Source: Oceanobacillus caeni (GTDB taxonomy: Bacteria > Bacillota > Bacilli > Bacillales > Amphibacillaceae). Taken from it: a stretch of DNA of 64,000 nucleotides. This document shows positions 1 to 64,000 of the stretch, one piece after another. The notes beneath the pieces were generated by a model that saw only the letters and a list, made by a program, of their open reading frames with translations, made no database searches and was not told the DNA's origin. The stretch is from assembly GCF_019037185.1 (NCBI RefSeq), contig NZ_JAHHXM010000011.1, positions 1-64,000 on the forward strand. The letters run 5' to 3'. Positions within the stretch are counted from its first letter, which is position 1. Each line of letters begins with the position of its first letter. Made by a program: the position numbers and the translations under genes.

Positions 1-385
1 CTTCCCTAGAGTGTGATAATCAAATACATATTAAAAGTCGACTAAAATACAGTACCAACGTCACTTGACGTAGAGCCCAAAATTACTTAAATCCGTTACA
101 ATAATGAATTAACCATTCTACTTTGATTGTATGGAAATATGCAAAATGGATTTATTTTTAAAATTTATAAAAAATATATAGGCATATTAATTTCCATTAT
201 TCCGTACACTATCATACAATGGAATTAACAGAGTGGTTTAATTAGCAGTTCATAGCGAAAGCATTTCATTTTTTCAATATATAGATATGGTGAAGTAATC
301 TCTTCCACCTACTGTTTATTACTTTATAGAGAACTTTAGAAAGTGAGCTAATTGCTTATCTAATGAAGAAGGGAGAGAAAGAAGG
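1..385. other. Intergenic region upstream of mecA
   Basis: This AT-rich stretch carries no convincing reading frame, RNA structure or terminator. In related Bacillaceae the spxA gene lies upstream of mecA, so this is probably the spxA-mecA spacer with the mecA promoter, but I could not identify a clear promoter. A good ribosome binding site (AAGGA) precedes the mecA ATG. Confidence 0.4.
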
Positions 386-1066
386 ATGGATATAGAGAGA
401 ATAAATGAAAATACGGTTAAATTTTATATTTCTTATCTAGACATTGAAGACCTTGGCTTTGAGCGTGAGGAAATTTGGTATGATCGGGAAAGAAGTGAGC
501 AGCTTTTCTGGCAAATGATGGATGAAGTAAACTACAAGGAAGAGGATTTTAACATAGATGGTCCTTTGTGGATTCAAGTCCAAGCTCTTGAAAAAGGTTT
601 AGAGATTATTGTAACTAAAGCCAAAATAGGTAGCAATGGTGAGTTACAAGCGGATGGAATGCTGGACGGTCACTTAGAGGATAAGTTAGAGAATTTCCTT
701 GAAGATAAGTTTGGGAAGAACTTAGGCCAAGATGATGAAGAAGAAATTGATTTGATAGAGGATGGGATGTGGATTATCGCTGAGTTTGATAATTTTGAAG
801 ATGCCATTCAACTAAGCCATTACTTCCAAGATGATACGGATAGTGTGGAAGAAACGGTTTATTCTTATCACAATAAATACTATCTCTATTTGGAATTCTC
901 ACCAGACCTATTAGATGACCACTTACAAGAAGATCTGATTAGTCAAGTGTTGGAGTTTGCAAATGATTCGGATATGTCGATTCATGTATTAGAAGAATAT
1001 GGGAAGAAGCTTTTTGAATATAACGCCTTCGAACAAATTCGTTCCTACTTTCCTGCACAGGTATAG
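386..1066 (+). CDS. mecA: Adaptor protein MecA
   Basis: MecA is the adaptor that delivers substrates such as ComK and ComS to the ClpC-ClpP protease and helps assemble the ClpC hexamer. The 226 residues match the family length. The N-terminal substrate-binding domain starts with MDIERINENTVKFYISYLDI, which is characteristic. An acidic linker (DDEEEIDLIEDG, about residue 116) leads to the C-terminal ClpC-binding domain. ATG start with an upstream AAGGA. The gene is followed by a terminator. Its position next to coiA, pepF and spxH is the conserved Bacillaceae order. Identity is by family recognition and synteny. Confidence 0.95.
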   Translation: MDIERINENTVKFYISYLDIEDLGFEREEIWYDRERSEQLFWQMMDEVNYKEEDFNIDGPLWIQVQALEKGLEIIVTKAKIGSNGELQADGMLDGHLEDKLENFLEDKFGKNLGQDDEEEIDLIEDGMWIIAEFDNFEDAIQLSHYFQDDTDSVEETVYSYHNKYYLYLEFSPDLLDDHLQEDLISQVLEFANDSDMSIHVLEEYGKKLFEYNAFEQIRSYFPAQV

Positions 1067-1100
1067 GTGCTCGTTAACTAAAACGGGTGCCTATTTTTTT
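1063..1100 (+). terminator. Rho-independent terminator of mecA
   Basis: AGGTGCTCGTT pairs with AACGGGTGCCT across a short AACTAA loop, allowing two G-U pairs, and is followed by a run of seven T. Confidence 0.8.
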
Positions 1101-1161
1101 GTTTTATGAATAAAGGATTTTGTATATGTTTGTCGAATTAGTGTAGTGAGGTGGTGAACAT

Positions 1162-2355
1162 ATGCTGCAAGCAAAATTAAAAAATGGAAAAATGGTTACG
1201 CTAATGAATCTAACAAGAAAAGAAATAGAAAGACTAAAGCAAAAAGAAGTGAAGTTTTATTGTCCAGCTTGCCAGGAAGCCGTTTTAATAAAAGCTGGAA
1301 AGAAAATGATTCCGCATTTTGCTCATTATGCAACAAGTCAATGTTCTGCGGGTGATAGGGGAGAGGGAATCTATCATGAACAAGGGAAATTTTTACTTTA
1401 TCAATGGTTAAAGAAACAAGGCTTAGAAGTAACATTAGAGAAATATATCCCCGAGATCCGTCAACGACCAGACATCCTGTTGAAAATTAATAAAAAGCAA
1501 ATTGCAGTAGAATACCAATGTGCAAGAATTCCAGTAGAGGAAGTTAACAGACGCAATCGAGGATATCAATCGATTGGAATAACCCCGATATGGATTTTAG
1601 GAGCAAACCTGTTAGAAAGGCAAGGAAAAAACACCTTTAAAATCAACTCCTTCACGCAACAATTTATTCATCGATTTTCCTACGAGCTGCCTACTGTATT
1701 ATATTACTTTTGCCCCCAAACGCTTCAATTTATTTTTATCCAAGATCTCTTTTTTACTACAAAAACCCAAGCAATTGGAAAGTTAAAAGTAATAGATATT
1801 AGGAAATTTCATTTTAAAGAATTGTTTGCACTCTCGCATTTTATGAAAAAAGAAATCTATTCATTGTGGGAAAAACGTAAGCTACACTTCCGTCTTAAAC
1901 CAAGAAATAATTTATATGGGATGGAATTAGCTTGGTATCAGTGGTTATATTTGAAACAAGTTCATGTAGAAAGTCTTCCTTCCATTGTATATTTACCTGT
2001 GTCCGCACAATACCGAATGAAATCACCACCATGGGATTGGCAAAGTAGAATTTGCATGAATCTCCTACAACCTTTAGAAATTGGAAGTATCATTTCCTTT
2101 CATTCCATCCAATATCAGCTAAGAAAACAAATGAAACCTACATCTTCCTATCCTTTAATCCAATACCAGGATGACCCAATTAAAGAGTACCTTCAAATTC
2201 TAGAAAAACTAAATATATTATCCATCTTGCCCAACCATACCTATAAAATGAATCAGCAGCTTTCGTTATATACTCACGTAGAAGAGGCGGTAAACGGAGA
2301 TAAGGCGTTAATCAAGCAATTAATAATGAAGGAAGGAAACAAAATCCGAGCATGA
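1162..2355 (+). CDS. coiA: Competence protein CoiA
   Basis: CoiA is a competence-induced nuclease-like protein needed for recombination of imported DNA. The 397-residue product has an N-terminal zinc-ribbon-like segment (FYCPACQEAV then IPHFAH, about residues 32-55). A restriction-endonuclease-like core follows with RPDILL and VEYQCARI near residues 103-122, which supply the D and E-x-Q type catalytic residues of the family. GAGGTGG precedes the ATG start. It lies between mecA and pepF as in B. subtilis. ComK control is expected from the family but was not tested on the sequence. Confidence 0.9.
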   Translation: MLQAKLKNGKMVTLMNLTRKEIERLKQKEVKFYCPACQEAVLIKAGKKMIPHFAHYATSQCSAGDRGEGIYHEQGKFLLYQWLKKQGLEVTLEKYIPEIRQRPDILLKINKKQIAVEYQCARIPVEEVNRRNRGYQSIGITPIWILGANLLERQGKNTFKINSFTQQFIHRFSYELPTVLYYFCPQTLQFIFIQDLFFTTKTQAIGKLKVIDIRKFHFKELFALSHFMKKEIYSLWEKRKLHFRLKPRNNLYGMELAWYQWLYLKQVHVESLPSIVYLPVSAQYRMKSPPWDWQSRICMNLLQPLEIGSIISFHSIQYQLRKQMKPTSSYPLIQYQDDPIKEYLQILEKLNILSILPNHTYKMNQQLSLYTHVEEAVNGDKALIKQLIMKEGNKIRA

Positions 2356-2458
2356 ATCTACTGTATTTCGATATACTAAGTAAATAGGAGAGAATAAAAA
2401 GGAATATTTTAGTAAATCTAGAATTATTAAGGATAAGGAATTAAAGGAGGAATTTGTA

Positions 2459-4270
2459 ATGGCACAATCAACAAAACAATTACCAAAACGTGAAGAAGTA
2501 CCTGTAGAAAAAACATGGAAACTCGAAGACATATTCGAAACCGATGATCTTTGGAAAAAAGAGTTTGAACAATTACAAAAAGATATTCCTGAAATTACAA
2601 AGTTCCAAGGAAAACTATCCGAATCAGCGGACACCCTTTATAATCTATTCAAACTGCAAGATGAACTTGGAGAACGATTAGGGAAGTTATATACATACGC
2701 TCATATGCGCTATGACCAAGATACGACGAATTCCTTTTACCAAGCAATGAATGCTCAAGCAGAAACGGTATTGACGCTTGCATCAAGTTCAATGAGTTAT
2801 GTAGTTCCTGAGATTCTTACGATGGATGAAGCGAAATTGGAATCCTTTTTACAGGAAAAGAAAGAATTACAAGAATATAATAAGGTTCTAGATGAAATTA
2901 ACCGCCAACGTCCACATGTACTAAGCGAAAAAGAGGAAGTTCTATTAGCAGAGGCTTCTGAAGCATTATCGACAGGTTCTCAGACTTTTAGTATGTTAAA
3001 TAATGCCGATTTACCATTCCCAGCAATTAAAGACGAGAATGGGGAAGAAATTGATTTAACACATGGGCGTTATAGTCGCTTCATGGAATCAAAAGATAGG
3101 AGAGTCCGTAAAGATGCGTTTAAAGCAATGTATGATACGTATGGCCAATTCAAGAATACATTTGCATCCACTTTAAGCGGAACAGTGAAAACACATAATT
3201 TCTCAGCGAAAGTGCGAAATTATGACTCTGCAAGACAATCTGCATTGGATAACAATAATATTCCAGAAGAAGTTTATGATAACCTAGTTGAAGCGGTGAA
3301 TGATAAACTACCATTACTACATCGCTATATCGAACTTCGTAAAAAAGTTCTTGGTGTGGATGAACTTCATATGTACGATATGTATACTCCATTAGTAAAA
3401 GATGTGGAGATGAAAATAAGCTATGATGAGGCGAAAGATTACGTTATTAAAGGACTAAAACCATTAGGTGAAGAGTACGGAAAGATCCTTGAACAAAGCT
3501 TTGAAAATCGTTGGATTGATGTAGTTGAAAATAAAGGTAAACGTAGTGGGGCTTATTCTTCAGGTGCGTATGGAACAAATCCGTATGTCCTGTTAAACTG
3601 GCAAGACAATGTAAATAATACGTTTACATTAGCACATGAACTTGGACATTCCTTGCATAGTTACTACACAAGAAAAAATCAACCATATCGTTACGGAAAT
3701 TATTCCATTTTCGTTGCAGAAGTAGCTTCCACATGTAATGAAGCATTATTAAATGATTACATGTTAAAAAACTTAGAAGATGAAAAAGAAAAATTATATT
3801 TATTAAATCATTTTCTAGAAGGCTTTAGAGGAACCGTATTCCGTCAAACGATGTTCGCTGAATTTGAACACGATATTCATGTTCAGGCAAAAAATGGGGA
3901 AGCATTGACAGCAGATAAATTAACGGAAATTTATTATGCACTTAATAAAAAATATTATGGTGATGCAGTAGTATCTGATGAAGAAATTGGTTTAGAATGG
4001 GCAAGAATTCCGCATTTCTACTACGATTACTATGTGTACCAATATGCAACAGGCTATTCCGCCGCAACAGCCTTAGCAAATCAAATTTTAACAGAAGGAG
4101 ATCCTGCTGTAGAGCGTTATTTAGAATTTTTGAAGGCAGGAAGTAGTGATGACCCAATTGAAGTATTGAAAAAAGCAGGGGTAGACATGACATCGAAACA
4201 GCCCATTTTAGGTGCTTTGGATGTCTTCGAAGAGAAGTTAAATGAAATGGAAAAACTATTATTAAATTAA
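2459..4270 (+). CDS. pepF: Oligoendopeptidase F (M3 metallopeptidase)
   Basis: This is a cytoplasmic zinc oligopeptidase that trims peptides of roughly 7-17 residues. The 603 residues are typical of PepF. The M3 zinc motif is visible as LAHELGHSLHS (about residues 390-400), with the downstream glutamate ligand in VAEVASTCNE. AAAGGAGG precedes the ATG start. A strong terminator follows immediately, separating the gene from the RoxS-like small RNA downstream. Confidence 0.95.
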   Translation: MAQSTKQLPKREEVPVEKTWKLEDIFETDDLWKKEFEQLQKDIPEITKFQGKLSESADTLYNLFKLQDELGERLGKLYTYAHMRYDQDTTNSFYQAMNAQAETVLTLASSSMSYVVPEILTMDEAKLESFLQEKKELQEYNKVLDEINRQRPHVLSEKEEVLLAEASEALSTGSQTFSMLNNADLPFPAIKDENGEEIDLTHGRYSRFMESKDRRVRKDAFKAMYDTYGQFKNTFASTLSGTVKTHNFSAKVRNYDSARQSALDNNNIPEEVYDNLVEAVNDKLPLLHRYIELRKKVLGVDELHMYDMYTPLVKDVEMKISYDEAKDYVIKGLKPLGEEYGKILEQSFENRWIDVVENKGKRSGAYSSGAYGTNPYVLLNWQDNVNNTFTLAHELGHSLHSYYTRKNQPYRYGNYSIFVAEVASTCNEALLNDYMLKNLEDEKEKLYLLNHFLEGFRGTVFRQTMFAEFEHDIHVQAKNGEALTADKLTEIYYALNKKYYGDAVVSDEEIGLEWARIPHFYYDYYVYQYATGYSAATALANQILTEGDPAVERYLEFLKAGSSDDPIEVLKKAGVDMTSKQPILGALDVFEEKLNEMEKLLLN

Positions 4271-4276
4271 TAAGCA

Positions 4277-4304
4277 AAGGAGCAGGTGTACCTGCTCCTT
4301 TTTA
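4277..4304 (+). terminator. Terminator of pepF
   Basis: Perfect stem GGAGCAGGT / ACCTGCTCC followed by TTTTT, seven bases after the pepF stop codon. Confidence 0.9.
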
Positions 4305-4322
4305 AATAAAAAATTGAACTTT

Positions 4323-4340
4323 TTGTGAATGCATGAACAA
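4323..4340. promoter_or_regulatory. Rex-like box of RoxS copy 1
   Basis: TTGTGAATGCATGAACAA is close to the Rex consensus TTGTGAA-N4-TTCACAA, with one mismatch in the right arm. It ends five bases before the -35 hexamer of the first RoxS-like RNA. Rex is the NADH-sensing repressor known to control RoxS in B. subtilis. Confidence 0.7.
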
Positions 4341-4345
4341 AAACC

Positions 4346-4374
4346 TTGAAAATTCGACATGAACTTGATATTAT
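4346..4374 (+). promoter_or_regulatory. SigA promoter of RoxS copy 1
   Basis: TTGAAA (4346-4351), a 17-base spacer, then TATTAT (4369-4374). This predicts a start at about 4381. Confidence 0.75.
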
Positions 4375-4380
4375 ATAGTT

Positions 4381-4497
4381 GTAAGTTTAATACAAACAAA
4401 TACCCCTTTTGTTTGATCATGAAACTTTCTCCCATCCCCCCTTTGTTTATACAAAGACGGACTAAGGATATGCGCTGCCCCGCATATCCTTTTTTCT
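4381..4497 (+). ncRNA. roxS: RoxS/RsaE small regulatory RNA, copy 1
   Basis: The predicted transcript of about 115 nucleotides has the hallmarks of RoxS/RsaE. An unpaired 5' part carries ACAAACAAATACCCCTTTTG, then come the C-rich seed CTTTCTCCCATCCCCC, a small TTTGT/ACAAA hairpin, and the terminator stem GGATATGCG / CGCATATCC with a T-run. RoxS/RsaE pairs with ribosome binding sites of central-metabolism mRNAs to adjust NAD+/NADH balance. In Firmicutes it lies near pepF and spxH, as here. Recognition rests on motif order and synteny, not on a covariance search. A short frame running through it is coincidental. Confidence 0.88.
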
Positions 4498-4603
4498 TTT
4501 TTCTTTTTTATAAAGCTTTTAGAGTAAAGGTGTCATTCCTTTTATCCATGATGCACATTTAAGGAAGGGAGCCACCTCCTAAACTCCAGGCATAAAATAC
4601 GAA

Positions 4604-4786
4604 TTATCTCATTCTTCTCCGGTGAAATGTATTTTGATTGAACAAAGAATAGATGGTGAGATAAATTGCAATAAATAAAATTGGTAATGTAATATAAATA
4701 GGGATTAATTGCATGATTCCTAAAATATTTAAGCCAAATGCAATGAGTGCTAAGACGAAGAAGAAGAGAGGAAAGAGTAGTTGCAC
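4604..4786 (-). CDS. Small two-segment membrane protein, unknown function
   Basis: This 60-residue hydrophobic protein starts with GTG behind a strong AAGGAGGG at good spacing, so it is probably translated. Two membrane segments are visible (about residues 3-25 and 29-49), with a basic C-terminus (HRRRMR). It lies on the opposite strand between the two RoxS copies, convergent with copy 1 and divergent from copy 2. I do not recognise a family and assign no function. Confidence 0.7.
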   Translation of the reverse strand: MQLLFPLFFFVLALIAFGLNILGIMQLIPIYITLPILFIAIYLTIYSLFNQNTFHRRRMR

Positions 4787-4861
4787 GAAGAGACCCTCCT
4801 TACATAGAATTCATTTTTATATCAAGTATATGCAACAAAGAAAATAATAGAATTGAACATT

Positions 4862-4879
4862 TTGTGAAATTATGAACAG
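4862..4879. promoter_or_regulatory. Rex-like box of RoxS copy 2
   Basis: TTGTGAAATTATGAACAG has the same layout as the box at 4323 (TTGTGAA-N4-TGAACA). It ends five bases before the -35 hexamer of the second RNA. Confidence 0.65.
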
Positions 4880-4883
4880 AGGG

Positions 4884-4912
4884 TTGTCAAACATTAAAAT
4901 ACTTGTTATTAT
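4884..4912 (+). promoter_or_regulatory. SigA promoter of RoxS copy 2
   Basis: TTGTCA (4884-4889), a 17-base spacer and TATTAT (4907-4912). The architecture is identical to copy 1. Confidence 0.8.
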
Positions 4913-4918
4913 TAATTT

Positions 4919-5038
4919 GTAAGTTAATTACACAAACAAATACCCCTTTTGTTTGATCATGAAACTTTCTCCCATCCCCCTTTGTATTTATACAAAGAAT
5001 GAAAAAGGATATGCGCTGCCCCGCATATCCTTTTTTTG
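4919..5038 (+). ncRNA. roxS: RoxS/RsaE small regulatory RNA, copy 2
   Basis: Second copy of the RNA at 4381. From the ACAAACAAATACCCC segment through the CTCCCATCCCCC seed the two are nearly identical, as is the terminator stem. They differ in the 5' leader and in the spacer before the terminator. The terminator has A residues on the other side of its stem, so it can also stop spxH transcription from the opposite strand. Conservation of seeds in both copies argues that both are functional. Confidence 0.88.
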
Positions 5039-5048
5039 CAATATACTA

Positions 5049-5882
5049 TTATTCCTTATATTTCCAATAACATCTTTCGTTTTCATTTATTCGGTTTACT
5101 CGTTGTCTGAATTGCAGCTTTTTCAATTCTTTCTCTGTTTTCGATAAACTCCAATCATAAACAATGGAAATTTCCTTGCTTCTAACCATATTATGTCGTT
5201 TTAAAAATTCCTCTAATGGTGGTTTCTCTGATGGAATTGGGGTAATTTGTAAGGTTTCCTGTAATATAAATTCATACACTTCATATGGATAAAGACCTAC
5301 TATTTTAATCCCTTGGTCATCATTTGAATGGTTAAAAAAGACAACAGTTGGTGTTATATCTATTTCCATTTCGTGTCTAAGCTGTACATCACTTTGAAAA
5401 GCTTTCCTAGCGGTGGCGGAGTGCATATCTTCTACAAACTCTTCTAAATCTAATTTTGCTTCACGGGCAATTTCCATTAGGATTTGTTCATTGGAAATGT
5501 CAAGATTTCGCAAAAAGAGGTGTTCTTGTAGTTTTCTCAAAAATGTTTTTCCTGCTCTTTTTCCTTGAATCTCGGCGGCTTTAATAGCAAAAGATACAAT
5601 CCAAGGATTAGAAACAGTAAAATTATTAGATGAATAAGACGATTTTCTGCAAGACAGTTGATCACGATTTATAGAAGGACTTAAAATTTGTTGGATAGTG
5701 AAAAATCGTCCATATTCAAGCGAAAACTTTTTTATATAAGGCTCAAAATACCAGCAGTTCGGGCAAAGTGGGTCTATAAACACATACATTTCAATCGGTT
5801 TAGAATGACTGTCAAGATAGTTGCAGCTTTCCGATGTGTTTGACTTATTAAACTTTTTTAGCTCAGTTTGATCCCAACTCAC
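5049..5882 (-). CDS. spxH: ClpXP adaptor SpxH (YjbH), DsbA-like
   Basis: SpxH binds the stress regulator Spx and presents it to ClpXP for degradation. The 277-residue protein has a DsbA-type thioredoxin fold with the motif DPLCPNCW near residue 40 and the helical insert of DsbA relatives. The start is GTG with AAGGAG eight bases upstream; an ATG two bases earlier runs straight into a stop. The gene shares its downstream terminator with RoxS copy 2 and follows yjbI on the same strand. Confidence 0.92.
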   Translation of the reverse strand: MSWDQTELKKFNKSNTSESCNYLDSHSKPIEMYVFIDPLCPNCWYFEPYIKKFSLEYGRFFTIQQILSPSINRDQLSCRKSSYSSNNFTVSNPWIVSFAIKAAEIQGKRAGKTFLRKLQEHLFLRNLDISNEQILMEIAREAKLDLEEFVEDMHSATARKAFQSDVQLRHEMEIDITPTVVFFNHSNDDQGIKIVGLYPYEVYEFILQETLQITPIPSEKPPLEEFLKRHNMVRSKEISIVYDWSLSKTEKELKKLQFRQRVNRINENERCYWKYKE

Positions 5883-5889
5883 ATCGAAT

Positions 5890-5948
5890 TCTCCTTTCTA
5901 GTGCGTGTTCAAAAAGGAGGGTGACGCACTTTTTGAACAACTTCTTCT
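5890..5948. repeat. Intergenic inverted repeat (GTTCAAAAAG ... CTTTTTGAAC)
   Basis: GTTCAAAAAG and CTTTTTGAAC form a stem around a GAGGGTGACGCA loop, between yjbI and spxH. In reverse complement its flanks (AAGTTGTTCAAAA and CCTCC-TTTTTGAACA-GCAC) match the element at 9622-9692, so both belong to one small repeat family. It may act as a terminator or processing hairpin. Confidence 0.6.
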
Positions 5949-5949
5949 A

Positions 5950-6333
5950 TCAATCTAGTTTATTCATCATATGATTTGCTGTAAGGGTCAATTTTTCAAA
6001 TATCACCGAACGATACGGTTCTTCAATTTCAGCTTCGTCAAGTGCCTCTTTCATACAACTTAACCATGCATCTCTTCTTGTTGGTGTAATGGGGAATGGC
6101 AAGTGGCGTCTTCTCATCATTGGTTGACCACGTTCTTCCTCATAAAGTCTAGGACCTCCAAAAAATTGGGTTAAAAATAATCTTTGTTTTCTTGCCGTTT
6201 CCGTTAAATCCTCTGGGAAAATGGGAATTAAATCAGGATGTTTCCCGACTCGTTTATAAAAAGCAGTAACTAATCTGTCTATTGTATCAAAGCCACCAAT
6301 TGCTTCATAAATCGTTCCGTGTTTTATTTCCAT
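5950..6333 (-). CDS. yjbI: Group II truncated haemoglobin (YjbI)
   Basis: This is a small oxygen- and NO-binding globin of the trHbO group. The 127-residue length fits. The features TVYEAIGG-like start, FYKRVGKHPDLIPIFPED, TQFFGGPRLYEEERGQPMM and RRRHLPFPITPTRRDAWLSCM are typical, with the proximal histidine in RHLPFPI. It is transcribed towards spxH; the yjbH-yjbI pairing is conserved in Bacillaceae and linked to oxidative stress. Confidence 0.9.
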   Translation of the reverse strand: MEIKHGTIYEAIGGFDTIDRLVTAFYKRVGKHPDLIPIFPEDLTETARKQRLFLTQFFGGPRLYEEERGQPMMRRRHLPFPITPTRRDAWLSCMKEALDEAEIEEPYRSVIFEKLTLTANHMMNKLD

Positions 6334-6440
6334 CCGCTTCTCCTTATTTATGGTTTACAAAAACATATATAATATAATTTTCCTGCTTTTAATTTTACAA
6401 GTGGATGATAGAATGGGCAACAAATCTGATTAAATGCTTC

Positions 6441-7013
6441 CTATTTAGGTGATGTATTAAAAAAACGTACTATTTTATTAGGTGTTTCCTTCTTCTTAAT
6501 TCCAAATTGATTTAAAATAGAATGAAATCTTGTAAGTCCTATTTTTTGATCCTTTGCTTCTAATTCAAATTCATAATCTTGAACACCATTATAAGTACTA
6601 ACATCTAGAACAATGAGGACATCCTGGTATTCAACCTCTCGACGCTCTGTTGTGAGACTTCCATAATATACTAATTCCTCTTGATCAACGCCTAAGTTTT
6701 GCAATTGTCGGGTTGTCTCAGGTTTTGGAATGATTTTTCCATTTAACCAATGTTTTGCTTCTTCTTCTGTTAACGTATCGTGTGTTTCTTGTAAGCCTAA
6801 TTCATGTGGTTCTTTTAATGTTAGACGATAATTCCCTTGTTTTTCCCGAATTCTAAGTGCGCATCCCTTGTCCTTTAATGAAAGATCTTTTGTCTCAAAA
6901 TAAAAATTCGTTTGTTTTACACTATATTCAGGGAATGGCAATTTATCCAATAAAATGTTAAATTCATCTTCTGTTAACAAATTTTTAAATTCAATTTCTA
7001 TTTCTTGTGCCAT
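6441..7013 (-). CDS. yjbK: CYTH domain protein YjbK
   Basis: A CYTH (triphosphate tunnel metalloenzyme) protein, probably acting on polyphosphate- or nucleotide-type substrates. The N-terminal signature E-I-E-F-K (ExExK) is present at residues 5-9. Alternating charged strands (RIREKQGNYRLTLK, FELEAKD) follow, as expected for the tunnel fold. I place the start at ATG 7013; an upstream TTG frame would overlap the GGAGG ribosome binding site. Length is 190 residues. It is divergent from relQ. Confidence 0.88.
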   Translation of the reverse strand: MAQEIEIEFKNLLTEDEFNILLDKLPFPEYSVKQTNFYFETKDLSLKDKGCALRIREKQGNYRLTLKEPHELGLQETHDTLTEEEAKHWLNGKIIPKPETTRQLQNLGVDQEELVYYGSLTTERREVEYQDVLIVLDVSTYNGVQDYEFELEAKDQKIGLTRFHSILNQFGIKKKETPNKIVRFFNTSPK

Positions 7014-7149
7014 AAAAAATTTGGCCTCCAATTATAATGTAAAAATATATTATTAATGATTATCGCCAATATAGGATAAATTTGCAAAGAAAAGGAATCA
7101 AGCTAGTATGTTACACGAATATAAGCTATAATTTGAGTGGACTTTGTCT

Positions 7150-7247
7150 TTGATTGCAGGCTAGGAAATACAATGTTTTCTTCCCACAAAGTGTAGCGGA
7201 GACAATGATTAAAGCTTTTGGAGAAAATGCCAAGTTTTCTAAATAAC
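7150..7247 (+). other. Short open stretch between yjbK and relQ, possible gene remnant
   Basis: About 32 codons from a TTG near 7150 read ARKYNVFFPQSVAETMIKAF and end in a stop, upstream of relQ. There is no ribosome binding site and no recognised family. It could be a coding relic or chance. The remaining spacer holds the yjbK and relQ promoters, which I could not delimit. Confidence 0.2.
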
Positions 7248-7294
7248 GATGGTGAAAGATTCATGTTACAGTTAAGTGTAGGAGTGTGTTTGTT

Positions 7295-7909
7295 ATGAAC
7301 TGGGAATATTTACTTGCCCCCTATAAACAGGTGGTTGATGAGCTTAAAGTAAAATTAAGAGGAACGCGATCACAATTTGAATACGAATCATCTCATTCGC
7401 CAATCGAATTTGTTACCGGAAGAGTAAAACCAGTCCAAAGTATTTTAGAAAAAGCTAAAAATAGGGGAGTCCCATTAGAAAATATTGAAAAAGAAATATA
7501 TGATATAGCTGGTGTTCGGGTCGTGTGTCAATTTGTAGATGATATTTATGCTATTGTTGAAATGCTTCGTAATCGTGATGATTTTTCAATTGTAGAAGAG
7601 AAAGATTATATTACGAATAAAAAGCCTAGCGGATATCGCTCCTATCATATGATTATTCAATACCCAGTAGAAATGGTTCGGGGGAGAAAACTAGTCTTAG
7701 CCGAAATCCAAATACGTACGCTAGCAATGAACTTTTGGGCGACGAATGAACATTCATTGAATTATAAATATAAAGGTAGTATTCCTGATGATATCCAAAT
7801 AAGATTGCAGAATGCTGCTGAAGCGGCTTTTAAATTAGATGAAGAAATGTCAAAAATAAAACATGAAATTCAAGAAGCGCGGCGAATCTTTAATAGGAAA
7901 TATAATTAA
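7295..7909 (+). CDS. relQ: Small alarmone synthetase RelQ (YjbM)
   Basis: RelQ makes (p)ppGpp by pyrophosphate transfer from ATP to GDP or GTP and lacks a hydrolase domain. The synthetase motifs are visible: [22 protein letters not shown] and [14 protein letters not shown]. The frame opens at 7286 with GTG, but the ATG at 7295 ([12 protein letters not shown]) has the better spaced AGGAG and matches family starts, giving 204 residues. The gene is followed closely by nadK, as in B. subtilis. Confidence 0.94.
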
Positions 7910-7932
7910 TTTTATTAAAGGGGAGGAACGAC

Positions 7933-8733
7933 TTGAAATTTAAAATTGTATCTAGAGAGGATAAGCGTTCAGAAAAAATAAAAGTAACGATGAAACAATA
8001 TTTAACAGATTTTGAATTGGAATACGATCGAGAGGAACCTGAAATCGTTATTTCTGTTGGAGGAGATGGAACGTTTCTGGAGGCCTTTCATCGCTACGTC
8101 CATCGTTTAAATCGAACGGCTTTTATTGGAGTTCATACTGGTCATCTTGGGTTTTATGCAGATTACACACCAGATGAAATCGAAAAATTAGTGATAGAAA
8201 TTGCGAAAACTCCATTTCAAGTTGTTGAGTATCCATTACTTGAAGTGATTATAAGAAAAAACTCCGGTGAAAGGGATCGTTTTCTCGCCTTAAATGAATC
8301 AATGATTAAAACAGCGGAGGGCTCTGTTGTCTTTGATGTTAAAATTAAAGGGGAGTATTTTGAAACGTTCCGTGGAGATGGAATTTGTATTTCTACACCT
8401 TCCGGAAGTACTGCATATAATAAGGCATTAGGTGGTGCCATCATACACCCAGCCATTGAAGCAATTCAATTAACAGAAATGGCTTCTATTAATAATCGGG
8501 TTTTCCGTACGATAGGCTCTCCTTTAATTTTGCCAAAACATCATACATGTTTACTGGAACCGAAGAAGGACAAAAGCTTCCTAATTTCCATTGATCATTT
8601 TAGTCGAACCTATAATGATGTGAAGTCGATTCAATGTCGGGTGGCGAAAGAAAGAGTACGATTTGCTAGATTTAGACAATTCCCATTTTGGAATCGAGTC
8701 AGAGATTCTTTTGTTACGGAAGATGGGAAATAA
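7933..8733 (+). CDS. nadK: NAD kinase
   Basis: Phosphorylates NAD to NADP with ATP. The catalytic GGDGT motif lies at about residues 38-47 ([15 protein letters not shown]). It is followed by ALNESMI and [16 protein letters not shown], the conserved nucleotide-binding and active-site elements. TTG start behind GGGGAGG. Length 266 residues is the Bacillus NadK size. It sits 23 bases after relQ and 18 bases before the pseudouridine synthase, suggesting one transcript. Confidence 0.95.
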
Positions 8734-8751
8734 GAATGAGGCGAAGTAGTT

Positions 8752-9621
8752 ATGAAATGGATGATTAATTCCGAACATGTTGGTATGATGATTCGGGATT
8801 ACTTAAAGGAATATCAACGTTTTTCTAGAAGAATCTTGACCGCTGTGAAGTTGGAAGGAAAGATTCTTATTAACGGTATTCCACAAACGGTCCGATACAG
8901 CTTGAAGGAAGGGGACTTACTGGAAATCTCATTTCCTAAAGAGCAGGTAGGAGAGTACATGGTTAAAGATGAAATGGACTTGTCCATTGTCTATGAAGAT
9001 GATTCAGTTATCGTGGTGGATAAGCCTGCTGGAATTGCTACCATTCCATCTCTCCATCATCCAACAGGAACCGTTGCTAATGGGATTTTAGGATATTACG
9101 AAAAACATAATATCCCTTATACGATCCATGTCGTAACTAGGCTTGATCGGGATACATCTGGTTTGTTATTAATAGCCAAACACCGTTATAGTCATTCCTT
9201 ATTGTCTACGGCACAGAAAGCGGGAAAAATAAAGAGAAGATATAAAGCATTGGTGGAAGGGGATTTAATGAAAGATAGTGGAACCATAAATGCTCCAATT
9301 GATCGGAAAGAGGGTTCCATTATCGAAAGAATGGTGAAGGAAACTGGGAAACGGGCGGTAACTCATTTTAAAGTAGAGAAACGATTACCCTTACATACCT
9401 TGGTAAACATTCAACTGGAAACAGGTAAAACACATCAAATTCGTGTCCATTTCTCCCATATAAATCATCCATTAGCGGGGGATGATTTATATGGCGGGAA
9501 AACGGATTATATAAAGAGACATGCCTTACATTGCTATAAGCTTGCATTTGAACATCCTTTTACAAAAGAATACATCCAGCTTGAATCTAATTTACCGAGT
9601 GATATGAAGGAACTTCTTTGA
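8752..9621 (+). CDS. yjbO: RluA-family pseudouridine synthase (YjbO)
   Basis: A RluA/RluD-type 23S rRNA or tRNA pseudouridine synthase of 289 residues. An S4-like N-terminal region (residues 1-75) is followed by the catalytic domain with VVDKPAGIATIPS and the signature HVVTRLDRDTSGLLLIAK, in which the second Asp of RLDRD is catalytic. The C-terminal GKTHQIRVHFSHINHPLAGD is also typical. The substrate base cannot be deduced. It is the last gene of the relQ-nadK group. Confidence 0.9.
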   Translation: MKWMINSEHVGMMIRDYLKEYQRFSRRILTAVKLEGKILINGIPQTVRYSLKEGDLLEISFPKEQVGEYMVKDEMDLSIVYEDDSVIVVDKPAGIATIPSLHHPTGTVANGILGYYEKHNIPYTIHVVTRLDRDTSGLLLIAKHRYSHSLLSTAQKAGKIKRRYKALVEGDLMKDSGTINAPIDRKEGSIIERMVKETGKRAVTHFKVEKRLPLHTLVNIQLETGKTHQIRVHFSHINHPLAGDDLYGGKTDYIKRHALHCYKLAFEHPFTKEYIQLESNLPSDMKELL

Positions 9622-9692
9622 AAAGTTGTTCAAAAGGAAGTTGTGCACTTAGACGACTTCGGTGCTATACATCATCCTCCTTTTGAACATGC
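9622..9692. repeat. Intergenic inverted repeat between yjbO and prpE
   Basis: Outer arms TTGTTCAAAAGGA and TCCTTTTGAACA pair, with an inner small hairpin (GTGCACTTAGACGACTTCGGTGC region). It lies between two convergent genes and can serve as a two-way terminator. It shares its arms with the element at 5890-5948. Confidence 0.6.
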
Positions 9693-9695
9693 ACT

Positions 9696-10442
9696 TTAAT
9701 CATTATCGAAATAACTAAATTTTTCTTCGACTAGTGGCTGTTCGGATGGGACTGCCACTATCTTTTCTTCTGGCAATTGAAAAGCGGTCAATTTATTACC
9801 AAAAACACAACCAGTATCAATGTTGATTGTCTTATTTTTGATACGTGGTTCCATCACAGGAGTGTGACCATATACTATCCACCGGTCACCATGGTAGTGT
9901 TTGGCCCAATCCCTACGAATCGGGCGGCCATCAGAATGAAATTCACCAGTGATATCACCGTATAATACGAAGGTTTGTACTTTCTTATCGGTTCTACCAA
10001 TGTAATCTTCACGTATTCCTGCATGAGCAATAACTGCGGAAACCTCCGGGATTTCTAAATATAATGGAGCTTGTTCATAAAGCGTTCTGAACTGTTTACT
10101 TATTATTTTTTGCTCTCTAGTAGATAATGTCTCATATTCTTGAACAGTAGTCTCCAGACCGTGCTTTTGTTGGACTTTGTTCCCTAGAAAAAAGCGATAT
10201 AATTTGTTACAGTGGTTACCTGGGACGTATTTTGCCCTTTTATGCTCGACAACCATTTGATAGACAAGTCTAATAACTGCTAATGAATCCGGACCTCTGT
10301 CTGTTAAATCACCAACAAATGCCGGAATACGACCTTCGCGGTGAACGAAGATATTATTTTCTTTTTGGTAACCGAGTTTTTCAAATAGCGCATGCAATTC
10401 ATCGATGCAACCATGGATGTCACCTATAACGTCTATTTTCAT
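9696..10442 (-). CDS. prpE: Bis(5'-nucleosyl)-tetraphosphatase PrpE (asymmetrical)
   Basis: A calcineurin-like metallophosphatase that cleaves Ap4A-type dinucleotides; in Bacillus PrpE influences spore germination. The metal-binding motifs run in order: GDIHGC (residues 7-12), [16 protein letters not shown] and AHAGI, with YGHTP near the C-terminus. Length is 248 residues. ATG start behind AGGAGG. It is convergent with yjbO. Confidence 0.93.
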
Positions 10443-10685
10443 AAAACTCCTCCTTGCTATCGGTTATTAGATATGTATAAGTTTATCATTGATTAAGTTT
10501 ATAAGTTTTATTCAAGTAGAAATTCTTGACCTGACAAACGGGGAAAGTGTAAATCTTTTCAACAAAAGTACAAGCTAAGGATTTGACGTATGCCAAGCTT
10601 TGTGAAAAATCGTAAGTAGAAGTTTCGAATTAGCGGAACGGGGAATAGGTTCTATACTGTTTCGTAAGAGAAAGGAAGTATCCTT

Positions 10686-12074
10686 ATGGAAGAGAGACAA
10701 AATAATTACGAAGAAAAATATGAAGAAGAGTATAAAGCACATTGGGAAAAAGTGTACGAAGCATTAAATGAAGAACAGACAGATGAGTTTAGGGAAAAAT
10801 TCCTTGAAATGCACCCATATGATCAATCTGTGTTCTTTGTTGATCAATCCCAAGAAAATCGAATAAGAATCTATGCATATTTATCTCCCGATGAATTAGC
10901 GGAGATTATGATAAATATTGATTTGGAAAATACCCCTGGCTATTTTACAGAAATGAATCCAAGGCAAGGGGCGATGATTCTATCCAAAATGCCCGCAGAT
11001 GATGCGGTGGATATTTTAAATAACATGCATAAAGAAGAAGTAGTTAGCTTCCTTACGATGATGGATCAAGATGCTGCCGCTGAAATTAAGCAACTTCTTC
11101 ATTACGAGGAGAAAACAGCCGGTAGTATTATGACTACTGAATTTGTTGCTTTATACAAAACAAAAACCGTAGTCGAAGCGATGCAACAATTAAAGGAAGA
11201 AGCGCCTGGAGCGGAAACCATTTACTACTTATATGTACTCGATGAAGATAAGCGAATTGTCGGCGTTCTATCATTACGAGATTTAATTGTAGCGGATAAT
11301 CAGGTAAAAATAGAAGAAATAATGAGTGAAAAGATTGTCAAAGTTTCTGTTGCAAAAGACCAAGAAGAAATCGCGCAAATGTTCCGAGATTATGATTTCT
11401 TAGCACTTCCAGTTGTAGATTTTCAAGATCATTTACTTGGGATTATTACCGTTGATGATATTTTGGACGTTATGGAAGAAGAAGCAAGTGAAGACTTCTC
11501 CCAATTGGCTGGTATTTCAGAAGAAGTTAAACCAGATGATAGTGCATTCGATGCGGCAAAAAAACGTCTGCCTTGGTTAATTATTCTTTTGTTTTTAGGA
11601 ATGTTTACCGCGAGCTTAATCGGTCAATTTGAAGATACGTTAAATCAAGTTGCCGTGTTAGCTATCTTTATTCCACTCATTGGCGGGATGGCTGGAAATA
11701 CAGGAACACAAGCACTTGCTGTAGCGATTCGTGGACTTTCTAATGGAGAATACGGGAACCAAGGAAAAATGCGACTCATTGCTAGAGAAACAACTACTGG
11801 ACTAATTACAGGAACTGTTTGCGGAATCGTCATTGCCGTTGTTATTTATTTTTGGAAAGCTGATATATATCTAGGTATTATTGTAGGTGTATCTATCATG
11901 GCATCCTTAATCGTTGCGACATTATCCGGGGCACTTGTACCTATCCTAATGGATCGCCTAAACGTTGATCCTGCGGTAGCGTCTGGGCCATTTATAACAA
12001 CCATTAATGATATTATTTCTATTTTAATTTATTTTGGAATGGCAACTACATTTATGGGTTATTTAGTTTCGTGA
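10686..12074 (+). CDS. mgtE: Magnesium channel/transporter MgtE
   Basis: A Mg2+-gated inner-membrane channel. The 462 residues contain the MgtE N-domain (about 40-140, with the helical DAVDILNNM repeats) and two CBS domains (about 145-265, ending GIITVDDILDVMEEE). A five-helix pore domain (about 290-460) carries the pore signature FIPLIGGMAGNTGTQALAVA. AAAGGAAG precedes the ATG. The 240-base leader shows no recognisable M-box Mg riboswitch. Confidence 0.95.
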   Translation: MEERQNNYEEKYEEEYKAHWEKVYEALNEEQTDEFREKFLEMHPYDQSVFFVDQSQENRIRIYAYLSPDELAEIMINIDLENTPGYFTEMNPRQGAMILSKMPADDAVDILNNMHKEEVVSFLTMMDQDAAAEIKQLLHYEEKTAGSIMTTEFVALYKTKTVVEAMQQLKEEAPGAETIYYLYVLDEDKRIVGVLSLRDLIVADNQVKIEEIMSEKIVKVSVAKDQEEIAQMFRDYDFLALPVVDFQDHLLGIITVDDILDVMEEEASEDFSQLAGISEEVKPDDSAFDAAKKRLPWLIILLFLGMFTASLIGQFEDTLNQVAVLAIFIPLIGGMAGNTGTQALAVAIRGLSNGEYGNQGKMRLIARETTTGLITGTVCGIVIAVVIYFWKADIYLGIIVGVSIMASLIVATLSGALVPILMDRLNVDPAVASGPFITTINDIISILIYFGMATTFMGYLVS

Positions 12075-12078
12075 ATAG

Positions 12079-12117
12079 AAGAGCATGGACCATGATGGGG
12101 TTCATGCTTTTTTTTGT
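12079..12117 (+). terminator. Terminator of mgtE
   Basis: AGCATGGACC pairs with GGGGTTCATGCT (imperfect), followed by eight T. Confidence 0.8.
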
Positions 12118-12202
12118 GGTTTCAACGTTTTAACGATGTGAATACAATATACTCACTCTTTCTTATAATCCCCAATATCCCACCACGATTTTATAGGCAA
12201 AA

Positions 12203-12232
12203 ACACACTCGATGGGTGAATAACATATATTA
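12203..12232 (+). promoter_or_regulatory. Probable SigK promoter of cotO
   Basis: The -10 element CATATATTA (12224-12232) fits the SigK consensus CATA-N3-TA, with AC dinucleotides about 16 bases upstream. This fits mother-cell expression of a coat gene. Confidence 0.6.
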
Positions 12233-12263
12233 GATTGTAAATTGTTATAAGGGAGAGGTTAGT

Positions 12264-12842
12264 ATGAGCAAGGGAAAATATGCGAATGAACCATTGCTTT
12301 TTATACAGCAAAATAAAGGCATAACGTTTCCTATGGCACCTATGCAGGAGAGCTATATTACCCCGAAGAAAAAGGCAAAGCCAAAAAAAGAAGTAATAAG
12401 TAAAGGAAAAGAACCGAAAGTTGTTATGGAAGAAGAAGTTACCATGGAAGATGCGATAGAAGAGAAATCGGTTGAAACTCCTAAAAAGAAATATTCATCT
12501 AAAAAGGGTGAAAAAGACACAGTTGATTCTTTAGACCAGGAGCTAGTTCCTGATGAAAAAACGGAAACGAAAAGCGAAGTGACGAATGAAACGGAAGAAG
12601 AACAACAACCGGTTAGAGAGAGAAAGCAATTTAGAGACATGAGCATTCGTGAGCGAGTAGAGTATTTTGCAAATACATCGGAATATGCACCAAAAATGAG
12701 ATGTGAAGTAAAGACGAAACAAAGAACGTTTCGTGGAATTATTGTTTCTTTTAAAGATGAAGAAGTTACGTTCCAAAGCGGAAAAAGAATGCAGCAGATA
12801 CCTTTTGAGGAAATAATATCAGTTCGATTACTTGGATTTTAA
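12264..12842 (+). CDS. cotO: Spore coat morphogenetic protein CotO
   Basis: CotO is an outer-coat protein that helps place CotH-dependent proteins. The 192-residue product has a short N-terminal motif (PLLFIQQNKG then YITPKKK), a long low-complexity Lys/Glu-rich middle (about 30-120) and a conserved C-terminal domain. That domain begins FRDMSIRERVEYFAN and ends ISVRLLGF. AGGGAGAGG precedes the ATG. It lies next to cotZ in the opposite orientation. A SigK-like promoter precedes it. Confidence 0.88.
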   Translation: MSKGKYANEPLLFIQQNKGITFPMAPMQESYITPKKKAKPKKEVISKGKEPKVVMEEEVTMEDAIEEKSVETPKKKYSSKKGEKDTVDSLDQELVPDEKTETKSEVTNETEEEQQPVRERKQFRDMSIRERVEYFANTSEYAPKMRCEVKTKQRTFRGIIVSFKDEEVTFQSGKRMQQIPFEEIISVRLLGF

Positions 12843-12848
12843 AATAAA

Positions 12849-12882
12849 GAACACCATGATTTGTTCTCATGGTGTTCCCTTT
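12849..12882. terminator. Terminator between cotO and cotZ
   Basis: GAACACCATGA and TCATGGTGTTC form an 11-bp perfect stem around TTTGTTC, followed by CCCTTTT. Confidence 0.88.
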
Positions 12883-12918
12883 TCGATGGTTAGGTGAATT
12901 TTATTTTAAATGACGAAA

Positions 12919-13401
12919 TTAGTCATTGTTAAAAACGCTAATAGCTGGTAAGCATGTTACATGGCAGAAGCAGTCAAGATCTACAGTGATGCAAATTCCA
13001 GTTGCTTCTAATTGCTTCGTTACCTGGTCGGTCGGATCTTTCAGACTATCGTGACCACAGCCCTGGCCATCTGATAATAGTAATTCTAATACAGCACAGT
13101 TATCCTTATCTACAGATTTCACGCGGAAGACGAAGCTCGATACGATTTCACCCATTCCAAAGTGACCATGCTTCGTTTTCCTCTCAGCACCGAACCCTTT
13201 AAAAGGTTTGCAGTCGCAATATAGAATAACAGGTACCGTATCTAGCCCATTTCCATTGTCCGTTTCACCTAATAAATCACCTATTGATTGTTCGCAACCT
13301 GTATCACAACAGTTTTCAACAATATCATTTTGCGCATCAACAATATCTCTTAGGATATCAGCAACGCAATTACCTGAGTCAAATTTTTTTCCACAACCCA
13401 T
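12919..13401 (-). CDS. cotZ: Spore coat/crust protein CotZ (CotY/CotZ family)
   Basis: A cysteine-rich structural protein of the outermost spore layer that crosslinks through disulfides. The 160 residues include more than a dozen Cys (for example MGCGKK, ENCCDTGCEQ, LYCDCK, DCFCHVTCLP). The sequence follows the CotY/CotZ family from CVADILRDIVDAQN to the C-terminal PAISVFN. ATG start with AAAGGAG. A SigK-type -10 lies upstream on the same strand. Confidence 0.92.
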   Translation of the reverse strand: MGCGKKFDSGNCVADILRDIVDAQNDIVENCCDTGCEQSIGDLLGETDNGNGLDTVPVILYCDCKPFKGFGAERKTKHGHFGMGEIVSSFVFRVKSVDKDNCAVLELLLSDGQGCGHDSLKDPTDQVTKQLEATGICITVDLDCFCHVTCLPAISVFNND

Positions 13402-13440
13402 GATTTATATCTCCTTTCATAATTTGTTACTTTTCCCTAA

Positions 13441-13466
13441 TAGAATATGTGGGACTACGCTGTTGG
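13441..13466 (-). promoter_or_regulatory. Probable SigK promoter of cotZ
   Basis: Read on the minus strand, CATATTCTA (complement of 13441-13449) fits CATA-N3-TA, with an AC about 16 bases upstream. Confidence 0.5.
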
Positions 13467-13644
13467 TGTGGGCATATATCAATATTTGGCTCTTTTTTGT
13501 ATAATACATGCCTATTTTCTACCTATTTCACCAACAATTAAAACGTTAAGAAAAGGTTGGGCGCCTAATTTGTTAAATCATCGATTCCTGCGCTATTTTT
13601 TTACATAAAATACAAATAAGCGTTAGAAGAAGGGATGGTGAAAC

Positions 13645-13851
13645 TTGAGTAAACGAAAGGTAAACCCTTGGATAGAAAATGTTGGGATCTTAGGTAAGCA
13701 TTTAGAAAAAAATGAGAAGTGGTTCCAAAAGCCGGAGGAGAAGATAAGGACTTTCGAAAAAAACGCCAATAAGTGGAATGATTCTTTTCTAAAACAAATA
13801 CAGCAAATGGAGTCCGTCATGAAACGATTGGAAAAGGCGTTTGAGGAATAA
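13645..13851 (+). CDS. Small charged helical protein, unknown function
   Basis: A 68-residue protein rich in Lys, Glu and Trp (WIENVGILGKHLEKNEKWF ...). The C-terminal half is a likely amphipathic or coiled-coil helix. TTG start with GGGATGG upstream at modest spacing. It lies just downstream of the spore coat genes, but nothing in the sequence proves a sporulation role. No family recognised. Confidence 0.55.
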   Translation: MSKRKVNPWIENVGILGKHLEKNEKWFQKPEEKIRTFEKNANKWNDSFLKQIQQMESVMKRLEKAFEE

Positions 13852-13936
13852 TAAAAAGGGGTATGGATAATATAAGTAGACAGAAAAATGAAATATAAGT
13901 ATAATTAAAATAATCAGAAAAGTAGGGAGAAGGAGA

Positions 13937-14179
13937 TTGAGTATGGGATATATTTTGCCAATTAATCATTATCCAGTTAATGGTTATCAAATACGTGTGA
14001 ATTCTACTGAACGAATAGGAGCAACAAGTGTAGAAAAGTCATATAAAGCTGTTCTGGAAAGGCACCATCAAGAAATCCGTAATAGTTACGAACGTTATCA
14101 CGCTGAAACCACCTCAACAACTCCTAGAAAGAAATTACAGCACGATTATAAAGGTAAGCATTTTCATGCATTAGTTTAA
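13937..14179 (+). CDS. Small conserved hypothetical protein
   Basis: An 80-residue soluble protein with the N-terminus MGYILPINHYPVNGYQIR and a basic C-terminus. AGAAGGAGA lies upstream. The frame opens at 13937 (TTG), but the ATG at 13943 (MGYILPINHY) is the likelier start. I recall similar MGYILP-starting small proteins in Bacillaceae but cannot name a function. It is followed directly by a structured repeat. Confidence 0.6.
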   Translation: MSMGYILPINHYPVNGYQIRVNSTERIGATSVEKSYKAVLERHHQEIRNSYERYHAETTSTTPRKKLQHDYKGKHFHALV

Positions 14180-14185
14180 AAAAAG

Positions 14186-14330
14186 AAAGCGCAAGCGCCC
14201 GTTTAGCGACGTACGGACTGGACTGAGCCGTAGGAGATAAAGGAAACACGACGAACGGAGTGAGTCGATGTTGACTTATCGTACGAAGGTGAAGGAAGTC
14301 TCGCTAGTCGCTGGGCGCTGGAGCTGGACG
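14186..14330. repeat. Structured intergenic repeat with GC-rich arms
   Basis: About 145 bases, clearly richer in GC than the surroundings. It starts GCGCAAGCGCCCGTTTAGCG and ends TCGCTGGGCGCTGGAGC. The outer arms pair (GCGCCC..GCGAC with GTCGC..GGGCGC) and the middle carries CGTACGG and CGAACGGAGTGAGTCGATG. I recognise this as a dispersed repeat common in Bacillaceae genomes; its function is unknown. Translated frames inside it are not genes. Confidence 0.75.
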
Positions 14331-14349
14331 ATAAGAAATGGGATGTCCA

Positions 14350-15057
14350 TTAGCCATCCCATTTCATATGATTTCGATTTAAAAAAGGATAAATTAATAA
14401 ATCTTCACCTTTCTCGTATTCAGCGTAAAACACATCTTCTATACGATCAAACCCTTGCGCATTAATTTGCTCCATGACCCATTCTTTTGTTAAATTTTTC
14501 TCCCTCAAATTATCCTCAATAAGCTCCCCATCATTAATAAGAGCTGCTGGAAGATTTACTTCTTTTGGACTTAATTTCATATCCTTCCGTGTAGGAGTTT
14601 GGTAATCAGATTTTTTCAAAACAGATAATTCACCATTTGCTTCTAAAATTGCAAATTCTACTTCTTGTAAAGTAAACACATCTTTCACTCTTAATAAATG
14701 TTGCAATTGATCTAAATCTAAATTGTTTTTCTTCAAAGAATCTCTATACAATTTTCCTTTATGGATAACGACAGAAGGAGAACCTTCGATAAGTGCTCTT
14801 GTTCGTTTGAATTTTTGTGTTATTTTTTCCGAAAGCCACATCAGAATTCCGAATAATGCCACAACAAAGGCTATTTCAGGTACACCTGCTTTTTTATCAA
14901 ATAAAGCGTTACCGACGAGTTCTCCCAGTAGAACAGCAGATACAAAATCAAATGGTGTGATTTGTGACATCGAGGTTTTTCCTAATACTTTAGTTACAAT
15001 GAATAAGGCAATAAACCCAAAAATAAGATCGATGGACATGGATAAATAATCTGTCAT
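14350..15057 (-). CDS. DUF421 membrane protein (YetF/YrbG-like)
   Basis: A 235-residue protein with three membrane segments in the first 85 residues (DLIFGFIALFIVTKVLG, FVSAVLLGELVGNALF, IAFVVALFGILMWLSE), followed by a cytosolic DUF421 domain with LLRVKDVFTLQEVEFAILE and GELSVLKK. Some family members have germination or stress roles; no enzymatic activity is known. The stop codon sits inside a stem (AAATGGGATG / CATCCCATTT) that may also act as a weak terminator. GGGGGA precedes the ATG. Confidence 0.88.
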   Translation of the reverse strand: MTDYLSMSIDLIFGFIALFIVTKVLGKTSMSQITPFDFVSAVLLGELVGNALFDKKAGVPEIAFVVALFGILMWLSEKITQKFKRTRALIEGSPSVVIHKGKLYRDSLKKNNLDLDQLQHLLRVKDVFTLQEVEFAILEANGELSVLKKSDYQTPTRKDMKLSPKEVNLPAALINDGELIEDNLREKNLTKEWVMEQINAQGFDRIEDVFYAEYEKGEDLLIYPFLNRNHMKWDG

Positions 15058-15129
15058 ATATTCAATCCCCCAGTTAAAACCGTTTAATAATTAGTGTATC
15101 CATTGTATGAAAAGTCATTCGAACCAAAA

Positions 15130-15163
15130 TAAAAAGCACTACATCTATTGATGTAGTGCTTTA
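15130..15163 (-). terminator. Terminator of yjcHGF operon
   Basis: AAAGCACTACATC and GATGTAGTGCTTT form a perfect 13-bp stem. On the minus strand it is followed by TTTTTATT, just after the yjcF stop. Confidence 0.88.
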
Positions 15164-15165
15164 AA

Positions 15166-15588
15166 TCATAATTCTTTAATCATCGTAACGTGTGGAATAC
15201 CCGCGTCCATAAACTCTCCAGATATAGTGTGGTAGCCAAGTTTTTGATAGAAACCTTCAGCGTGTGTTTGTGCATTTAATTTAGCTTTTTTAAAACCTTT
15301 TTCTTGCACAACTTTTTCCATTGCTTGTATGATTTCTTTGCCAAAGGATTTCCCACGAGCCTCTTTTAACACACAAATCCTTTCTAATTTCCCATATTCC
15401 TCTACGAAGCGAAGACGGCTTGCGGCAACTGGGTTTTCATGATCATAACCGATGAAATGGATTGCGCTGCCTTCGAGATCGTCTATTTCTTCTTCAGGAG
15501 GTACGTTTTGTTCTTCTACAAATACGACCATTCGTATATCGTAGGCTTGTTGTAATTCTTGTTCTGATTCTACAATTTTTACGTTCAT
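15166..15588 (-). CDS. yjcF: GNAT N-acetyltransferase YjcF
   Basis: A 140-residue GNAT acetyltransferase. The acetyl-CoA binding loop is visible as RICVLKEARGKSFGKEIIQAM (about residues 73-92), with KAKLNAQTHAEGFYQKLGY downstream. Its ATG overlaps the last four bases of yjcG, indicating translational coupling in the yjcH-yjcG-yjcF operon. Substrate unknown. Confidence 0.9.
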   Translation of the reverse strand: MNVKIVESEQELQQAYDIRMVVFVEEQNVPPEEEIDDLEGSAIHFIGYDHENPVAASRLRFVEEYGKLERICVLKEARGKSFGKEIIQAMEKVVQEKGFKKAKLNAQTHAEGFYQKLGYHTISGEFMDAGIPHVTMIKEL

Positions 15589-16103
15589 ATAAATTCCTTT
15601 CCGAAAACAAATGTTTCATAAACGGTCCATGATTCATTTTCTAACTGATATAAAAGTTGAAAACGATCAATCGTATCTTCAAACGTAAATTTACTCATTT
15701 TCAAAGTACCAAAGACATCTGAATACTCATCATCCATTAATTGCTGTCCGATGGTGATATGTGGAACGAAGGAATGCGTCAAATTATTTGTAAGTGTACC
15801 TTCTTGCAGCTTTTTCTGTAAATCCATTAATGCTGGAACTGGTTCTACCTTAAAATAAATGGTGTTCGTGACAGGCGCAAACGTACTTACTTTATTAATG
15901 TTAATGGTAAATGGTTTTGTTTCGTTTGCAATTCGTTTTAGTTCTGTAACCATATCCTTCAACTCATTTTCCTCCACATGGAATGCTTCCTTCAATGTGA
16001 TGTGTGGTGGAATTAAGGCGTAATGTGGATCATAACGTTTTCTAAATGAATTTGCCTCATCCTGAATGTTCTTTGATGGAAAGATTGCAATCCCGTATTT
16101 CAT
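15585..16103 (-). CDS. yjcG: 2H phosphoesterase / 2'-5' RNA ligase-like protein YjcG
   Basis: A 172-residue member of the 2H phosphoesterase superfamily. Two His-x-Thr motifs are present: HITLKEAF (about residue 34) and HITIGQQL (about residue 117), which form the active site. It starts with ATG behind GAGGAGG. The physiological substrate is unknown. Confidence 0.92.
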   Translation of the reverse strand: MKYGIAIFPSKNIQDEANSFRKRYDPHYALIPPHITLKEAFHVEENELKDMVTELKRIANETKPFTININKVSTFAPVTNTIYFKVEPVPALMDLQKKLQEGTLTNNLTHSFVPHITIGQQLMDDEYSDVFGTLKMSKFTFEDTIDRFQLLYQLENESWTVYETFVFGKEFI

Positions 16104-16159
16104 GCTAGATCCTCCTCATTATTTACGTTTGAATTTTATAACATTATATCAAAACTTTC

Positions 16160-16891
16160 CTATTCGGAAAACATAGAAATTAATGTTCGTGGCATGTCTT
16201 TTTGCCAGTATTTCCAAGTGTGGTTACCATCTTCTAACTCATAATATGTGCAATTTGCACCTTTTTCATTTAAAAGGTTATTTAATTCCCGATTTGGAGT
16301 GAGTAAATCTTCTATAGTTCCATCAGATAATGGTGCTTCGTCTTCTTTTGTTCCTATTGTATGATAAATATCAAGAGAGGAAAAATTTATTTCAGATTTT
16401 TTCACAATGTTTAGTACGGATTCATCGATATATGGTGATTGCATAATAACTTTTCCAAATGTATTCGGATATCTTAATGCTGTCACGAGTGCGAATGTTC
16501 CTGCAAGTGAATCTCCCATGAGTGCACGAGTTTTTCCTAGCATGAGGGTCGGAACTATTTCATCTAAAAGGGGAATGACTTCCTTTACAATGAATTTTGT
16601 GTATGCTTCATATTCTTCTCCATTTGGATGATATTTTCTCCGTCGATCTGCTCTGTCTTTGTAATGGATTCCGACAAATACGGTATTTGCTATTTCTCCA
16701 TCGTCGTGAAGTCGATCACTTAATGTAGCGACACGTCCCATTTGGAAAAAGTCATTTCCATCTTGCATCATGCAAATATTGTATTTATATAGTGGTGAAA
16801 AGCTTTCTGGTTGGTATATTTTAATTTCCTTAGTTTCATTTAAATACTTGCTGTCTATTTCTTTCGTAATCATTTTTCCTTTTCTTTTCAT
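16160..16891 (-). CDS. yjcH: Putative esterase YjcH (esterase D/enterochelin esterase-like)
   Basis: An alpha/beta hydrolase. The nucleophile motif GDSLAG (LMGDSLAGTFALVTALRYP) lies near residue 130, with a late His in DGNHTWKYW and an acidic residue between. I chose the second of two nearby ATGs (16891), because the first abuts the GGGGG ribosome binding site. It heads the yjcH-yjcG-yjcF operon. Substrate unknown. Confidence 0.88.
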   Translation of the reverse strand: MKRKGKMITKEIDSKYLNETKEIKIYQPESFSPLYKYNICMMQDGNDFFQMGRVATLSDRLHDDGEIANTVFVGIHYKDRADRRRKYHPNGEEYEAYTKFIVKEVIPLLDEIVPTLMLGKTRALMGDSLAGTFALVTALRYPNTFGKVIMQSPYIDESVLNIVKKSEINFSSLDIYHTIGTKEDEAPLSDGTIEDLLTPNRELNNLLNEKGANCTYYELEDGNHTWKYWQKDMPRTLISMFSE

Positions 16892-17161
16892 ATTCATGCC
16901 CCCAACCTTTTCCTAAATCCTGAGTTCTCAAAGTAGTTTCTCTAAACTTAAGCCTATCATGAATAAGCAAAATATTCTAATTTACGGAGTGGAATAATTG
17001 ATAATTGAAAATAGGTATTTAATGCATCTGAAATGTTATTTATATTCGTGATTTCATGAATAATTGTTGACAGGTAATCATAATTTAGGTAAGTTGTTAT
17101 TAGATAAACGTATATTTTTTGTTTTAAATATAAATAATATTCGCGTTTTAGGGGTGGAAAT

Positions 17162-18145
17162 ATGGAAAATGTATTCGATTATGAAGATATTCAATTAATT
17201 CCTGCAAAGTGTATTGTGGAAAGTCGTTCCGAATGTGATACAACTGTAAGGTTAGGAAATCGTACTTTTAAATTACCGGTGGTTCCTGCAAATATGCAAA
17301 CCATTATAGATGAAGAACTTGCAATTTATTTGGCAGAAAAAGGTTATTTTTACATTATGCATCGATTCCAACCAGAAAGAAGAATAGATTTCATTAAAGA
17401 TATGAATAAGCGTGGATTGTATTCTTCTGTTAGTGTCGGGGTAAAAGAGGAAGAATATCGTTTTGTTGAACAAATGAAAGAAGAGGGACTTTCCCCTGAA
17501 TATATTACGATTGATATTGCGCATGGTCATTCCAATCAGGTTATTGCCATGGTGCAACACATTAAAAAACATTTACCAGAAAGCTTTGTCATTGCTGGGA
17601 ATGTTGGAACACCAGAAGCGGTTCGAGAATTAGAAAATGCGGGGGCAGATGCAACTAAAGTTGGAATCGGGCCTGGTAAGGTATGTATTACAAAGATAAA
17701 GACAGGTTTTGGTACAGGAGGTTGGCAATTAGCGGCGCTTCGCTGGTGTGCGAAAGCAGCTACAAAACCAATTATTGCCGACGGTGGAATTCGCACGCAC
17801 GGTGACATTGCAAAATCTATTCGCTTCGGTGCGTCGATGATCATGATTGGATCCTTATTTGCAGGTCATGAAGAATCGCCAGGTGAAACAGTGGAGAGAG
17901 ATGGAAAGGTATTTAAAGAATATTTTGGATCCGCATCTGAATTTCAAAAAGGTGAAAAGAAAAACGTGGAAGGTAAGAAGATGTATGTAGAGTATAAAGG
18001 AAGCCTACAAGACACCTTAGACGAAATGGAACAGGATTTGCAATCTTCTATCTCTTATGCAGGTGGAAAAGAACTAAAAGCGATACGAAATGTTGATTAT
18101 GTAGTTGTAAAGAATTCTATATTTAATGGAGATAAAGTGTATTAA
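17162..18145 (+). CDS. guaC: GMP reductase
   Basis: NADPH-dependent reduction of GMP to IMP in purine salvage. The 327 residues carry an IMPDH/GMPR TIM barrel with the catalytic Cys loop [20 protein letters not shown] (about residues 168-187), the phosphate-binding [14 protein letters not shown] and [14 protein letters not shown]. The short form without CBS domains and the sequence [14 protein letters not shown] identify GuaC rather than GuaB. AGGGGTGG precedes the ATG. No purine riboswitch was visible in the leader. Confidence 0.95.
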
Positions 18146-18153
18146 TAGTAATG

Positions 18154-18187
18154 AAAATGAGTGGGATGGGGTATCTCACTCATTTTT
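18154..18187 (+). terminator. Terminator of guaC
   Basis: AAAATGAGTG and CACTCATTTTT form the stem around a GATGGGGTAT loop, with a T-run. Confidence 0.85.
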
Positions 18188-18222
18188 CGTCTACTCGTAC
18201 GGATTTAACAACAATATCAACA

Positions 18223-19176
18223 TTAGAAATTCATATTTATTAATCCCAATAAAGTTTGACTTCCTTTTTCACTATTAACTTCCGGTGGCCATACCGAGAG
18301 ATCAAAAGGAAAGTCTGAGCCTGGAACGACTTTATCTTTTCCGACTGTTTTTATTAACAAATCTATACTATTTGAATTCCATAATACCGTATCATACCAG
18401 AAACTTTTTGCGTATTCAGATGGTGCTGCACTTAGATTTGATGATACATCTTTCCATTGATCATATCCTTTATCCATTCTTCCTAACTGATATGGAAGGA
18501 AGCCTCCTCCATGAGCAAAGACGATTTTTATGTCTGGGTATTTGTCAATGAGTCCACTTAAAATGATATCTGTTGCAGTCACGGTTGTTTCCCAAGGTAC
18601 CCCAATTAAATTCGGCATTTTTTTCGACTTAATTCTAGGATCTGTGCTTAAAAGTGGATGAATAAAAAGAATCGCTTTTAATCGGTTGGCCTCTTCAAAT
18701 AAAGGAGTGAAGAAGTTATCGGATAGGAGTTTCTCTCCTAATCCTGGGCCTATGATAGCTCCTTTTAAACCCTGATTCATTGCTTCGTTTAAAATAGTTG
18801 CAGCCTTTTCAGGTGCAGTTAGTGGTAAGGTTCCAAGAGCAGAAAAACGATCAGGTGAATTGCCTATAATTTCTGCTAAAGAAGAATTATAGATTTGTGA
18901 AACCTCTGTAGTTATTTCCGGGCTAAAGTCGTACATAAATAATTGGGGAATAGGTGATAAAACAGAATGAGTAACACCAACATCAACAGATTCTTGTTTA
19001 TACAAGGTTAAATCGTAAAAGGCTGGTTTTAATTCAAATCCCCATTTTCCATTTACGGTTAGAAACTTATGTTTATCAGGTAATTTCTTTTCCCACTTTG
19101 CGTGGACTGTTTTTTTATGATCTTGTAACCAAGTTAAAACGTGATTAGGAATAAAATGTGTATGAAAATCGAACAA
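18223..19176 (-). CDS. Amidohydrolase-2 (ACMSD-like) decarboxylase, probable 5-carboxy-2-hydroxymuconate semialdehyde decarboxylase
   Basis: A 317-residue metal-dependent amidohydrolase of the ACMSD family, members of which decarboxylate muconate semialdehydes. Visible ligands are FDFHTHFIP (residues 2-10), LFIHP, FAHGGGFLPY and the late GSDFPFD. TTG start behind GAGGAGG. It is divergent from the semialdehyde dehydrogenase at 19346, sharing an upstream region with one IclR-like box. From context it would remove the carboxyl left after protocatechuate 2,3-cleavage, as PraH does in Paenibacillus; that assignment is inference. A general aromatic-acid decarboxylase is the alternative. Confidence 0.75.
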   Translation of the reverse strand: MFDFHTHFIPNHVLTWLQDHKKTVHAKWEKKLPDKHKFLTVNGKWGFELKPAFYDLTLYKQESVDVGVTHSVLSPIPQLFMYDFSPEITTEVSQIYNSSLAEIIGNSPDRFSALGTLPLTAPEKAATILNEAMNQGLKGAIIGPGLGEKLLSDNFFTPLFEEANRLKAILFIHPLLSTDPRIKSKKMPNLIGVPWETTVTATDIILSGLIDKYPDIKIVFAHGGGFLPYQLGRMDKGYDQWKDVSSNLSAAPSEYAKSFWYDTVLWNSNSIDLLIKTVGKDKVVPGSDFPFDLSVWPPEVNSEKGSQTLLGLINMNF

Positions 19177-19251
19177 CTATCCTTACCTCCTCATTAAAAC
19201 ATTCTTGTTATTTATCATTCTATACTAAATTTTTGCAAAAAAAAGAACATA

Positions 19252-19268
19252 GTTGCGTATAGAGGAAC
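19252..19268. promoter_or_regulatory. Predicted IclR-type operator, site 1
   Basis: GTTGCGTATAGAGGAAC lies between the divergent decarboxylase and dehydrogenase genes. The same 17 bases occur at 26988, and a fully palindromic variant (GTTCC-N7-GGAAC) at 32427. Confidence 0.7.
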
Positions 19269-19345
19269 TGGAAGTTGAAACTGGAATTTTTCATTGGTAA
19301 CTTTAATTTAGATAGATTGATATATTTTTTATTAGGGGGAAGCGC

Positions 19346-20809
19346 TTGCGGATGGAAACGAAAATAAAAACGATTCATTGCCGACATTTTATTAATGGTC
19401 AGTTTACTGATTCTCAGAATCTAAAAACTTTCCAAAATATTAATCCTGCAACAGAACAATTAATTGGTACGGTCGCTCAAGCAGGGGAAGAAGAAGTAAA
19501 TTATGCTGTTGCAGCTGCGAGAAGAGCTTTAGATGGCCCATGGAAAGACTTTACACTTCAGGATCGTTCGAGGATTCTTAGACGAATCGGTGATCTTATT
19601 TTAGAAAGAGTAGAAGAACTAGCGTATTTAGAGTCATTAGATACAGGAAAGCCATTATCCTTGGCGAAAAAAATAGATATTCCTCGAGCAGCATATAATT
19701 TTCATTTTTATGCGGATTACATGATCTCAATAGGAAATGAAGCTTATCAACAAGATAAGAAAGCGTTTCATTATTCCTATCGACATCCAGTTGGGGTAGT
19801 TGGACTGATTAAACCATGGAATTTACCGTTACTCCTTTTAACATGGAAGTTAGCCCCAGCGCTTGCTACAGGAAATACAACCGTTATTAAACCTTCTGAG
19901 TGGACACCATTAACTGCTACTGTATTAATGGAAATTTGTCAGGAAGCGGGGTTGCCTAATGGAGTAGTTAATTTAGTTCATGGTTATGGTGCGGATTCTG
20001 CTGGTGAAGCAATTTCTAAACACCCGGATGTTGATGCGATCTCATTTATCGGTGAAGTGAAAACAGGTAAGGCAATTATGAAATCTGGTGCGGAATCATT
20101 GAAAAAGCTGTCATTTGAATTAGGAGGAAAAAATCCGAATATCATTTTTGCGGATGCAGACGTTGATGAGGTAATTGAAACTACGATTAAATCAAGTTTC
20201 ATTAGCCAAGGTGAAGTTTGCTTATGTGGATCCCGAATTTATGTAGAACGACCAATTTATGAAGAATTTGTCAGGAAGTTTGCTGAACGAACAAAAGAAT
20301 TAAAAGTAGGGAATCCGTTGCATGAAGATACAGATATTGGCGCTCTAATTAGTAAGGAACATTATGAAAGCGTTATAAATTACTTGGCAATTGCTAAAAA
20401 CGATGGTGGAGAAATAGTAACAGGTGGGGGCCGTCCGGAAGATTTAGATTCAGGTTATTATATCGAGCCGACCATTATTACTGGACTAGAAAGAACCTCT
20501 CGTTGTATTCGCGAAGAAATTTTCGGCCCAATTGTAACCATTACCCCATTTGATATGGAAGAAGAAGTGATTATGCAAGCAAATGATACCCATTATGGTT
20601 TAAGTGCCACCATTTGGGCGAATGACATCAAACGTGCTCATCGTGTAGCACAATCCATTCGAGCTGGGATTATCTGGGTGAATACTTGGTTCTTAAGGGA
20701 TTTACGAACGCCATTTGGAGGAACGAATCAAAGTGGTATTGGAAGGGCCGGAGGAATGCATAGTCTTGATTTTTATACTGAGTTATCGAATATCACAATT
20801 AAACTATAA
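19346..20809 (+). CDS. 2-Hydroxymuconic semialdehyde dehydrogenase, copy 1
   Basis: An NAD-dependent aldehyde dehydrogenase (487 residues) that oxidises 2-hydroxymuconate semialdehyde to 2-hydroxymuconate (4-oxalocrotonate). Visible are GLIKPWNLPLLL, the general-base Glu in ELGGKNPN (about residue 255) and the catalytic Cys in QGEVCLCGSR (about residues 285-294), whose context is typical of the HMSDH branch. The start is TTG 19346 or ATG 19352. A cre-like core AAGCGCTT overlaps the start region, hinting at carbon catabolite repression. First gene of dehydrogenase-dioxygenase-pobA-TRAP. A close paralogue is at 27106. Confidence 0.88.
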   Translation: MRMETKIKTIHCRHFINGQFTDSQNLKTFQNINPATEQLIGTVAQAGEEEVNYAVAAARRALDGPWKDFTLQDRSRILRRIGDLILERVEELAYLESLDTGKPLSLAKKIDIPRAAYNFHFYADYMISIGNEAYQQDKKAFHYSYRHPVGVVGLIKPWNLPLLLLTWKLAPALATGNTTVIKPSEWTPLTATVLMEICQEAGLPNGVVNLVHGYGADSAGEAISKHPDVDAISFIGEVKTGKAIMKSGAESLKKLSFELGGKNPNIIFADADVDEVIETTIKSSFISQGEVCLCGSRIYVERPIYEEFVRKFAERTKELKVGNPLHEDTDIGALISKEHYESVINYLAIAKNDGGEIVTGGGRPEDLDSGYYIEPTIITGLERTSRCIREEIFGPIVTITPFDMEEEVIMQANDTHYGLSATIWANDIKRAHRVAQSIRAGIIWVNTWFLRDLRTPFGGTNQSGIGRAGGMHSLDFYTELSNITIKL

Positions 20810-20830
20810 AAAATTTAGGGGGTTATTCAC

Positions 20831-22928
<2,098 letters not shown>

Positions 22929-23003
22929 ATGTTAATAATAATCTGCTACCATAAATGGTGGCAGGTTAACCTTAAAAAACGTAGTCGTACACTCATAGTT
23001 TAT

Positions 23004-23022
23004 TGAATATTGCCAATATTCA
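23004..23022. promoter_or_regulatory. Perfect inverted repeat upstream of dctP
   Basis: TGAATATTGCCAATATTCA is a perfect 9+1+9 palindrome, 41 bases before the dctP ATG. It may be an operator or a leader hairpin. A weaker stem CTGCTACCAT / ATGGTGGCAG at 22940-22963 directly follows pobA. Confidence 0.55.
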
Positions 23023-23063
23023 GTTAATGTATGAAACAGATTTATATAGAAAGGAGTAAGAAT

Positions 23064-24119
23064 ATGATCAGAACAAGGTTGAAATGGATATCCGTTTTTA
23101 TTTTTACTATGGTTGGTCTCATCGTGTTAGCCGGATGTTCTGCTAGTTCAGCGAAAGAAAGTGAAAGCGTCACACTTAATTTTGGTAGCATGGATGGTCC
23201 ACCACACGTACAAAATGCAGTTACTTTCCCAGCATTTGCTGAAAAAGTGGAACAGTTAACAGACGGAAGGGTAGACTTTCGCATGTATATGGGTGGTTCG
23301 TTAGGAGGGCCAAATGAAACGCTCGATAATATTGTAACTGGCTTAATGGATGTTGGGAGAGGAATTCACGGATACAATGCTGGAAGGTATCCAGTGCAGT
23401 CTGTGCTAAATCTTCCTTTTATGGCAGAGGGTACTGGTGAAGAGTTAAGTATCGTTGCCCAGAAATTATATGACACGTTTCCGGAAATACAAGATGAGTA
23501 CTGGGATGTAAAATCTTTATGGATTCATGCGGCAGATCCGTATGCAATTATCACAAAGGGTAAAGCAGTTCGTAGTTTTGAAGACGTTAAAGGACTTCGG
23601 TTAAGAACGCCATCTGAAGAAGGTAGTCAAATGCTAGAGGCGTGGGGAGCAACTCCTGTATCGATGGGGGCACCAGATATTTATGATGCGATTCAAAAAG
23701 GAGTTATTGATGGTGGGGTTCTACCAATTGCAGCAATCAAAGACTTTAATTTAACGGATCTCGTAGATTATGTAACGATAGGTTATTTTAATACGAATTT
23801 ATTCTATGTTTCTATGAATGAAAATAGTTGGGAAAAATTCACTACAGATGAACAGAAATTACTAGAGGAAGAATTGCTTGGATTACCGATGGCAGCTTTA
23901 GCGGGAAGAACGTTCGACGAACAAAAAGAAAAAGCAGTAGAGGAATCAAAAGCAGCGGGGGTAGAATTCATCGAGCTATCGGAAGAAGAAGTGAATAAAT
24001 TTAAAGATGCATCCCAACATGTTGCCGAAAACTGGATTAACAGAATGGAAGAGCGAGGGATTCCAGGACAAGAAATTTATGATGAAGCAGTTCGTTTAAT
24101 AGAAGAAATCAATGAATAG
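23064..24119 (+). CDS. TRAP transporter substrate-binding lipoprotein (DctP family)
   Basis: The extracytoplasmic solute receptor of a TRAP transporter, here anchored as a lipoprotein. The signal peptide ends in the lipobox LAGC (cleavage before Cys, about residue 25). The body shows DctP-type features (NFGSMDGPPH, TDGRVDFRMYMGGSLGGPNE, GLRLRTPSEEGSQMLEAWGATPVSM, VIDGGVLP). The start is ATG 23064 behind AAAGGAG; 351 residues. With the permease subunits downstream it probably imports 4-hydroxybenzoate or a related aromatic acid; the substrate is inferred from context. Confidence 0.88.
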   Translation: MIRTRLKWISVFIFTMVGLIVLAGCSASSAKESESVTLNFGSMDGPPHVQNAVTFPAFAEKVEQLTDGRVDFRMYMGGSLGGPNETLDNIVTGLMDVGRGIHGYNAGRYPVQSVLNLPFMAEGTGEELSIVAQKLYDTFPEIQDEYWDVKSLWIHAADPYAIITKGKAVRSFEDVKGLRLRTPSEEGSQMLEAWGATPVSMGAPDIYDAIQKGVIDGGVLPIAAIKDFNLTDLVDYVTIGYFNTNLFYVSMNENSWEKFTTDEQKLLEEELLGLPMAALAGRTFDEQKEKAVEESKAAGVEFIELSEEEVNKFKDASQHVAENWINRMEERGIPGQEIYDEAVRLIEEINE

Positions 24120-24135
24120 AAAGGAGTTTGGGAGA

Positions 24136-24705
24136 ATGAGTCCACAATTAAATGAAGAAAAACAACTAAATGCTACGATTGATCAAACGTCCAGTCTGGT
24201 CAAATTTACAAGGGCTTTAGAAAAAGTTACAGTTCATTTAAATGATGTATTGCACAAAATTTCTAGTGTCTTATTGATGGCGTTAATGTTTTTAACAACA
24301 GCCGATGTAGCTGGAAGATTTTTTTTCAACGCTCCAATTATCGGAACTTATGAGTTAACAGGTTTATTACTTGCTTTAATGATCTTTTATAGTTTAGGCG
24401 CAGGGCAACTAAAGAAAAATCATATTGAAATTGACTTCTTCACTAGAAAAATGTCTGCTAAAAGCCAACACATTCTTTATAGCATATCGTCATTCGTATT
24501 ATTTATTCTACTATGTTTAACAACATGGCAACTATATGAGTATTCTGTAAGGGTTTGGATTGGCGGGGAAACAAGTGGTGACCTTGGTTTACCATTGTAT
24601 ATCTTCTCTGGCCTTACGATTATTGGTTCTTTCTCATTTGCACTCACATTATTATTGGATGGCTTTAACTCTCTATTAAAGGTGGTGAATCCAGATGAGT
24701 CCTGA
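24136..24705 (+). CDS. TRAP transporter small permease (DctQ family)
   Basis: The 189-residue small membrane subunit has four predicted helices (about residues 48-68, 80-98, 117-138, 155-175). The conserved features are TTADVAGRFFFNAPIIGTYELT and the KNHIEIDFF loop. I prefer ATG 24136 because AAGGAG lies at correct spacing. The gene overlaps dctM by 11 bases, a sign of coupled translation. Confidence 0.88.
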   Translation: MSPQLNEEKQLNATIDQTSSLVKFTRALEKVTVHLNDVLHKISSVLLMALMFLTTADVAGRFFFNAPIIGTYELTGLLLALMIFYSLGAGQLKKNHIEIDFFTRKMSAKSQHILYSISSFVLFILLCLTTWQLYEYSVRVWIGGETSGDLGLPLYIFSGLTIIGSFSFALTLLLDGFNSLLKVVNPDES

Positions 24706-25999
24706 GGTGACAGGGGTTTTAGGTATTATATTATTACTTGTTCTTATATTCCTACGAGTTTCTGTTGGTCTATCCTTATTTTTGATTGGATTTTTAGGAG
24801 TATCTTGGATAACAGACGGTACAGTAGGTTTAGCACAATTATCAATGGCGGCGTTTGGGACGTCCAATGACTATGGGCTAAGTGTTATTCCATTATTTAT
24901 CTTAATGGGGATGTTCTTGTCCTATTCTGGATTAGGAAATGATTTATTTAGCTCAGTAAATACATGGTTTGGAAAATGGCGTGGAGGCCTTGCGATTGCT
25001 ACAATCGGTGCCTCATCTATATTTTCATCTATTTCGGGATCTTCCAATGCAACGACCGCGACGTTAGCAAGGGTTAGTATACCGGAAATGGATAAGTATA
25101 ACTATAAGACAACTTTTTCTACAGCAGCTGTAGCAGCAGGTGGTACGTTAGGGGCGTTAATACCACCAAGTGTCCTATTAATTATATATGGTGCACTAAC
25201 CAATGTGCCAATAGGTCCATTATTAATCGGTGGATTTATTCCTGGGATCATGTTAGCTATTTTGTTTATTCTTTTAATCCATCTACAAGTTAGACTAAAA
25301 CCTTCCATAGCGCCAGTCAAAGCGGAATCGGTATCGTTGGGAGAAAAGTTTGCCTCACTAAAATCCATTTGGCCATTTCTACTAATCTTTCTTATTAGTA
25401 TTGGTGGTATATACATGGGTGTATTTACCCCAAGTGAAGCGGGTGGAATTGGAGCGTTTCTAGCATTTATCGTAACGATTATTATGAAACGATTAAATAT
25501 CAAAGGTATGGTAGAATCCCTTGATGAATCTTTACGATTATCCGTGATGATTTTTCTAATCTTTATTGGTGCGAATTTATTTGGGAGTTTCCTAGCTTTA
25601 AGTCGGATACCCGCGCATCTTACCAATGCGGTCGTATCCATGGATGTATCACCATATGTCATTCTAACGTTAATTTTATTCGTTTATTTATTCTTAGGGA
25701 TGTTCTTAGAGGGTATTGCGATCATGACATTAACATTACCAATCGTATTTCCAATAATCACTTCGTTAGGATTTGATGGTTTATGGTTTGGTATTATCAT
25801 GGTATTAATGATTAATATCGGTGTGCTGACCCCACCACTAGGACTAAGTGTGTATATTATTAGTGGTGTGGTGAAGGATGTTCCGATCGAACAAATTTTT
25901 AAAGGTGTTTTACCGGCAATTGGGGTCATGATTATCTTTTTGATTATCTTAATTATCTTCCCTGGTATTGTAACGTTTTTACCATCTTTAACAGGATAA
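24695..25999 (+). CDS. TRAP transporter large permease (DctM family)
   Basis: The 434-residue ion-coupled translocation subunit has about 11-12 membrane segments. Typical DctM sequences are SSIFSSISGSSNATTATLA (about 109-127), GGTLGALIPPSVLLIIYG and the C-terminal MINIGVLTPPLGLSVYIISG. AGGTGG lies before the ATG, inside dctQ. It is the last gene of the operon and is followed by a strong bidirectional terminator. Confidence 0.92.
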   Translation: MSPEVTGVLGIILLLVLIFLRVSVGLSLFLIGFLGVSWITDGTVGLAQLSMAAFGTSNDYGLSVIPLFILMGMFLSYSGLGNDLFSSVNTWFGKWRGGLAIATIGASSIFSSISGSSNATTATLARVSIPEMDKYNYKTTFSTAAVAAGGTLGALIPPSVLLIIYGALTNVPIGPLLIGGFIPGIMLAILFILLIHLQVRLKPSIAPVKAESVSLGEKFASLKSIWPFLLIFLISIGGIYMGVFTPSEAGGIGAFLAFIVTIIMKRLNIKGMVESLDESLRLSVMIFLIFIGANLFGSFLALSRIPAHLTNAVVSMDVSPYVILTLILFVYLFLGMFLEGIAIMTLTLPIVFPIITSLGFDGLWFGIIMVLMINIGVLTPPLGLSVYIISGVVKDVPIEQIFKGVLPAIGVMIIFLIILIIFPGIVTFLPSLTG

Positions 26000-26007
26000 A
26001 TGAAAAA

Positions 26008-26048
26008 GAACAGGCTAGTCTTTCACGCACGGACTAGCCTGTTCTATT
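26008..26048. terminator. Bidirectional terminator between dctM and iclR
   Basis: GAACAGGCTAGTC and GACTAGCCTGTTC form a perfect 13-bp stem between the convergent genes; the T/A-rich flanks are short on each side. Confidence 0.88.
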
Positions 26049-26853
26049 ATACCCTTGAACGCTGTCTAAAGTATCGTTCATCATACCCTAAACGCTCGGA
26101 TGCATCTTTTGCTGCGTTTACTACTTTATTTATGATATCAGGAATTTTACCTTCCTTCATTCGTTGAATCGGTCCTACAACAGAAATGGAACTAACTACT
26201 TTTCCTGTGTAATCCCGTATTGGTGCAGCAACAGATCTTGTCCCAACTGTTAGCTCTTCTGTACAAATCGAATAACCTTGCTTTCGGATTACTTCCATTT
26301 CTCTTCTCAGTTTGTTTGGATCCGTTATCGTATTCTCGGTATAAGAGACTAATCCTTTTTCGATGACCCTTTCTAAAGTATTATCGTCATTAAATGCCAG
26401 TAATACTTTACCAGATCCCGTGCAAAAAGAGGGGTTGCGTCGACCAATATGCGTCAAGATACGGACAGGATGATGACACTCCTCTTTATGAATATAAATG
26501 GTATCTAGTTCATCCAAAATAGATAAATGTGCAGTTTCACCAGTATCATTCACTAATCGATTGAGAACAGGGGCGGCTTCATTATGAATCTCTAGGTTGT
26601 TCGTTACAATTCCTCCAAGTGTTAAAACCGATAACCCTAACCGATAATCTCGCGTTCCTTCATCCTTGATTACAAATCCTTCACTAGCAAGCGTAGAAAG
26701 GAGTCTACTAACCGTACTTTTTGCTAAACCTAATTCCTCAGCAAGATCACTTACTTTTTGTGTTGGTTCAAATGTGGAAAAGCTTTTTAGTATTCGTAAT
26801 GCATTTTTAACAGATGAAAGGATTTGTGGATCACTATTCTTCTTTTTCATCAT
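26047..26853 (-). CDS. IclR-family transcriptional regulator
   Basis: A 268-residue IclR protein with an N-terminal winged helix-turn-helix (KVSDLAEELGLAKSTVSRLLSTLASEGFV, about residues 33-61) and the effector-binding GAF-like domain (CTGSGKVLLAF, GYSICTEELTVGTRSVAAPI). Start at ATG 26853, directly behind GGAGGAGAA. It is divergent from the lower-pathway operon at 27106 and convergent with dctM. It is the only regulator in the aromatic cluster, so it most likely binds the 17-bp boxes at 19252, 26988 and 32427. Repressor or activator mode cannot be told from sequence. Confidence 0.9.
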   Translation of the reverse strand: MMKKKNSDPQILSSVKNALRILKSFSTFEPTQKVSDLAEELGLAKSTVSRLLSTLASEGFVIKDEGTRDYRLGLSVLTLGGIVTNNLEIHNEAAPVLNRLVNDTGETAHLSILDELDTIYIHKEECHHPVRILTHIGRRNPSFCTGSGKVLLAFNDDNTLERVIEKGLVSYTENTITDPNKLRREMEVIRKQGYSICTEELTVGTRSVAAPIRDYTGKVVSSISVVGPIQRMKEGKIPDIINKVVNAAKDASERLGYDERYFRQRSRV

Positions 26854-26987
26854 TTCTCCTCCAATACATGTTCTGTCTATAAGAACAATCATTTTTTGTG
26901 AAACTCATGATGAAATGCTATTTTTATCAATCCTTGGTAACGGTTACTTTTTATTATACTATAAATAATCCAAATTTTTTAACTATT

Positions 26988-27004
26988 GTTGCGTATAGAG
27001 GAAC
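26988..27004. promoter_or_regulatory. Predicted IclR-type operator, site 2
   Basis: GTTGCGTATAGAGGAAC, identical to site 1, lies in the divergent region between iclR and the dehydrogenase at 27106. Confidence 0.7.
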
Positions 27005-27105
27005 TGCGACCTTTTTAATTCCACTTTTCGATTTTATAATGAATTTGTAAAGAAAAGATAACTGTTAAGCGATGAAATAAGAAATATGTTAGGGAGGAAT
27101 TTTAC

Positions 27106-28569
27106 ATGCAAACGACTGAACAAAAGGTAGAGATTAAACCAATTAATTGTTCCCATTATATTGGAGGGAAATACGTAGAATCAAAAAGTGGAAAAACCTT
27201 TAAAAATATCAATCCTGCAACAGAGGAAGTTATAGGGTTAGTTGCGGAAGGAGGAAGAGAAGACGTTAATGAGGCGGTAGAAGCAGCGAGAAAGGCATTG
27301 AAAGGTGAATGGGGGAACATGCCAGTTCGCAAGCGTTCTGCTATTATCCGTAAAATTGGGGATTTAATTTTAGAAAGAAAACAAGAGTTAGCGACACTGG
27401 AAACATTAGATACCGGTAAACCAATATGGTTGTCAAACAGCGTTGATATTGAAAGAGCGGCATACAATTTTCATTTCTTCGCGGATTTTATGACAACAGT
27501 TGGCAATGAATCTTATCAACAGGATGATATTGCGATTCATTATTCTGTTCGTCGTCCAGTTGGAGTGGTTGGATTAATTAATCCTTGGAACCTACCATTA
27601 CTACTAATGACTTGGAAATTGGCTCCAGCACTTGCGGCGGGAAATACAGTAGTTATGAAACCATCAGAAGTAACACCAATGACAGCGACTGTTTTAGCAC
27701 AAATTTGTACAGATGCAGGTGTACCAGAAGGTGTGGTTAATATGGTACATGGTTTTGGAAATACAGGTGCCGCCCTTACATCTCATGATGATGTAGATGC
27801 CATTGCTTTTACCGGGGAGACGGTTACTGGTAGTGCCATTATGAAATCTGCTGCACCAACTTTGAAGAAATTATCTTTTGAATTAGGAGGAAAAAACCCA
27901 AATGTTATTTTTGCGGATGCAAATTTAGATGATGTAATTGAGACTACATTGAAATCAAGCTTCATCAACCAAGGGGAAGTGTGTCTTTGCGGGTCAAGAA
28001 TTTATGTAGAACGTGCTATCTATGATGAATTTTTAGAGCGTTTCGTTGCAAAAACAAAAGAATTAAAAGTTGGCGATCCCTTTGCTGAAGATACAAAAGT
28101 CGGAGCACTAGTAAGTGAGGAACATTATAATAAGGTGCTTAGCTACTTAGCTATTGCAAAAGAAGAGGGAGGTACCTTCTTAACTGGTGGTAAGAAAGCG
28201 GATATGGAAAAAGGTTTCTATGTAGAGCCAACGATTATAACCGGTTTGGGAAGAGATTCTCGTTGTGTACGTGAAGAAATCTTTGGTCCCGTTGTAACCG
28301 TTCTTCCATTCGATACAGAGGAAGAGGTCATGGAACAAGTTAATGATACGCATTACGGATTAAGTGCAAGTCTTTGGACTGGCGATGTAAAACGTACGGC
28401 AAGATTATCTGCACAAATTGAAGCGGGAATGGTATGGGTCAATACATGGTTCCTACGTGATTTACGTACCCCATTTGGTGGTGCGAAGCGTAGTGGAATT
28501 GGCCGTGAAGGTGGAGCACATAGTTTTGATTTCTATTCTGAAATAACGAATGTCACGCTAAAACTATAG
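27106..28569 (+). CDS. 2-Hydroxymuconic semialdehyde dehydrogenase, copy 2
   Basis: A 487-residue paralogue of the protein at 19346, collinear without gaps over most of its length. It has the same active site elements: GLINPWNLPLLL, ELGGKNPN and NQGEVCLCGSR. It oxidises 2-hydroxymuconate semialdehyde with NAD+. AGGGAGG precedes the ATG. It opens the lower-pathway operon, so this copy is the likelier main enzyme for catechol-type cleavage products. Division of labour between the two copies is not determined. Confidence 0.9.
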   Translation: MQTTEQKVEIKPINCSHYIGGKYVESKSGKTFKNINPATEEVIGLVAEGGREDVNEAVEAARKALKGEWGNMPVRKRSAIIRKIGDLILERKQELATLETLDTGKPIWLSNSVDIERAAYNFHFFADFMTTVGNESYQQDDIAIHYSVRRPVGVVGLINPWNLPLLLMTWKLAPALAAGNTVVMKPSEVTPMTATVLAQICTDAGVPEGVVNMVHGFGNTGAALTSHDDVDAIAFTGETVTGSAIMKSAAPTLKKLSFELGGKNPNVIFADANLDDVIETTLKSSFINQGEVCLCGSRIYVERAIYDEFLERFVAKTKELKVGDPFAEDTKVGALVSEEHYNKVLSYLAIAKEEGGTFLTGGKKADMEKGFYVEPTIITGLGRDSRCVREEIFGPVVTVLPFDTEEEVMEQVNDTHYGLSASLWTGDVKRTARLSAQIEAGMVWVNTWFLRDLRTPFGGAKRSGIGREGGAHSFDFYSEITNVTLKL

Positions 28570-28579
28570 GAGGATCCAG

Positions 28580-29374
28580 ATGAATATAGAAACGACAGCT
28601 AAAACAGAAAGTCATGTCAAACATTTAGCAAGTGCATGGAGTAATGGACAAGGGGTTCAGCCAATTACAGAGCTGGATCCTGACATTTCCATTGATGAAG
28701 CGTACCAAGTGCAATTGCACACGATTAACAGATATTTGCAAAATGGGAAACGTATTACAGGTAAAAAAATCGGATTAACTTCTAAAGCAGTCCAAGAAAT
28801 GCTTGGAGTTGGGGAACCGGATTATGGACATTTATTAGATGATATGCATGTGGAAAATAAAGGTACCGTACCTTTTAACCGTGTTCTTCAACCAAAAATT
28901 GAGGGCGAACTTGCTTTTATCTTAAAAGAAGATTTAGTTGGTCCAAATGTCACTTCTTTAGATGTGTTAAAAGCGACAGATGTCATTGTGCCAGCAATTG
29001 AAATCGTTGACAGTCGGATTAAAGACTGGAAAATCACTTTAGCAGATACGGTTGCCGACAATGCATCATCAGGACTTTATGTGCTTGGAGAAACATTTAA
29101 AAAACCGGCAAATTTAGATATTAAGCAAATTGGAATGGCTTTATATAAGAATGGCGAACTTCAAAACACGGGAGTTGGTGCGGCAGCATTAGGAGATCCT
29201 GCGAAATGTGTTGCTTGGTTGGCTAATAAACTAGCAAACTACGGGATTACGCTTAAAGCTGGTGAAGTTATTTTATCCGGAGCATTGTCTGCCATGGTAG
29301 AAGCAAAACCAGGCGATCATTTTTATGTGAAATTTGCTGAATTAGGTTCCGTGGAAGTTTCATTTTCAGAGTAA
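28580..29374 (+). CDS. 2-Hydroxypenta-2,4-dienoate (2-oxopent-4-enoate) hydratase
   Basis: Adds water to 2-hydroxypenta-2,4-dienoate to give 4-hydroxy-2-oxovalerate. The 264-residue protein belongs to the FAH-related hydratase/decarboxylase family with GKKIGLTSKAVQ, GHLLDDM, PKIEGELAFIL (metal-binding glutamates) and PAIEIVDSRIKDW. It is homologous to the protein at 31326; LTSKAVQEMLGVGEPDYGHL points to the hydratase (DmpE/PraE) branch. It starts ten bases after the dehydrogenase, behind AGGAGG. Confidence 0.82.
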   Translation: MNIETTAKTESHVKHLASAWSNGQGVQPITELDPDISIDEAYQVQLHTINRYLQNGKRITGKKIGLTSKAVQEMLGVGEPDYGHLLDDMHVENKGTVPFNRVLQPKIEGELAFILKEDLVGPNVTSLDVLKATDVIVPAIEIVDSRIKDWKITLADTVADNASSGLYVLGETFKKPANLDIKQIGMALYKNGELQNTGVGAAALGDPAKCVAWLANKLANYGITLKAGEVILSGALSAMVEAKPGDHFYVKFAELGSVEVSFSE

Positions 29375-29389
29375 AGAGGAGGGATGAAC

Positions 29390-30274
29390 ATGAGTAAAGT
29401 AAAAGTTGGAATTATCGGTTCTGGAAATATCGGATCCGATTTAATGGTGAAATTAAGAAAATCCGAATTACTAGAAGTTACAACCATGATGGGAATTGAT
29501 GCGACATCAAGAGGGATGAAACATGCGAAGGAAATCGGTTTGGAAGTGTTTGATAACGGGATAGACGGTTTACTAGATAATCCTAATTTAGTAGATATTA
29601 TTTTTGATGCGACAAGTGCTAAAGCGCATATCGCTAATGCGGAAGTGGCTAAAAAACTAGGAAAACAAATGATAGATTTAACCCCAGCTGCAATAGGCCC
29701 ATTTATCGTTCCAACAGTAAACCTAGGTTCTCATTTGGATGCAGATAATGTGAACCTCATTACTTGTGGAGGGCAAGCGACGATTCCTATTATCCATGCG
29801 ATTAATCAAGTGGCGCCAGTCGAGTATGGAGAAATTGTTGCAACGATTTCAAGTAAGAGTGCAGGCCCCGGTACACGAGCGAACATTGATGAATTCACCG
29901 AAACGACAGCAAAAGGGATTGAACAAGTAGGAGGGGCGAAAAGAGGAAAAGCAATTATTATACTAAACCCTGCCGAACCACCAATCATGATGCGTGATAC
30001 GGTTCATGCGATTGTAGATCCTAGGGCTGTTGATGAAAAGGCAATTACGGATTCTGTTGTACAAATGGCAGAAAGAGTACAGTCTTATGTTCCAGGATAT
30101 AAATTACGTACAGATCCAATTTTTGATGGAAATAAAGTAACCGTGTTCATAGAAGTGGAAGGTGCAGGACACTATCTACCGAAATATGCAGGGAACTTGG
30201 ATATTATGACATCTGCAGCAGTGAAAGTAGCGGAAGAATTTGCGAAAAGTAGATTGAACGTCACAACGAAATAA
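29390..30274 (+). CDS. Acetaldehyde dehydrogenase (acylating)
   Basis: Converts acetaldehyde, NAD+ and CoA to acetyl-CoA, channelled from the partner aldolase. The N-terminal Rossmann motif is [14 protein letters not shown] (residues 5-18); the catalytic Cys lies in [12 protein letters not shown] (about residue 127). The C-terminal [20 protein letters not shown] is family-typical. I use the second ATG (29390) because the first abuts GAGGAGGG. Length 294 matches the DmpF/BphJ/PraG family. Adjacent to its aldolase, as always in this pathway. Confidence 0.93.
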
Positions 30275-30295
30275 GTAGCGGGGAGGAGGATGAAT

Positions 30296-31306
30296 ATGTC
30301 CAATTTAAAAATTACAGAAGTTGCATTACGAGATGGAAGTCATGCGATTAGTCATCAGTTTACAGTAGAACAAGTAACATCCATTACGAAAGCGTTAAAT
30401 GAAGCACGTGTTCCTTATGTGGAAGTAACACATGGAGACGGACTTGGAGGATCTTCTTTACAATACGGGTTATCAAGGACGGACGAATTAAAATTAATCG
30501 AAGCAGCAGTTGGCGTTGCTGATTTTTCTAAGATTTCGGTATTGCTGTTACCGGGAATCGGTACTATTGAGGATCTAAAAGTTGCTGAAAATCTTGGAGC
30601 AAAAATGGTAAGGGTTGCAACTCATGTAACGGAGGCGGATGTTTCCAAGCAACATATTGAAACGGCAAAAGAATTAGGGATGGAAACAGTTGGATTTTTA
30701 ATGATGAGTCACATGGCACCAGTGGAAAAACTGGTAGAACAAGCGAAATTAATGGAAAGCTATGGTGCGGATGTCGTTTATGTAACCGACTCAGCTGGAG
30801 CACTACTTCCGCATGAGGTAAAAGAAAGAATCAAAGCACTCAAACAAGAGTTGTCTGTGGAAATTGGATTCCATGCTCATAACAACCTTTCCCTTGCGAT
30901 GGGGAATACATTAGCTGCAATTGAAGAGGGTGCTACCCGGATTGATGGTAGTGTTCGTTGCCTAGGAGCGGGTGCTGGGAATACTCAAACAGAAGTATTG
31001 GTGGCTGTTCTTGAAAAAATGGGAATTGATACGGGAATTGACCTTTACAAGATGATGGATCTTGCCGAAAATATCGTGGCACCGATTTTACCACAGCCAC
31101 AAGAAATTACAAAAAATAGTTTAACATTAGGCTTTGCGGGTGTTTATTCTAGTTTCCAAGTACATGCAAACCGTGCTGCAAAGAAATTCAACATTGACTC
31201 CCGCGATATTTTAGTAGAATTAGGAAAACGAGAAGTGGTCGGTGGACAGGAAGATATGATTATCGATGTTGCGGCGGAATTAGCGAAAGCAAAATCGTTG
31301 GTTTAA
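30296..31306 (+). CDS. 4-Hydroxy-2-oxovalerate aldolase
   Basis: Cleaves 4-hydroxy-2-oxovalerate to pyruvate and acetaldehyde. The 336 residues show the DmpG/HOA features: EVALRDGSHAISHQF (catalytic Arg-Asp at about 14-15), THGDGLGGSSLQYG, and metal ligands in FHAHNNLSLAMGN (about residues 197-209). The start is the second ATG (30296), six bases behind GGAGG. Forms a channelling complex with the upstream acetaldehyde dehydrogenase. Confidence 0.94.
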   Translation: MSNLKITEVALRDGSHAISHQFTVEQVTSITKALNEARVPYVEVTHGDGLGGSSLQYGLSRTDELKLIEAAVGVADFSKISVLLLPGIGTIEDLKVAENLGAKMVRVATHVTEADVSKQHIETAKELGMETVGFLMMSHMAPVEKLVEQAKLMESYGADVVYVTDSAGALLPHEVKERIKALKQELSVEIGFHAHNNLSLAMGNTLAAIEEGATRIDGSVRCLGAGAGNTQTEVLVAVLEKMGIDTGIDLYKMMDLAENIVAPILPQPQEITKNSLTLGFAGVYSSFQVHANRAAKKFNIDSRDILVELGKREVVGGQEDMIIDVAAELAKAKSLV

Positions 31307-31325
31307 TACAATCAGGAGGCTGAAA

Positions 31326-32126
31326 ATGGTTACTAAAATGGATACACATTTAATTAAGGAACTTGCGAATTATACACATGGCGCAGAAAAAGAAAAAAGA
31401 GAGATTACAAAAATTACTGCTGATTTGTACCCAGAGCTTTCAATTGAAGAGGCATATTTAGTCCAGGAAGAATTAGTAAGACAAAAGCTAGAAGAAGGAA
31501 AGAAAATTGTAGGACCGAAAATGGGTATTACGAGTGAAGCGAAAATGAAACAAATGAATGTAGATGATCCGATTTATGGTTATGTTTTTGATTACATGGT
31601 AGTTAATGAAGGGGATTCTATCTCGATATCAGACTACATTCATCCAAAAGTAGAGCCTGAGATTGGGTTTGTTTTATCAAGGGATTTGGAAGGTCCGAAT
31701 GTAACAGCATTAGATGTTCTTGCCGCAACAGAATATGTATTCCCAGCAATTGAGATTATTGATAGTCGCTATGAAAATTTTAACTTCACATTGCCAGACG
31801 TTATTGCAGATAATACATCTGCAGCAGGAGCGGTATTCGGTACCACTTTGAAAAGACCTGACAATTTGGAATTAGATGTAGTTGGTGTAACACTATCGAT
31901 AAACGGAGAAATCCAAGCTTTAGGTGCTGGTGCTGCAGTACTTGGTCACCCAGCTAATTCGGTTGCTAGACTAGCAAACATGTTAGCGAAAAAAGGGGAA
32001 AAAGTAATAGCGGGAGAGCCAATTTTAACAGGTGGACTTACAGCGGCTGTTATGTTATCTCCCGGAGATTTCGTAAATGTAAAAGTTGGTGGAATTGGTG
32101 ATGTTTCTTTCTTTGTGAAAGAATAA
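31326..32126 (+). CDS. 4-Oxalocrotonate (2-oxo-3-hexenedioate) decarboxylase
   Basis: Decarboxylates 2-oxo-3-hexenedioate to 2-hydroxypenta-2,4-dienoate. The 266-residue protein is a paralogue of the hydratase at 28580, with GPKMGITSEAKMKQM, PKVEPEIGFVL and PAIEIIDSRYENF; the MGITSEAKMKQMN sequence fits the decarboxylase (DmpH/PraD) branch. AGGAGG precedes the ATG. Decarboxylase and hydratase usually act as a complex. Confidence 0.85.
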   Translation: MVTKMDTHLIKELANYTHGAEKEKREITKITADLYPELSIEEAYLVQEELVRQKLEEGKKIVGPKMGITSEAKMKQMNVDDPIYGYVFDYMVVNEGDSISISDYIHPKVEPEIGFVLSRDLEGPNVTALDVLAATEYVFPAIEIIDSRYENFNFTLPDVIADNTSAAGAVFGTTLKRPDNLELDVVGVTLSINGEIQALGAGAAVLGHPANSVARLANMLAKKGEKVIAGEPILTGGLTAAVMLSPGDFVNVKVGGIGDVSFFVKE

Positions 32127-32153
32127 TTAACTATCAAGATAGGAGGGATTGAT

Positions 32154-32345
32154 TTGCCAATCGTTCAAATTTCTATTATGGAAGGTAGATCCCAAGAAAA
32201 AATTGATACTCTGTTGAAAAATGTAACCACTGCGGTAAGCGAATCACTGGATGCACCGAAAGAAAATGTTCGTGTTATTGTAACGGAAGTACCGAAAACA
32301 CATTGGGCTATAGGTGGTACAAGTGCTAAGAATTTAGGTAGGTAA
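32154..32345 (+). CDS. 4-Oxalocrotonate tautomerase
   Basis: Isomerises 2-hydroxymuconate to 2-oxo-3-hexenedioate. The 63 residues begin with PIVQISIMEGRSQEKID, so the catalytic proline is exposed at position 1 once Met is removed. Arg-11 (GRS) and the later Arg in VRVIVTEV are conserved. TTG start behind AGGAGGG. Last gene of the lower-pathway operon. Confidence 0.92.
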   Translation: MPIVQISIMEGRSQEKIDTLLKNVTTAVSESLDAPKENVRVIVTEVPKTHWAIGGTSAKNLGR

Positions 32346-32426
32346 TTAAGAGTGGTGAGGAGATTCTAATGTAGGGTCTCCTTTTACAATGAATGTCTGT
32401 AATTATTTGATAAAAATTTTTAGAAT

Positions 32427-32443
32427 GTTCCGCATAGGGGAAC
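32427..32443. promoter_or_regulatory. Predicted IclR-type operator, site 3
   Basis: GTTCCGCATAGGGGAAC has perfect 5-bp arms GTTCC / GGAAC. It lies 129 bases before the class I dioxygenase start. It differs from sites 1 and 2 at three positions. Confidence 0.68.
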
Positions 32444-32571
32444 TATTGGGTTTTTATTACTTGTTTATCCTTTATAATCGAATCAAGTAGTCTAATGATC
32501 TAGTAAAACTTTTGAAAACTAATGAAAACGTTACCAAATGGTTGAAATTTTATAATAAGGGGGAATTTAGA

Positions 32572-33558
32572 ATGGAAAAGGAATTGAAAAAGTTTGATGT
32601 TGCACAATTAGCTCATGTGGAAATCTTTACTCCAGATCCAGACGGTACTCTATGGTTCTTTAAAGAATTATTAGGGCTGCAAGAAACAGCTAGGGAAGGA
32701 CAGTCTGTTTATCTCCGTGGTTATGAAGACTTTTATCATCATACATTAAAAGTGACGGAAAGAAATGAGCCTGGTTTAGGTCATATTAGCTGGAGGGCTA
32801 GTTCTAAAGAAGCTTTAGAGAGACGTGTGAAGGAACTAGAGAAATCAGGAGCGGGTAAAGGTTGGATTGATGGTGACCTAGGTCATGGTGCAGCATATCA
32901 ATTCGTTACTCCTGACAACCATAACATGGAAATTCTTTGGGATGTTGATTATTTTCAACCGAATGAAAGTCAATTCACTGTATTAAATAACCGACCACAA
33001 AAACGCCCCCTTACAAGTGTTCCGGTGCGCAGACTTGATCATGTGAACTTAATGTCTAGTGATGTAACAAGAAATAAGGACTTTATGATGGATGAACTTG
33101 GTTTTAGATTAAGAGAGCATGTAGTAAGAAATGATGGGTCAGAAATTGGCTCTTGGTTAAGTGTTAGCCCGCTCGTTCATGAGTTGGCGTTTATGGGTGA
33201 TGCATCAACTTCAGAGCAAGGCCTTGGGAAACTTCACCATGTTGCATTCTGGTACGGATTTCCACAACATTTACACGATCTTTCGGAAGTACTTACTGAA
33301 AATAGAATTCAAATCGAAGCTGGTCCATTAAAACATGGGGTATCCCAAGCAATGTGTATGTATGTCATCGAACCAGGTGGTAACCGTGTTGAACTGTTCG
33401 GGGATTCTGGATATTTAATCTTTGATCCAGATTGGAAACCAGTAACGTGGGCAGAAGAGCAAGTAGAAAGAGCAATTATCTTCTATGGAGCCCCGTTACC
33501 AGATACGTATTTTAAATATGGAACTCCAAATGTGCAATCAACTGTGATTAATAAATAG
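32572..33558 (+). CDS. Class I extradiol dioxygenase, catechol 2,3-dioxygenase-like
   Basis: A 328-residue two-domain vicinal-oxygen-chelate dioxygenase. The three metal ligands are visible in the second domain: His in RLDHVNLM (about 159), His in [10 protein letters not shown] (about 222) and Glu in NRVELFGD (about 275). The C-terminal [11 protein letters not shown] resembles Bacillus/Geobacillus catechol 2,3-dioxygenases. I start at ATG 32572, behind AAGGGGGAA; the open frame extends 20 codons further without a site. It is a stand-alone unit with its own IclR-like box. Homoprotocatechuate dioxygenase is a possible alternative. Confidence 0.82.
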
Positions 33559-33566
33559 GAATATTT

Positions 33567-33600
33567 AATGTCTTCTTCCTGTTGGGAGGAAGACATTTTT
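33567..33600 (+). terminator. Terminator of the class I dioxygenase gene
   Basis: AATGTCTTC pairs with GAAGACATT, followed by a T-run, nine bases after the stop codon. Confidence 0.88.
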
Positions 33601-33698
33601 CTTTGTTGTGGTATCTTGTAGTGCCCTTTATGGTAAGAATGTAAGGCATAATATTAGAGAAAATTTTAGGTTTGAAAAAATATTTTTATAAAAACTAT

Positions 33699-33725
33699 TA
33701 AACTTTGTTAAAACTCCACCGATAA
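33699..33725 (+). promoter_or_regulatory. SigD (flagellar) promoter of hag
   Basis: TAAA (33699-33702), a 15-base spacer and ACCGATAA (33718-33725) match the SigD consensus TAAA-N15-GCCGATAT closely. The predicted leader is about 185 bases. Confidence 0.85.
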
Positions 33726-33877
33726 TAATAGTGTAGACGTCAGGAAGATGTTTACAACGGCCTAACGTTAGGAAATACCGGTAATCATTTAAGTCTTCAA
33801 AAATCTTTTTGGAGCAAATTTTATTTGGTAGTAATTCCATTTGATGGAGTTATTATAAATTTAAAGCGAGACACAAG

Positions 33878-33917
33878 GACGTGACTTGCTAAAACAAACA
33901 CATGGAGGTAGGAACAA
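33878..33917 (+). promoter_or_regulatory. Possible CsrA sites in the hag leader
   Basis: CAAGGACGTGACTTG presents a GGA in the loop of a CAAG/CTTG hairpin, and a second GGA overlaps the ribosome binding site (CATGGAGGTAGGA). B. subtilis hag has two CsrA sites in this arrangement; here it is inferred from the sequence. Confidence 0.45.
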
Positions 33918-34124
33918 ATGAGAATTAATCACAATATTGCGGCGCTTAATACTTATCGTCAGTTAGGTGCGGCAAACAATGCACAATCTAAATCAATGGA
34001 GAAATTATCTTCTGGGCTTCGTATTAATAGTGCAGCAGATGACGCAGCTGGTCTTGCAATCTCAGAAAAAATGCGTGGACAAATTCGAGGGTTAGATATG
34101 GCTGCTAAAAACTCTCAAGACGGT
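33918..34124 (+). CDS. hag: Flagellin Hag, exon 1
   Basis: The first 69 codons of flagellin, [20 protein letters not shown] through [11 protein letters not shown], which is the conserved D0/D1 N-terminal region. Without splicing the frame continues RLEMPL and stops. Joined to exon 2 at 34403 it gives an uninterrupted 271-residue flagellin. GGAGG precedes the ATG. It is driven by a SigD promoter. Secreted by the flagellar export system; it forms the filament. Confidence 0.93.
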
Positions 34125-34402
34125 AGACTAGAAATGCCGCTCTAAGTAGTAATACTTAGATAAACACTCCGTGAATTCGGTGGAACCCCAAACCAGCAAA
34201 TGCGGATGGTGGGCAATACCGAGCCAAGCCTAATGAATCGGTAGTTTGGTAATTAGGAAGGTGTGACGGTCAGGTGGTGAGGAACCGTACCAATAACCCA
34301 CCCACGAGCGCGGGGCACCCTGATTAGGGGTGAAGATATGACCTGAACTTTATGGAAACATAAAGAAGCAGAGGATAAAAAACCACTGCGATAACATAAT
34401 TG
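34125..34402 (+). other. Group I self-splicing intron in hag
   Basis: A 278-base insertion with group I hallmarks. Exon 1 ends in U (CGGU) and the intron ends in G. P1 forms between exon CGGU and internal guide GCCG (34136-34139), giving the required G-U pair at the splice site. P7 pairs GGTCA (34268-34272) with TGACC (34339-34343), the latter in the S-type element GAAGATATGACC. P9-like hairpins follow (CTTTATG/CATAAAG, GCAG/CTGC). There is no internal endonuclease gene. Excision joins GGT to ATT in phase 0. Group I introns are known in flagellin genes of some thermophilic Bacillus and Geobacillus. Confidence 0.9.
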
Positions 34403-35011
34403 ATTTCTCTAATCCAAACAGCTGAAGGTGCATTAAATGAAACGCACTCTATTCTTCAACGTATGCGTGAACTAGCTGTTCAAGGTGGAAATGATACTAA
34501 TGTATCAGCTGATCGAGGTGCTATTCAAGACGAATTAAATCAATTAATGTCTGAGATCGATAGAATCGCGGATACCACAGCATTCAATGGTCAAAACCTA
34601 TTGGGTGGGTCATTCTCAGGAACATTACAAATTGGAGCGAATTCCGGACAAGTTATTAATGTTGCGATCTCTGCCATGGGAGCTTCTGCTTTAAGTATGA
34701 CAACTGCTAATGTATCTGTTGGTACTAATGCTGCGGCAAGTACAGCTATTTCCCATATAGATAGTGCTATTGAAGCCGTATCTAAACAACGCTCACAACT
34801 AGGTGCTTTGCAAAATCGTTTAGACCATACTATTAATAACCTGAACACATCTTCTGAAAACTTAACTGCTGCAGAATCTCGTGTTCGTGATGTTGATATG
34901 GCAAAAGAAATGATGGAACAAACAAAAGCTTCTATCCTTGCACAAGCTTCTCAGGCAATGCTTGCGCAAGCTAATCAACAGCCACAAGGTGTCTTACAAT
35001 TACTTCGTTAA
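34403..35011 (+). CDS. hag: Flagellin Hag, exon 2
   Basis: The remaining 202 codons, beginning [20 protein letters not shown] and ending [21 protein letters not shown]. These are the conserved D1 and C-terminal D0 regions; the variable central domain is short. A TTG at 34400 could in principle start a fragment, but it lies inside the intron's last bases and has no ribosome binding site. The terminator at 35039 ends the transcript. Confidence 0.93.
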
Positions 35012-35038
35012 TTTTAATGGAGTAGTAAGTTAAAAGAA

Positions 35039-35073
35039 ATATCGTGCTGTGACTATAGCACGATATTTTTATT
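35039..35073 (+). terminator. Terminator of hag
   Basis: ATATCGTGCT pairs with AGCACGATAT around GTGACTAT, followed by TTTTATTTAG. Confidence 0.88.
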
Positions 35074-35105
35074 TAGTTTATTACTCCTTAGGAGGGTTTA
35101 ACAAT

Positions 35106-38100
35106 ATGAGACCATTTATTTCATTATGCATGATTGTAAAAAATGAAGAGAAAGTAATAGAACGCTGTTTATCCTCTATTTCTCGTTTAGTAGATGAAGT
35201 AGTTGTTGTAGATACTGGATCTACAGATAGAACTAAAGAAATAGTATCACGATATACATCAAAAATTTACGACTTTGAATGGATTAATGATTTTTCAGCT
35301 GCGCGAAATTATGCAGCTTCAAAAGCCGCAGGGGAGTGGATACTTGTATTAGATGCAGATGAGTATGTTGATGAGGAAAATTTTAAAGATTTTATTCTAA
35401 AGTTAAAAGAAGATAACGGTCAATATGACTCATACTTTGTCAAAATACTTAACTTTGCTGGAAGTTTTGGAGAAACTTTAGTTCAGAACTTTCATGATAG
35501 AATTTATAAAAATAACGGTGAAATTAGCTATTATCGAAAGATTCATGAACAATTTAAAACCAACTCAGGAAAACCATTGAAAAATAGTAAGTCCAATCTG
35601 TTAATTTTTCATTCGGGGTATTTAAAAAATACAGTTGTTGAAAAAGAAAAAAGACGGCGAAATAAAGAATTAATCGATAAGGAAATAAAATACGGAAGTA
35701 ATAAAGCATTTGATCACTTTAATATAGGAAATGAGTATTGTTCAATTGGTGAATATGAAAAGGCATTAGATGCATATCTAGCAGCCTATAAATTAAAAAA
35801 GGATTTTAGGTTGGCATGGGTATCTACTGCATTAATTCAAATTATTATATGTTTAATTAATCTAAAAAGATATAACGATGCATTAAATGTTATTGTGGAC
35901 GCTGAAAAAATTTATGCTAATTCCCCCGAATTTCCATGTTTAAAAGGTGAAATCTTCTTTTTGAGAGGGCAATTAGAGGATGCAAAATCTACTTTTCAGG
36001 AACTAATAGAGAATAATGAAAAATATCAGCATATTATTTTAAGACCCGATTTAAAAGACCAAAGGCCCCACCTACGTTTAGGGGAAATATTTCTTAACCA
36101 AGAAGAATATAATGGGGCAATTTACCATTTTACAAATGTATTAAATATAAATAATAACAATATAGAAAGTATTAATAAGGTAGTGTGCTTACTAAACAAA
36201 TTTCATACAGAAGATGAAATAGCAACCTTTTTAAAAACGAACAACCTAGTGAATGAGAATAATATTCAAATATATGTTAGAGCATGTTTTGATGTAGGTA
36301 ACCCTTCTTTAGCATTAAACTTACTTAAAGAATATACGGATAAATATAGACTATTACAAAAGGCTTCAATTCTTAAAAGACTATGTATTAGTAATGTAGG
36401 GGATATTGATGAAATAAACGGCATATTACAATCAGATGTTTTGGAGAAATTGTTAGAATCAAATTGGATTAATATTGTCGATATATTATTATTAAACGAT
36501 TATGTGTCTCAAGAATATGATTTAATACCCTTAATTAATTCTATGAAACAGAGTAAGCAGATTAGGGAATTAATGGATTTATTAGATGGTAATGAGTATC
36601 TCGTAAATCTTGATGAGAATTTAATCGTATATACATTACAGCAATTTTTTATTTATAAAAGATATGACTTGTGTAATGTAATTTTAGAGGACATAGAAAA
36701 AACTAATAAAGGAACAATTCTTAAAGTTGCTAGGATATTATTTTCTAATGAGTTTAAAGGAGAAGCTTTGCAACTATATGATTTATGTGATTGGGACAGA
36801 TTTAACGAGCAAGATTTTATAAATATAATTGATAGTTTAATAGAAACAAATGATAAAGAAAGTGTTTTAGAAGTAGCGAAATTAGCAATGGATACGTTTG
36901 AAGAGGATTTTCGTTTTTATAAGTATGTTTTGGAAAATACAATGGACAACTTTGTATTTAAAAAGGTTAGTGAAAAGGTAAATAAGATATTTACTCACAG
37001 TGAATATCTAAAAAATGTCACACTTACTAATGAAAAAAACTTAAAGGATGAGGAAAGCACTAAAATAATAATTACCGAACAAAATAAAATATTAGATGTA
37101 TTTTTGAAGTATATAGATAAGTATCTAATAAATCATTTTTCGCTAAAAAAGGATGAATTTACTGTTTGTTATCCGTATATTTCTTTTTTGAATAAAGATT
37201 GTGATTTTGCTAGTATTCAATTCCTGTTAGTGGTCGGTAACGATGTTAGAAAAAGTTCTACAATAGAGGTAGTAAAAGAAGAAGAACAATGGATTTTGCA
37301 AAATTTAAAAATGGACGGAGTAGATTATAAACAGAAAAAGATTATTCAGAAACAAAATTATATAACCAAGAAACCTAAAGTATTACTGGGGTATAGAGAT
37401 TATAGTGGTTGTAATACCCTTGCTTTATATAAATCAATACCATCATACATCACAGATAATTTTCAAATAGAATTTGTTAAAGCAGCGACAAATGAATTTA
37501 GTGAAAAGGCTCTAAAGAGTGACGTAATAGTAACAACAAATATGGAATTCAATCCTAAACAAATTTCTGATATTGGAGAAAAAATTATTATAGATACATG
37601 GCATGGCTTCCCATTAAAAAATATGTTTTATACTGATCCATATTATTTTTATAAAAATTCAATTGAACAATTTTGGAGCGAAGTTGATTTTTTGACATCA
37701 TATTCAAATTTGTATAGTAATACAATTAATAATTCAATTAAAGTAGATCCTGAAAAATATATAATTACTGGTTCACCCAGAAATGATTTTCTATTTAATC
37801 AGGACACTAGCAGGAAGTTACTGTTGGAATTATTAGGAAAAGAGGATAATGGACAAAGGTTTATATTTTATATGCCTACTTTTCGTAATGAGGATGTACA
37901 AAATTCTAATAGTTCTTCTAACCTTTTTGGTTTTAAAGATTTTAACCTAGATTCATTAGAAAATTTCTTGAATGTGAATAATTACGAACTAATAGTAAAA
38001 CTTCATCCTCTTTATAAAAAGAATCTTAGCGGCAATTTATTCAGTTATTCAAGAATAAGTATGTATCCTGAACATACAGCTTATAAGGAAACTACTGACC

Positions 38101-38435
38101 TTTATGAAGTTTTAAGTGCAACGGATATTTTAATTACAGACTATAGCTCAATTTACTTTGATTATTTATTATTGGATAAACCTATAGTTTTTGCTACACC
38201 AGACTTAGAACAGTATCAAGAAGAAAGAGGTTTTTGCCTTAAACCATTTGAAAATTGGACTCCGGGCCCTAAAGTTGTTACTCAGGAACAACTTCAATGT
38301 GAATTGATAAAATATGAAAAAGATAAAGATTACTATAGTTTATTCAGAAAAGAAATTAAAGATAAAGTTCATCAATATAAAGACGGGAAGTCTTCGGAAA
38401 GAGTATGGAAATTTATATCATCACTTTATTGTTAA
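35106..38435 (+). CDS. GT2-TPR-CDP-glycerol glycerophosphotransferase fusion
   Basis: A 1109-residue fusion. Residues 1-230 are a GT2 glycosyltransferase (FISLCMIVKNEEKVIERC, DTGSTDRTKEI, LDADEYVDEENF). Residues about 205-640 are helical TPR-like repeats (FDHFNIGNEYCSIGEYEKAL). The C-terminal 370 residues resemble TagB/TagF CDP-glycerol glycerophosphotransferases: DTWHGFPLKNMF, TGSPRNDFLF, YMPTFRNE, KLHPLYKKN, ITDYSSIYFDYLLLDKPIVFATPD. The start is ATG 35106 behind AGGAGGG. Directly downstream of hag and cytoplasmic by prediction, it probably modifies flagellin or another surface polymer; the target is inference. Codon use is more AT-rich than in the core region. Confidence 0.85.
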   Translation: MRPFISLCMIVKNEEKVIERCLSSISRLVDEVVVVDTGSTDRTKEIVSRYTSKIYDFEWINDFSAARNYAASKAAGEWILVLDADEYVDEENFKDFILKLKEDNGQYDSYFVKILNFAGSFGETLVQNFHDRIYKNNGEISYYRKIHEQFKTNSGKPLKNSKSNLLIFHSGYLKNTVVEKEKRRRNKELIDKEIKYGSNKAFDHFNIGNEYCSIGEYEKALDAYLAAYKLKKDFRLAWVSTALIQIIICLINLKRYNDALNVIVDAEKIYANSPEFPCLKGEIFFLRGQLEDAKSTFQELIENNEKYQHIILRPDLKDQRPHLRLGEIFLNQEEYNGAIYHFTNVLNINNNNIESINKVVCLLNKFHTEDEIATFLKTNNLVNENNIQIYVRACFDVGNPSLALNLLKEYTDKYRLLQKASILKRLCISNVGDIDEINGILQSDVLEKLLESNWINIVDILLLNDYVSQEYDLIPLINSMKQSKQIRELMDLLDGNEYLVNLDENLIVYTLQQFFIYKRYDLCNVILEDIEKTNKGTILKVARILFSNEFKGEALQLYDLCDWDRFNEQDFINIIDSLIETNDKESVLEVAKLAMDTFEEDFRFYKYVLENTMDNFVFKKVSEKVNKIFTHSEYLKNVTLTNEKNLKDEESTKIIITEQNKILDVFLKYIDKYLINHFSLKKDEFTVCYPYISFLNKDCDFASIQFLLVVGNDVRKSSTIEVVKEEEQWILQNLKMDGVDYKQKKIIQKQNYITKKPKVLLGYRDYSGCNTLALYKSIPSYITDNFQIEFVKAATNEFSEKALKSDVIVTTNMEFNPKQISDIGEKIIIDTWHGFPLKNMFYTDPYYFYKNSIEQFWSEVDFLTSYSNLYSNTINNSIKVDPEKYIITGSPRNDFLFNQDTSRKLLLELLGKEDNGQRFIFYMPTFRNEDVQNSNSSSNLFGFKDFNLDSLENFLNVNNYELIVKLHPLYKKNLSGNLFSYSRISMYPEHTAYKETTDLYEVLSATDILITDYSSIYFDYLLLDKPIVFATPDLEQYQEERGFCLKPFENWTPGPKVVTQEQLQCELIKYEKDKDYYSLFRKEIKDKVHQYKDGKSSERVWKFISSLYC

Positions 38436-38472
38436 ATAGAAAATCCGCTAATATTGTAATGGGGGAGTATAC

Positions 38473-39522
38473 GTGTATGAACCAATGGTGAGCATAATTG
38501 TACCAATCTATAACGTAGAAGAATACCTAGAAGAAACTTTAAAATCTTTAGTGGAACAGACTTATAATAATGTTGAAATTATATTAGTTGATGATGCATC
38601 CACCGATAAGTCACTTCAAATTGCTTCGCATTTTGCTGAAGTTTATAGAAATATTAAAGTAATCGGTCAAACTTTTAATAGGGGTGTTTCGGTTGCAAGA
38701 AATACTGGATTAGACTTAGCCAATGGATCATATATAATGTTTGTTGATTCAGATGATTTACTTAGTAAGAATGCTGTTCAAATCATGATGGGAATTGTAA
38801 GTAAATATAGTGCGGATTTAGTTTTGGGAATGTATAAGAACTTTAATGACAATGGGATGTATTTACCTGCTATTTTCCAAAGTTATGTGGATTTATCTGA
38901 AGGTATTAGGGTATTTGACTATATAAACACAGAGTTATTTTCGAATGTATATACCTGGGGAAAGTTATATAAAAAAGAGTTGATTGAAAACCTCTATTTT
39001 CCTGAAAATATTAACTATAATGAGGATATACCTTTTTCAATGTATACCTATCTATATGCAAATAAAATTTATTTAGCCCCTACAACTACATATTTTTACA
39101 GAATAAGACAGCAATATGATTCTCTTTCGCTTATAGCTCCAAAAAACCCAATCTCTTCATTGAATGATATCTTTGCATCTTTTAAGGTTGGTATGGAGTA
39201 TTTTGAATCATTTGATGATAAGAAATATTTGTTAGAAATATATATTAGTAGAGTAGTGGCTGGAAGTATCAAATATATATTTGAGGGTGCCTTACAAACA
39301 AAAGATGCACTTGTACATAAAAAAGTTTTAGAGCATCTTATTAACTGGATTAAAAGTCTCAATCCCACGATAGTTTATAATCAAAGCTTTCGAAAAGTAT
39401 TTGTAGAGAATGGGGGACAGTATCTTAATCTGATTGATAATACTTCGGCAAAATTATATATTGAATTATTAAGGATAATTAAATTCAAGATGCAGACAGT
39501 TTTTGAACAGAAAAATATATGA
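38473..39522 (+). CDS. Family 2 glycosyltransferase
   Basis: A 349-residue GT2 enzyme. The GT-A fold motifs are in the first 110 residues: VSIIVPIYNVEEYLEETL, DDASTDKS and FVDSDDLLS (the DxD metal/nucleotide-sugar site). GTG start with GGGGGAG five bases upstream. It follows the fusion glycosyltransferase by 37 bases and likely shares its transcript, making a two-gene glycosylation unit beside hag. The sugar donor cannot be told from sequence. Confidence 0.88.
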   Translation: MYEPMVSIIVPIYNVEEYLEETLKSLVEQTYNNVEIILVDDASTDKSLQIASHFAEVYRNIKVIGQTFNRGVSVARNTGLDLANGSYIMFVDSDDLLSKNAVQIMMGIVSKYSADLVLGMYKNFNDNGMYLPAIFQSYVDLSEGIRVFDYINTELFSNVYTWGKLYKKELIENLYFPENINYNEDIPFSMYTYLYANKIYLAPTTTYFYRIRQQYDSLSLIAPKNPISSLNDIFASFKVGMEYFESFDDKKYLLEIYISRVVAGSIKYIFEGALQTKDALVHKKVLEHLINWIKSLNPTIVYNQSFRKVFVENGGQYLNLIDNTSAKLYIELLRIIKFKMQTVFEQKNI

Positions 39523-39543
39523 ATGTTATGAAGCATAACATTT
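39522..39543 (+). terminator. Hairpin after the glycosyltransferase genes
   Basis: AATGTTATG and CATAACATT form a perfect stem with an AAG loop directly after the stop codon. The T-run is short, so termination may be weak. Confidence 0.5.
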
Positions 39544-39595
39544 AAAGGATTCGATGATATGGTTCTTCGAAAAATCATCAATTTCAAGATTTTGT

Positions 39596-39978
39596 ATTCG
39601 TGATGTTGACTGTACTTTGGTAAACATAGAACAATGACAGCACAGTATCCTTGCTGGTAATGGCTAGTGATTATTAAGCTCCTATCCCAAAAAGATGGGG
39701 AAGGTTCAACGACTAGGATAGACCATCTAAGGCGTAAGCTGCGATGATGAAATCCATAGGTGAAACAATGGTTATCAGCATTGTGAATACGAAGTGCCCG
39801 CCCCCTAGGTTGCTAGAGGGTGAAGATATAGTCTGGTCATTTGTGAAAGTAAATATTCGCACGATGGCGAAATAAATGATGGAACAAACTAAAAATTCAA
39901 TTCTTGGTCAAGCAGTAAGCAATGTTGGCCCAATCTAATCAGATGTCTCAAGGAGTATTACAACTCTTGAGATATTGA
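39596..39978 (+). pseudogene. Decayed flagellin 3' end, relic A, interrupted by a group I intron
   Basis: The flanks of the intron at 39611 read as the flagellin C-terminus. Upstream is CGTGATGTTGAC (RDVD). Downstream is MAK, a TAA in place of the Glu codon, then MMEQTKNSILGQAVS, a two-base deletion, and [18 protein letters not shown]. Only the last ~50 codons remain; the N-terminus is missing. The nonsense codon and frameshift show it is no longer functional. Confidence 0.85.
39611..39863 (+). other. Group I intron in flagellin relic A
   Basis: About 253 bases. P7 pairs GACTA (39711-39715, in the R-type element TTCAACGACTAGGA) with TAGTC (39829-39833, in the S-type GAAGATATAGTC). A P1-like pairing joins exon GTTGACT with internal GGTAAAC (one mismatch), with U-G at the junction. 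The last base is G at 39863 if the exon resumes ATGGCGAAA. The splice point is uncertain by one base because the exon has decayed. Confidence 0.82.
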
Positions 39979-39984
39979 TTAGAA

Positions 39985-40300
39985 GGGTGTCTAGCTTGAT
40001 AATGACTAGAGTATAACTGGGTGAATTGCTGAAACTTCCTAAAGCTTTATCAACCACAACGTACTGGAAACGGTCAGCGTGAAGGTCTTAAAATAATAAA
40101 AATGAAACAATGGATAATTAGCAGTCAAGCTTCTATGAGGAAATTCTGGAGAAGGTCCAACGACTAAAGAAGTACGGTCTAAGCCAAAAAGCTATGACTA
40201 TGAATCTCGTAGGGCAGTGAAAACTGTTCAAAGTGCCTAGCTCCATGGAAAACGTGGATGAAGATATAGTCTATTCTGTAACCAAAAAGAACAGCGCAAA
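39985..40300 (+). other. Group I intron in flagellin relic B
   Basis: About 300 bases. P7 pairs GACTA (40162-40166, in TCCAACGACTAAAG) with TAGTC (40267-40271, in GAAGATATAGTC). P4-type pairing joins TTGCTGAAAC (P element near 40024) with TTAGCAGTCAAG (Q element near 40118). The 5' boundary is not resolved because no clear flagellin exon precedes it; the 3' end lies near 40295-40300. There is no internal reading frame for an endonuclease. Confidence 0.78.
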
Positions 40301-40346
40301 GCAAGCCAACCAATTACCATAAGGAGTTTTACAACTTCTTCGTTAA
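40300..40346 (+). pseudogene. Decayed flagellin 3' end, relic B
   Basis: Just after the intron, CAAGCCAACCAATTACCATAA and the following bases read QANQLP, a stop, then GVLQLLR and a final stop. This is the flagellin C-terminus ([14 protein letters not shown]) with Gln changed to a stop. It is followed by a proper terminator. Confidence 0.82.
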
Positions 40347-40362
40347 TTTTTTTATTAATATT

Positions 40363-40392
40363 GGGACTCTAGTTTTACTGGAGTCCTTTTTA
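40363..40392 (+). terminator. Terminator after flagellin relic B
   Basis: GGACTC pairs with GAGTCC around TAGTTTTACTG, followed by TTTTT. Confidence 0.82.
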
Positions 40393-40441
40393 AGTTTAGA
40401 GATCTTTTATAGGGTATTAAATATTCTAGGAGGATTAATTA

Positions 40442-41431
40442 TTGGTTGTCACAAAGAGAAAAGAGAATTTTATGATTGCTCCGAATATTGATGTTCCCAC
40501 TTTTGAAAATGATATTCAATTATTAAATAAAGCGCGCACGGAGATGCAGGCCCTTTATTCAAATTTATTGAATTTAGATAGTTCAACCTTTTTAAGGGAC
40601 GCACTTAAATTAGGGCAGATAAGCTTTAAATCAATAATCGTTGCTAAAAAGGGAAATCAAGATTATATTCAGATACATCATAATCAAGTTAGATGGCTAG
40701 TAAATTATTTTTATTATATAAGTGAAATTAGAAGAAACCAAATTTCGTATTCATACTGTCCAGTCTTAAATCAACATCCATTAGACGTAATTAACGGGGT
40801 ACTAATCGGGAAGGAGAAATTAATCAAAGCCTGTACACCTGAAAGAAAAAAAGATATATCCTCGTCATATGGGTAGGGTTTAGGATTTCTTTTACTAGCG
40901 AATCTAGAAAATGTTTCTCCATTAGGAGTGTTAAAAATTACTAACGGAAAAGATTCAACTCCAGATTTTACTGTTATTAATAAATATAAAAGGGTTTCTA
41001 TCCTATCAGAGATCAAGTCTTCAATAAACGATAGGCCTTCAGATCCGAAAAAACAGTTGTCTAACTCGAATAATATAAGCGGTTTAGGTATTCAGGTTAA
41101 ATTTAATAGTGAGGAATCCCCAGTAGAAATTATACTAAAGTATCCCGTATATTCTTTAGAAGGAAGTATTATTTTCTCAGTTTATACTAATATTGCTATA
41201 CTAGAAAGTCTTTTGAAATTAGAGGAAAAAGATATTGTGAGTTTAAAGAATCCTCAGTGGGCTAAAGAGATTGTATCGTTGTTTGAAGGGTTGGAGAAAT
41301 TAAACATTAATGAATTAATAGTCGATGATTATTTATATACTGGAATTGATGTGGTAGATAATTTTTTTAGTTTATATTTTGATTATCAAGAAGATGGTAG
41401 TAAAGGTTTGGAAAAAGTATTTAAGGTATAG
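40442..41431 (+). pseudogene. Unrecognised gene split by one in-frame TAG
   Basis: A TTG start with a good AGGAGG (eight bases away) opens a frame of 144 codons. It stops at TAG 40874-40876 and continues in the same frame without gap (GLGFLLLANLENVSPLG) to 41431, for about 329 codons in total. Both halves are coding-like and soluble, and the second half has no ribosome binding site of its own. I do not recognise a family. It lies after the flagellin relics. It is most simply a recent nonsense pseudogene; a sequencing error or stop readthrough are alternatives. Confidence 0.65.
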
Positions 41432-41584
41432 TTTAATAAAGACATATGGATAGGCATAAGCATTATGATTCTGAAGTGCTTTAACCTGCTAAGAATTATT
41501 AAAGGGATGGTAAAGTCATGGGCTCTGATGTCAGTTCTATTGACCTTGCACGGATGGGGATGATTCCCAATTGATAAATTTACC
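41432..41584. other. Non-coding stretch with small hairpins
   Basis: This holds a hairpin AAGCATTATGATTCTGAAGTGCTTT and an approximately 32-codon hydrophobic frame (MILKCFNLLRIIKGMVKSWA ...) without a ribosome binding site. It may be the leader of the broken small gene at 41585. No known RNA family is recognised. Confidence 0.25.
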
Positions 41585-41686
41585 ATGTTTAATAATTCAC
41601 AAAAATAAATAGCTCCTATTGTTGTTACTGCATTAACAGCGGTTGTAACTATAATCGCACTTGTCACCAATCAAAGAAAGAAGTAA
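41585..41686 (+). pseudogene. Small hydrophobic peptide gene broken by an in-frame TAA
   Basis: ATG 41585 opens MFNNSQK, then TAA (41606-41608), then in the same frame IAPIVVTALTAVVTIIALVT-NQRKK and a stop. One membrane helix followed by a basic tail resembles small type I toxin or Fst-like peptides, but the match is only in general character. No ribosome binding site is evident. Confidence 0.35.
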
Positions 41687-41782
41687 ACTGCCCCATTCTC
41701 GGCCAAGATTAGGGTAGCTACTTCTTTAAAGCAAAACATTTACTTGGTCAACCTCTTATTATGCGGTATGTAGTTGGAATTT

Positions 41783-41814
41783 ATCGGGTGCCCTTAGTGC
41801 CCGATCGTTTTTTA
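41783..41814 (+). terminator. Terminator at 41.8 kb
   Basis: ATCGGG-TGC and GTGC-CCGAT form a stem around CCTTA, followed by six T. Confidence 0.7.
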
Positions 41815-41877
41815 GTATTACAAGGTGTTTGCTGACAAGTAACTCATATATATTCTTTTTGATTATTATGCCTTTTT

Positions 41878-41893
41878 TTGTAATGTATTACAA
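41878..41893. repeat. Palindrome TTGTAATGTATTACAA, copy 1
   Basis: A near-perfect 16-bp palindrome. Related palindromes occur at 42551 and 49493, upstream of accessory genes. Confidence 0.5.
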
Positions 41894-42013
41894 GTGAGTG
41901 ATATTTAATCCAGCCCAGAGTAATAAATTTCTTATCAATTCAATTTATATAAAATATTATACTAAATATTATGTTAATTTAAATCACTATTAGCTATTTA
42001 AAGGAGTGTTTTA

Positions 42014-42271
42014 ATGTTATTAAATCATGCAATACACAAGACATTTGATGATTTTGAGTAGGTATATGAATACCACTTTGACGATAAAAACGGTACATTA
42101 ATTGAAACTGATAAAGAACTAAAGCCAGGGCAAGTTGTTATTTTACGAGATGTAAATGATTATGCAATTATAATTGAAACAGTATGGGAGAAGGATGGAA
42201 AGCAGTTTTTTCCTTATGATACTGCGGAGAAATTTGTAGTTCGAGGCAGATTGCCAAGGAATAGGGATTGA
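42014..42271 (+). pseudogene. Small acidic protein gene broken by an in-frame TAG
   Basis: AAGGAG lies eight bases before ATG 42014. The frame reads MLLNHAIHKTFDDFE, TAG (42059-42061), then VYEYHFDDKNGTLIETDKE through RGRLPRNRD to a TGA at 42269, 85 codons in all. KPGQVVILRDVNDYAIIIE suggests a compact beta-rich fold. No family recognised. Confidence 0.55.
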
Positions 42272-42391
42272 ATGGATAAACAGAGGGGAAAGAAAAGTAG
42301 GGGGATAATTATTAAGAACTCAATATTATCATTTGCAATAGTATTAGTTTTGCTTTCTTCCAAGTTCTCCATAAAAGATATATTTAAATAG
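42272..42391 (+). CDS. Very small membrane protein
   Basis: A 39-residue frame directly at the stop of the preceding broken gene, overlapping by one base (TGATG-like junction). The basic N-terminus MDKQRGKKSRG is followed by one membrane helix (IIKNSILSFAIVLVLLSS). An AAGGA stretch lies about ten bases upstream. It could be a translationally coupled small protein or chance. Confidence 0.35.
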   Translation: MDKQRGKKSRGIIIKNSILSFAIVLVLLSSKFSIKDIFK

Positions 42392-42529
42392 TCTTAACCC
42401 CTGTCATTGCTGTGTTTTGTTAAAGAAAAGCACAGAAATCGTGTCAGTGCAATCTACTTCTTGTATTTTAGCGATTCATTGTATTTACTTCTCGCTAACA
42501 TTAAGCACAAAATCCATTATGACCATCCA

Positions 42530-42573
42530 TTTCTTAAGTTGTCATTTTTTATTGTATTGCATTACAATAAAAG
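42530..42573. repeat. 44-bp promoter-like repeat, copy A, with palindrome
   Basis: These 44 bases match 49471-49514 with four mismatches and contain ATTGTATTGCATTACAAT (42551-42568). They lie about 110 bases before the Uma2-family gene. The remaining spacer from 42392 holds nothing else that I can support. Confidence 0.6.
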
Positions 42574-42682
42574 TATATGGTAGATGTGGTAAACAGTAAA
42601 TATTGTTTTTTCACTAAACTAATCTTTTGAGTGGTTTTATTTTCATCCTTATGATTTATTATCTTTTAAGGAGGGTAAACTC

Positions 42683-43252
42683 ATGAGTACTCCCCAATTT
42701 GATAGAAAACTATCATATTCTGATTACTTATTATGGGATGATGAAGAACGTATTGAGATTATTGATGGTATCCCTTACAACATGTCCCCCACACCTTCTA
42801 CAAAACATCAACAGGTTTCTATGAATTTGTCTTTTCAACTTATGAATTTCTTTAAAGAGAGAAATTGCCAGGTGTTTGCTGCCCCATTTGATGTACGATT
42901 ATTTTCTAAAGGGAAAAAGAATGACGAGGTATTTAATGTTGTGCAGCCAGATATTTCTGTTATTTGTGATACAAATAAGCTTGATGACCAAGGATGTATA
43001 GGATCACCAGACTTCATTATTGAAATTCTTTCACCTTCAAGTGTAAAAATGGACAAAATAGTGAAAAGGAATTTGTATGAGAAGGCAAACGTAAAGGAAT
43101 ATTGGATAGTAGATATACTGAACAAACTTATAGAAGTTTATTATTTGGATAGTAAAAATCAATATGGTAAGCCACTCTTCTTTACGATAGAAGACGATAT
43201 AAAATCTTATTTTTTTGGAGGACTAGAAATAAACCTTAAAGAAATATTTTGA
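42683..43252 (+). CDS. Uma2-family (DUF820) putative restriction endonuclease
   Basis: A 189-residue PD-(D/E)XK-fold protein. Core residues are seen in ERIEIIDGIPYNMSPTPS, VVQPDISVICD (catalytic Asp), DFIIEILSPSS (catalytic Glu) and KRNLYEKANVKEYWIVD (Lys and Tyr context). Uma2 proteins are common accessory genes of uncertain role. AAGGAGG precedes the ATG. A terminator shared with the convergent ABC transporter follows. Confidence 0.85.
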   Translation: MSTPQFDRKLSYSDYLLWDDEERIEIIDGIPYNMSPTPSTKHQQVSMNLSFQLMNFFKERNCQVFAAPFDVRLFSKGKKNDEVFNVVQPDISVICDTNKLDDQGCIGSPDFIIEILSPSSVKMDKIVKRNLYEKANVKEYWIVDILNKLIEVYYLDSKNQYGKPLFFTIEDDIKSYFFGGLEINLKEIF

Positions 43253-43369
43253 AATATGGATCCTGTCCCCGTGCTTCTAAGTAGTGCTTGCCACCGCTCG
43301 AATAGGGCCATTGACTAGTTTTCAGTTGCTTAAAAAAAGATTGTTGTCACAGACATTAGAGTAATAGTA

Positions 43370-43410
43370 AAAGAGAACCTCCTATCAGGCTAGGAAATTC
43401 TCTTTTTTTA
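43370..43410. terminator. Terminator between the Uma2 gene and the ABC transporter gene
   Basis: AAGAGAA-CCTCC and GG-AA-TTCTCTT form the stem, followed by seven T on the plus strand and AAAAGAG on the other. Confidence 0.75.
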
Positions 43411-43412
43411 TA

Positions 43413-45128
43413 TCAACTCATCTGTACATGATGCAAGTGTGCAAACATCCCATCACGTGCAAGTAGTTCTTCATGACTGCCTTCTTCCTCAATTCCATCT
43501 TTGCTTACCACCATAATGCGGTCGGAATTCTTTATCGTTGCCAGCCGGTGGGCGATGACTAAGGTTGTACGGTCTTTTGCCAAATCACTTAGTGCTTTTT
43601 GAATGATTGTTTCTGTTTCCGTATCTAATGCAGATGTTGCTTCATCTAGGATTAGAATAGGCGGCTTCTTTAAAAACATGCGGGCGATGGCAATCCGCTG
43701 TTTCTGGCCACCAGACAGTTTCAAACCACGCTCACCGACCTGTGTTTCGTATCCATCTGGTAATTCCCTAATAAACTCCTCCATATGTGCCTGTCTTGCT
43801 GCGGCTTCAATTTCTTCATCTGTCGCATGTAGATTTCCATAGGCGATATTTTCACGAAGGGTACCTGTAAACAAGAAGACATCCTGCTGGACAACACCAA
43901 TTTGCTGCCGCAATGACTTTTTCGTTATATCACGAATATCGATCCCGTCAATGGTGATGCTACCTCCTGTGACATCATAGAATCTTGGAATCAGCGAGCA
44001 TATTGTTGTTTTTCCAGCTCCGGAAGATCCTACAAAGGCGACGGTTTGTCCTGCTTTAATGTCAAAGCTCAGCTCGTTCAACACGGGAGCTTGCGTTTTT
44101 TCATAACCAAATGTCACATGATGAAAGGAAATGTCTCCTTTTAACGTTTCAACTTCTTTCGCGTTTTCTTTATCTTTCACATCCGGGGAAACGTCCAGTA
44201 AATCAACAAAACGCTGAAAGCCAGCCATCCCTTTCGGATACAATTCCAATAACGCGGTGATTTTTTGGATAGGATTGAATAGTACATTAACATATAATAC
44301 AAAACTGACAAGTCCCCCGTAGGATAGTTGTCCATTAAAGGTTAGCCATGCTCCAACGACAAGGACGAGTAGTGTAATCAGACGCATCAGCATATAGATA
44401 TTGGAATGGACGAGCGCCATCACTTTATATGCTCCAATTTTTGTTTTTCGAAAACTATTGTTATCTTCTATAAAACGGTCCATTTCAAATGTTTCATTCG
44501 TGAAAGATTGGACAACTCTCACGCCAGACACCGCATCCTCCACACGGGCATTAACACCGGCTATCTTCTCATACATCTTCTTCCATGCTTTGTTCATCTT
44601 TATATTACTAAAAGCGATAAGGAAAATAAGAATAGGAACGGCAATTAATATAATGAAAGCAAGTAATGGGTTGACGGTAAACATAATAATAAATGTACCG
44701 ACAAAAGTCATGATAGCAATGAAAAAGTCTTCTGGCCCATGGTGTGCGAGCTCACCGATATCAAATAAATCATTGGTGATGCGGCTCATAATATGTCCAG
44801 TTTTGGTATTATCAAAAAATCGGAATGACTGTCGCTGAACATGGCGAAACAAGTCCTCTCGCATGTCTGTTTCGATGTTCACGCCAAGTTTATGACCAAG
44901 ATACGTTACAATATATTGTAAAAATGTACTTAATAAATAGACGAGCAACAATAAAACACTAACCGTTACAATCAGATTCCAGTCATTCCCTGGTAGCAGT
45001 TCGTCAATAAACCACTGTACAGCAATCGGAAATGCCAGTTCCAAAATCGCAACAATGACTGCAGCTGTAAAATCTATAATAAATAACCGCTTATGCGGCT
45101 TGTAATACGAGAAAAAACGGCGTAGCAA
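43413..45128 (-). CDS. ABC transporter, fused permease-ATPase (MsbA/exporter type)
   Basis: A half-transporter for lipids, drugs or peptides. Six membrane helices span about residues 15-300; the ATPase domain follows with Walker A GSSGAGKTT (about 375), the signature LSGGQKQRIAIARM (about 473) and Walker B ILILDEATSALD. I prefer the TTG at 45128 (MLRRFFSYYKPHKRLF), because a GTG three codons earlier abuts the GGAAG. Substrate not determinable; it would act as a homodimer. Slightly more GC-rich than its neighbours, which fits separate origin. Confidence 0.88.
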   Translation of the reverse strand: MLRRFFSYYKPHKRLFIIDFTAAVIVAILELAFPIAVQWFIDELLPGNDWNLIVTVSVLLLLVYLLSTFLQYIVTYLGHKLGVNIETDMREDLFRHVQRQSFRFFDNTKTGHIMSRITNDLFDIGELAHHGPEDFFIAIMTFVGTFIIMFTVNPLLAFIILIAVPILIFLIAFSNIKMNKAWKKMYEKIAGVNARVEDAVSGVRVVQSFTNETFEMDRFIEDNNSFRKTKIGAYKVMALVHSNIYMLMRLITLLVLVVGAWLTFNGQLSYGGLVSFVLYVNVLFNPIQKITALLELYPKGMAGFQRFVDLLDVSPDVKDKENAKEVETLKGDISFHHVTFGYEKTQAPVLNELSFDIKAGQTVAFVGSSGAGKTTICSLIPRFYDVTGGSITIDGIDIRDITKKSLRQQIGVVQQDVFLFTGTLRENIAYGNLHATDEEIEAAARQAHMEEFIRELPDGYETQVGERGLKLSGGQKQRIAIARMFLKKPPILILDEATSALDTETETIIQKALSDLAKDRTTLVIAHRLATIKNSDRIMVVSKDGIEEEGSHEELLARDGMFAHLHHVQMS

Positions 45129-45422
45129 ACAACACACTTCCTTTTCTTTAATCTATAAAACTAAGATTATGCTTAGTTTTTATTAGTTTTAATTATAATG
45201 GCTTTACCTTTGGTCTGTACCATTTTCATTGAAAGGCTGGACACTATATTTCTATTTAACTATTTAATCATATCAAACCCGCTATTAACCTTCTTTCTGC
45301 TCCGATTATACATAATGACAGAAAAAGAGAAGAAAAGCAATATGGAGGGTTACTTCTATAAGATTGACCAAAACTGTAAGATGTCGTTGTGGGATAAGGG
45401 GAAGGACTAGTCCAAATGTTTC

Positions 45423-46256
45423 CTATCCCCATTTTTCCTGCAATTGCTTAATCTCCTTCTCATGTGGCACTACTTCTTTAGGAGTTTCCAAAATAAAGGG
45501 AATTCCTTTCAACTTAGGGGTTTTCATTAATTGATCAAATTGGTCTTCTTTAATGTACCCACCTTGAAAAATAGGAGCGTGACGATCTTTTCCTTCTCCG
45601 CTTGGATACTTGGAATTGTTAAGATGAATGACTTTTAGTTCATCAAAATAGCCTAAGTCCTTTCCTTTTTGAATAACTTCCGCCCAATTATCTCCATTCC
45701 ATAAACCACAAGAAAAGGCATGACATGTATCCAAACAAAATCCAATTTTCTCTGGGTAATCACAAAGTTTCCTAATTTGTACGAGCTCTTCTAATGTCGT
45801 ACCAATTGTTCCTGGCACTCCTGCGTTGTTTTCTAGCAATACTTTAGCCTGTCCATTCCACTCGGATAAAACTTCATTAAGTACTTCGATCATTAATTGA
45901 TAGCTTTCGATTAACGTTTTGTTTTTAAGGTGTTTACCAAAATGAACAACTGCACCTATCGAACCACAGCCCTCTGTTATTTCCAAATCATTTAAGAGGG
46001 AACGGATAACCTGCTCACGCTTTTTCACGTCATGGGGAGTTATACTCGTTGGATATGGTGTATGGCTGACAGATAAAATATTATTTTCATCACAAAACGT
46101 TTTACATAAAGCAGCATCATCTTTATTAAAGTCTTTGATGGACAGACTTCGTGGGTTTTTCGGGAAATATTGAAATGCTGCAGCACCCATTTTGAATGCC
46201 TTTTTTGCCGCTCCTAAATATCCGTCTCCAATGGAAAGATGACAACCAAAATTCAT
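45423..46256 (-). CDS. nfo: Endonuclease IV (AP endonuclease)
   Basis: A 277-residue TIM-barrel AP endonuclease that incises DNA at abasic sites. Zinc ligands are seen in FGCHLSI, VVHFGKH, LLENNAG, FCLDTCHAF, VIHLNNSKYPSG, DRHAPIFQGG and LETPKE. AAGGAG precedes the ATG. It lies 15 bases after the fpg-type glycosylase on the same strand, so the two form a base-excision-repair operon. A copy of its 3' end recurs at 47630. Confidence 0.88.
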   Translation of the reverse strand: MNFGCHLSIGDGYLGAAKKAFKMGAAAFQYFPKNPRSLSIKDFNKDDAALCKTFCDENNILSVSHTPYPTSITPHDVKKREQVIRSLLNDLEITEGCGSIGAVVHFGKHLKNKTLIESYQLMIEVLNEVLSEWNGQAKVLLENNAGVPGTIGTTLEELVQIRKLCDYPEKIGFCLDTCHAFSCGLWNGDNWAEVIQKGKDLGYFDELKVIHLNNSKYPSGEGKDRHAPIFQGGYIKEDQFDQLMKTPKLKGIPFILETPKEVVPHEKEIKQLQEKWG

Positions 46257-46271
46257 ATTTATTCTCCTTGT

Positions 46272-47072
46272 TTAATGCTGGCAGTTGTTACAAAAGTATG
46301 TTTTTCGTGACGAGATTTCTTTTTGGACAATGGGCGCATGACATCGTGGACATGCTTCTCCTTCCCGGTTATGAACGAACATTTGATAACCACCTGTTTT
46401 ATTATCTTCCTTATAAAGGGGATCCATGTACCCACCTTGCTGGATGCCAAGGTGAAGAATATATCGCATTGACTCGTATAGGTTGTTAATCTGAGCTACA
46501 TCTAAATCTGGTATGTTTTTATCTGGCAATAATTGTGCATGCCAAAGAATTTCATCGGAGTAACGATTTCCGATACCGGCTATAAACTCCTGATTTAGCA
46601 GTGCAGATTTTAGTTTGCCTCTTTTTTTATTCATCATGTCCCTAAATGAATCCAAAGAAAAATTAGGATTAAGTGGTTCAAATCCAATGTCTTGAAATTC
46701 CTGGTCAACCATTTCTTGTGATAAAAGATGCAAGTAACCAAGCCTAAGACCTATAAAATAAAGATGCTGATTTCCAAAAGATAACCGCACTTGTACCGTC
46801 CGATCTGGCTTATCATGTCCATCTCCGTAGAACATTTTTCCACCTAGCATAAGATGTAAAAGTAAACATGACCCATTTTGAAGCTTAAATATTAAATACT
46901 TTGCCCGTCTTTGAATGGTTTCTAATTTCTGGTTTTCTACTTGAGCTTTAAATTGGTTGATTGGAACATTAATGGATTTTTCGCGATTAATCGTTACTTC
47001 TGCGATCTTTTTGCCGCCAATTAATGGTTGTAGTAAAGATTTGTACGTTTCCATCTCGGGTAATTCTGGCAT
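46272..47072 (-). CDS. Formamidopyrimidine-DNA glycosylase-like protein (Fpg/Nei family)
   Basis: A DNA glycosylase/AP lyase removing oxidised bases. The catalytic N-terminus PELPEMETYKSLL exposes Pro-2 and Glu-3. The helix-two-turns-helix is LLNQEFIAGIGNRYSDEILWHA, and a C-terminal zinc finger CPRCHAPIV ... YFCNNCQ closes the 266 residues. The divergence from standard MutM (PELPEMET rather than PELPEVET) suggests it is an extra paralogue rather than the housekeeping mutM. Operon with nfo. Confidence 0.87.
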   Translation of the reverse strand: MPELPEMETYKSLLQPLIGGKKIAEVTINREKSINVPINQFKAQVENQKLETIQRRAKYLIFKLQNGSCLLLHLMLGGKMFYGDGHDKPDRTVQVRLSFGNQHLYFIGLRLGYLHLLSQEMVDQEFQDIGFEPLNPNFSLDSFRDMMNKKRGKLKSALLNQEFIAGIGNRYSDEILWHAQLLPDKNIPDLDVAQINNLYESMRYILHLGIQQGGYMDPLYKEDNKTGGYQMFVHNREGEACPRCHAPIVQKEISSRKTYFCNNCQH

Positions 47073-47129
47073 AATCGGACTCCTCCAACATTTTGTGTAC
47101 TACCATTATTCCCTCGATATGGATAAGTT

Positions 47130-47272
47130 ATGAGTGGACCTAATCGCGAAAAGACAACTCTAGCTAGACTCCATTTTTGGTTGCATAATATTGGTTTGTC
47201 AGTCATGATGATTGCCATTGGTTTAGCTATTGCAGGTGTAAGCCCGATACTTTTATCGATAAGCAAAATCCA
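47130..47272 (+). pseudogene. Fragment resembling haem-copper oxidase subunit I
   Basis: A short open frame reads MSGPNREKTTLARLHFWLHN and continues IGLSVMMIAIGLAIAG. The LHFWLHNIG segment resembles cbb3/NorB-type oxidase subunit I. It then runs into the Rpn-family relic. Only about 46 codons, no neighbours of that pathway, so a relic at best. Confidence 0.35.
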
Positions 47273-47606
47273 GTAGTAGCAGCACTCCTATGTAAAATGG
47301 GATTAAACCCAGCAAAGATGGAGTTAATTTTTGGATTTTTCGAAACTTACCTAAAGTTAAACGAAAAGGGGAAAAACAAATGAATGAGAAAGTTGCGAAA
47401 TTACCAAAAGAAGAAGCGGATCGCATTCTAGAATTACCTAATTCTTATTTGGAAAAGGGGATTGAAATAGGTAAAGAAAACGAACGAGAAAAAGTAGTGC
47501 AAAACATGCTGAAAAGGGCCTGCCCGTTGAACAAATTGCGGAGTTATCGGGAATAAGTGTAAAAAATGTGATTAAGATAAAAGAAAAGTTAAGTGGTGGA
47601 AACTAG
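47252..47606 (+). pseudogene. 3' fragment of an Rpn-family nuclease gene
   Basis: Reads FIDKQNPVVAALLCKMG, then LNPAKMELIFGFFETYLKL, then in shifted frames KLPKEEADRILELPNSYLEK and GLPVEQIAELSGISVKNVIK. This matches the 3' third of the intact gene at 50135, with an internal deletion and two frameshifts. Confidence 0.85.
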
Positions 47607-47629
47607 GTAAGATGGAGATAGTGCATATG

Positions 47630-47692
47630 TTGCCTATCCCCATTTTTCCTTCAATAACCGAATCTCTTTTTCATTCATGGGGTACTTTTTCC
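47630..47692 (-). pseudogene. Duplicated 3' end of nfo
   Basis: On the minus strand this reads KVPHE, a stop, and then in a shifted frame NEKEIRLLKEKWG, paralleling the end of the endonuclease IV at 45423 (VPHEKEIKQLQEKWG). The nucleotide match covers about 55 bases. The rest of the region to 47913 shows only further disrupted coding-like sequence. Confidence 0.7.
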
Positions 47693-47913
47693 GCTATCCA
47701 ACGCGCTGCCCAACCACATCTTGGTGGAAATATTGATTTAATATTATGAGAAATAATACCCAAATGATTTACATCGTAGTGAACGTTATTCGGGTATTTA
47801 TTTTCTACAGAAGTATGTTGAAATTCAGGAGTAAGAAAATTCGCTACTCTGCGTTATCACCAAAAACGCATAATTGAATATAATCCTACTCAACCATGCG
47901 TCATTTGAAGATA

Positions 47914-48912
47914 TTATTTTTTTCGAGCTTTAATAAATCCGTCCACAGCATCCCACACTAAACCGATAACAAGCAGAATGATAATCCAAAATGTTAACTG
48001 ATCCCATACCTTATTTACAATGTCAAACGCTTCAGATCCAACTGTAACCACACCGGCTTCTGCTAATTCGTTCATAAATTCAGGATTCCAAAAATCAGGG
48101 CCATTTATTATAAATACTATCGCGGCCATGGAAACTGCATTCACAATGATCGTAACAATTGCTAACTTATATGTCCATTTTCCTGAAACGAGTTTTAGGC
48201 ATTCTTTTAAAATTCCGAACCCAAATAGGAGAATGATAAACATCAAATACGAACCATACGTTTGCTCATTCAAGAATGGAACAACACCAGTAAATTCGTC
48301 TTGGAATACCCAAATTCCAAAATAGTCACTGGAAAAGGCGAGAAATGCAATAAAAATAGCGTAAAAAATAATTCCTGCTATGGATTCACCACGTTTAATT
48401 TGTCTCTTTTCATCTGGAATTGGTGGTAAATCGGATGGTTTCCATTCCTGGCCGATTAAATCCTTTCGCTTTACCTCCCCGGATCGTTCACCTATCGCAA
48501 AGCTAAATGTCGTCCAACCGAAAGCCATCGGAAGGGAAGTAACCAGTGAAACAATCATATCAATAAAATAATCTAGAATAGAAATGGGATCTAAAATAGT
48601 TTGGATTAAAAAGCCGATACCAATACCAGCACTTACCACAATAAGAACAATCTTTAATACTAAAATATAGGAATCAAAAAGTTCCGGACCAATTAAATAT
48701 TTCTTAGTACCCCGATATTTTTCTGCTAATTCATTTGGGCTATCAAGTTCCAATAATACATCCTCAACATCACTTTCTTTTATATTCGCAATACCAACTC
48801 GTTCTTCCAACATATCTTCAATTAATCCACGAAGCTCATCAGCAATGTCTTTTCGTTGAGCTTGTGGCAGCTTTTGGGTAACCGCATAGATATACCGATC
48901 AATGGTCTCCAT
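47914..48912 (-). CDS. Membrane protein with N-terminal HAAS-like domain (DUF1700 type)
   Basis: A 332-residue protein. Residues 1-60 (METIDRYIYAVTQKLPQAQR ... DELRGLIEDMLEERVG) form the helical HAAS-type domain usual for partners of PadR regulators. About seven or eight membrane segments follow. I start at ATG 48912, seven bases behind AAGGGGACG. The gene overlaps padR by 14 bases. Such pairs are thought to form a regulator/anti-regulator unit. Confidence 0.82.
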   Translation of the reverse strand: METIDRYIYAVTQKLPQAQRKDIADELRGLIEDMLEERVGIANIKESDVEDVLLELDSPNELAEKYRGTKKYLIGPELFDSYILVLKIVLIVVSAGIGIGFLIQTILDPISILDYFIDMIVSLVTSLPMAFGWTTFSFAIGERSGEVKRKDLIGQEWKPSDLPPIPDEKRQIKRGESIAGIIFYAIFIAFLAFSSDYFGIWVFQDEFTGVVPFLNEQTYGSYLMFIILLFGFGILKECLKLVSGKWTYKLAIVTIIVNAVSMAAIVFIINGPDFWNPEFMNELAEAGVVTVGSEAFDIVNKVWDQLTFWIIILLVIGLVWDAVDGFIKARKK

Positions 48913-49261
48913 TCTTTTCGTCCCCTTCATTTTCAATAACATGATTTAAGCTGGAAACGATGCTTTTCCATTCTACAACCAGCAAATCAAAAACTTCCTT
49001 TCCCGTTTTACTCAGTAAATAATATTTCCTCGGTCTAGCCTCATTCGTATCCCATTGACTATCTAAAAGACCCTGTTTTTCTAATCTTCTTAGCAATGGG
49101 TATAATGTTCCAGGCTCAACAGGTATCCCCTTTTCGCTTAGCATCGTTACGAGGGAATATCCATATTGGGCTTCAGAAAGTTGGCTTAGTACACCAATCG
49201 TAATGGTACCTCGTCTCAATTCCTGCAACAATTTATCTAAATGTTCCTTTGCGTCAGCCAC
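48899..49261 (-). CDS. PadR-family transcriptional regulator
   Basis: A 120-residue PadR winged-helix protein (QELRRGTITIGVLSQLSEAQ, YGYSLVTMLSEKG, EPGTLYPLLRRLEKQGLL, PRKYYLLSKTGKE). GTG start; AGGAG lies about nine bases upstream. It likely represses its own two-gene operon. The inverted repeat TGTGCACTTTA / TAATGTGCA-like sequence near 49290-49320 upstream could hold its operator. Confidence 0.9.
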   Translation of the reverse strand: MADAKEHLDKLLQELRRGTITIGVLSQLSEAQYGYSLVTMLSEKGIPVEPGTLYPLLRRLEKQGLLDSQWDTNEARPRKYYLLSKTGKEVFDLLVVEWKSIVSSLNHVIENEGDEKNGDH

Positions 49262-49470
49262 ATAATCAACTCCTGGATTTATTATAATGTATGATGCACA
49301 CTATTGTAAAGTGCACATTAATGTTGCTTATAAAATGTACTAAAGAGAAAATGGTCTTATTAATGTGGTTTTGATATTGAGATAGAATTCTTTGCCCCTT
49401 TGGATTTTGTCTAAAGGTTTACAGCCACTTTAATTTGGGGCCGAATTGCCTTTTTAGGAAAAAGTTGCCC

Positions 49471-49514
49471 TTTCTTAAGTTGTTATATTTTATTGTAATG
49501 CATTAAAATAAAAG
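49471..49514. repeat. 44-bp promoter-like repeat, copy B, with palindrome
   Basis: Matches 42530-42573 with four mismatches. The core TTGTAATGCATTAAAA (49493-49508) is a degraded form of the palindrome. It ends 17 bases before the start codon of the next gene, so it overlaps or is the promoter. Confidence 0.6.
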
Positions 49515-49531
49515 AAAAGCGAGGTGATCCT

Positions 49532-50014
49532 GTGATTTATGAGTTAAAAATTACATTACGTCTTTTAGATGAATCTGTTTTTCGTAAAATTCAGGTTGAC
49601 GGAAGGATAACTTTTTATGATTTACATCATATACTACAAATTGCATTTGACTGGGATAATTATCATTTACATGACTTTTCCGTTACGAAGACAAATGGGA
49701 CTAGGGTAGAGGATGTGTCGATTACGCCAAATAGTGAGAAAGAAGATAATTTTTTTATCATGAACGATGAATATGATGAAAAGAAAGAAAAAATATCTGA
49801 TTGGTTTAAAATGGCGAAAGATACTGTTATCTATACATATGATTTTGGTGATGACTGGAGACATGAAATTACTTTACTAAAAAAGATAAAGCCCGAAAAA
49901 GGGGTCAAGTATCCACACTGTGTTGATGCTGAATATTTGGCACCCGAAGAAGATAGTGGGGGTCAATTCTGTTTAGGGGAAGCTGAACCGGAGGATATAG
50001 ACCGAAAGTGGTAA
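49532..50014 (+). CDS. Plasmid pRiA4b ORF-3-like protein
   Basis: A 160-residue protein of the pRiA4b ORF-3/IS1096 TnpR-like family: YELKITLRLLDESVFRKIQV, LHHILQIAFDWDNYHLHDF, YTYDFGDDWRHEI and YPHCVDAEYLAPEEDSGG. These proteins often accompany mobile elements, and their function is unknown. The usual C-terminal extension is missing or replaced after GGQFCLGEAEPEDIDRKW, so it may be slightly truncated. GAGGTGATC precedes the GTG start. Confidence 0.85.
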   Translation: MIYELKITLRLLDESVFRKIQVDGRITFYDLHHILQIAFDWDNYHLHDFSVTKTNGTRVEDVSITPNSEKEDNFFIMNDEYDEKKEKISDWFKMAKDTVIYTYDFGDDWRHEITLLKKIKPEKGVKYPHCVDAEYLAPEEDSGGQFCLGEAEPEDIDRKW

Positions 50015-50134
50015 AACGGATCCTTTTTTATTTTTTTCGATCTTTGATAAATCTGGAGTAAATATAGATAAATGTTGTAATTTTTAGTATAATCGAATAG
50101 AGTTACTATCAAAATTTAGAAAGGTTGTAATCTA

Positions 50135-51058
50135 TTGGAATCATCATTATTTGTCCTCGAAAGAAAACCCCCTTACATTGACCACGACCGCTTGTTCAAG
50201 GAGTTAATTCAGACCTTTTTCCAAGAATTCATCGAGGCGTTTTTCCCCGAAGAGTATTCCTACATCAATTTTTCCACAGCAAGATTCCTAGAACAAGAAA
50301 TATTTACGGATATTATAAAAGGTGAGAGGCGAAGAATTGATATCTTAGCCGAAGTTAACTTCAAAGGAGAAGATAAAATACTTCTTATTCATATCGAACC
50401 ACAGTCTTACTACCAACAAGAATTCCATGAACGTATGTTTATTTATTATTCCCGTCTCTACGAAAAACATCGCAAACCCATTTTACCAATCGCTATTTTT
50501 AGCTATAATGATCGTAAAGAAGTCCCTGAACAATTAACCGTGAAGTTCCCAAGCCTATCTGTATTAGAATTTCGTTACCTTAAACTTCATTTGATTAACA
50601 AGAACTGGCGTCAATTTATCCATAAGGACAATCCGGCTGCAGCTGCACTACTCAGCAAAATGGGATATACGGAGGAAGAACGTGTACAAGTAAAACTGGA
50701 ATTTTTGCGTATGGTTAGTCGAATGGAATTAAATCCGGCAAAAATGGAGTTAATCTACGGTTTTTTTGAAACATATCTGAAGTTAAACGATAAGGAGGAA
50801 GAACAAATGAATAAAGAAGTTTCGAAATTACCAAAAGAAGAAGCGGATCGAATCCTTGAACTACCCAATTCTTATATAGAAAAGGGAATTGAAATTGGAA
50901 TAAAAGAGGGAATTGAAAAAGGAATTGAAAAAGAAAGAGAACAAGTAGTTCACAACATGCTGAAAAAAGGGCTATCCCTTGAACTAATTGCAGAAGTGTC
51001 GGGGTTAAGTATAGATAAAGTAGTAAAGATAAAAGATAATTTGGATGGCGAAATTTAG
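50135..51058 (+). CDS. Rpn-family recombination-promoting nuclease/putative transposase
   Basis: A 307-residue protein with a PD-(D/E)XK nuclease core: RLFKELIQTFFQEF, RRIDILAEVNFKGED (catalytic Asp) and LLIHIEPQSYYQ (Glu-x-Gln). Residues about 240-305 form a charged repeat region (IEIGIKEGIEKGIEKERE) and a helix-turn-helix-like tail (GLSLELIAEVSGLSIDKVVK). Rpn proteins are DNA nucleases promoting RecA-independent recombination or acting in phage defence. TTG start with AAAGG upstream. Fragments of relatives lie at 47252 and 51165. Confidence 0.85.
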   Translation: MESSLFVLERKPPYIDHDRLFKELIQTFFQEFIEAFFPEEYSYINFSTARFLEQEIFTDIIKGERRRIDILAEVNFKGEDKILLIHIEPQSYYQQEFHERMFIYYSRLYEKHRKPILPIAIFSYNDRKEVPEQLTVKFPSLSVLEFRYLKLHLINKNWRQFIHKDNPAAAALLSKMGYTEEERVQVKLEFLRMVSRMELNPAKMELIYGFFETYLKLNDKEEEQMNKEVSKLPKEEADRILELPNSYIEKGIEIGIKEGIEKGIEKEREQVVHNMLKKGLSLELIAEVSGLSIDKVVKIKDNLDGEI

Positions 51059-51503
51059 TTATCCGGATGGGCTGGTGCAATGGGATTTCGTATCAGCCCC
51101 TTTTATTTAATTAAAAGAAATGTGTTTTTATAGATCTAGACAAATCCAGCTGTAACACCATTTCTTATGAAAAAATGGGATATACGAAGGAAGATTGCGT
51201 AAAAGTGAAATTGGAATATTTCCAGTTATAGTAAGACAAGGAATTACAGTGGATATTGCTATTATTATCTTCCCTCTTACTAGCTAGAAGTAGTCCAAGA
51301 AGTGATTTTGATATAGCATCATTGGAAAGATGCATTGGGGAATAACGAATTGTCCAGGTTAAAGTTTCAGACCACAGCATATTCGAAATTCCCCGCCATT
51401 ACATCGTTATAACACCAATCAAAGGACTAATAGTTCATTTTGTTTTAAATCTTGCTCGAAACGGAACGGATTCTGGTTCCGTAAATGGTTACTGAACATA
51501 TGA
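51059..51503. other. Gene-free stretch holding an Rpn-gene fragment
   Basis: At 51165-51230 the plus strand reads LMKKMGYTKEDCVKVKLEYF before a stop, matching LLSKMGYTEEERVQVKLEFL of the intact Rpn gene. It is a third, very short copy. The rest of the stretch to nhaC shows no gene or clear terminator. Confidence 0.65.
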
Positions 51504-52925
51504 TTAACTGTTACTTAAAGCCTTCACCTCTTGTTCCTGATGACCTTCTTCATACTCTATCGTAAAACCTGTGAATCCATAAATAATAGCGAAGATTGGA
51601 CTTAAAAGGCATAAAAAAGCGAACGGTGCATAGCTAAGGGCACTGACTCCCAGCGTTGCAAACATAAAGGCACCACAGGTATTCCAAGGGACAAGTGGAG
51701 ATGTCATGGTTCCAGCGTCTTCCACCGTTCGTGATAGGTTTTTTAACTTGAGCCCTCTTCTTTTATATTCTGCTGCATACATTCTTGCAGGAATAATGAT
51801 GGATAGGTATTGATCACAGCCAACTATATTGGAGGCGATTGATGTTCCGACAGTTGTTGTAATAAGGCTTCCAGTAGATTTTACTAAGTTCATTAGGCTT
51901 TCTACAATAACGGCGAAAAATCCCGCTATTTCCAATATTCCTCCGAAGCTCATGGCGATTAGAATTAATGACACCGTCCATAGCATGGCTTCTACACCAC
52001 CATTGTTCAGTAGATTGTTTAAAACCTCCATATCTGTTTCGATAGAGTACCCATAATACATGGTTGTAAGGGTCTCTTTAATGGATACCCCTTGTACGAG
52101 AATTGCGCAAACAGCTCCCATTAGTGAACCGATGGCTAGTGCTGGCATGGCTGGCATTTTACGAATCATCATCATGATAACGATTGCTGGTACAACGAGA
52201 AGCCATGGAGATAGATTATAGATTTGTGATAGATTTTCTTGAAGAAGTGCAACTTGTTCGATATCTGATCCATCTCCAGATGAAAAGAACCCTAAAATGA
52301 AGTATATGATTAATGAGATAATTAATGATGGAATGGTGGTGTATAACATATGTTTAATGTGCTCGAAAAGTTCTGAACCAGCAACTCCTGGCGTAAGATT
52401 TGTTGTTTCAGATAGCGGAGATATTTTGTCCCCAAAATAGACACCAGAAATGACGGCACCAGCTGCCATAGCAGGGTTAACCCCTAGTCCTTCTGAAACC
52501 CCCATAAGTGCAATTCCTATAGTACCCGCGGCAGTCCAAGCATTTCCAGATGCAAGTGCAACAATACAAGAAATTAGGCAGGCTGCAAATAGAAAATAGG
52601 TTGGTGACAGAATTTCCATCCCGTAGTAAATCATTGTCGGAACAATACCGCCTGCAATCCATGTTCCGATTATGATACCGATTACAAGTAAAATTAAAAT
52701 GGCTTGTAATGATAAACTAACTCCTTTAATTATTCCTTTTTCTAACGTGTTCCAAGAATATCCTAACGAAAGTGCAGTAATGGATGCAACAATGGCACTT
52801 AAGAATAAAGGAATATGTGGATCAGTTTCATAGATTCCAATCCCGATTATTAGAGCAATAACCATAAAGATAATCGGAATCAATGCTACATAAAGCGTAG
52901 GCTTTTTTTGTGTTTCTGGATTCAT
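51504..52925 (-). CDS. nhaC: Na+/H+ antiporter, NhaC family
   Basis: An inner-membrane secondary transporter of 473 residues and about 11-12 helices. Typical stretches are ALASGNAWTAAGTIGIALMG, SGVYFGDKISPLSETTNL and SIASNIVGCDQYLSIIIPAR. Start at ATG 52925 behind AGGAGGAA. A sigma-54 promoter (52963-52980) lies immediately upstream on this strand, unusual for an antiporter. This suggests it serves the neighbouring catabolic regulon, perhaps as an exchanger for an amine or organic acid. Confidence 0.88.
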   Translation of the reverse strand: MNPETQKKPTLYVALIPIIFMVIALIIGIGIYETDPHIPLFLSAIVASITALSLGYSWNTLEKGIIKGVSLSLQAILILLVIGIIIGTWIAGGIVPTMIYYGMEILSPTYFLFAACLISCIVALASGNAWTAAGTIGIALMGVSEGLGVNPAMAAGAVISGVYFGDKISPLSETTNLTPGVAGSELFEHIKHMLYTTIPSLIISLIIYFILGFFSSGDGSDIEQVALLQENLSQIYNLSPWLLVVPAIVIMMMIRKMPAMPALAIGSLMGAVCAILVQGVSIKETLTTMYYGYSIETDMEVLNNLLNNGGVEAMLWTVSLILIAMSFGGILEIAGFFAVIVESLMNLVKSTGSLITTTVGTSIASNIVGCDQYLSIIIPARMYAAEYKRRGLKLKNLSRTVEDAGTMTSPLVPWNTCGAFMFATLGVSALSYAPFAFLCLLSPIFAIIYGFTGFTIEYEEGHQEQEVKALSNS

Positions 52926-52962
52926 CTTCGTTCCTCCTCGTAAAATTCCCTTTACCATTTTC

Positions 52963-52980
52963 TTGCAAAAAGTATGCCAA
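52963..52980 (-). promoter_or_regulatory. Sigma-54 promoter of nhaC
   Basis: On the minus strand TTGGCATACTTTTTGCAA has GG and GC ten bases apart, the -24/-12 arrangement. It differs by only two bases from the promoter at 55453. Confidence 0.85.
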
Positions 52981-53002
52981 ATTTAAATTTATTAGTGTTA
53001 TT

Positions 53003-53016
53003 TGTAAGCGGTTTCC
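53003..53016. promoter_or_regulatory. Possible cre (CcpA) site
   Basis: TGTAAGCGGTTTCC matches the cre consensus TGWAARCGYTWNCW at 12 of 14 positions. It lies in the divergent region of nhaC and the sigma-54 activator. This suggests carbon catabolite repression. Confidence 0.5.
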
Positions 53017-53182
53017 AATGGTTGTGATAAAATACTAAATATAACAAATAATAAATTTGTAAACATAACTTTAAAGAGTATGATTTTTCTGTTAATATTT
53101 ATGCAAGAAAGCATAGCTATTCATTTTTGAATAAATTAAGATACTTTTCATTTTATGTGCAAGAAATGGGGGACTGTACAAA

Positions 53183-55294
53183 ATGTTCGAAGCCATTCAA
53201 AGTAAATTAAAGCCGATAATTGTCATATCGGAAAATCAGAGAATAAAAGAAAAACTCATCGATGATCAAAGCGATTATATCTTCTTGGAAAGGAATCATG
53301 AGCTTTATGCTTATGTTTATACCAAAGAGGTGCAATATGACGCGAATTGGGAAGAAATCCAATCCTATGCCAATCCGATAGAAGAACTAGTTATCTTTAA
53401 TGAAGGGAAAGATCTCTCTTTTCCCTTTATTTTCCAAGTGTTAGGGCAACCTATTATTTTGGTTAAAGATAGAAATAGTAAGTTGATTGGCTATATTCAT
53501 CGAGAAGATATACTTATTGAATTGTTGAAAAGAGAGAACCAGAATGGAGATTTTATAAAGCTTTTATTAACTTCGATACCACTAGGAATGTTCATTGTTG
53601 ATCGGGATAAGAAAATTGTAAATTATAATGATTCTGGGTTGAAAATGATTCGCAGTCAAAAAGAAGATGTTCTTGGTGCCGATGCTAGGTCCATATTTTC
53701 GGAGGAGCATTTAAATAGTGTTTTTTTAACAGGGAAAACCATGCTAAACCAAATTCATATTACAGATGAAATGGGAGTGCTAGTCGACTACAGCCCTGTT
53801 ATGGTCCGAGATGGTGAAAAGGAAAAAGTGGACGGGGCGGTCATTATTGTCCAGGATTTACCGATGGTCGAAGAAATGGCTGTGGAAATGGATTTTGTCA
53901 AAAACCTAAATCACGATCTAAATGCTATTCTGGCTACGATTTATGATGAGATTCTCATTGTGAATGGTGAAGGAGAGCTTATTCGTCATAGTGAAAATTA
54001 TATTTCTGATTTTTGGAGAATCAACTTAAAGGAATTGATAGGAAAAAGTTTACTTGATTTAGAACAGGCAGGCTTGTTTACTCCGTCCGTTACAAGACTA
54101 GTAATGGAGAAAAGGGAAAAAGTTTCGGTAGTTCAAGAGACGGATTCTGGATTGAAAATCTTATCCATCGGGAATCCAATATTTAACGAAGATGGAGAAC
54201 TTCTTCGGATTGTGATTGCTTCAAGGGATATTACAGAACATACGAAGCTAAAGTCGGAGCTTGAGAAGACAAAAGAAAAGTCAGATAAATATAAGGAAGA
54301 ACTAAATCATTTGAAAAATAAAGAAAGTCCTTCCGATCGTATTATCTATAGCAGTCAAAAAATGGAAAAGATCATCATGCAAATTGAAAAGCTAGCCAAA
54401 TTCTCCTCCACTGTACTTATTCAAGGAGAATCCGGCGTTGGTAAGGAATTGATTGCAAAGGAAGTCCATAAACGTGGAAGCCGGTCAAAGAATACTTTCC
54501 TTACGATAAATTGTGGGGCTATACCTGAAAATTTGTTGGAAAGTGAATTGTTTGGCTATACGAAAGGTGCTTTTACGGGTGCGGATAACAACGGGAAAAT
54601 CGGTTATTTTCAAAGGGCGAATGGTGGGATTTTATTTCTTGATGAGATCGGAGAAATTTCGCAGCAGTTGCAAGTGAAATTATTGCGTGTCCTTCAAGAA
54701 AATGAGGTTGTTCCAATTGGTAGTACCGATCCGGTTCCAATTGATGTTCAAATTATTGCAGCAACGAATAAGAATTTAGAGAAAATGGTAGAGGATGGAA
54801 CCTTTAGGGAGGATTTGTATTATAGGATTAATGTTATTCCACTAAACATTCCGCCGTTAAGGGAGCGTCCAGAAGATGTTCCTTTACTTGCTCATCATTT
54901 TATTCAAAAGCTAAATAAGAAGTATCAGAAGAAATATCATTTTTCACCAGATGCACTTAGTCTACTAGAGTTATATGCTTGGCCGGGGAATATCAGAGAG
55001 TTGCAGAATTTAATTGAGCGGTTATTTATTACAGCGGAGGATGATGTGATTACTTCTGATGTTGTGAGTCAATTTTTACGGTTCGATGTTTCTGGTAAGT
55101 CTAAACCAATGATTACGGGGATAATGCCGCTCCAGAAAGCGCAAGAATATGTAGAGGAACAATTAATTACACTGGCAATCCAGCAGTATAAAACAACAAC
55201 TAAAGCGGCTAGGGCACTAGGAATAAGTCAATCTGCAGTTAGTCGTAAATATAAGAAGATTCAGGAACGTAAGAATCAATCAAGACCTGTCTAA
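53183..55294 (+). CDS. Sigma-54-dependent transcriptional activator (PAS-AAA+-HTH)
   Basis: A 703-residue enhancer-binding protein. The N-terminus (about 1-115) is CBS-like (ILVKDRNSKLIGYIHREDIL), followed by two PAS domains (about 125-225 and 240-350). The AAA+ domain (about 385-620) carries Walker A GESGVGKELIAKE, the sigma-54 contact loop GAFTGA, Walker B GGILFLDEIGEI and the arginine finger REDLYYRINVIPL. A TyrR-like HTH ends the protein (TTKAARALGISQSAVSRKY). It probably senses a small ligand through its PAS domains and drives nhaC and the operon at 55526. Confidence 0.92.
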   Translation: MFEAIQSKLKPIIVISENQRIKEKLIDDQSDYIFLERNHELYAYVYTKEVQYDANWEEIQSYANPIEELVIFNEGKDLSFPFIFQVLGQPIILVKDRNSKLIGYIHREDILIELLKRENQNGDFIKLLLTSIPLGMFIVDRDKKIVNYNDSGLKMIRSQKEDVLGADARSIFSEEHLNSVFLTGKTMLNQIHITDEMGVLVDYSPVMVRDGEKEKVDGAVIIVQDLPMVEEMAVEMDFVKNLNHDLNAILATIYDEILIVNGEGELIRHSENYISDFWRINLKELIGKSLLDLEQAGLFTPSVTRLVMEKREKVSVVQETDSGLKILSIGNPIFNEDGELLRIVIASRDITEHTKLKSELEKTKEKSDKYKEELNHLKNKESPSDRIIYSSQKMEKIIMQIEKLAKFSSTVLIQGESGVGKELIAKEVHKRGSRSKNTFLTINCGAIPENLLESELFGYTKGAFTGADNNGKIGYFQRANGGILFLDEIGEISQQLQVKLLRVLQENEVVPIGSTDPVPIDVQIIAATNKNLEKMVEDGTFREDLYYRINVIPLNIPPLRERPEDVPLLAHHFIQKLNKKYQKKYHFSPDALSLLELYAWPGNIRELQNLIERLFITAEDDVITSDVVSQFLRFDVSGKSKPMITGIMPLQKAQEYVEEQLITLAIQQYKTTTKAARALGISQSAVSRKYKKIQERKNQSRPV

Positions 55295-55295
55295 T

Positions 55296-55341
55296 GAATG
55301 CATACCGTTATGCTTCACTGCATAATGGTATGCATTTTTAC
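55296..55341 (+). terminator. Terminator of the sigma-54 activator gene
   Basis: ATGCATACCGTTATG pairs with CATAATGGTATGCAT around CTTCACTG, followed by TTTTAC. Confidence 0.85.
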
Positions 55342-55400
55342 ATAATAAAGAGTATTTATAATAGTAGGAAAAGGCATGTTTTTTAAAAGAAAAAGTTTTT

Positions 55401-55422
55401 AAATACCAATTAATTGGTATTT
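55401..55422. promoter_or_regulatory. 22-bp perfect palindrome, likely activator binding site
   Basis: AAATACCAATT followed by its reverse complement. It is centred about 43 bases upstream of the -24 element at 55455, where an enhancer-binding protein could act. Confidence 0.65.
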
Positions 55423-55452
55423 GAGAAGGTTTTAAAGAAAAAACACCTTCTG

Positions 55453-55470
55453 TTGGCATAGTTTTTGCAT
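55453..55470 (+). promoter_or_regulatory. Sigma-54 promoter of the aminotransferase operon
   Basis: TTGGCATAGTTTTTGCAT, with GG at 55455 and GC at 55467 separated by ten bases, fits the -24/-12 consensus. Confidence 0.88.
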
Positions 55471-55525
55471 ATATAAATGTGAGATGGACTTTATCAAGCA
55501 ATAAAAATTGGGAGGTTTTTATATT

Positions 55526-56908
55526 ATGACTACTAGAAATATACAAACTACAACAGATAAAACGGCTAGATTAGTAGAATGGGATAAGAAACATTATATC
55601 CATCCAACTACTTCAGCAAAAGCCCAAGCTACAGATGGATCGCCTCTTATTTTTTCAAGTGGCAATGGTGTTTATGCTACAAGTACAGATGGAGAAAGAT
55701 ATTTAGATGGTCTAGCAATGTTATGGAACGTGAATTTAGGACATGGAAATAAAGAACTTGCTCAAGCAGCTTATGATCAAATGATGAACATGGCTTATTC
55801 TTCTTCGTTTAAAGGATATTCCAATGAGCCTGCAATTGAACTTTCAAAGAAGTTGGCAGAAATTGCTCCAGGGGATTTAAACTCAGTCTTTTATACTTCA
55901 GGTGGATCAGAATCAAATGATACCGCCTTCAAATTGTCTAGATTTTACTGGGAATTAAAAGGGAAGCCATCTAAGAGAAAAATTATAGCTCTTCATAATG
56001 CATATCACGGTGTAACGTTTGCAGCGCAAACTGCTACGGGCATTCCTGCATTTCATAATTTTGCCGGGTCTAATATTGGTGAGGTGTACCATGCGAAAGC
56101 GCATCTTACTAACTGTGAGTTAGGGGATAAGAGTGATCCGAATTATGAAGGTTCCATTCGAGGTATTATAGAAAAAGAAGGTGCGGATACAATTGCGGCC
56201 GTCATCTTGGAACCAGTACAAGGGTCTGGCGGGGTTCATATACCACCAGAAGGTTACATTCAAGCAGTTCGCAAGCTTTGTGACGAATTTGGTATTTTGA
56301 TGATTGCAGATGAAGTGATTTGTGGCTTTGGCCGTACAGGAAAGATGTTTGCAGTAGATCATTGGGATGTAGTTCCAGACCTAATGAGTATGGCTAAAGG
56401 GATTTCAAGCGGCTATTCGCAATTAGGCGGCGTGATGTTACGTGATGAAATTCGCAATACGCTCGTACAGTATGATGGAGTATTAAGTCATGGATTCACG
56501 TATAGCGGGCATCCAACAGCATGTGCAGTTGCCTTGAAAAATATTGAAATACTTGAACGAGACCATATCATTGAGCATGTTCAGGCAATGGAAAAAGTGC
56601 TGAAAGATGGATTCCGCTATTTAGAAGATAAGCATAAGCATGTGACAAATACGAGATCACTCGGCCTATTAGCAGCTATTGAGCTATATGAGGATCCAGA
56701 AACTAATAAATTATTTGATGACGCTGTTCAACCAGCAACGGTAGTGGTGGATGAATGTTTCGACCGTAAATTGATTCTACGTACTTTGGGGTCGCACCGA
56801 GAAATCATTGCTATAGCACCACCACTCATTATTAATAAACAGGAAATAGAAGAGATGATTGGAATTATTGATGATTCGATTACAGCATTTGTGAAAAAAT
56901 TAGGTTAA
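55526..56908 (+). CDS. Class III aminotransferase (omega-amino acid/diamine type)
   Basis: A PLP-dependent transaminase of 460 residues that converts a terminal amine to an aldehyde. Visible are the cofactor-binding YTSGGSESNDTAFKLSR, the Asp in ILMIADEVICGFGRTGKMFA and the Schiff-base Lys in DLMSMAKGISSGYSQLGGVML (about residue 291). The ATG at 55526 follows GGGAGG. First gene of the sigma-54 operon; its likely product, a semialdehyde, would be oxidised by the dehydrogenase at 58065. Candidate substrates are GABA, beta-alanine, putrescine or taurine-like amines. Confidence 0.88.
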   Translation: MTTRNIQTTTDKTARLVEWDKKHYIHPTTSAKAQATDGSPLIFSSGNGVYATSTDGERYLDGLAMLWNVNLGHGNKELAQAAYDQMMNMAYSSSFKGYSNEPAIELSKKLAEIAPGDLNSVFYTSGGSESNDTAFKLSRFYWELKGKPSKRKIIALHNAYHGVTFAAQTATGIPAFHNFAGSNIGEVYHAKAHLTNCELGDKSDPNYEGSIRGIIEKEGADTIAAVILEPVQGSGGVHIPPEGYIQAVRKLCDEFGILMIADEVICGFGRTGKMFAVDHWDVVPDLMSMAKGISSGYSQLGGVMLRDEIRNTLVQYDGVLSHGFTYSGHPTACAVALKNIEILERDHIIEHVQAMEKVLKDGFRYLEDKHKHVTNTRSLGLLAAIELYEDPETNKLFDDAVQPATVVVDECFDRKLILRTLGSHREIIAIAPPLIINKQEIEEMIGIIDDSITAFVKKLG

Positions 56909-56967
56909 AGATTATAGATGGGAGGAATGAATCATTCTTCCCATTATGAAAGAAAGAGGAGTGAACC

Positions 56968-58053
56968 ATGATTAAACGACTAGAACTTCGAGGGTCTTCA
57001 AAAGAAATAGGAAAAGCACATGGGAGCGAGGGGAAGGAACAAGTCTTTCAAAGTCTTGAAACCTATGAAAAATTGTTCCATGGTTATCAGGGAATTAGCT
57101 GGAAAGAAGCCAGAGAACGAGCACTACCGCATTTAAAGGCGATTGAAAGCTATGATGCAGAAATGATAGAAGAAATGGAAGGGATTGCAATTGGTGCGGG
57201 GGTAGACTTTGAGGATATTCTTGCTCTCAATGCGCGCAGTGAAATCGCTCTTGCTGGATATAAGGGAACCTCCTTTTCTGATGGTTGTACGGCAATTGGA
57301 GTTATGCCACCAGCAGCATCCGAGACCATCATTGGACAAAACTGGGATTGGAAAGGTCGTCAGAAGGAAAGCTTGCTGCTATTGGACATCCACAGTGAAA
57401 ATAAACCTAGCATAAAAATGGTAACGGAAGGCGGCATTATTGGAAAAATTGGCTTTAACTCTGCAGGTGTTGGGGTTTGTTTTAATGCCTTGATAACCGA
57501 TAAAAAATCTGACGCCATTCCAATTCATTTGGGTTTACGTGCGGTTCTGAATTCTCATTCGTTACCGGAGGCAATTTCAAAAATAAAAGGAGAACAAATG
57601 GCTTCTGCCGCTAGTTTTTTAATTGGAAGTGATGACGGTAATGGAAATGGAATGGCTGTAAATGGAGAAGTATCCCCATTTGGAATGGATTATGTGACAG
57701 ATAATAATGGTACATTGGTACATACAAATCATATTTGTTCGAACGTTGTCAAAGAACACTTAAAAGATATGAATGAATTTCGGCAGGACGATTCCATGCT
57801 GCGTAAGTTTCGAGCGGAGCAGCTGATTCAAATAGCGAGAGCTTCAAATCAATCACTTGATGAGGAATTATTTAAAACTTGGCTAGCAGACACATACAAT
57901 AAGCCAAATTCCATCAATCATTTTCCAAATCATATGGCGCCAGAACACCGACAAATGGAAACGGTCTTCTCGATTATTATGAATCTATCAAAACGAAAAA
58001 TGTTCTTATGTGTTGGAAAACCTTCAGAAAGTCAATTTGAAGAAATTTTGTGA
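56968..58053 (+). CDS. C45-family N-terminal-nucleophile hydrolase (acyltransferase/amidase-like)
   Basis: A 361-residue protein of the acyl-CoA:6-aminopenicillanate acyltransferase (peptidase C45) family, whose members hydrolyse amide bonds after self-cleavage before a Cys. The expected nucleophile is in FSDGCTAIGV (Cys about residue 107), and the oxyanion element IIGQNWDWKG follows. The N-terminal ELRGSSKEIGKAHG is also typical. GAGGAGTG precedes the ATG. Here it probably frees an amine or amino acid from an N-acyl compound; the substrate is unknown. Confidence 0.85.
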   Translation: MIKRLELRGSSKEIGKAHGSEGKEQVFQSLETYEKLFHGYQGISWKEARERALPHLKAIESYDAEMIEEMEGIAIGAGVDFEDILALNARSEIALAGYKGTSFSDGCTAIGVMPPAASETIIGQNWDWKGRQKESLLLLDIHSENKPSIKMVTEGGIIGKIGFNSAGVGVCFNALITDKKSDAIPIHLGLRAVLNSHSLPEAISKIKGEQMASAASFLIGSDDGNGNGMAVNGEVSPFGMDYVTDNNGTLVHTNHICSNVVKEHLKDMNEFRQDDSMLRKFRAEQLIQIARASNQSLDEELFKTWLADTYNKPNSINHFPNHMAPEHRQMETVFSIIMNLSKRKMFLCVGKPSESQFEEIL

Positions 58054-58064
58054 GGTGAAGAGAA

Positions 58065-59486
58065 ATGGTCTATATCAATGGAGCGTGGAGAGAGTCCAAT
58101 CAAACAATAGATGTAATCAACCCTGCAACAGGTGAAGTAATAGAAGCAGTTGCATCCGTAGGACAAAAGGAAACAAAGGAAGCCATTCAATCAGCAAAAG
58201 AGGCATTTAAATCATGGAAGAAAGAAACTGGTGAAAAACGAGGTGAATATCTCGCGAAGGTTGTAGAGCTGATGAAAGAACGTCAAGATGAATTAGCAGA
58301 AACCATTACGAAAGAAAATGGAAAACCATTAGTAGATGCTACAGGGGAAGTAATTAGTGGGATCAAGTACTTAGAATGGTATGCCGAAGAGGCAAAAAGA
58401 GTTTATGGAGACACAGTTCCTGCTTCCCATCCTGACAAGCGTATTTTAGTACTTCGCCAGCCAGTCGGGGTTGCAGCAGCAATCACACCTTGGAATTTTC
58501 CGTTTTCGATGATTACGCGTAAGCTTGCACCAGCTCTTGCAGCAGGATGTACTGTCGTTTTAAAACCAGCACCAGCTACGCCACTATCAGCAATTAAGGT
58601 TTTTGAATGCTTTCATGAGGCCGGTATACCAAAAGGTGTAGTGAATCTTGTGATCGGGCCAGCAGAAGAGATTGGTGCAGAAATGACCAGTAATCCGGAT
58701 GTTCGAAAAATTACATTTACAGGCTCAACAGCTGTTGGAAAAAAACTACTTCGTGACAGTGCTGGCACAGTCAAGAAAGTATCCATGGAATTGGGAGGTC
58801 ATGCCCCTTTAATCGTATTTGAAGATGCGGACATTGAAATGGCGGTAGATGGTGTATTGGCATCAAAATTCAGAAATGCTGGTCAAACATGTATCAGTAC
58901 GAATCGGGTTTATGTTGCAGAAAATATTGCAGAGGAATTCGGCAAAAGACTTGCTGAAAAAGTAGCACATCTACAGGTTGGTAACGGAATGGAAGAAGGT
59001 ACAGATGTTGGTCCACTCATTAATAAGCACGCTTTGGAGAAAGTAGAAACCCATGTCCAAGATGCTGTTAACCATGGCGGCAAGGTGTTAAGTGGCGGAA
59101 AAGTTTATTCGAATCATGAGGGTCAAGGATATTTTTATGAACCAACGGTAATTCAAGGTGCCACTGAATCGATGAAGATAGCAGAGGAGGAAACATTTGG
59201 TCCTGTAGCGCCTATCTTTACATTTAAAACCGAAGAAGAAGTGATTGAAAAGGCCAATCACGTTACCTATGGTTTGGCAGGTTATTGCTTTACGAAAGAT
59301 TTAAGTCGTGGATTCCGTATGATGGAAGAACTTGAATACGGGATTGTAGGGATTAATGATGCTGCACCTATTACTGTCCAAGCGCCATTTGGCGGAGTGA
59401 AGGAAAGTGGTATGGGGAGAGAAGGCGGAAAGTATGGCCTTGATGATTATTTGGAAGAGAAACTTGTTTCAGTAAATACAAAATAA
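58065..59486 (+). CDS. NAD(P)-dependent aldehyde dehydrogenase, succinate-semialdehyde type
   Basis: A 473-residue ALDH. Motifs: AAITPWNFPFSMITRKLAPAL, Glu in MELGGHAPLIVFED (about 250) and the catalytic Cys in NAGQTCISTNR (about 284). The sequence resembles GabD-type semialdehyde dehydrogenases. It starts 11 bases after the C45 gene behind GAGGTGAAG. It likely oxidises the semialdehyde made by the aminotransferase at 55526. Confidence 0.87.
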   Translation: MVYINGAWRESNQTIDVINPATGEVIEAVASVGQKETKEAIQSAKEAFKSWKKETGEKRGEYLAKVVELMKERQDELAETITKENGKPLVDATGEVISGIKYLEWYAEEAKRVYGDTVPASHPDKRILVLRQPVGVAAAITPWNFPFSMITRKLAPALAAGCTVVLKPAPATPLSAIKVFECFHEAGIPKGVVNLVIGPAEEIGAEMTSNPDVRKITFTGSTAVGKKLLRDSAGTVKKVSMELGGHAPLIVFEDADIEMAVDGVLASKFRNAGQTCISTNRVYVAENIAEEFGKRLAEKVAHLQVGNGMEEGTDVGPLINKHALEKVETHVQDAVNHGGKVLSGGKVYSNHEGQGYFYEPTVIQGATESMKIAEEETFGPVAPIFTFKTEEEVIEKANHVTYGLAGYCFTKDLSRGFRMMEELEYGIVGINDAAPITVQAPFGGVKESGMGREGGKYGLDDYLEEKLVSVNTK

Positions 59487-59530
59487 GACAGAGGAAGAGG
59501 AATGCATTTTTAAAGGAGTGAAGAGGACAC

Positions 59531-61099
59531 ATGGCAAATGAAGACACTGCAGAATTTGAGAAAAAATTGATTGTACGAAACACAAGATATGAAGATATAG
59601 AAGGTATTATAAAAATGAATCAGCTTGGCTTTGGAAATCCTGAAATAGCATTTAAACGGGAACATTTTGAAAGCCAACTGTCGATTTTTCCAGAAGGTCA
59701 AGTGTGTATTGAATATGAAGGCGAGATCATTGGCTCTTGTTCCAGTATTATTGTAAATTTTGATGATTATGGGGTGAATCATACGTTTAGTCAGATTGCG
59801 GATGATGGTTTTATCCGCAATCACAATCCAAATGGGGAAAATTTATACGGAATTGAAGTCGTTGTTCATCCTGATTACCGACATATGAAAATCGGACGCC
59901 GCTTGTATGAGGCGCGGCGGGAAATTTGCCGTAAGTTTAATTTGAAGAGTATTTTGTTTGGGGGACGTATACCGAATTATCATAATTATGCGAATAGCCT
60001 CACCGCGGAACAATATGTGGAACAGGTAATCAAACGGAATTTATATGATCCTGTACTAACCTTTCAGTTAATGAATGATTTTGAACTAATAAAAGTAATG
60101 CCAAACTATTTAGCTAAAGATGAGGCATCATTGGAATATGCCACATTGATGGAATGGAAAAATCCAGAATATATTGCGGATACGAATCAAAGGTATCAAA
60201 AATCTTTACCAGTACGAATTACGGCGGTTCAATACAATCTGAATCCGATTTCATCCTTTGAGGAATTTGCTGCTCAGTGTGAGTACTATGTGAATGCCAG
60301 TTCGAAAATACGTTCCGACATCATTGTTTTTCCTGAGGCATTTACCATGCAGCTTCAATCTTACCTTAATGAAAAGGTCCCAAGTAAACAGGTACGTCAA
60401 TTAACATCGTACCTCGATGAATATAAAGAACTCTTTTCTGATTTGGCTATTCGTTACAGTATTAACATTGTTGCGGGCTCTAACTTTGTTCAAAAAGATG
60501 ATTCCCTTTACCATGCAGCTTTTTTATTTCATCGAAACGGGAAGGTAGATAAACAGTACAAACTGCATATTTCTCCTTATGAGAAAAAGTGGTGGGGCAT
60601 CCATCCTGGGAATGAATTAAACGTATTTGATACGGATTGTGGGCAAATTAGCATCCTCTTAGGATACGATGTACTGTTTCCTGAAGTAGCTCGAATGGCA
60701 GTAGACCGTGGAGCAGATATCTTGGTTACACCATTCACGGCCTCTGATAAACAAGAATCATTAAGAATGAAACTCTGTGCACAAGCAAGAGCTATAGAAA
60801 ATCAGGTTTTTGTCGTTACGGCTGGTGCTACAGGAAATCTAACGCAAGTGCATCATATGAATAGTCAAAATGCACAATCTGGAATTTATTCGCCAATTGA
60901 TTATGATTTATCGGAGAATGGTGTGGTTAGCGAGTGTGATCCTAACGTGGAAACAATGGTGGTTGGAAAAGTGGATCTGGAGTTATTGCGACGAAATCGT
61001 TTAAATGGTATGGTCACTCCTTTACATGACAGGAGAAGTGATCTTTATCAAATTAAAACGGAAGAAGCGGTAGAAAAGGAAATAACAGTAAAATCATGA
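59531..61099 (+). CDS. GNAT acetyltransferase fused to nitrilase-superfamily domain, catalytic Cys replaced
   Basis: A 522-residue fusion like B. subtilis YhcX. The N-terminal GNAT domain (about 15-200) shows GIEVVVHPDYRHMKIGRRLYEARRE. The nitrilase domain (about 225-505) retains Glu in DIIVFPEAFTM and Lys in YKLHISPYEKKWW. The cysteine position in the usual ICYD motif instead reads ILLGYDVLFPE, that is Gly. The nitrilase half may therefore be inactive or altered. GGAGTGAAG precedes the ATG. It belongs to the sigma-54 operon. Confidence 0.87.
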   Translation: MANEDTAEFEKKLIVRNTRYEDIEGIIKMNQLGFGNPEIAFKREHFESQLSIFPEGQVCIEYEGEIIGSCSSIIVNFDDYGVNHTFSQIADDGFIRNHNPNGENLYGIEVVVHPDYRHMKIGRRLYEARREICRKFNLKSILFGGRIPNYHNYANSLTAEQYVEQVIKRNLYDPVLTFQLMNDFELIKVMPNYLAKDEASLEYATLMEWKNPEYIADTNQRYQKSLPVRITAVQYNLNPISSFEEFAAQCEYYVNASSKIRSDIIVFPEAFTMQLQSYLNEKVPSKQVRQLTSYLDEYKELFSDLAIRYSINIVAGSNFVQKDDSLYHAAFLFHRNGKVDKQYKLHISPYEKKWWGIHPGNELNVFDTDCGQISILLGYDVLFPEVARMAVDRGADILVTPFTASDKQESLRMKLCAQARAIENQVFVVTAGATGNLTQVHHMNSQNAQSGIYSPIDYDLSENGVVSECDPNVETMVVGKVDLELLRRNRLNGMVTPLHDRRSDLYQIKTEEAVEKEITVKS

Positions 61100-61125
61100 T
61101 TTATTTTAGAAGGGCTGAATGATAT

Positions 61126-62472
61126 ATGGATGTGAAACTTAAACGTACATTAACTGTCTTCCCGTTGATTGTATTCGGTTTAGCGTATATGGCACCAACC
61201 ACTGTATTTTCCACATATGGTGTTGTTGCTGAAATAACAAGAGGAATGGTGCCTGCAGCATATATTGTTGCGCTAATTGGGATGTTGTTTACCGCTTATA
61301 GTTATGGTCAGATGGTAAAGGCTTTTCCAATCTCTGGTTCCGCCTATACTTATTCACAAAAGGCATTTAATTCGCATGTTGGCTTCATAGTGGGATGGGT
61401 TATTCTTTTAGATTACCTATTCCTTCCTATGATTAATGGGTTATTAATAGGTATTTATTTAAGCGCCTATTTCCCACAAGTACCGTTTCCTGTCTGGTTA
61501 ATTGCTTTTGTTTCTCTCATAACGGTAGTCAATATTGTTGGTGTCAAAATAGCAACAAAAGTGAATATCCTTCTCATCTCTTGTCAGTTTCTTATTATTG
61601 TCCTGTTTTCCATCTTATCCGTTAGAGGTGTTATGAATGGTCTGGGTTCAGGTACTTTATTTATGAGTTCCCCTTTTGTAAATGGAGAAGTTCCATTTGA
61701 ATTGGTAATGGCAGGGGCTTCGATATTATGCTTGTCTTTTCTTGGCTTTGATGCCGTTACAACATTTGCAGAGGAGACTGTGGATCCTAAAAGGACGCTA
61801 CCGAAAGCTATATTCTTAATCGCGATGATTGGTGGAGGATTTTTTATATTAGTTTCTTATGTCAGTCACATTGTATTTCCTAACTTTGGTTCTTTCCAAG
61901 ATGCAGATTCTGCTGCATTAGAAATTGCGTTTTATATTGGCGGGAATCTATTTCAGTCTATCTTTTTAGCGGGTTATATTACAGGTGGTATAGCTTCTGG
62001 TTTATCTTCTCATGCGAGTGTGTCACGACTTCTATATGCGATGGGGCGGGATGGTGTATTACCGAGGAAAATATTTGGTTATATTCATCCAAAGTTTCGT
62101 ACACCGGCTTTAAACTTACTAATTGTAAGCGTATTCACCTTATCTGCACTGTTTGTTGATTTAGTGCAAGCATCTTCTCTTATTAACTTTGGGGCATTAG
62201 TCGCCTTTACGTTTGTTAACTTATCTGTAGTTGTTCATTATTATATCAAAGGCAAACGGCGAACAGGAATGGACACAGTGAAATATTTAATATTACCACT
62301 TATTGGTGCGGCCTTTACAGCGTGGATTTGGACCAGTTTGGATCAACATGCATTTCTATTAGGGCTAGGTTGGTTTGCTATCGGCGTTGTGTTGCTATTG
62401 ATTATTACGAAGATGTTTACCAAGAAGCCACCAGAGCTTTCGATTGATCAAATCGATGATGAGGTAGTTTAA
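61126..62472 (+). CDS. APC-family amino acid/amine permease
   Basis: A 448-residue permease with about 12 membrane helices. Typical APC features are the N-terminal FGLAYMAPTTVFSTYGVVAE, the GSAYTYSQKAFNSHVGFIVGW segment and SFLGFDAVTTFAEETVDPKR (about 205-224), with RLLYAMGRDGVLPRKIFG later. It lies in the sigma-54 operon, so it probably imports the amine or amide substrate. An AGGGCTGAA site precedes the ATG. Confidence 0.9.
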   Translation: MDVKLKRTLTVFPLIVFGLAYMAPTTVFSTYGVVAEITRGMVPAAYIVALIGMLFTAYSYGQMVKAFPISGSAYTYSQKAFNSHVGFIVGWVILLDYLFLPMINGLLIGIYLSAYFPQVPFPVWLIAFVSLITVVNIVGVKIATKVNILLISCQFLIIVLFSILSVRGVMNGLGSGTLFMSSPFVNGEVPFELVMAGASILCLSFLGFDAVTTFAEETVDPKRTLPKAIFLIAMIGGGFFILVSYVSHIVFPNFGSFQDADSAALEIAFYIGGNLFQSIFLAGYITGGIASGLSSHASVSRLLYAMGRDGVLPRKIFGYIHPKFRTPALNLLIVSVFTLSALFVDLVQASSLINFGALVAFTFVNLSVVVHYYIKGKRRTGMDTVKYLILPLIGAAFTAWIWTSLDQHAFLLGLGWFAIGVVLLLIITKMFTKKPPELSIDQIDDEVV

Positions 62473-62490
62473 AATTCAAGGAGGGATATT

Positions 62491-64000
62491 ATGGTGAAAG
62501 CGGATTTAGTTCTTTCTAGTAATCATGTATTTACCGGATTGCAAGAGACAACTGAAAAGGCATCCATTGCCATTATTAATAATAAAATTGCTGCTGTAGG
62601 TACTTTAGAGGAAATACAGCCAATGATTGGAGAACAAACTATTGTCCATCAGTTCGGGGATGAGCTAATTGTTCCCGGATTTCAGGATTTCCATGTTCAT
62701 TTTATGATGGGTAGTTTAGTACAAAATGATATGGTTCATTTACATGATTCAGAGTCGGCAGAAGAAGCTGTTAAAATGACAGCAGCATATGCGGAATCGA
62801 GACCGAATGAGGAGTGGATTATCGGCCTTGGCTGGGATCATACCAGTTGGCAACATAAAGAATTACCACATAAGGAGGTATTGGATAGATATATTCCGGA
62901 CCGCCCAGTTATCCTGTTTAATGCAGAAGTTCATTATGCTTGGATCAATAGCAAAGCAATTGAAGTTTGCGGAATAACGAAAGATACACCTGACCCGGAT
63001 TACGGTAAAATAGGAAAAGATGAAAAAGGTGAGTTAACCGGACTTTTGTTTGAAGATGCGGTTGGTTATGTGACAGAATTTGCTTACCGGTTTTCAGAAG
63101 AAAAAAGAGTGTCATTGATTAAAGGCCTGCTCAAGGAGGCAGCAAAATACGGGGTTACATCCGTTAATGATTTGTTTGGTGGAAATATTGGGCCGAAACA
63201 GGAAGAGGATGTAAAAGTGTACTCCCAACTTGAAGAACAGGGAATTCTAACGACTCGCATTCATTTTTATCCAGAATTACAAAAGGATATGGAAGAGGCA
63301 AATAGATTAAAAGAAAAATATCAGTCAGATAAATTAACTTTTTCCGGACTTAAGCAATTTATTGATGGCGTCGTTACTAGTCACACGGCTTATTTACTTG
63401 ATAGTTATAAAGATCGTCCAGAGACGGCGGGGGATCTTACGAAGGAGCCTGAGGAAATCAAACAATTGGTTAAACAGGCAGATAAGCATGGATTTCAAAT
63501 TAGATTTCATGCGATTGGAAATGGAGCTGTCCGCTTAGCATTGGACGCCTTTGAGGAAGCTAAAAGAGAAAACGGTCAAAGAGATGCTAGACACGTCATA
63601 GAACATGTAGAGGTACTCCATCGAGATGATGTTCAACGTTTCCGAGAACTAGGGGTAATTGCATCATTTCAGCCATCCCATGTTGCCTTAATGCCTAAGG
63701 AAGCATATACAAGCAGAATAAGTGAACAACAACAGCCTTTATATTTTCCTGTAAAGACGATTATGGATACAGAAGCTACTATCACTTTTGGAACGGATTT
63801 CCCAGTAGCACCTTTAAATCCTTTATTAGGAATTTATCATGCAATGAAAAGAATAGATTTAAATGGTCAGTCATGGGAGGAATCTGAAAAGATAAGTCTT
63901 GCGCAGGCTATCAAGGCATATACCACAACTCCCGCATATGGCTCATTTAGGGAAAACGAGCTGGGCACCATTGAGGAAGGGAAATTAGCAGATATGGTTG
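62491..64000 (+). CDS. Amidohydrolase family 3 (YtcJ-like), 3' end outside the window
   Basis: At least 503 codons, open to the window edge. Metal ligands are visible: FQDFHVHFMMG (about residues 66-76), RFHAIGNGAV (about 336), HVIEHVEVLH and TFGTDFPVAP. N-substituted formamide deformylases and other amide hydrolases belong here. AAGGAGGG precedes the ATG, 18 bases after the permease gene. Last visible member of the sigma-54 operon; it may deacylate the imported compound. Confidence 0.87.
   Translation, partial: MVKADLVLSSNHVFTGLQETTEKASIAIINNKIAAVGTLEEIQPMIGEQTIVHQFGDELIVPGFQDFHVHFMMGSLVQNDMVHLHDSESAEEAVKMTAAYAESRPNEEWIIGLGWDHTSWQHKELPHKEVLDRYIPDRPVILFNAEVHYAWINSKAIEVCGITKDTPDPDYGKIGKDEKGELTGLLFEDAVGYVTEFAYRFSEEKRVSLIKGLLKEAAKYGVTSVNDLFGGNIGPKQEEDVKVYSQLEEQGILTTRIHFYPELQKDMEEANRLKEKYQSDKLTFSGLKQFIDGVVTSHTAYLLDSYKDRPETAGDLTKEPEEIKQLVKQADKHGFQIRFHAIGNGAVRLALDAFEEAKRENGQRDARHVIEHVEVLHRDDVQRFRELGVIASFQPSHVALMPKEAYTSRISEQQQPLYFPVKTIMDTEATITFGTDFPVAPLNPLLGIYHAMKRIDLNGQSWEESEKISLAQAIKAYTTTPAYGSFRENELGTIEEGKLADMV

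Follow-up and report, generated by a model that had tools for sequence, protein, structure and literature searches.

A predicted group IA intron in the flagellin gene of Oceanobacillus caeni, and flagellin introns with coding tails at two further sites

We consider the flagellin gene in a 64,000-nt stretch of Oceanobacillus caeni DNA (hereafter the window), whose coding sequence is divided by the 278 nt at positions 34125 to 34402 (intron A). The sequence comparisons given below make it very likely that these 278 nt are a small group IA intron in the one flagellin gene that the genome search returns, and that they would splice themselves out of its transcript. Intron A belongs to an already known kind of flagellin intron; the less expected part is the coding tails of the introns at two further sites of the gene, B and C. 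The features of the live gene are as follows.

33699-33725, + strand: sigma-D-like promoter TAAA-N15-ACCGATAA, upstream of flagellin (pattern match)
33918-34124, + strand: flagellin 5' exon, codons 1-69, ending NSQDG (sequence reading, joined translation)
34125-34402, + strand: predicted group IA intron at site A, 278 nt (RF00028 match and structure counts)
34403-35011, + strand: flagellin 3' exon, codons 70-271 and stop (joined translation, Pfam, NCBIfam)

The interrupted gene and its intron

The flagellin frame (33918-35011) starts with the ATG at 33918, has its stop codon at 35009-35011, and is interrupted in phase 0, after the Gly codon 69 and before the Ile codon 70. At the 5' junction the exon ends in ...GACGGU, with U at 34124, and the intron starts with AGACUAG at 34125. 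At the 3' junction the intron ends in ...AAUUG, its terminal G34402 being omega-G, and the 3' exon begins AUUUCUCUA. The initial annotation had proposed that removal of the 278 bases yields a complete flagellin of 271 residues, and this is borne out: the joined frame is open and full-length, matches Flagellin_N (170.9 bits) and Flagellin_C (104 bits) in Pfam, and scores 373.2 bits as NCBIfam 'flagellin Hag' (cut-off 352).

In the genome, which is 99.86% complete, the PF00669 matches are confined to the two halves of this gene and to one other protein, FlgL (identified by TIGR02550 with 312.3 bits over 127.2), and no second flagellin gene is found by this domain. The sigma-D-like pattern upstream, called with a consensus that we take to be the one for such promoters, has one match in the 64-kb window against 0.06 expected, with one or more matches in 6 of 100 shuffles. 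This promoter-like motif and the sole flagellin gene found would fit with an expressed gene. Because no other flagellin is found in the genome, a motile cell would very probably need splicing to make its flagellin; motility would then read out ribozyme splicing, which makes the gene a clean test case.

The covariance model of group I introns (Rfam RF00028) gives 58.5 bits on intron A (E 6.2e-14, cut-off 50) in a 1.4-kb local search, the match running from 34115 to 34365 over model positions 1-253, which is full length, and again 58.5 bits when the intron's own genome is searched. The group I intron that had been placed inside the flagellin gene thus returns the expected covariance hit, with exact ends. 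A scan of all 64 kb at the Rfam gathering threshold lists no match, intron A included, which we attribute to the faster filters used there; since the local match is full-length, this miss is not taken as absence. The minimum free energy of intron A has a z-score of -2.55, with 2 of 100 shuffles equally or more stable.

The frame that enters the intron reads RLEMPL and meets a stop as its seventh codon; in the 25 introns compared below the in-frame extension is mostly [R/K]LEMPL and a stop, with at most six codons. An early in-frame stop is usual in group I introns (PMC3073962).

The same interruption could be read as two genes, the first ORF giving an N-terminal peptide and translation restarting at the TTG of a 203-aa ORF that the ORF list places at 34400-35011. 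This TTG, however, straddles the 3' end of the intron, and other species too have a ribozyme at this junction, which leaves such a restart a negligible probability. To an IStron (a group I ribozyme fused to an IS605-type transposase), a transposon insertion or an assembly artefact we likewise give almost no credence. These are a general possibility only, and against them stand the length of 278 nt, the window ORF list, which has no ORF of at least 90 aa inside the intron that could encode a transposase or a homing endonuclease, and the occupation of the same site in many separately assembled species. Intron A is also single-copy in the genome (the three other blast places are of at most 36 nt, E >= 0.13). 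Plasmid records give no match to it.

Fold, covariation and proposed splicing

We compare 25 distinct introns, chosen by GACGG, the end G/AUUUC (a slash marks a splice junction) and a 17-base core stretch, the terminal G thus being demanded at extraction. The rows left out are L110 and L140, which are cut by the locus end, and L117 and L123, which are not flagellin. The named structure has 70 pairs in P1, P10, P2, P3, P4, P5, P5a, P6, P6a, P7, P7.1, P8, P9 and P9.1, with these main elements:

34121-34125 with 34135-34139, + strand: P1, exon CGGU plus A with UGCCG (25/25 introns, invariant)
34130-34134 with 34404-34408, + strand: P10, AGAAA with 3' exon UUUCU (94.4% of cells paired)
34167-34171 with 34311-34315, + strand: P3 (100% of cells paired; one-sided variation in two pairs)
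34177-34262, + strand: P4-P5-P6-P6a domain (two P6a pairs with both-side changes)
34268-34272 with 34339-34343, + strand: P7, the G-binding helix, GGUCA with UGACC (covariation)
34273-34277 with 34298-34302, + strand: P7.1, GGUGG with CCACC (100% of cells paired)
34316-34319 with 34329-34332, + strand: P8 (one pair CG in 8/25, UA in 17/25)
34348-34365, + strand: P9 (named structure)
34368-34389, + strand: P9.1 (three pairs with both-side changes)

Over the 25 introns, 99.1% of the 1750 cells form standard pairs, compared with 36.6-45.9% in slid-partner controls. Both-side changes are found in 13 pairs versus 6.3 in shuffles, with none of 500 shuffles as high; the number of further pair types shows no excess over shuffles in the same 25 introns (475/500 as high). 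The junctions common to all 25 are CAAGACGGU/A ... G/AUUUC, and intron A has a mean column identity of 87% across hosts.

The covariation is spread over several helices. In P7 one pair is GC in 11 and AU in 14 of the 25 introns and another is UA in 24 and CG in one, so that two of the five pairs have both-side changes. P7.1 has one compensated pair (AU in 4/25), and compensation is also present in P2. P7.1 lies between the 5' strand of P7 and the 3' strand of P3, a position that we take to mark subgroup IA, and intron A is therefore placed in that subgroup. P1, P4, P5 and P6 are invariant in the 25 introns and lend no covariation support; part of this invariance comes from the selection of introns with an exact core and fixed junction letters, as in P1, where GACGG was demanded. 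The U.G pair at the 5' splice site (U34124.G34136) is present in 25/25. In P10 no pair has both-side changes among the 25, its inner pairs are broken in single introns, and its outer pair is broken in 4/25. The splice-site rules, the P1 pairing of CGGU with GCCG and the P7 pairing of GGUCA with UGACC, as first traced by reading the intron, are thus all present, and P7 covaries.

According to this structure, the RNA of 34125-34402 would fold into the standard group I core, in which the guide AGAAAU-GCCG would pair first with the 5' exon (P1, CGGU/A, with the U.G wobble) and subsequently with UUUCU of the 3' exon (P10). A guanosine bound in P7 would attack after U34124 and the freed 5' exon would attack after G34402, and the joined mRNA would encode the 271-aa Hag flagellin. 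The stop seven codons into the intron would keep ribosomes out of the core, and an unspliced mRNA would give a 75-residue N-terminal fragment only.

Further downstream the window holds decayed flagellin exons and introns (see the last section), that is, loss happens in this locus, and one may ask whether intron A is itself decayed and dead for splicing, the gene being a pseudogene and the cell non-motile or supplied with another flagellin. Both exons, however, are intact and together exceed the Hag cut-off, 24 other introns share its core helices and both its junctions, and the genome search finds no other flagellin, which makes this very improbable. A self-splicing intron A remains the reading that we carry forward.

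Site A in other genomes and related elements

We turn to the other hosts of the intron. RF00028 finds group I introns in 44 of the 78 genomes searched, the own genome included. In a collection with one named genome per species, a 19-base core pattern occurs in 22 stretches, 20 of which have their 5' junction at flagellin codon 69; nine further loci, detected with RF00028 and located by tblastn, have the same codon-69 break. The hosts of site A include Oceanobacillus, Ornithinibacillus, Virgibacillus, Aquibacillus and Cerasibacillus as well as Fredinandcohnia, Peribacillus, Sutcliffiella and Bacillus. At least 13 of the 159 genomes in the family of the window have the core pattern, own included; only exact matches count here, hence the lower bound. 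Single genes with introns at all three sites are found, for example, in Fredinandcohnia onubensis (L122), Ornithinibacillus californiensis (L116) and Oceanobacillus damuensis (L109). The two exceptions among the 22 stretches (L117 and L123) are contigs of a Smithella and a Woesebacteria MAG, which have the 19-base core pattern and no flagellin match; the Smithella stretch has a different group I intron core.

Hayakawa and Ishizuka reportedly described group I introns in the flagellin genes of Geobacillus stearothermophilus and thermophilic Bacillus in 2009 and 2012. Intron A resembles these in being a group I intron in a flagellin gene of Bacillales, but the site A hosts named here are not Geobacillus. 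It is also like the group IA members of RF00028 in its full-length match, P7.1, U.G 5' site and omega-G, and differs in being small, without room for a homing endonuclease. Temperature-dependent splicing of the flagellin group I introns of thermophilic Bacillus and Geobacillus is cited in two papers (PMC3984707, PMC4853749), and the latter assigns the intron of Geobacillus stearothermophilus and thermophilic Bacillus to IA2.

A real intron A could, by such temperature dependence (cited in PMC4853749), be a switch that responds to temperature or salt and restricts flagellin under some conditions, and its place in the only flagellin gene found would suit this role. We consider such a switch unlikely, since the intron is 87% identical (column mean) across hosts that differ in salt habit, as judged by their names, and the core pattern is present in only 13 or more of the 159 family genomes. 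None of the features noted in the intron sequence points to sensing.

The last third of intron A matches 3 of 50,697 phage records (79.7-86.7% over 60-69 nt), and the stretch with intron C matches 58, of which 49 are Staphylococcus phages; no record of the 50,697 covers 80% of the intron A or intron C query. The phage likeness (Staphylococcus phages, Lactobacillus phage JCL1032) consists of partial matches, compared as sequence only, and would be in keeping with an origin of the A and C ribozymes in phages.

Flagellin introns B and C and their relics in the window

About 5 kb downstream of the live flagellin gene, positions 39596-40346 are, by their sequence, the remains of a defunct flagellin 3' end, interrupted by two decayed group I introns:

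39596-39610, + strand: relic flagellin exon IRDVD (read by eye)
39611-39863, + strand: degenerate intron of site B type, 253 nt (RF00028 below cut-off; 5' end by eye)
39864-39930, + strand: relic exon MAK-stop-MMEQTKNSILGQ..., with the internal stop (sequence reading)
39931-40301, + strand: degenerate intron of site C type, with a 15-residue in-frame stretch at its start (RF00028 below cut-off)
40302-40346, + strand: relic last exon QANQLP-stop-GVLQLLR-stop (sequence reading)

RF00028 scores the site B relic at 33.5 bits (39517-39855) and the site C relic at 42.6 bits (39966-40289), both below the cut-off. Intact B introns have 357-386 nt (n=36), compared with the 253 nt of the relic. Between the live gene and the relic (35106-39519) lie a 1109-aa protein, with Pfam matches to glycosyltransferase, TPR and CDP-glycerol glycerophosphotransferase, and a family-2 glycosyltransferase (Pfam); these proteins are perhaps for flagellin glycosylation, judging by their domains.

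Site B is RDVD/MAK, and its 3' signature occurs in 33 of the 159 family genomes, the window relic counted. The B sequences are drawn from 30 of the 38 family places and from earlier and order-level loci; places without a recognised 5' exon (L111, L178 twice, L179 and any such order-level places) and the window relic are left out. In 50 distinct introns the B intron adds 5 or 6 residues to the truncated frame, namely YALAA (20), YDLAAA (8), YDLAA (4), HTEAA (3) or one of twelve less frequent forms. Alanine is the last residue in 49/50 and the penultimate one in 48/50; the tail ends in LAA or LAAA in 35 of the 50, with 15 lacking this end. The pN/pS of the tails is 0.494 over five codons and 0.261 over the last two. 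Part of the tail is, by eye, able to pair as an RNA stem, and its bases may therefore be constrained for another reason.

These endings resemble tmRNA tags. Of 30 tmRNA loci listed, 22 were put through ARAGORN, which gives a tag for 19 of the 22, with an LAA or LAAA end in all 19; the tag of the window's own genome is GKSYNQPALAAA. When B tail and tmRNA tag are compared by eye within each genome, there is a general resemblance and no strict one-to-one match. We put the chances at about even that the B tail acts as a tmRNA-tag-like degron, by which truncated flagellin from unspliced mRNA would pass to ClpXP. If it does, the intron would limit the harm of its own splicing failures, the failed product being marked for destruction.

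The tmRNA of the own genome is itself of note. A group I intron of 47.5 bits, just under the cut-off, lies at C66:46612-46886 on the minus strand (L008 2613-2887), appears to interrupt tmRNA (ssrA) near its 3' end, with the tag at L008 3137, and adjoins an ORF resembling smpB. ARAGORN finds no tmRNA at this locus, and RF00023 matches 46875-47217. A tmRNA intron of such a kind is known from clostridia.

Site C is MLA/QANQ. Its 3' signature occurs in 35 of the 159 family genomes, the window relic counted; across the order it is found in 67 of 397 genomes, spread over 36 of the 135 genera. The C sequences are drawn from 30 of the 36 family places, 30 of the 76 order places and earlier loci, with two places of one genome (L135, L166) left out. 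An in-frame, 14-residue copy of the C-terminus encoded by the 3' exon is present in 62 of the 66 distinct C introns, and in 60 of these 62 its last residue equals that of the 3' exon. The four without a copy are the window relic and L073 (both decayed), the second gene of L044, and L069; the latter two have an intact 3' exon and should therefore need splicing. The C intron of this second L044 flagellin has the in-frame tail QFEQIAA before its stop, ending in AA.

Codons 6-13 of the intron-coded copy have a pN/pS of 0.081, versus 0.605 and 4.302 in the other frames; the neighbouring non-coding stretch has 0.446-0.951 and the true 3' exon 0.111. These figures are descriptive, because the sequences share descent. 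Both flagellin endings, intron-coded and 3' exon, look to be under selection as protein on these counts. Unspliced and spliced mRNA alike would thus encode a complete flagellin by virtue of the copy, which we regard as likely. Gene finders could overlook an intron C, since the unspliced frame is already complete.

The 5' site of intron C is set at GCU/CAA on account of a tendency of the copy's opening bases to pair with those immediately preceding the conserved GGGCGUC guide. The 5'-site helix scores at least 6 with the own intron in 30 of 44 cases versus 464 of 1892 swapped partners, a quarter of the swapped-partner helices thus also scoring at this level, and the comparison gives moderate support to this predicted site. 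A pairing of the 5' site of intron C with GACGUU of the site-B exon (exon skipping) had been considered by eye and is dropped, because the frame fails and the extended P1 puts the 5' site at GCU/CAA.

Some mobile elements restore the 3' end of the gene that they enter, as do a fungal mitochondrial atp6 element and tRNA-gene integrases. Intron C is like these in replacing the displaced coding end, and unlike them in that its copy lies near the ribozyme P1 and the coding end it displaces persists as a 3' exon, itself apparently under selection. No description of flagellin introns with C-terminal copies or degron tails appears among the literature matches listed, in which subscription journals are thinly covered. 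The combined proposal, in which the C copy would keep flagellin complete, the B tail would be a ClpXP degron (two opposite ways of dealing with unspliced mRNA) and the flagellin genes of Bacillales a hotspot with at least three fixed group I intron sites, has in our view slightly less than an even chance. The pattern is relevant to the question of how self-splicing introns survive in strongly expressed bacterial genes, where transcription and translation are coupled.

Two further observations are recorded. In one genome (G048, contigs C5 and C34; L047, L048), flagellin copies on short contigs or contig ends are each followed by an intron C of identical sequence. Upstream of the live flagellin gene, the window at 27106-33558 has ORFs that, by reading only, look like a catechol meta-cleavage cluster (dehydrogenase, hydratase/decarboxylase, aldolase and dioxygenase types).
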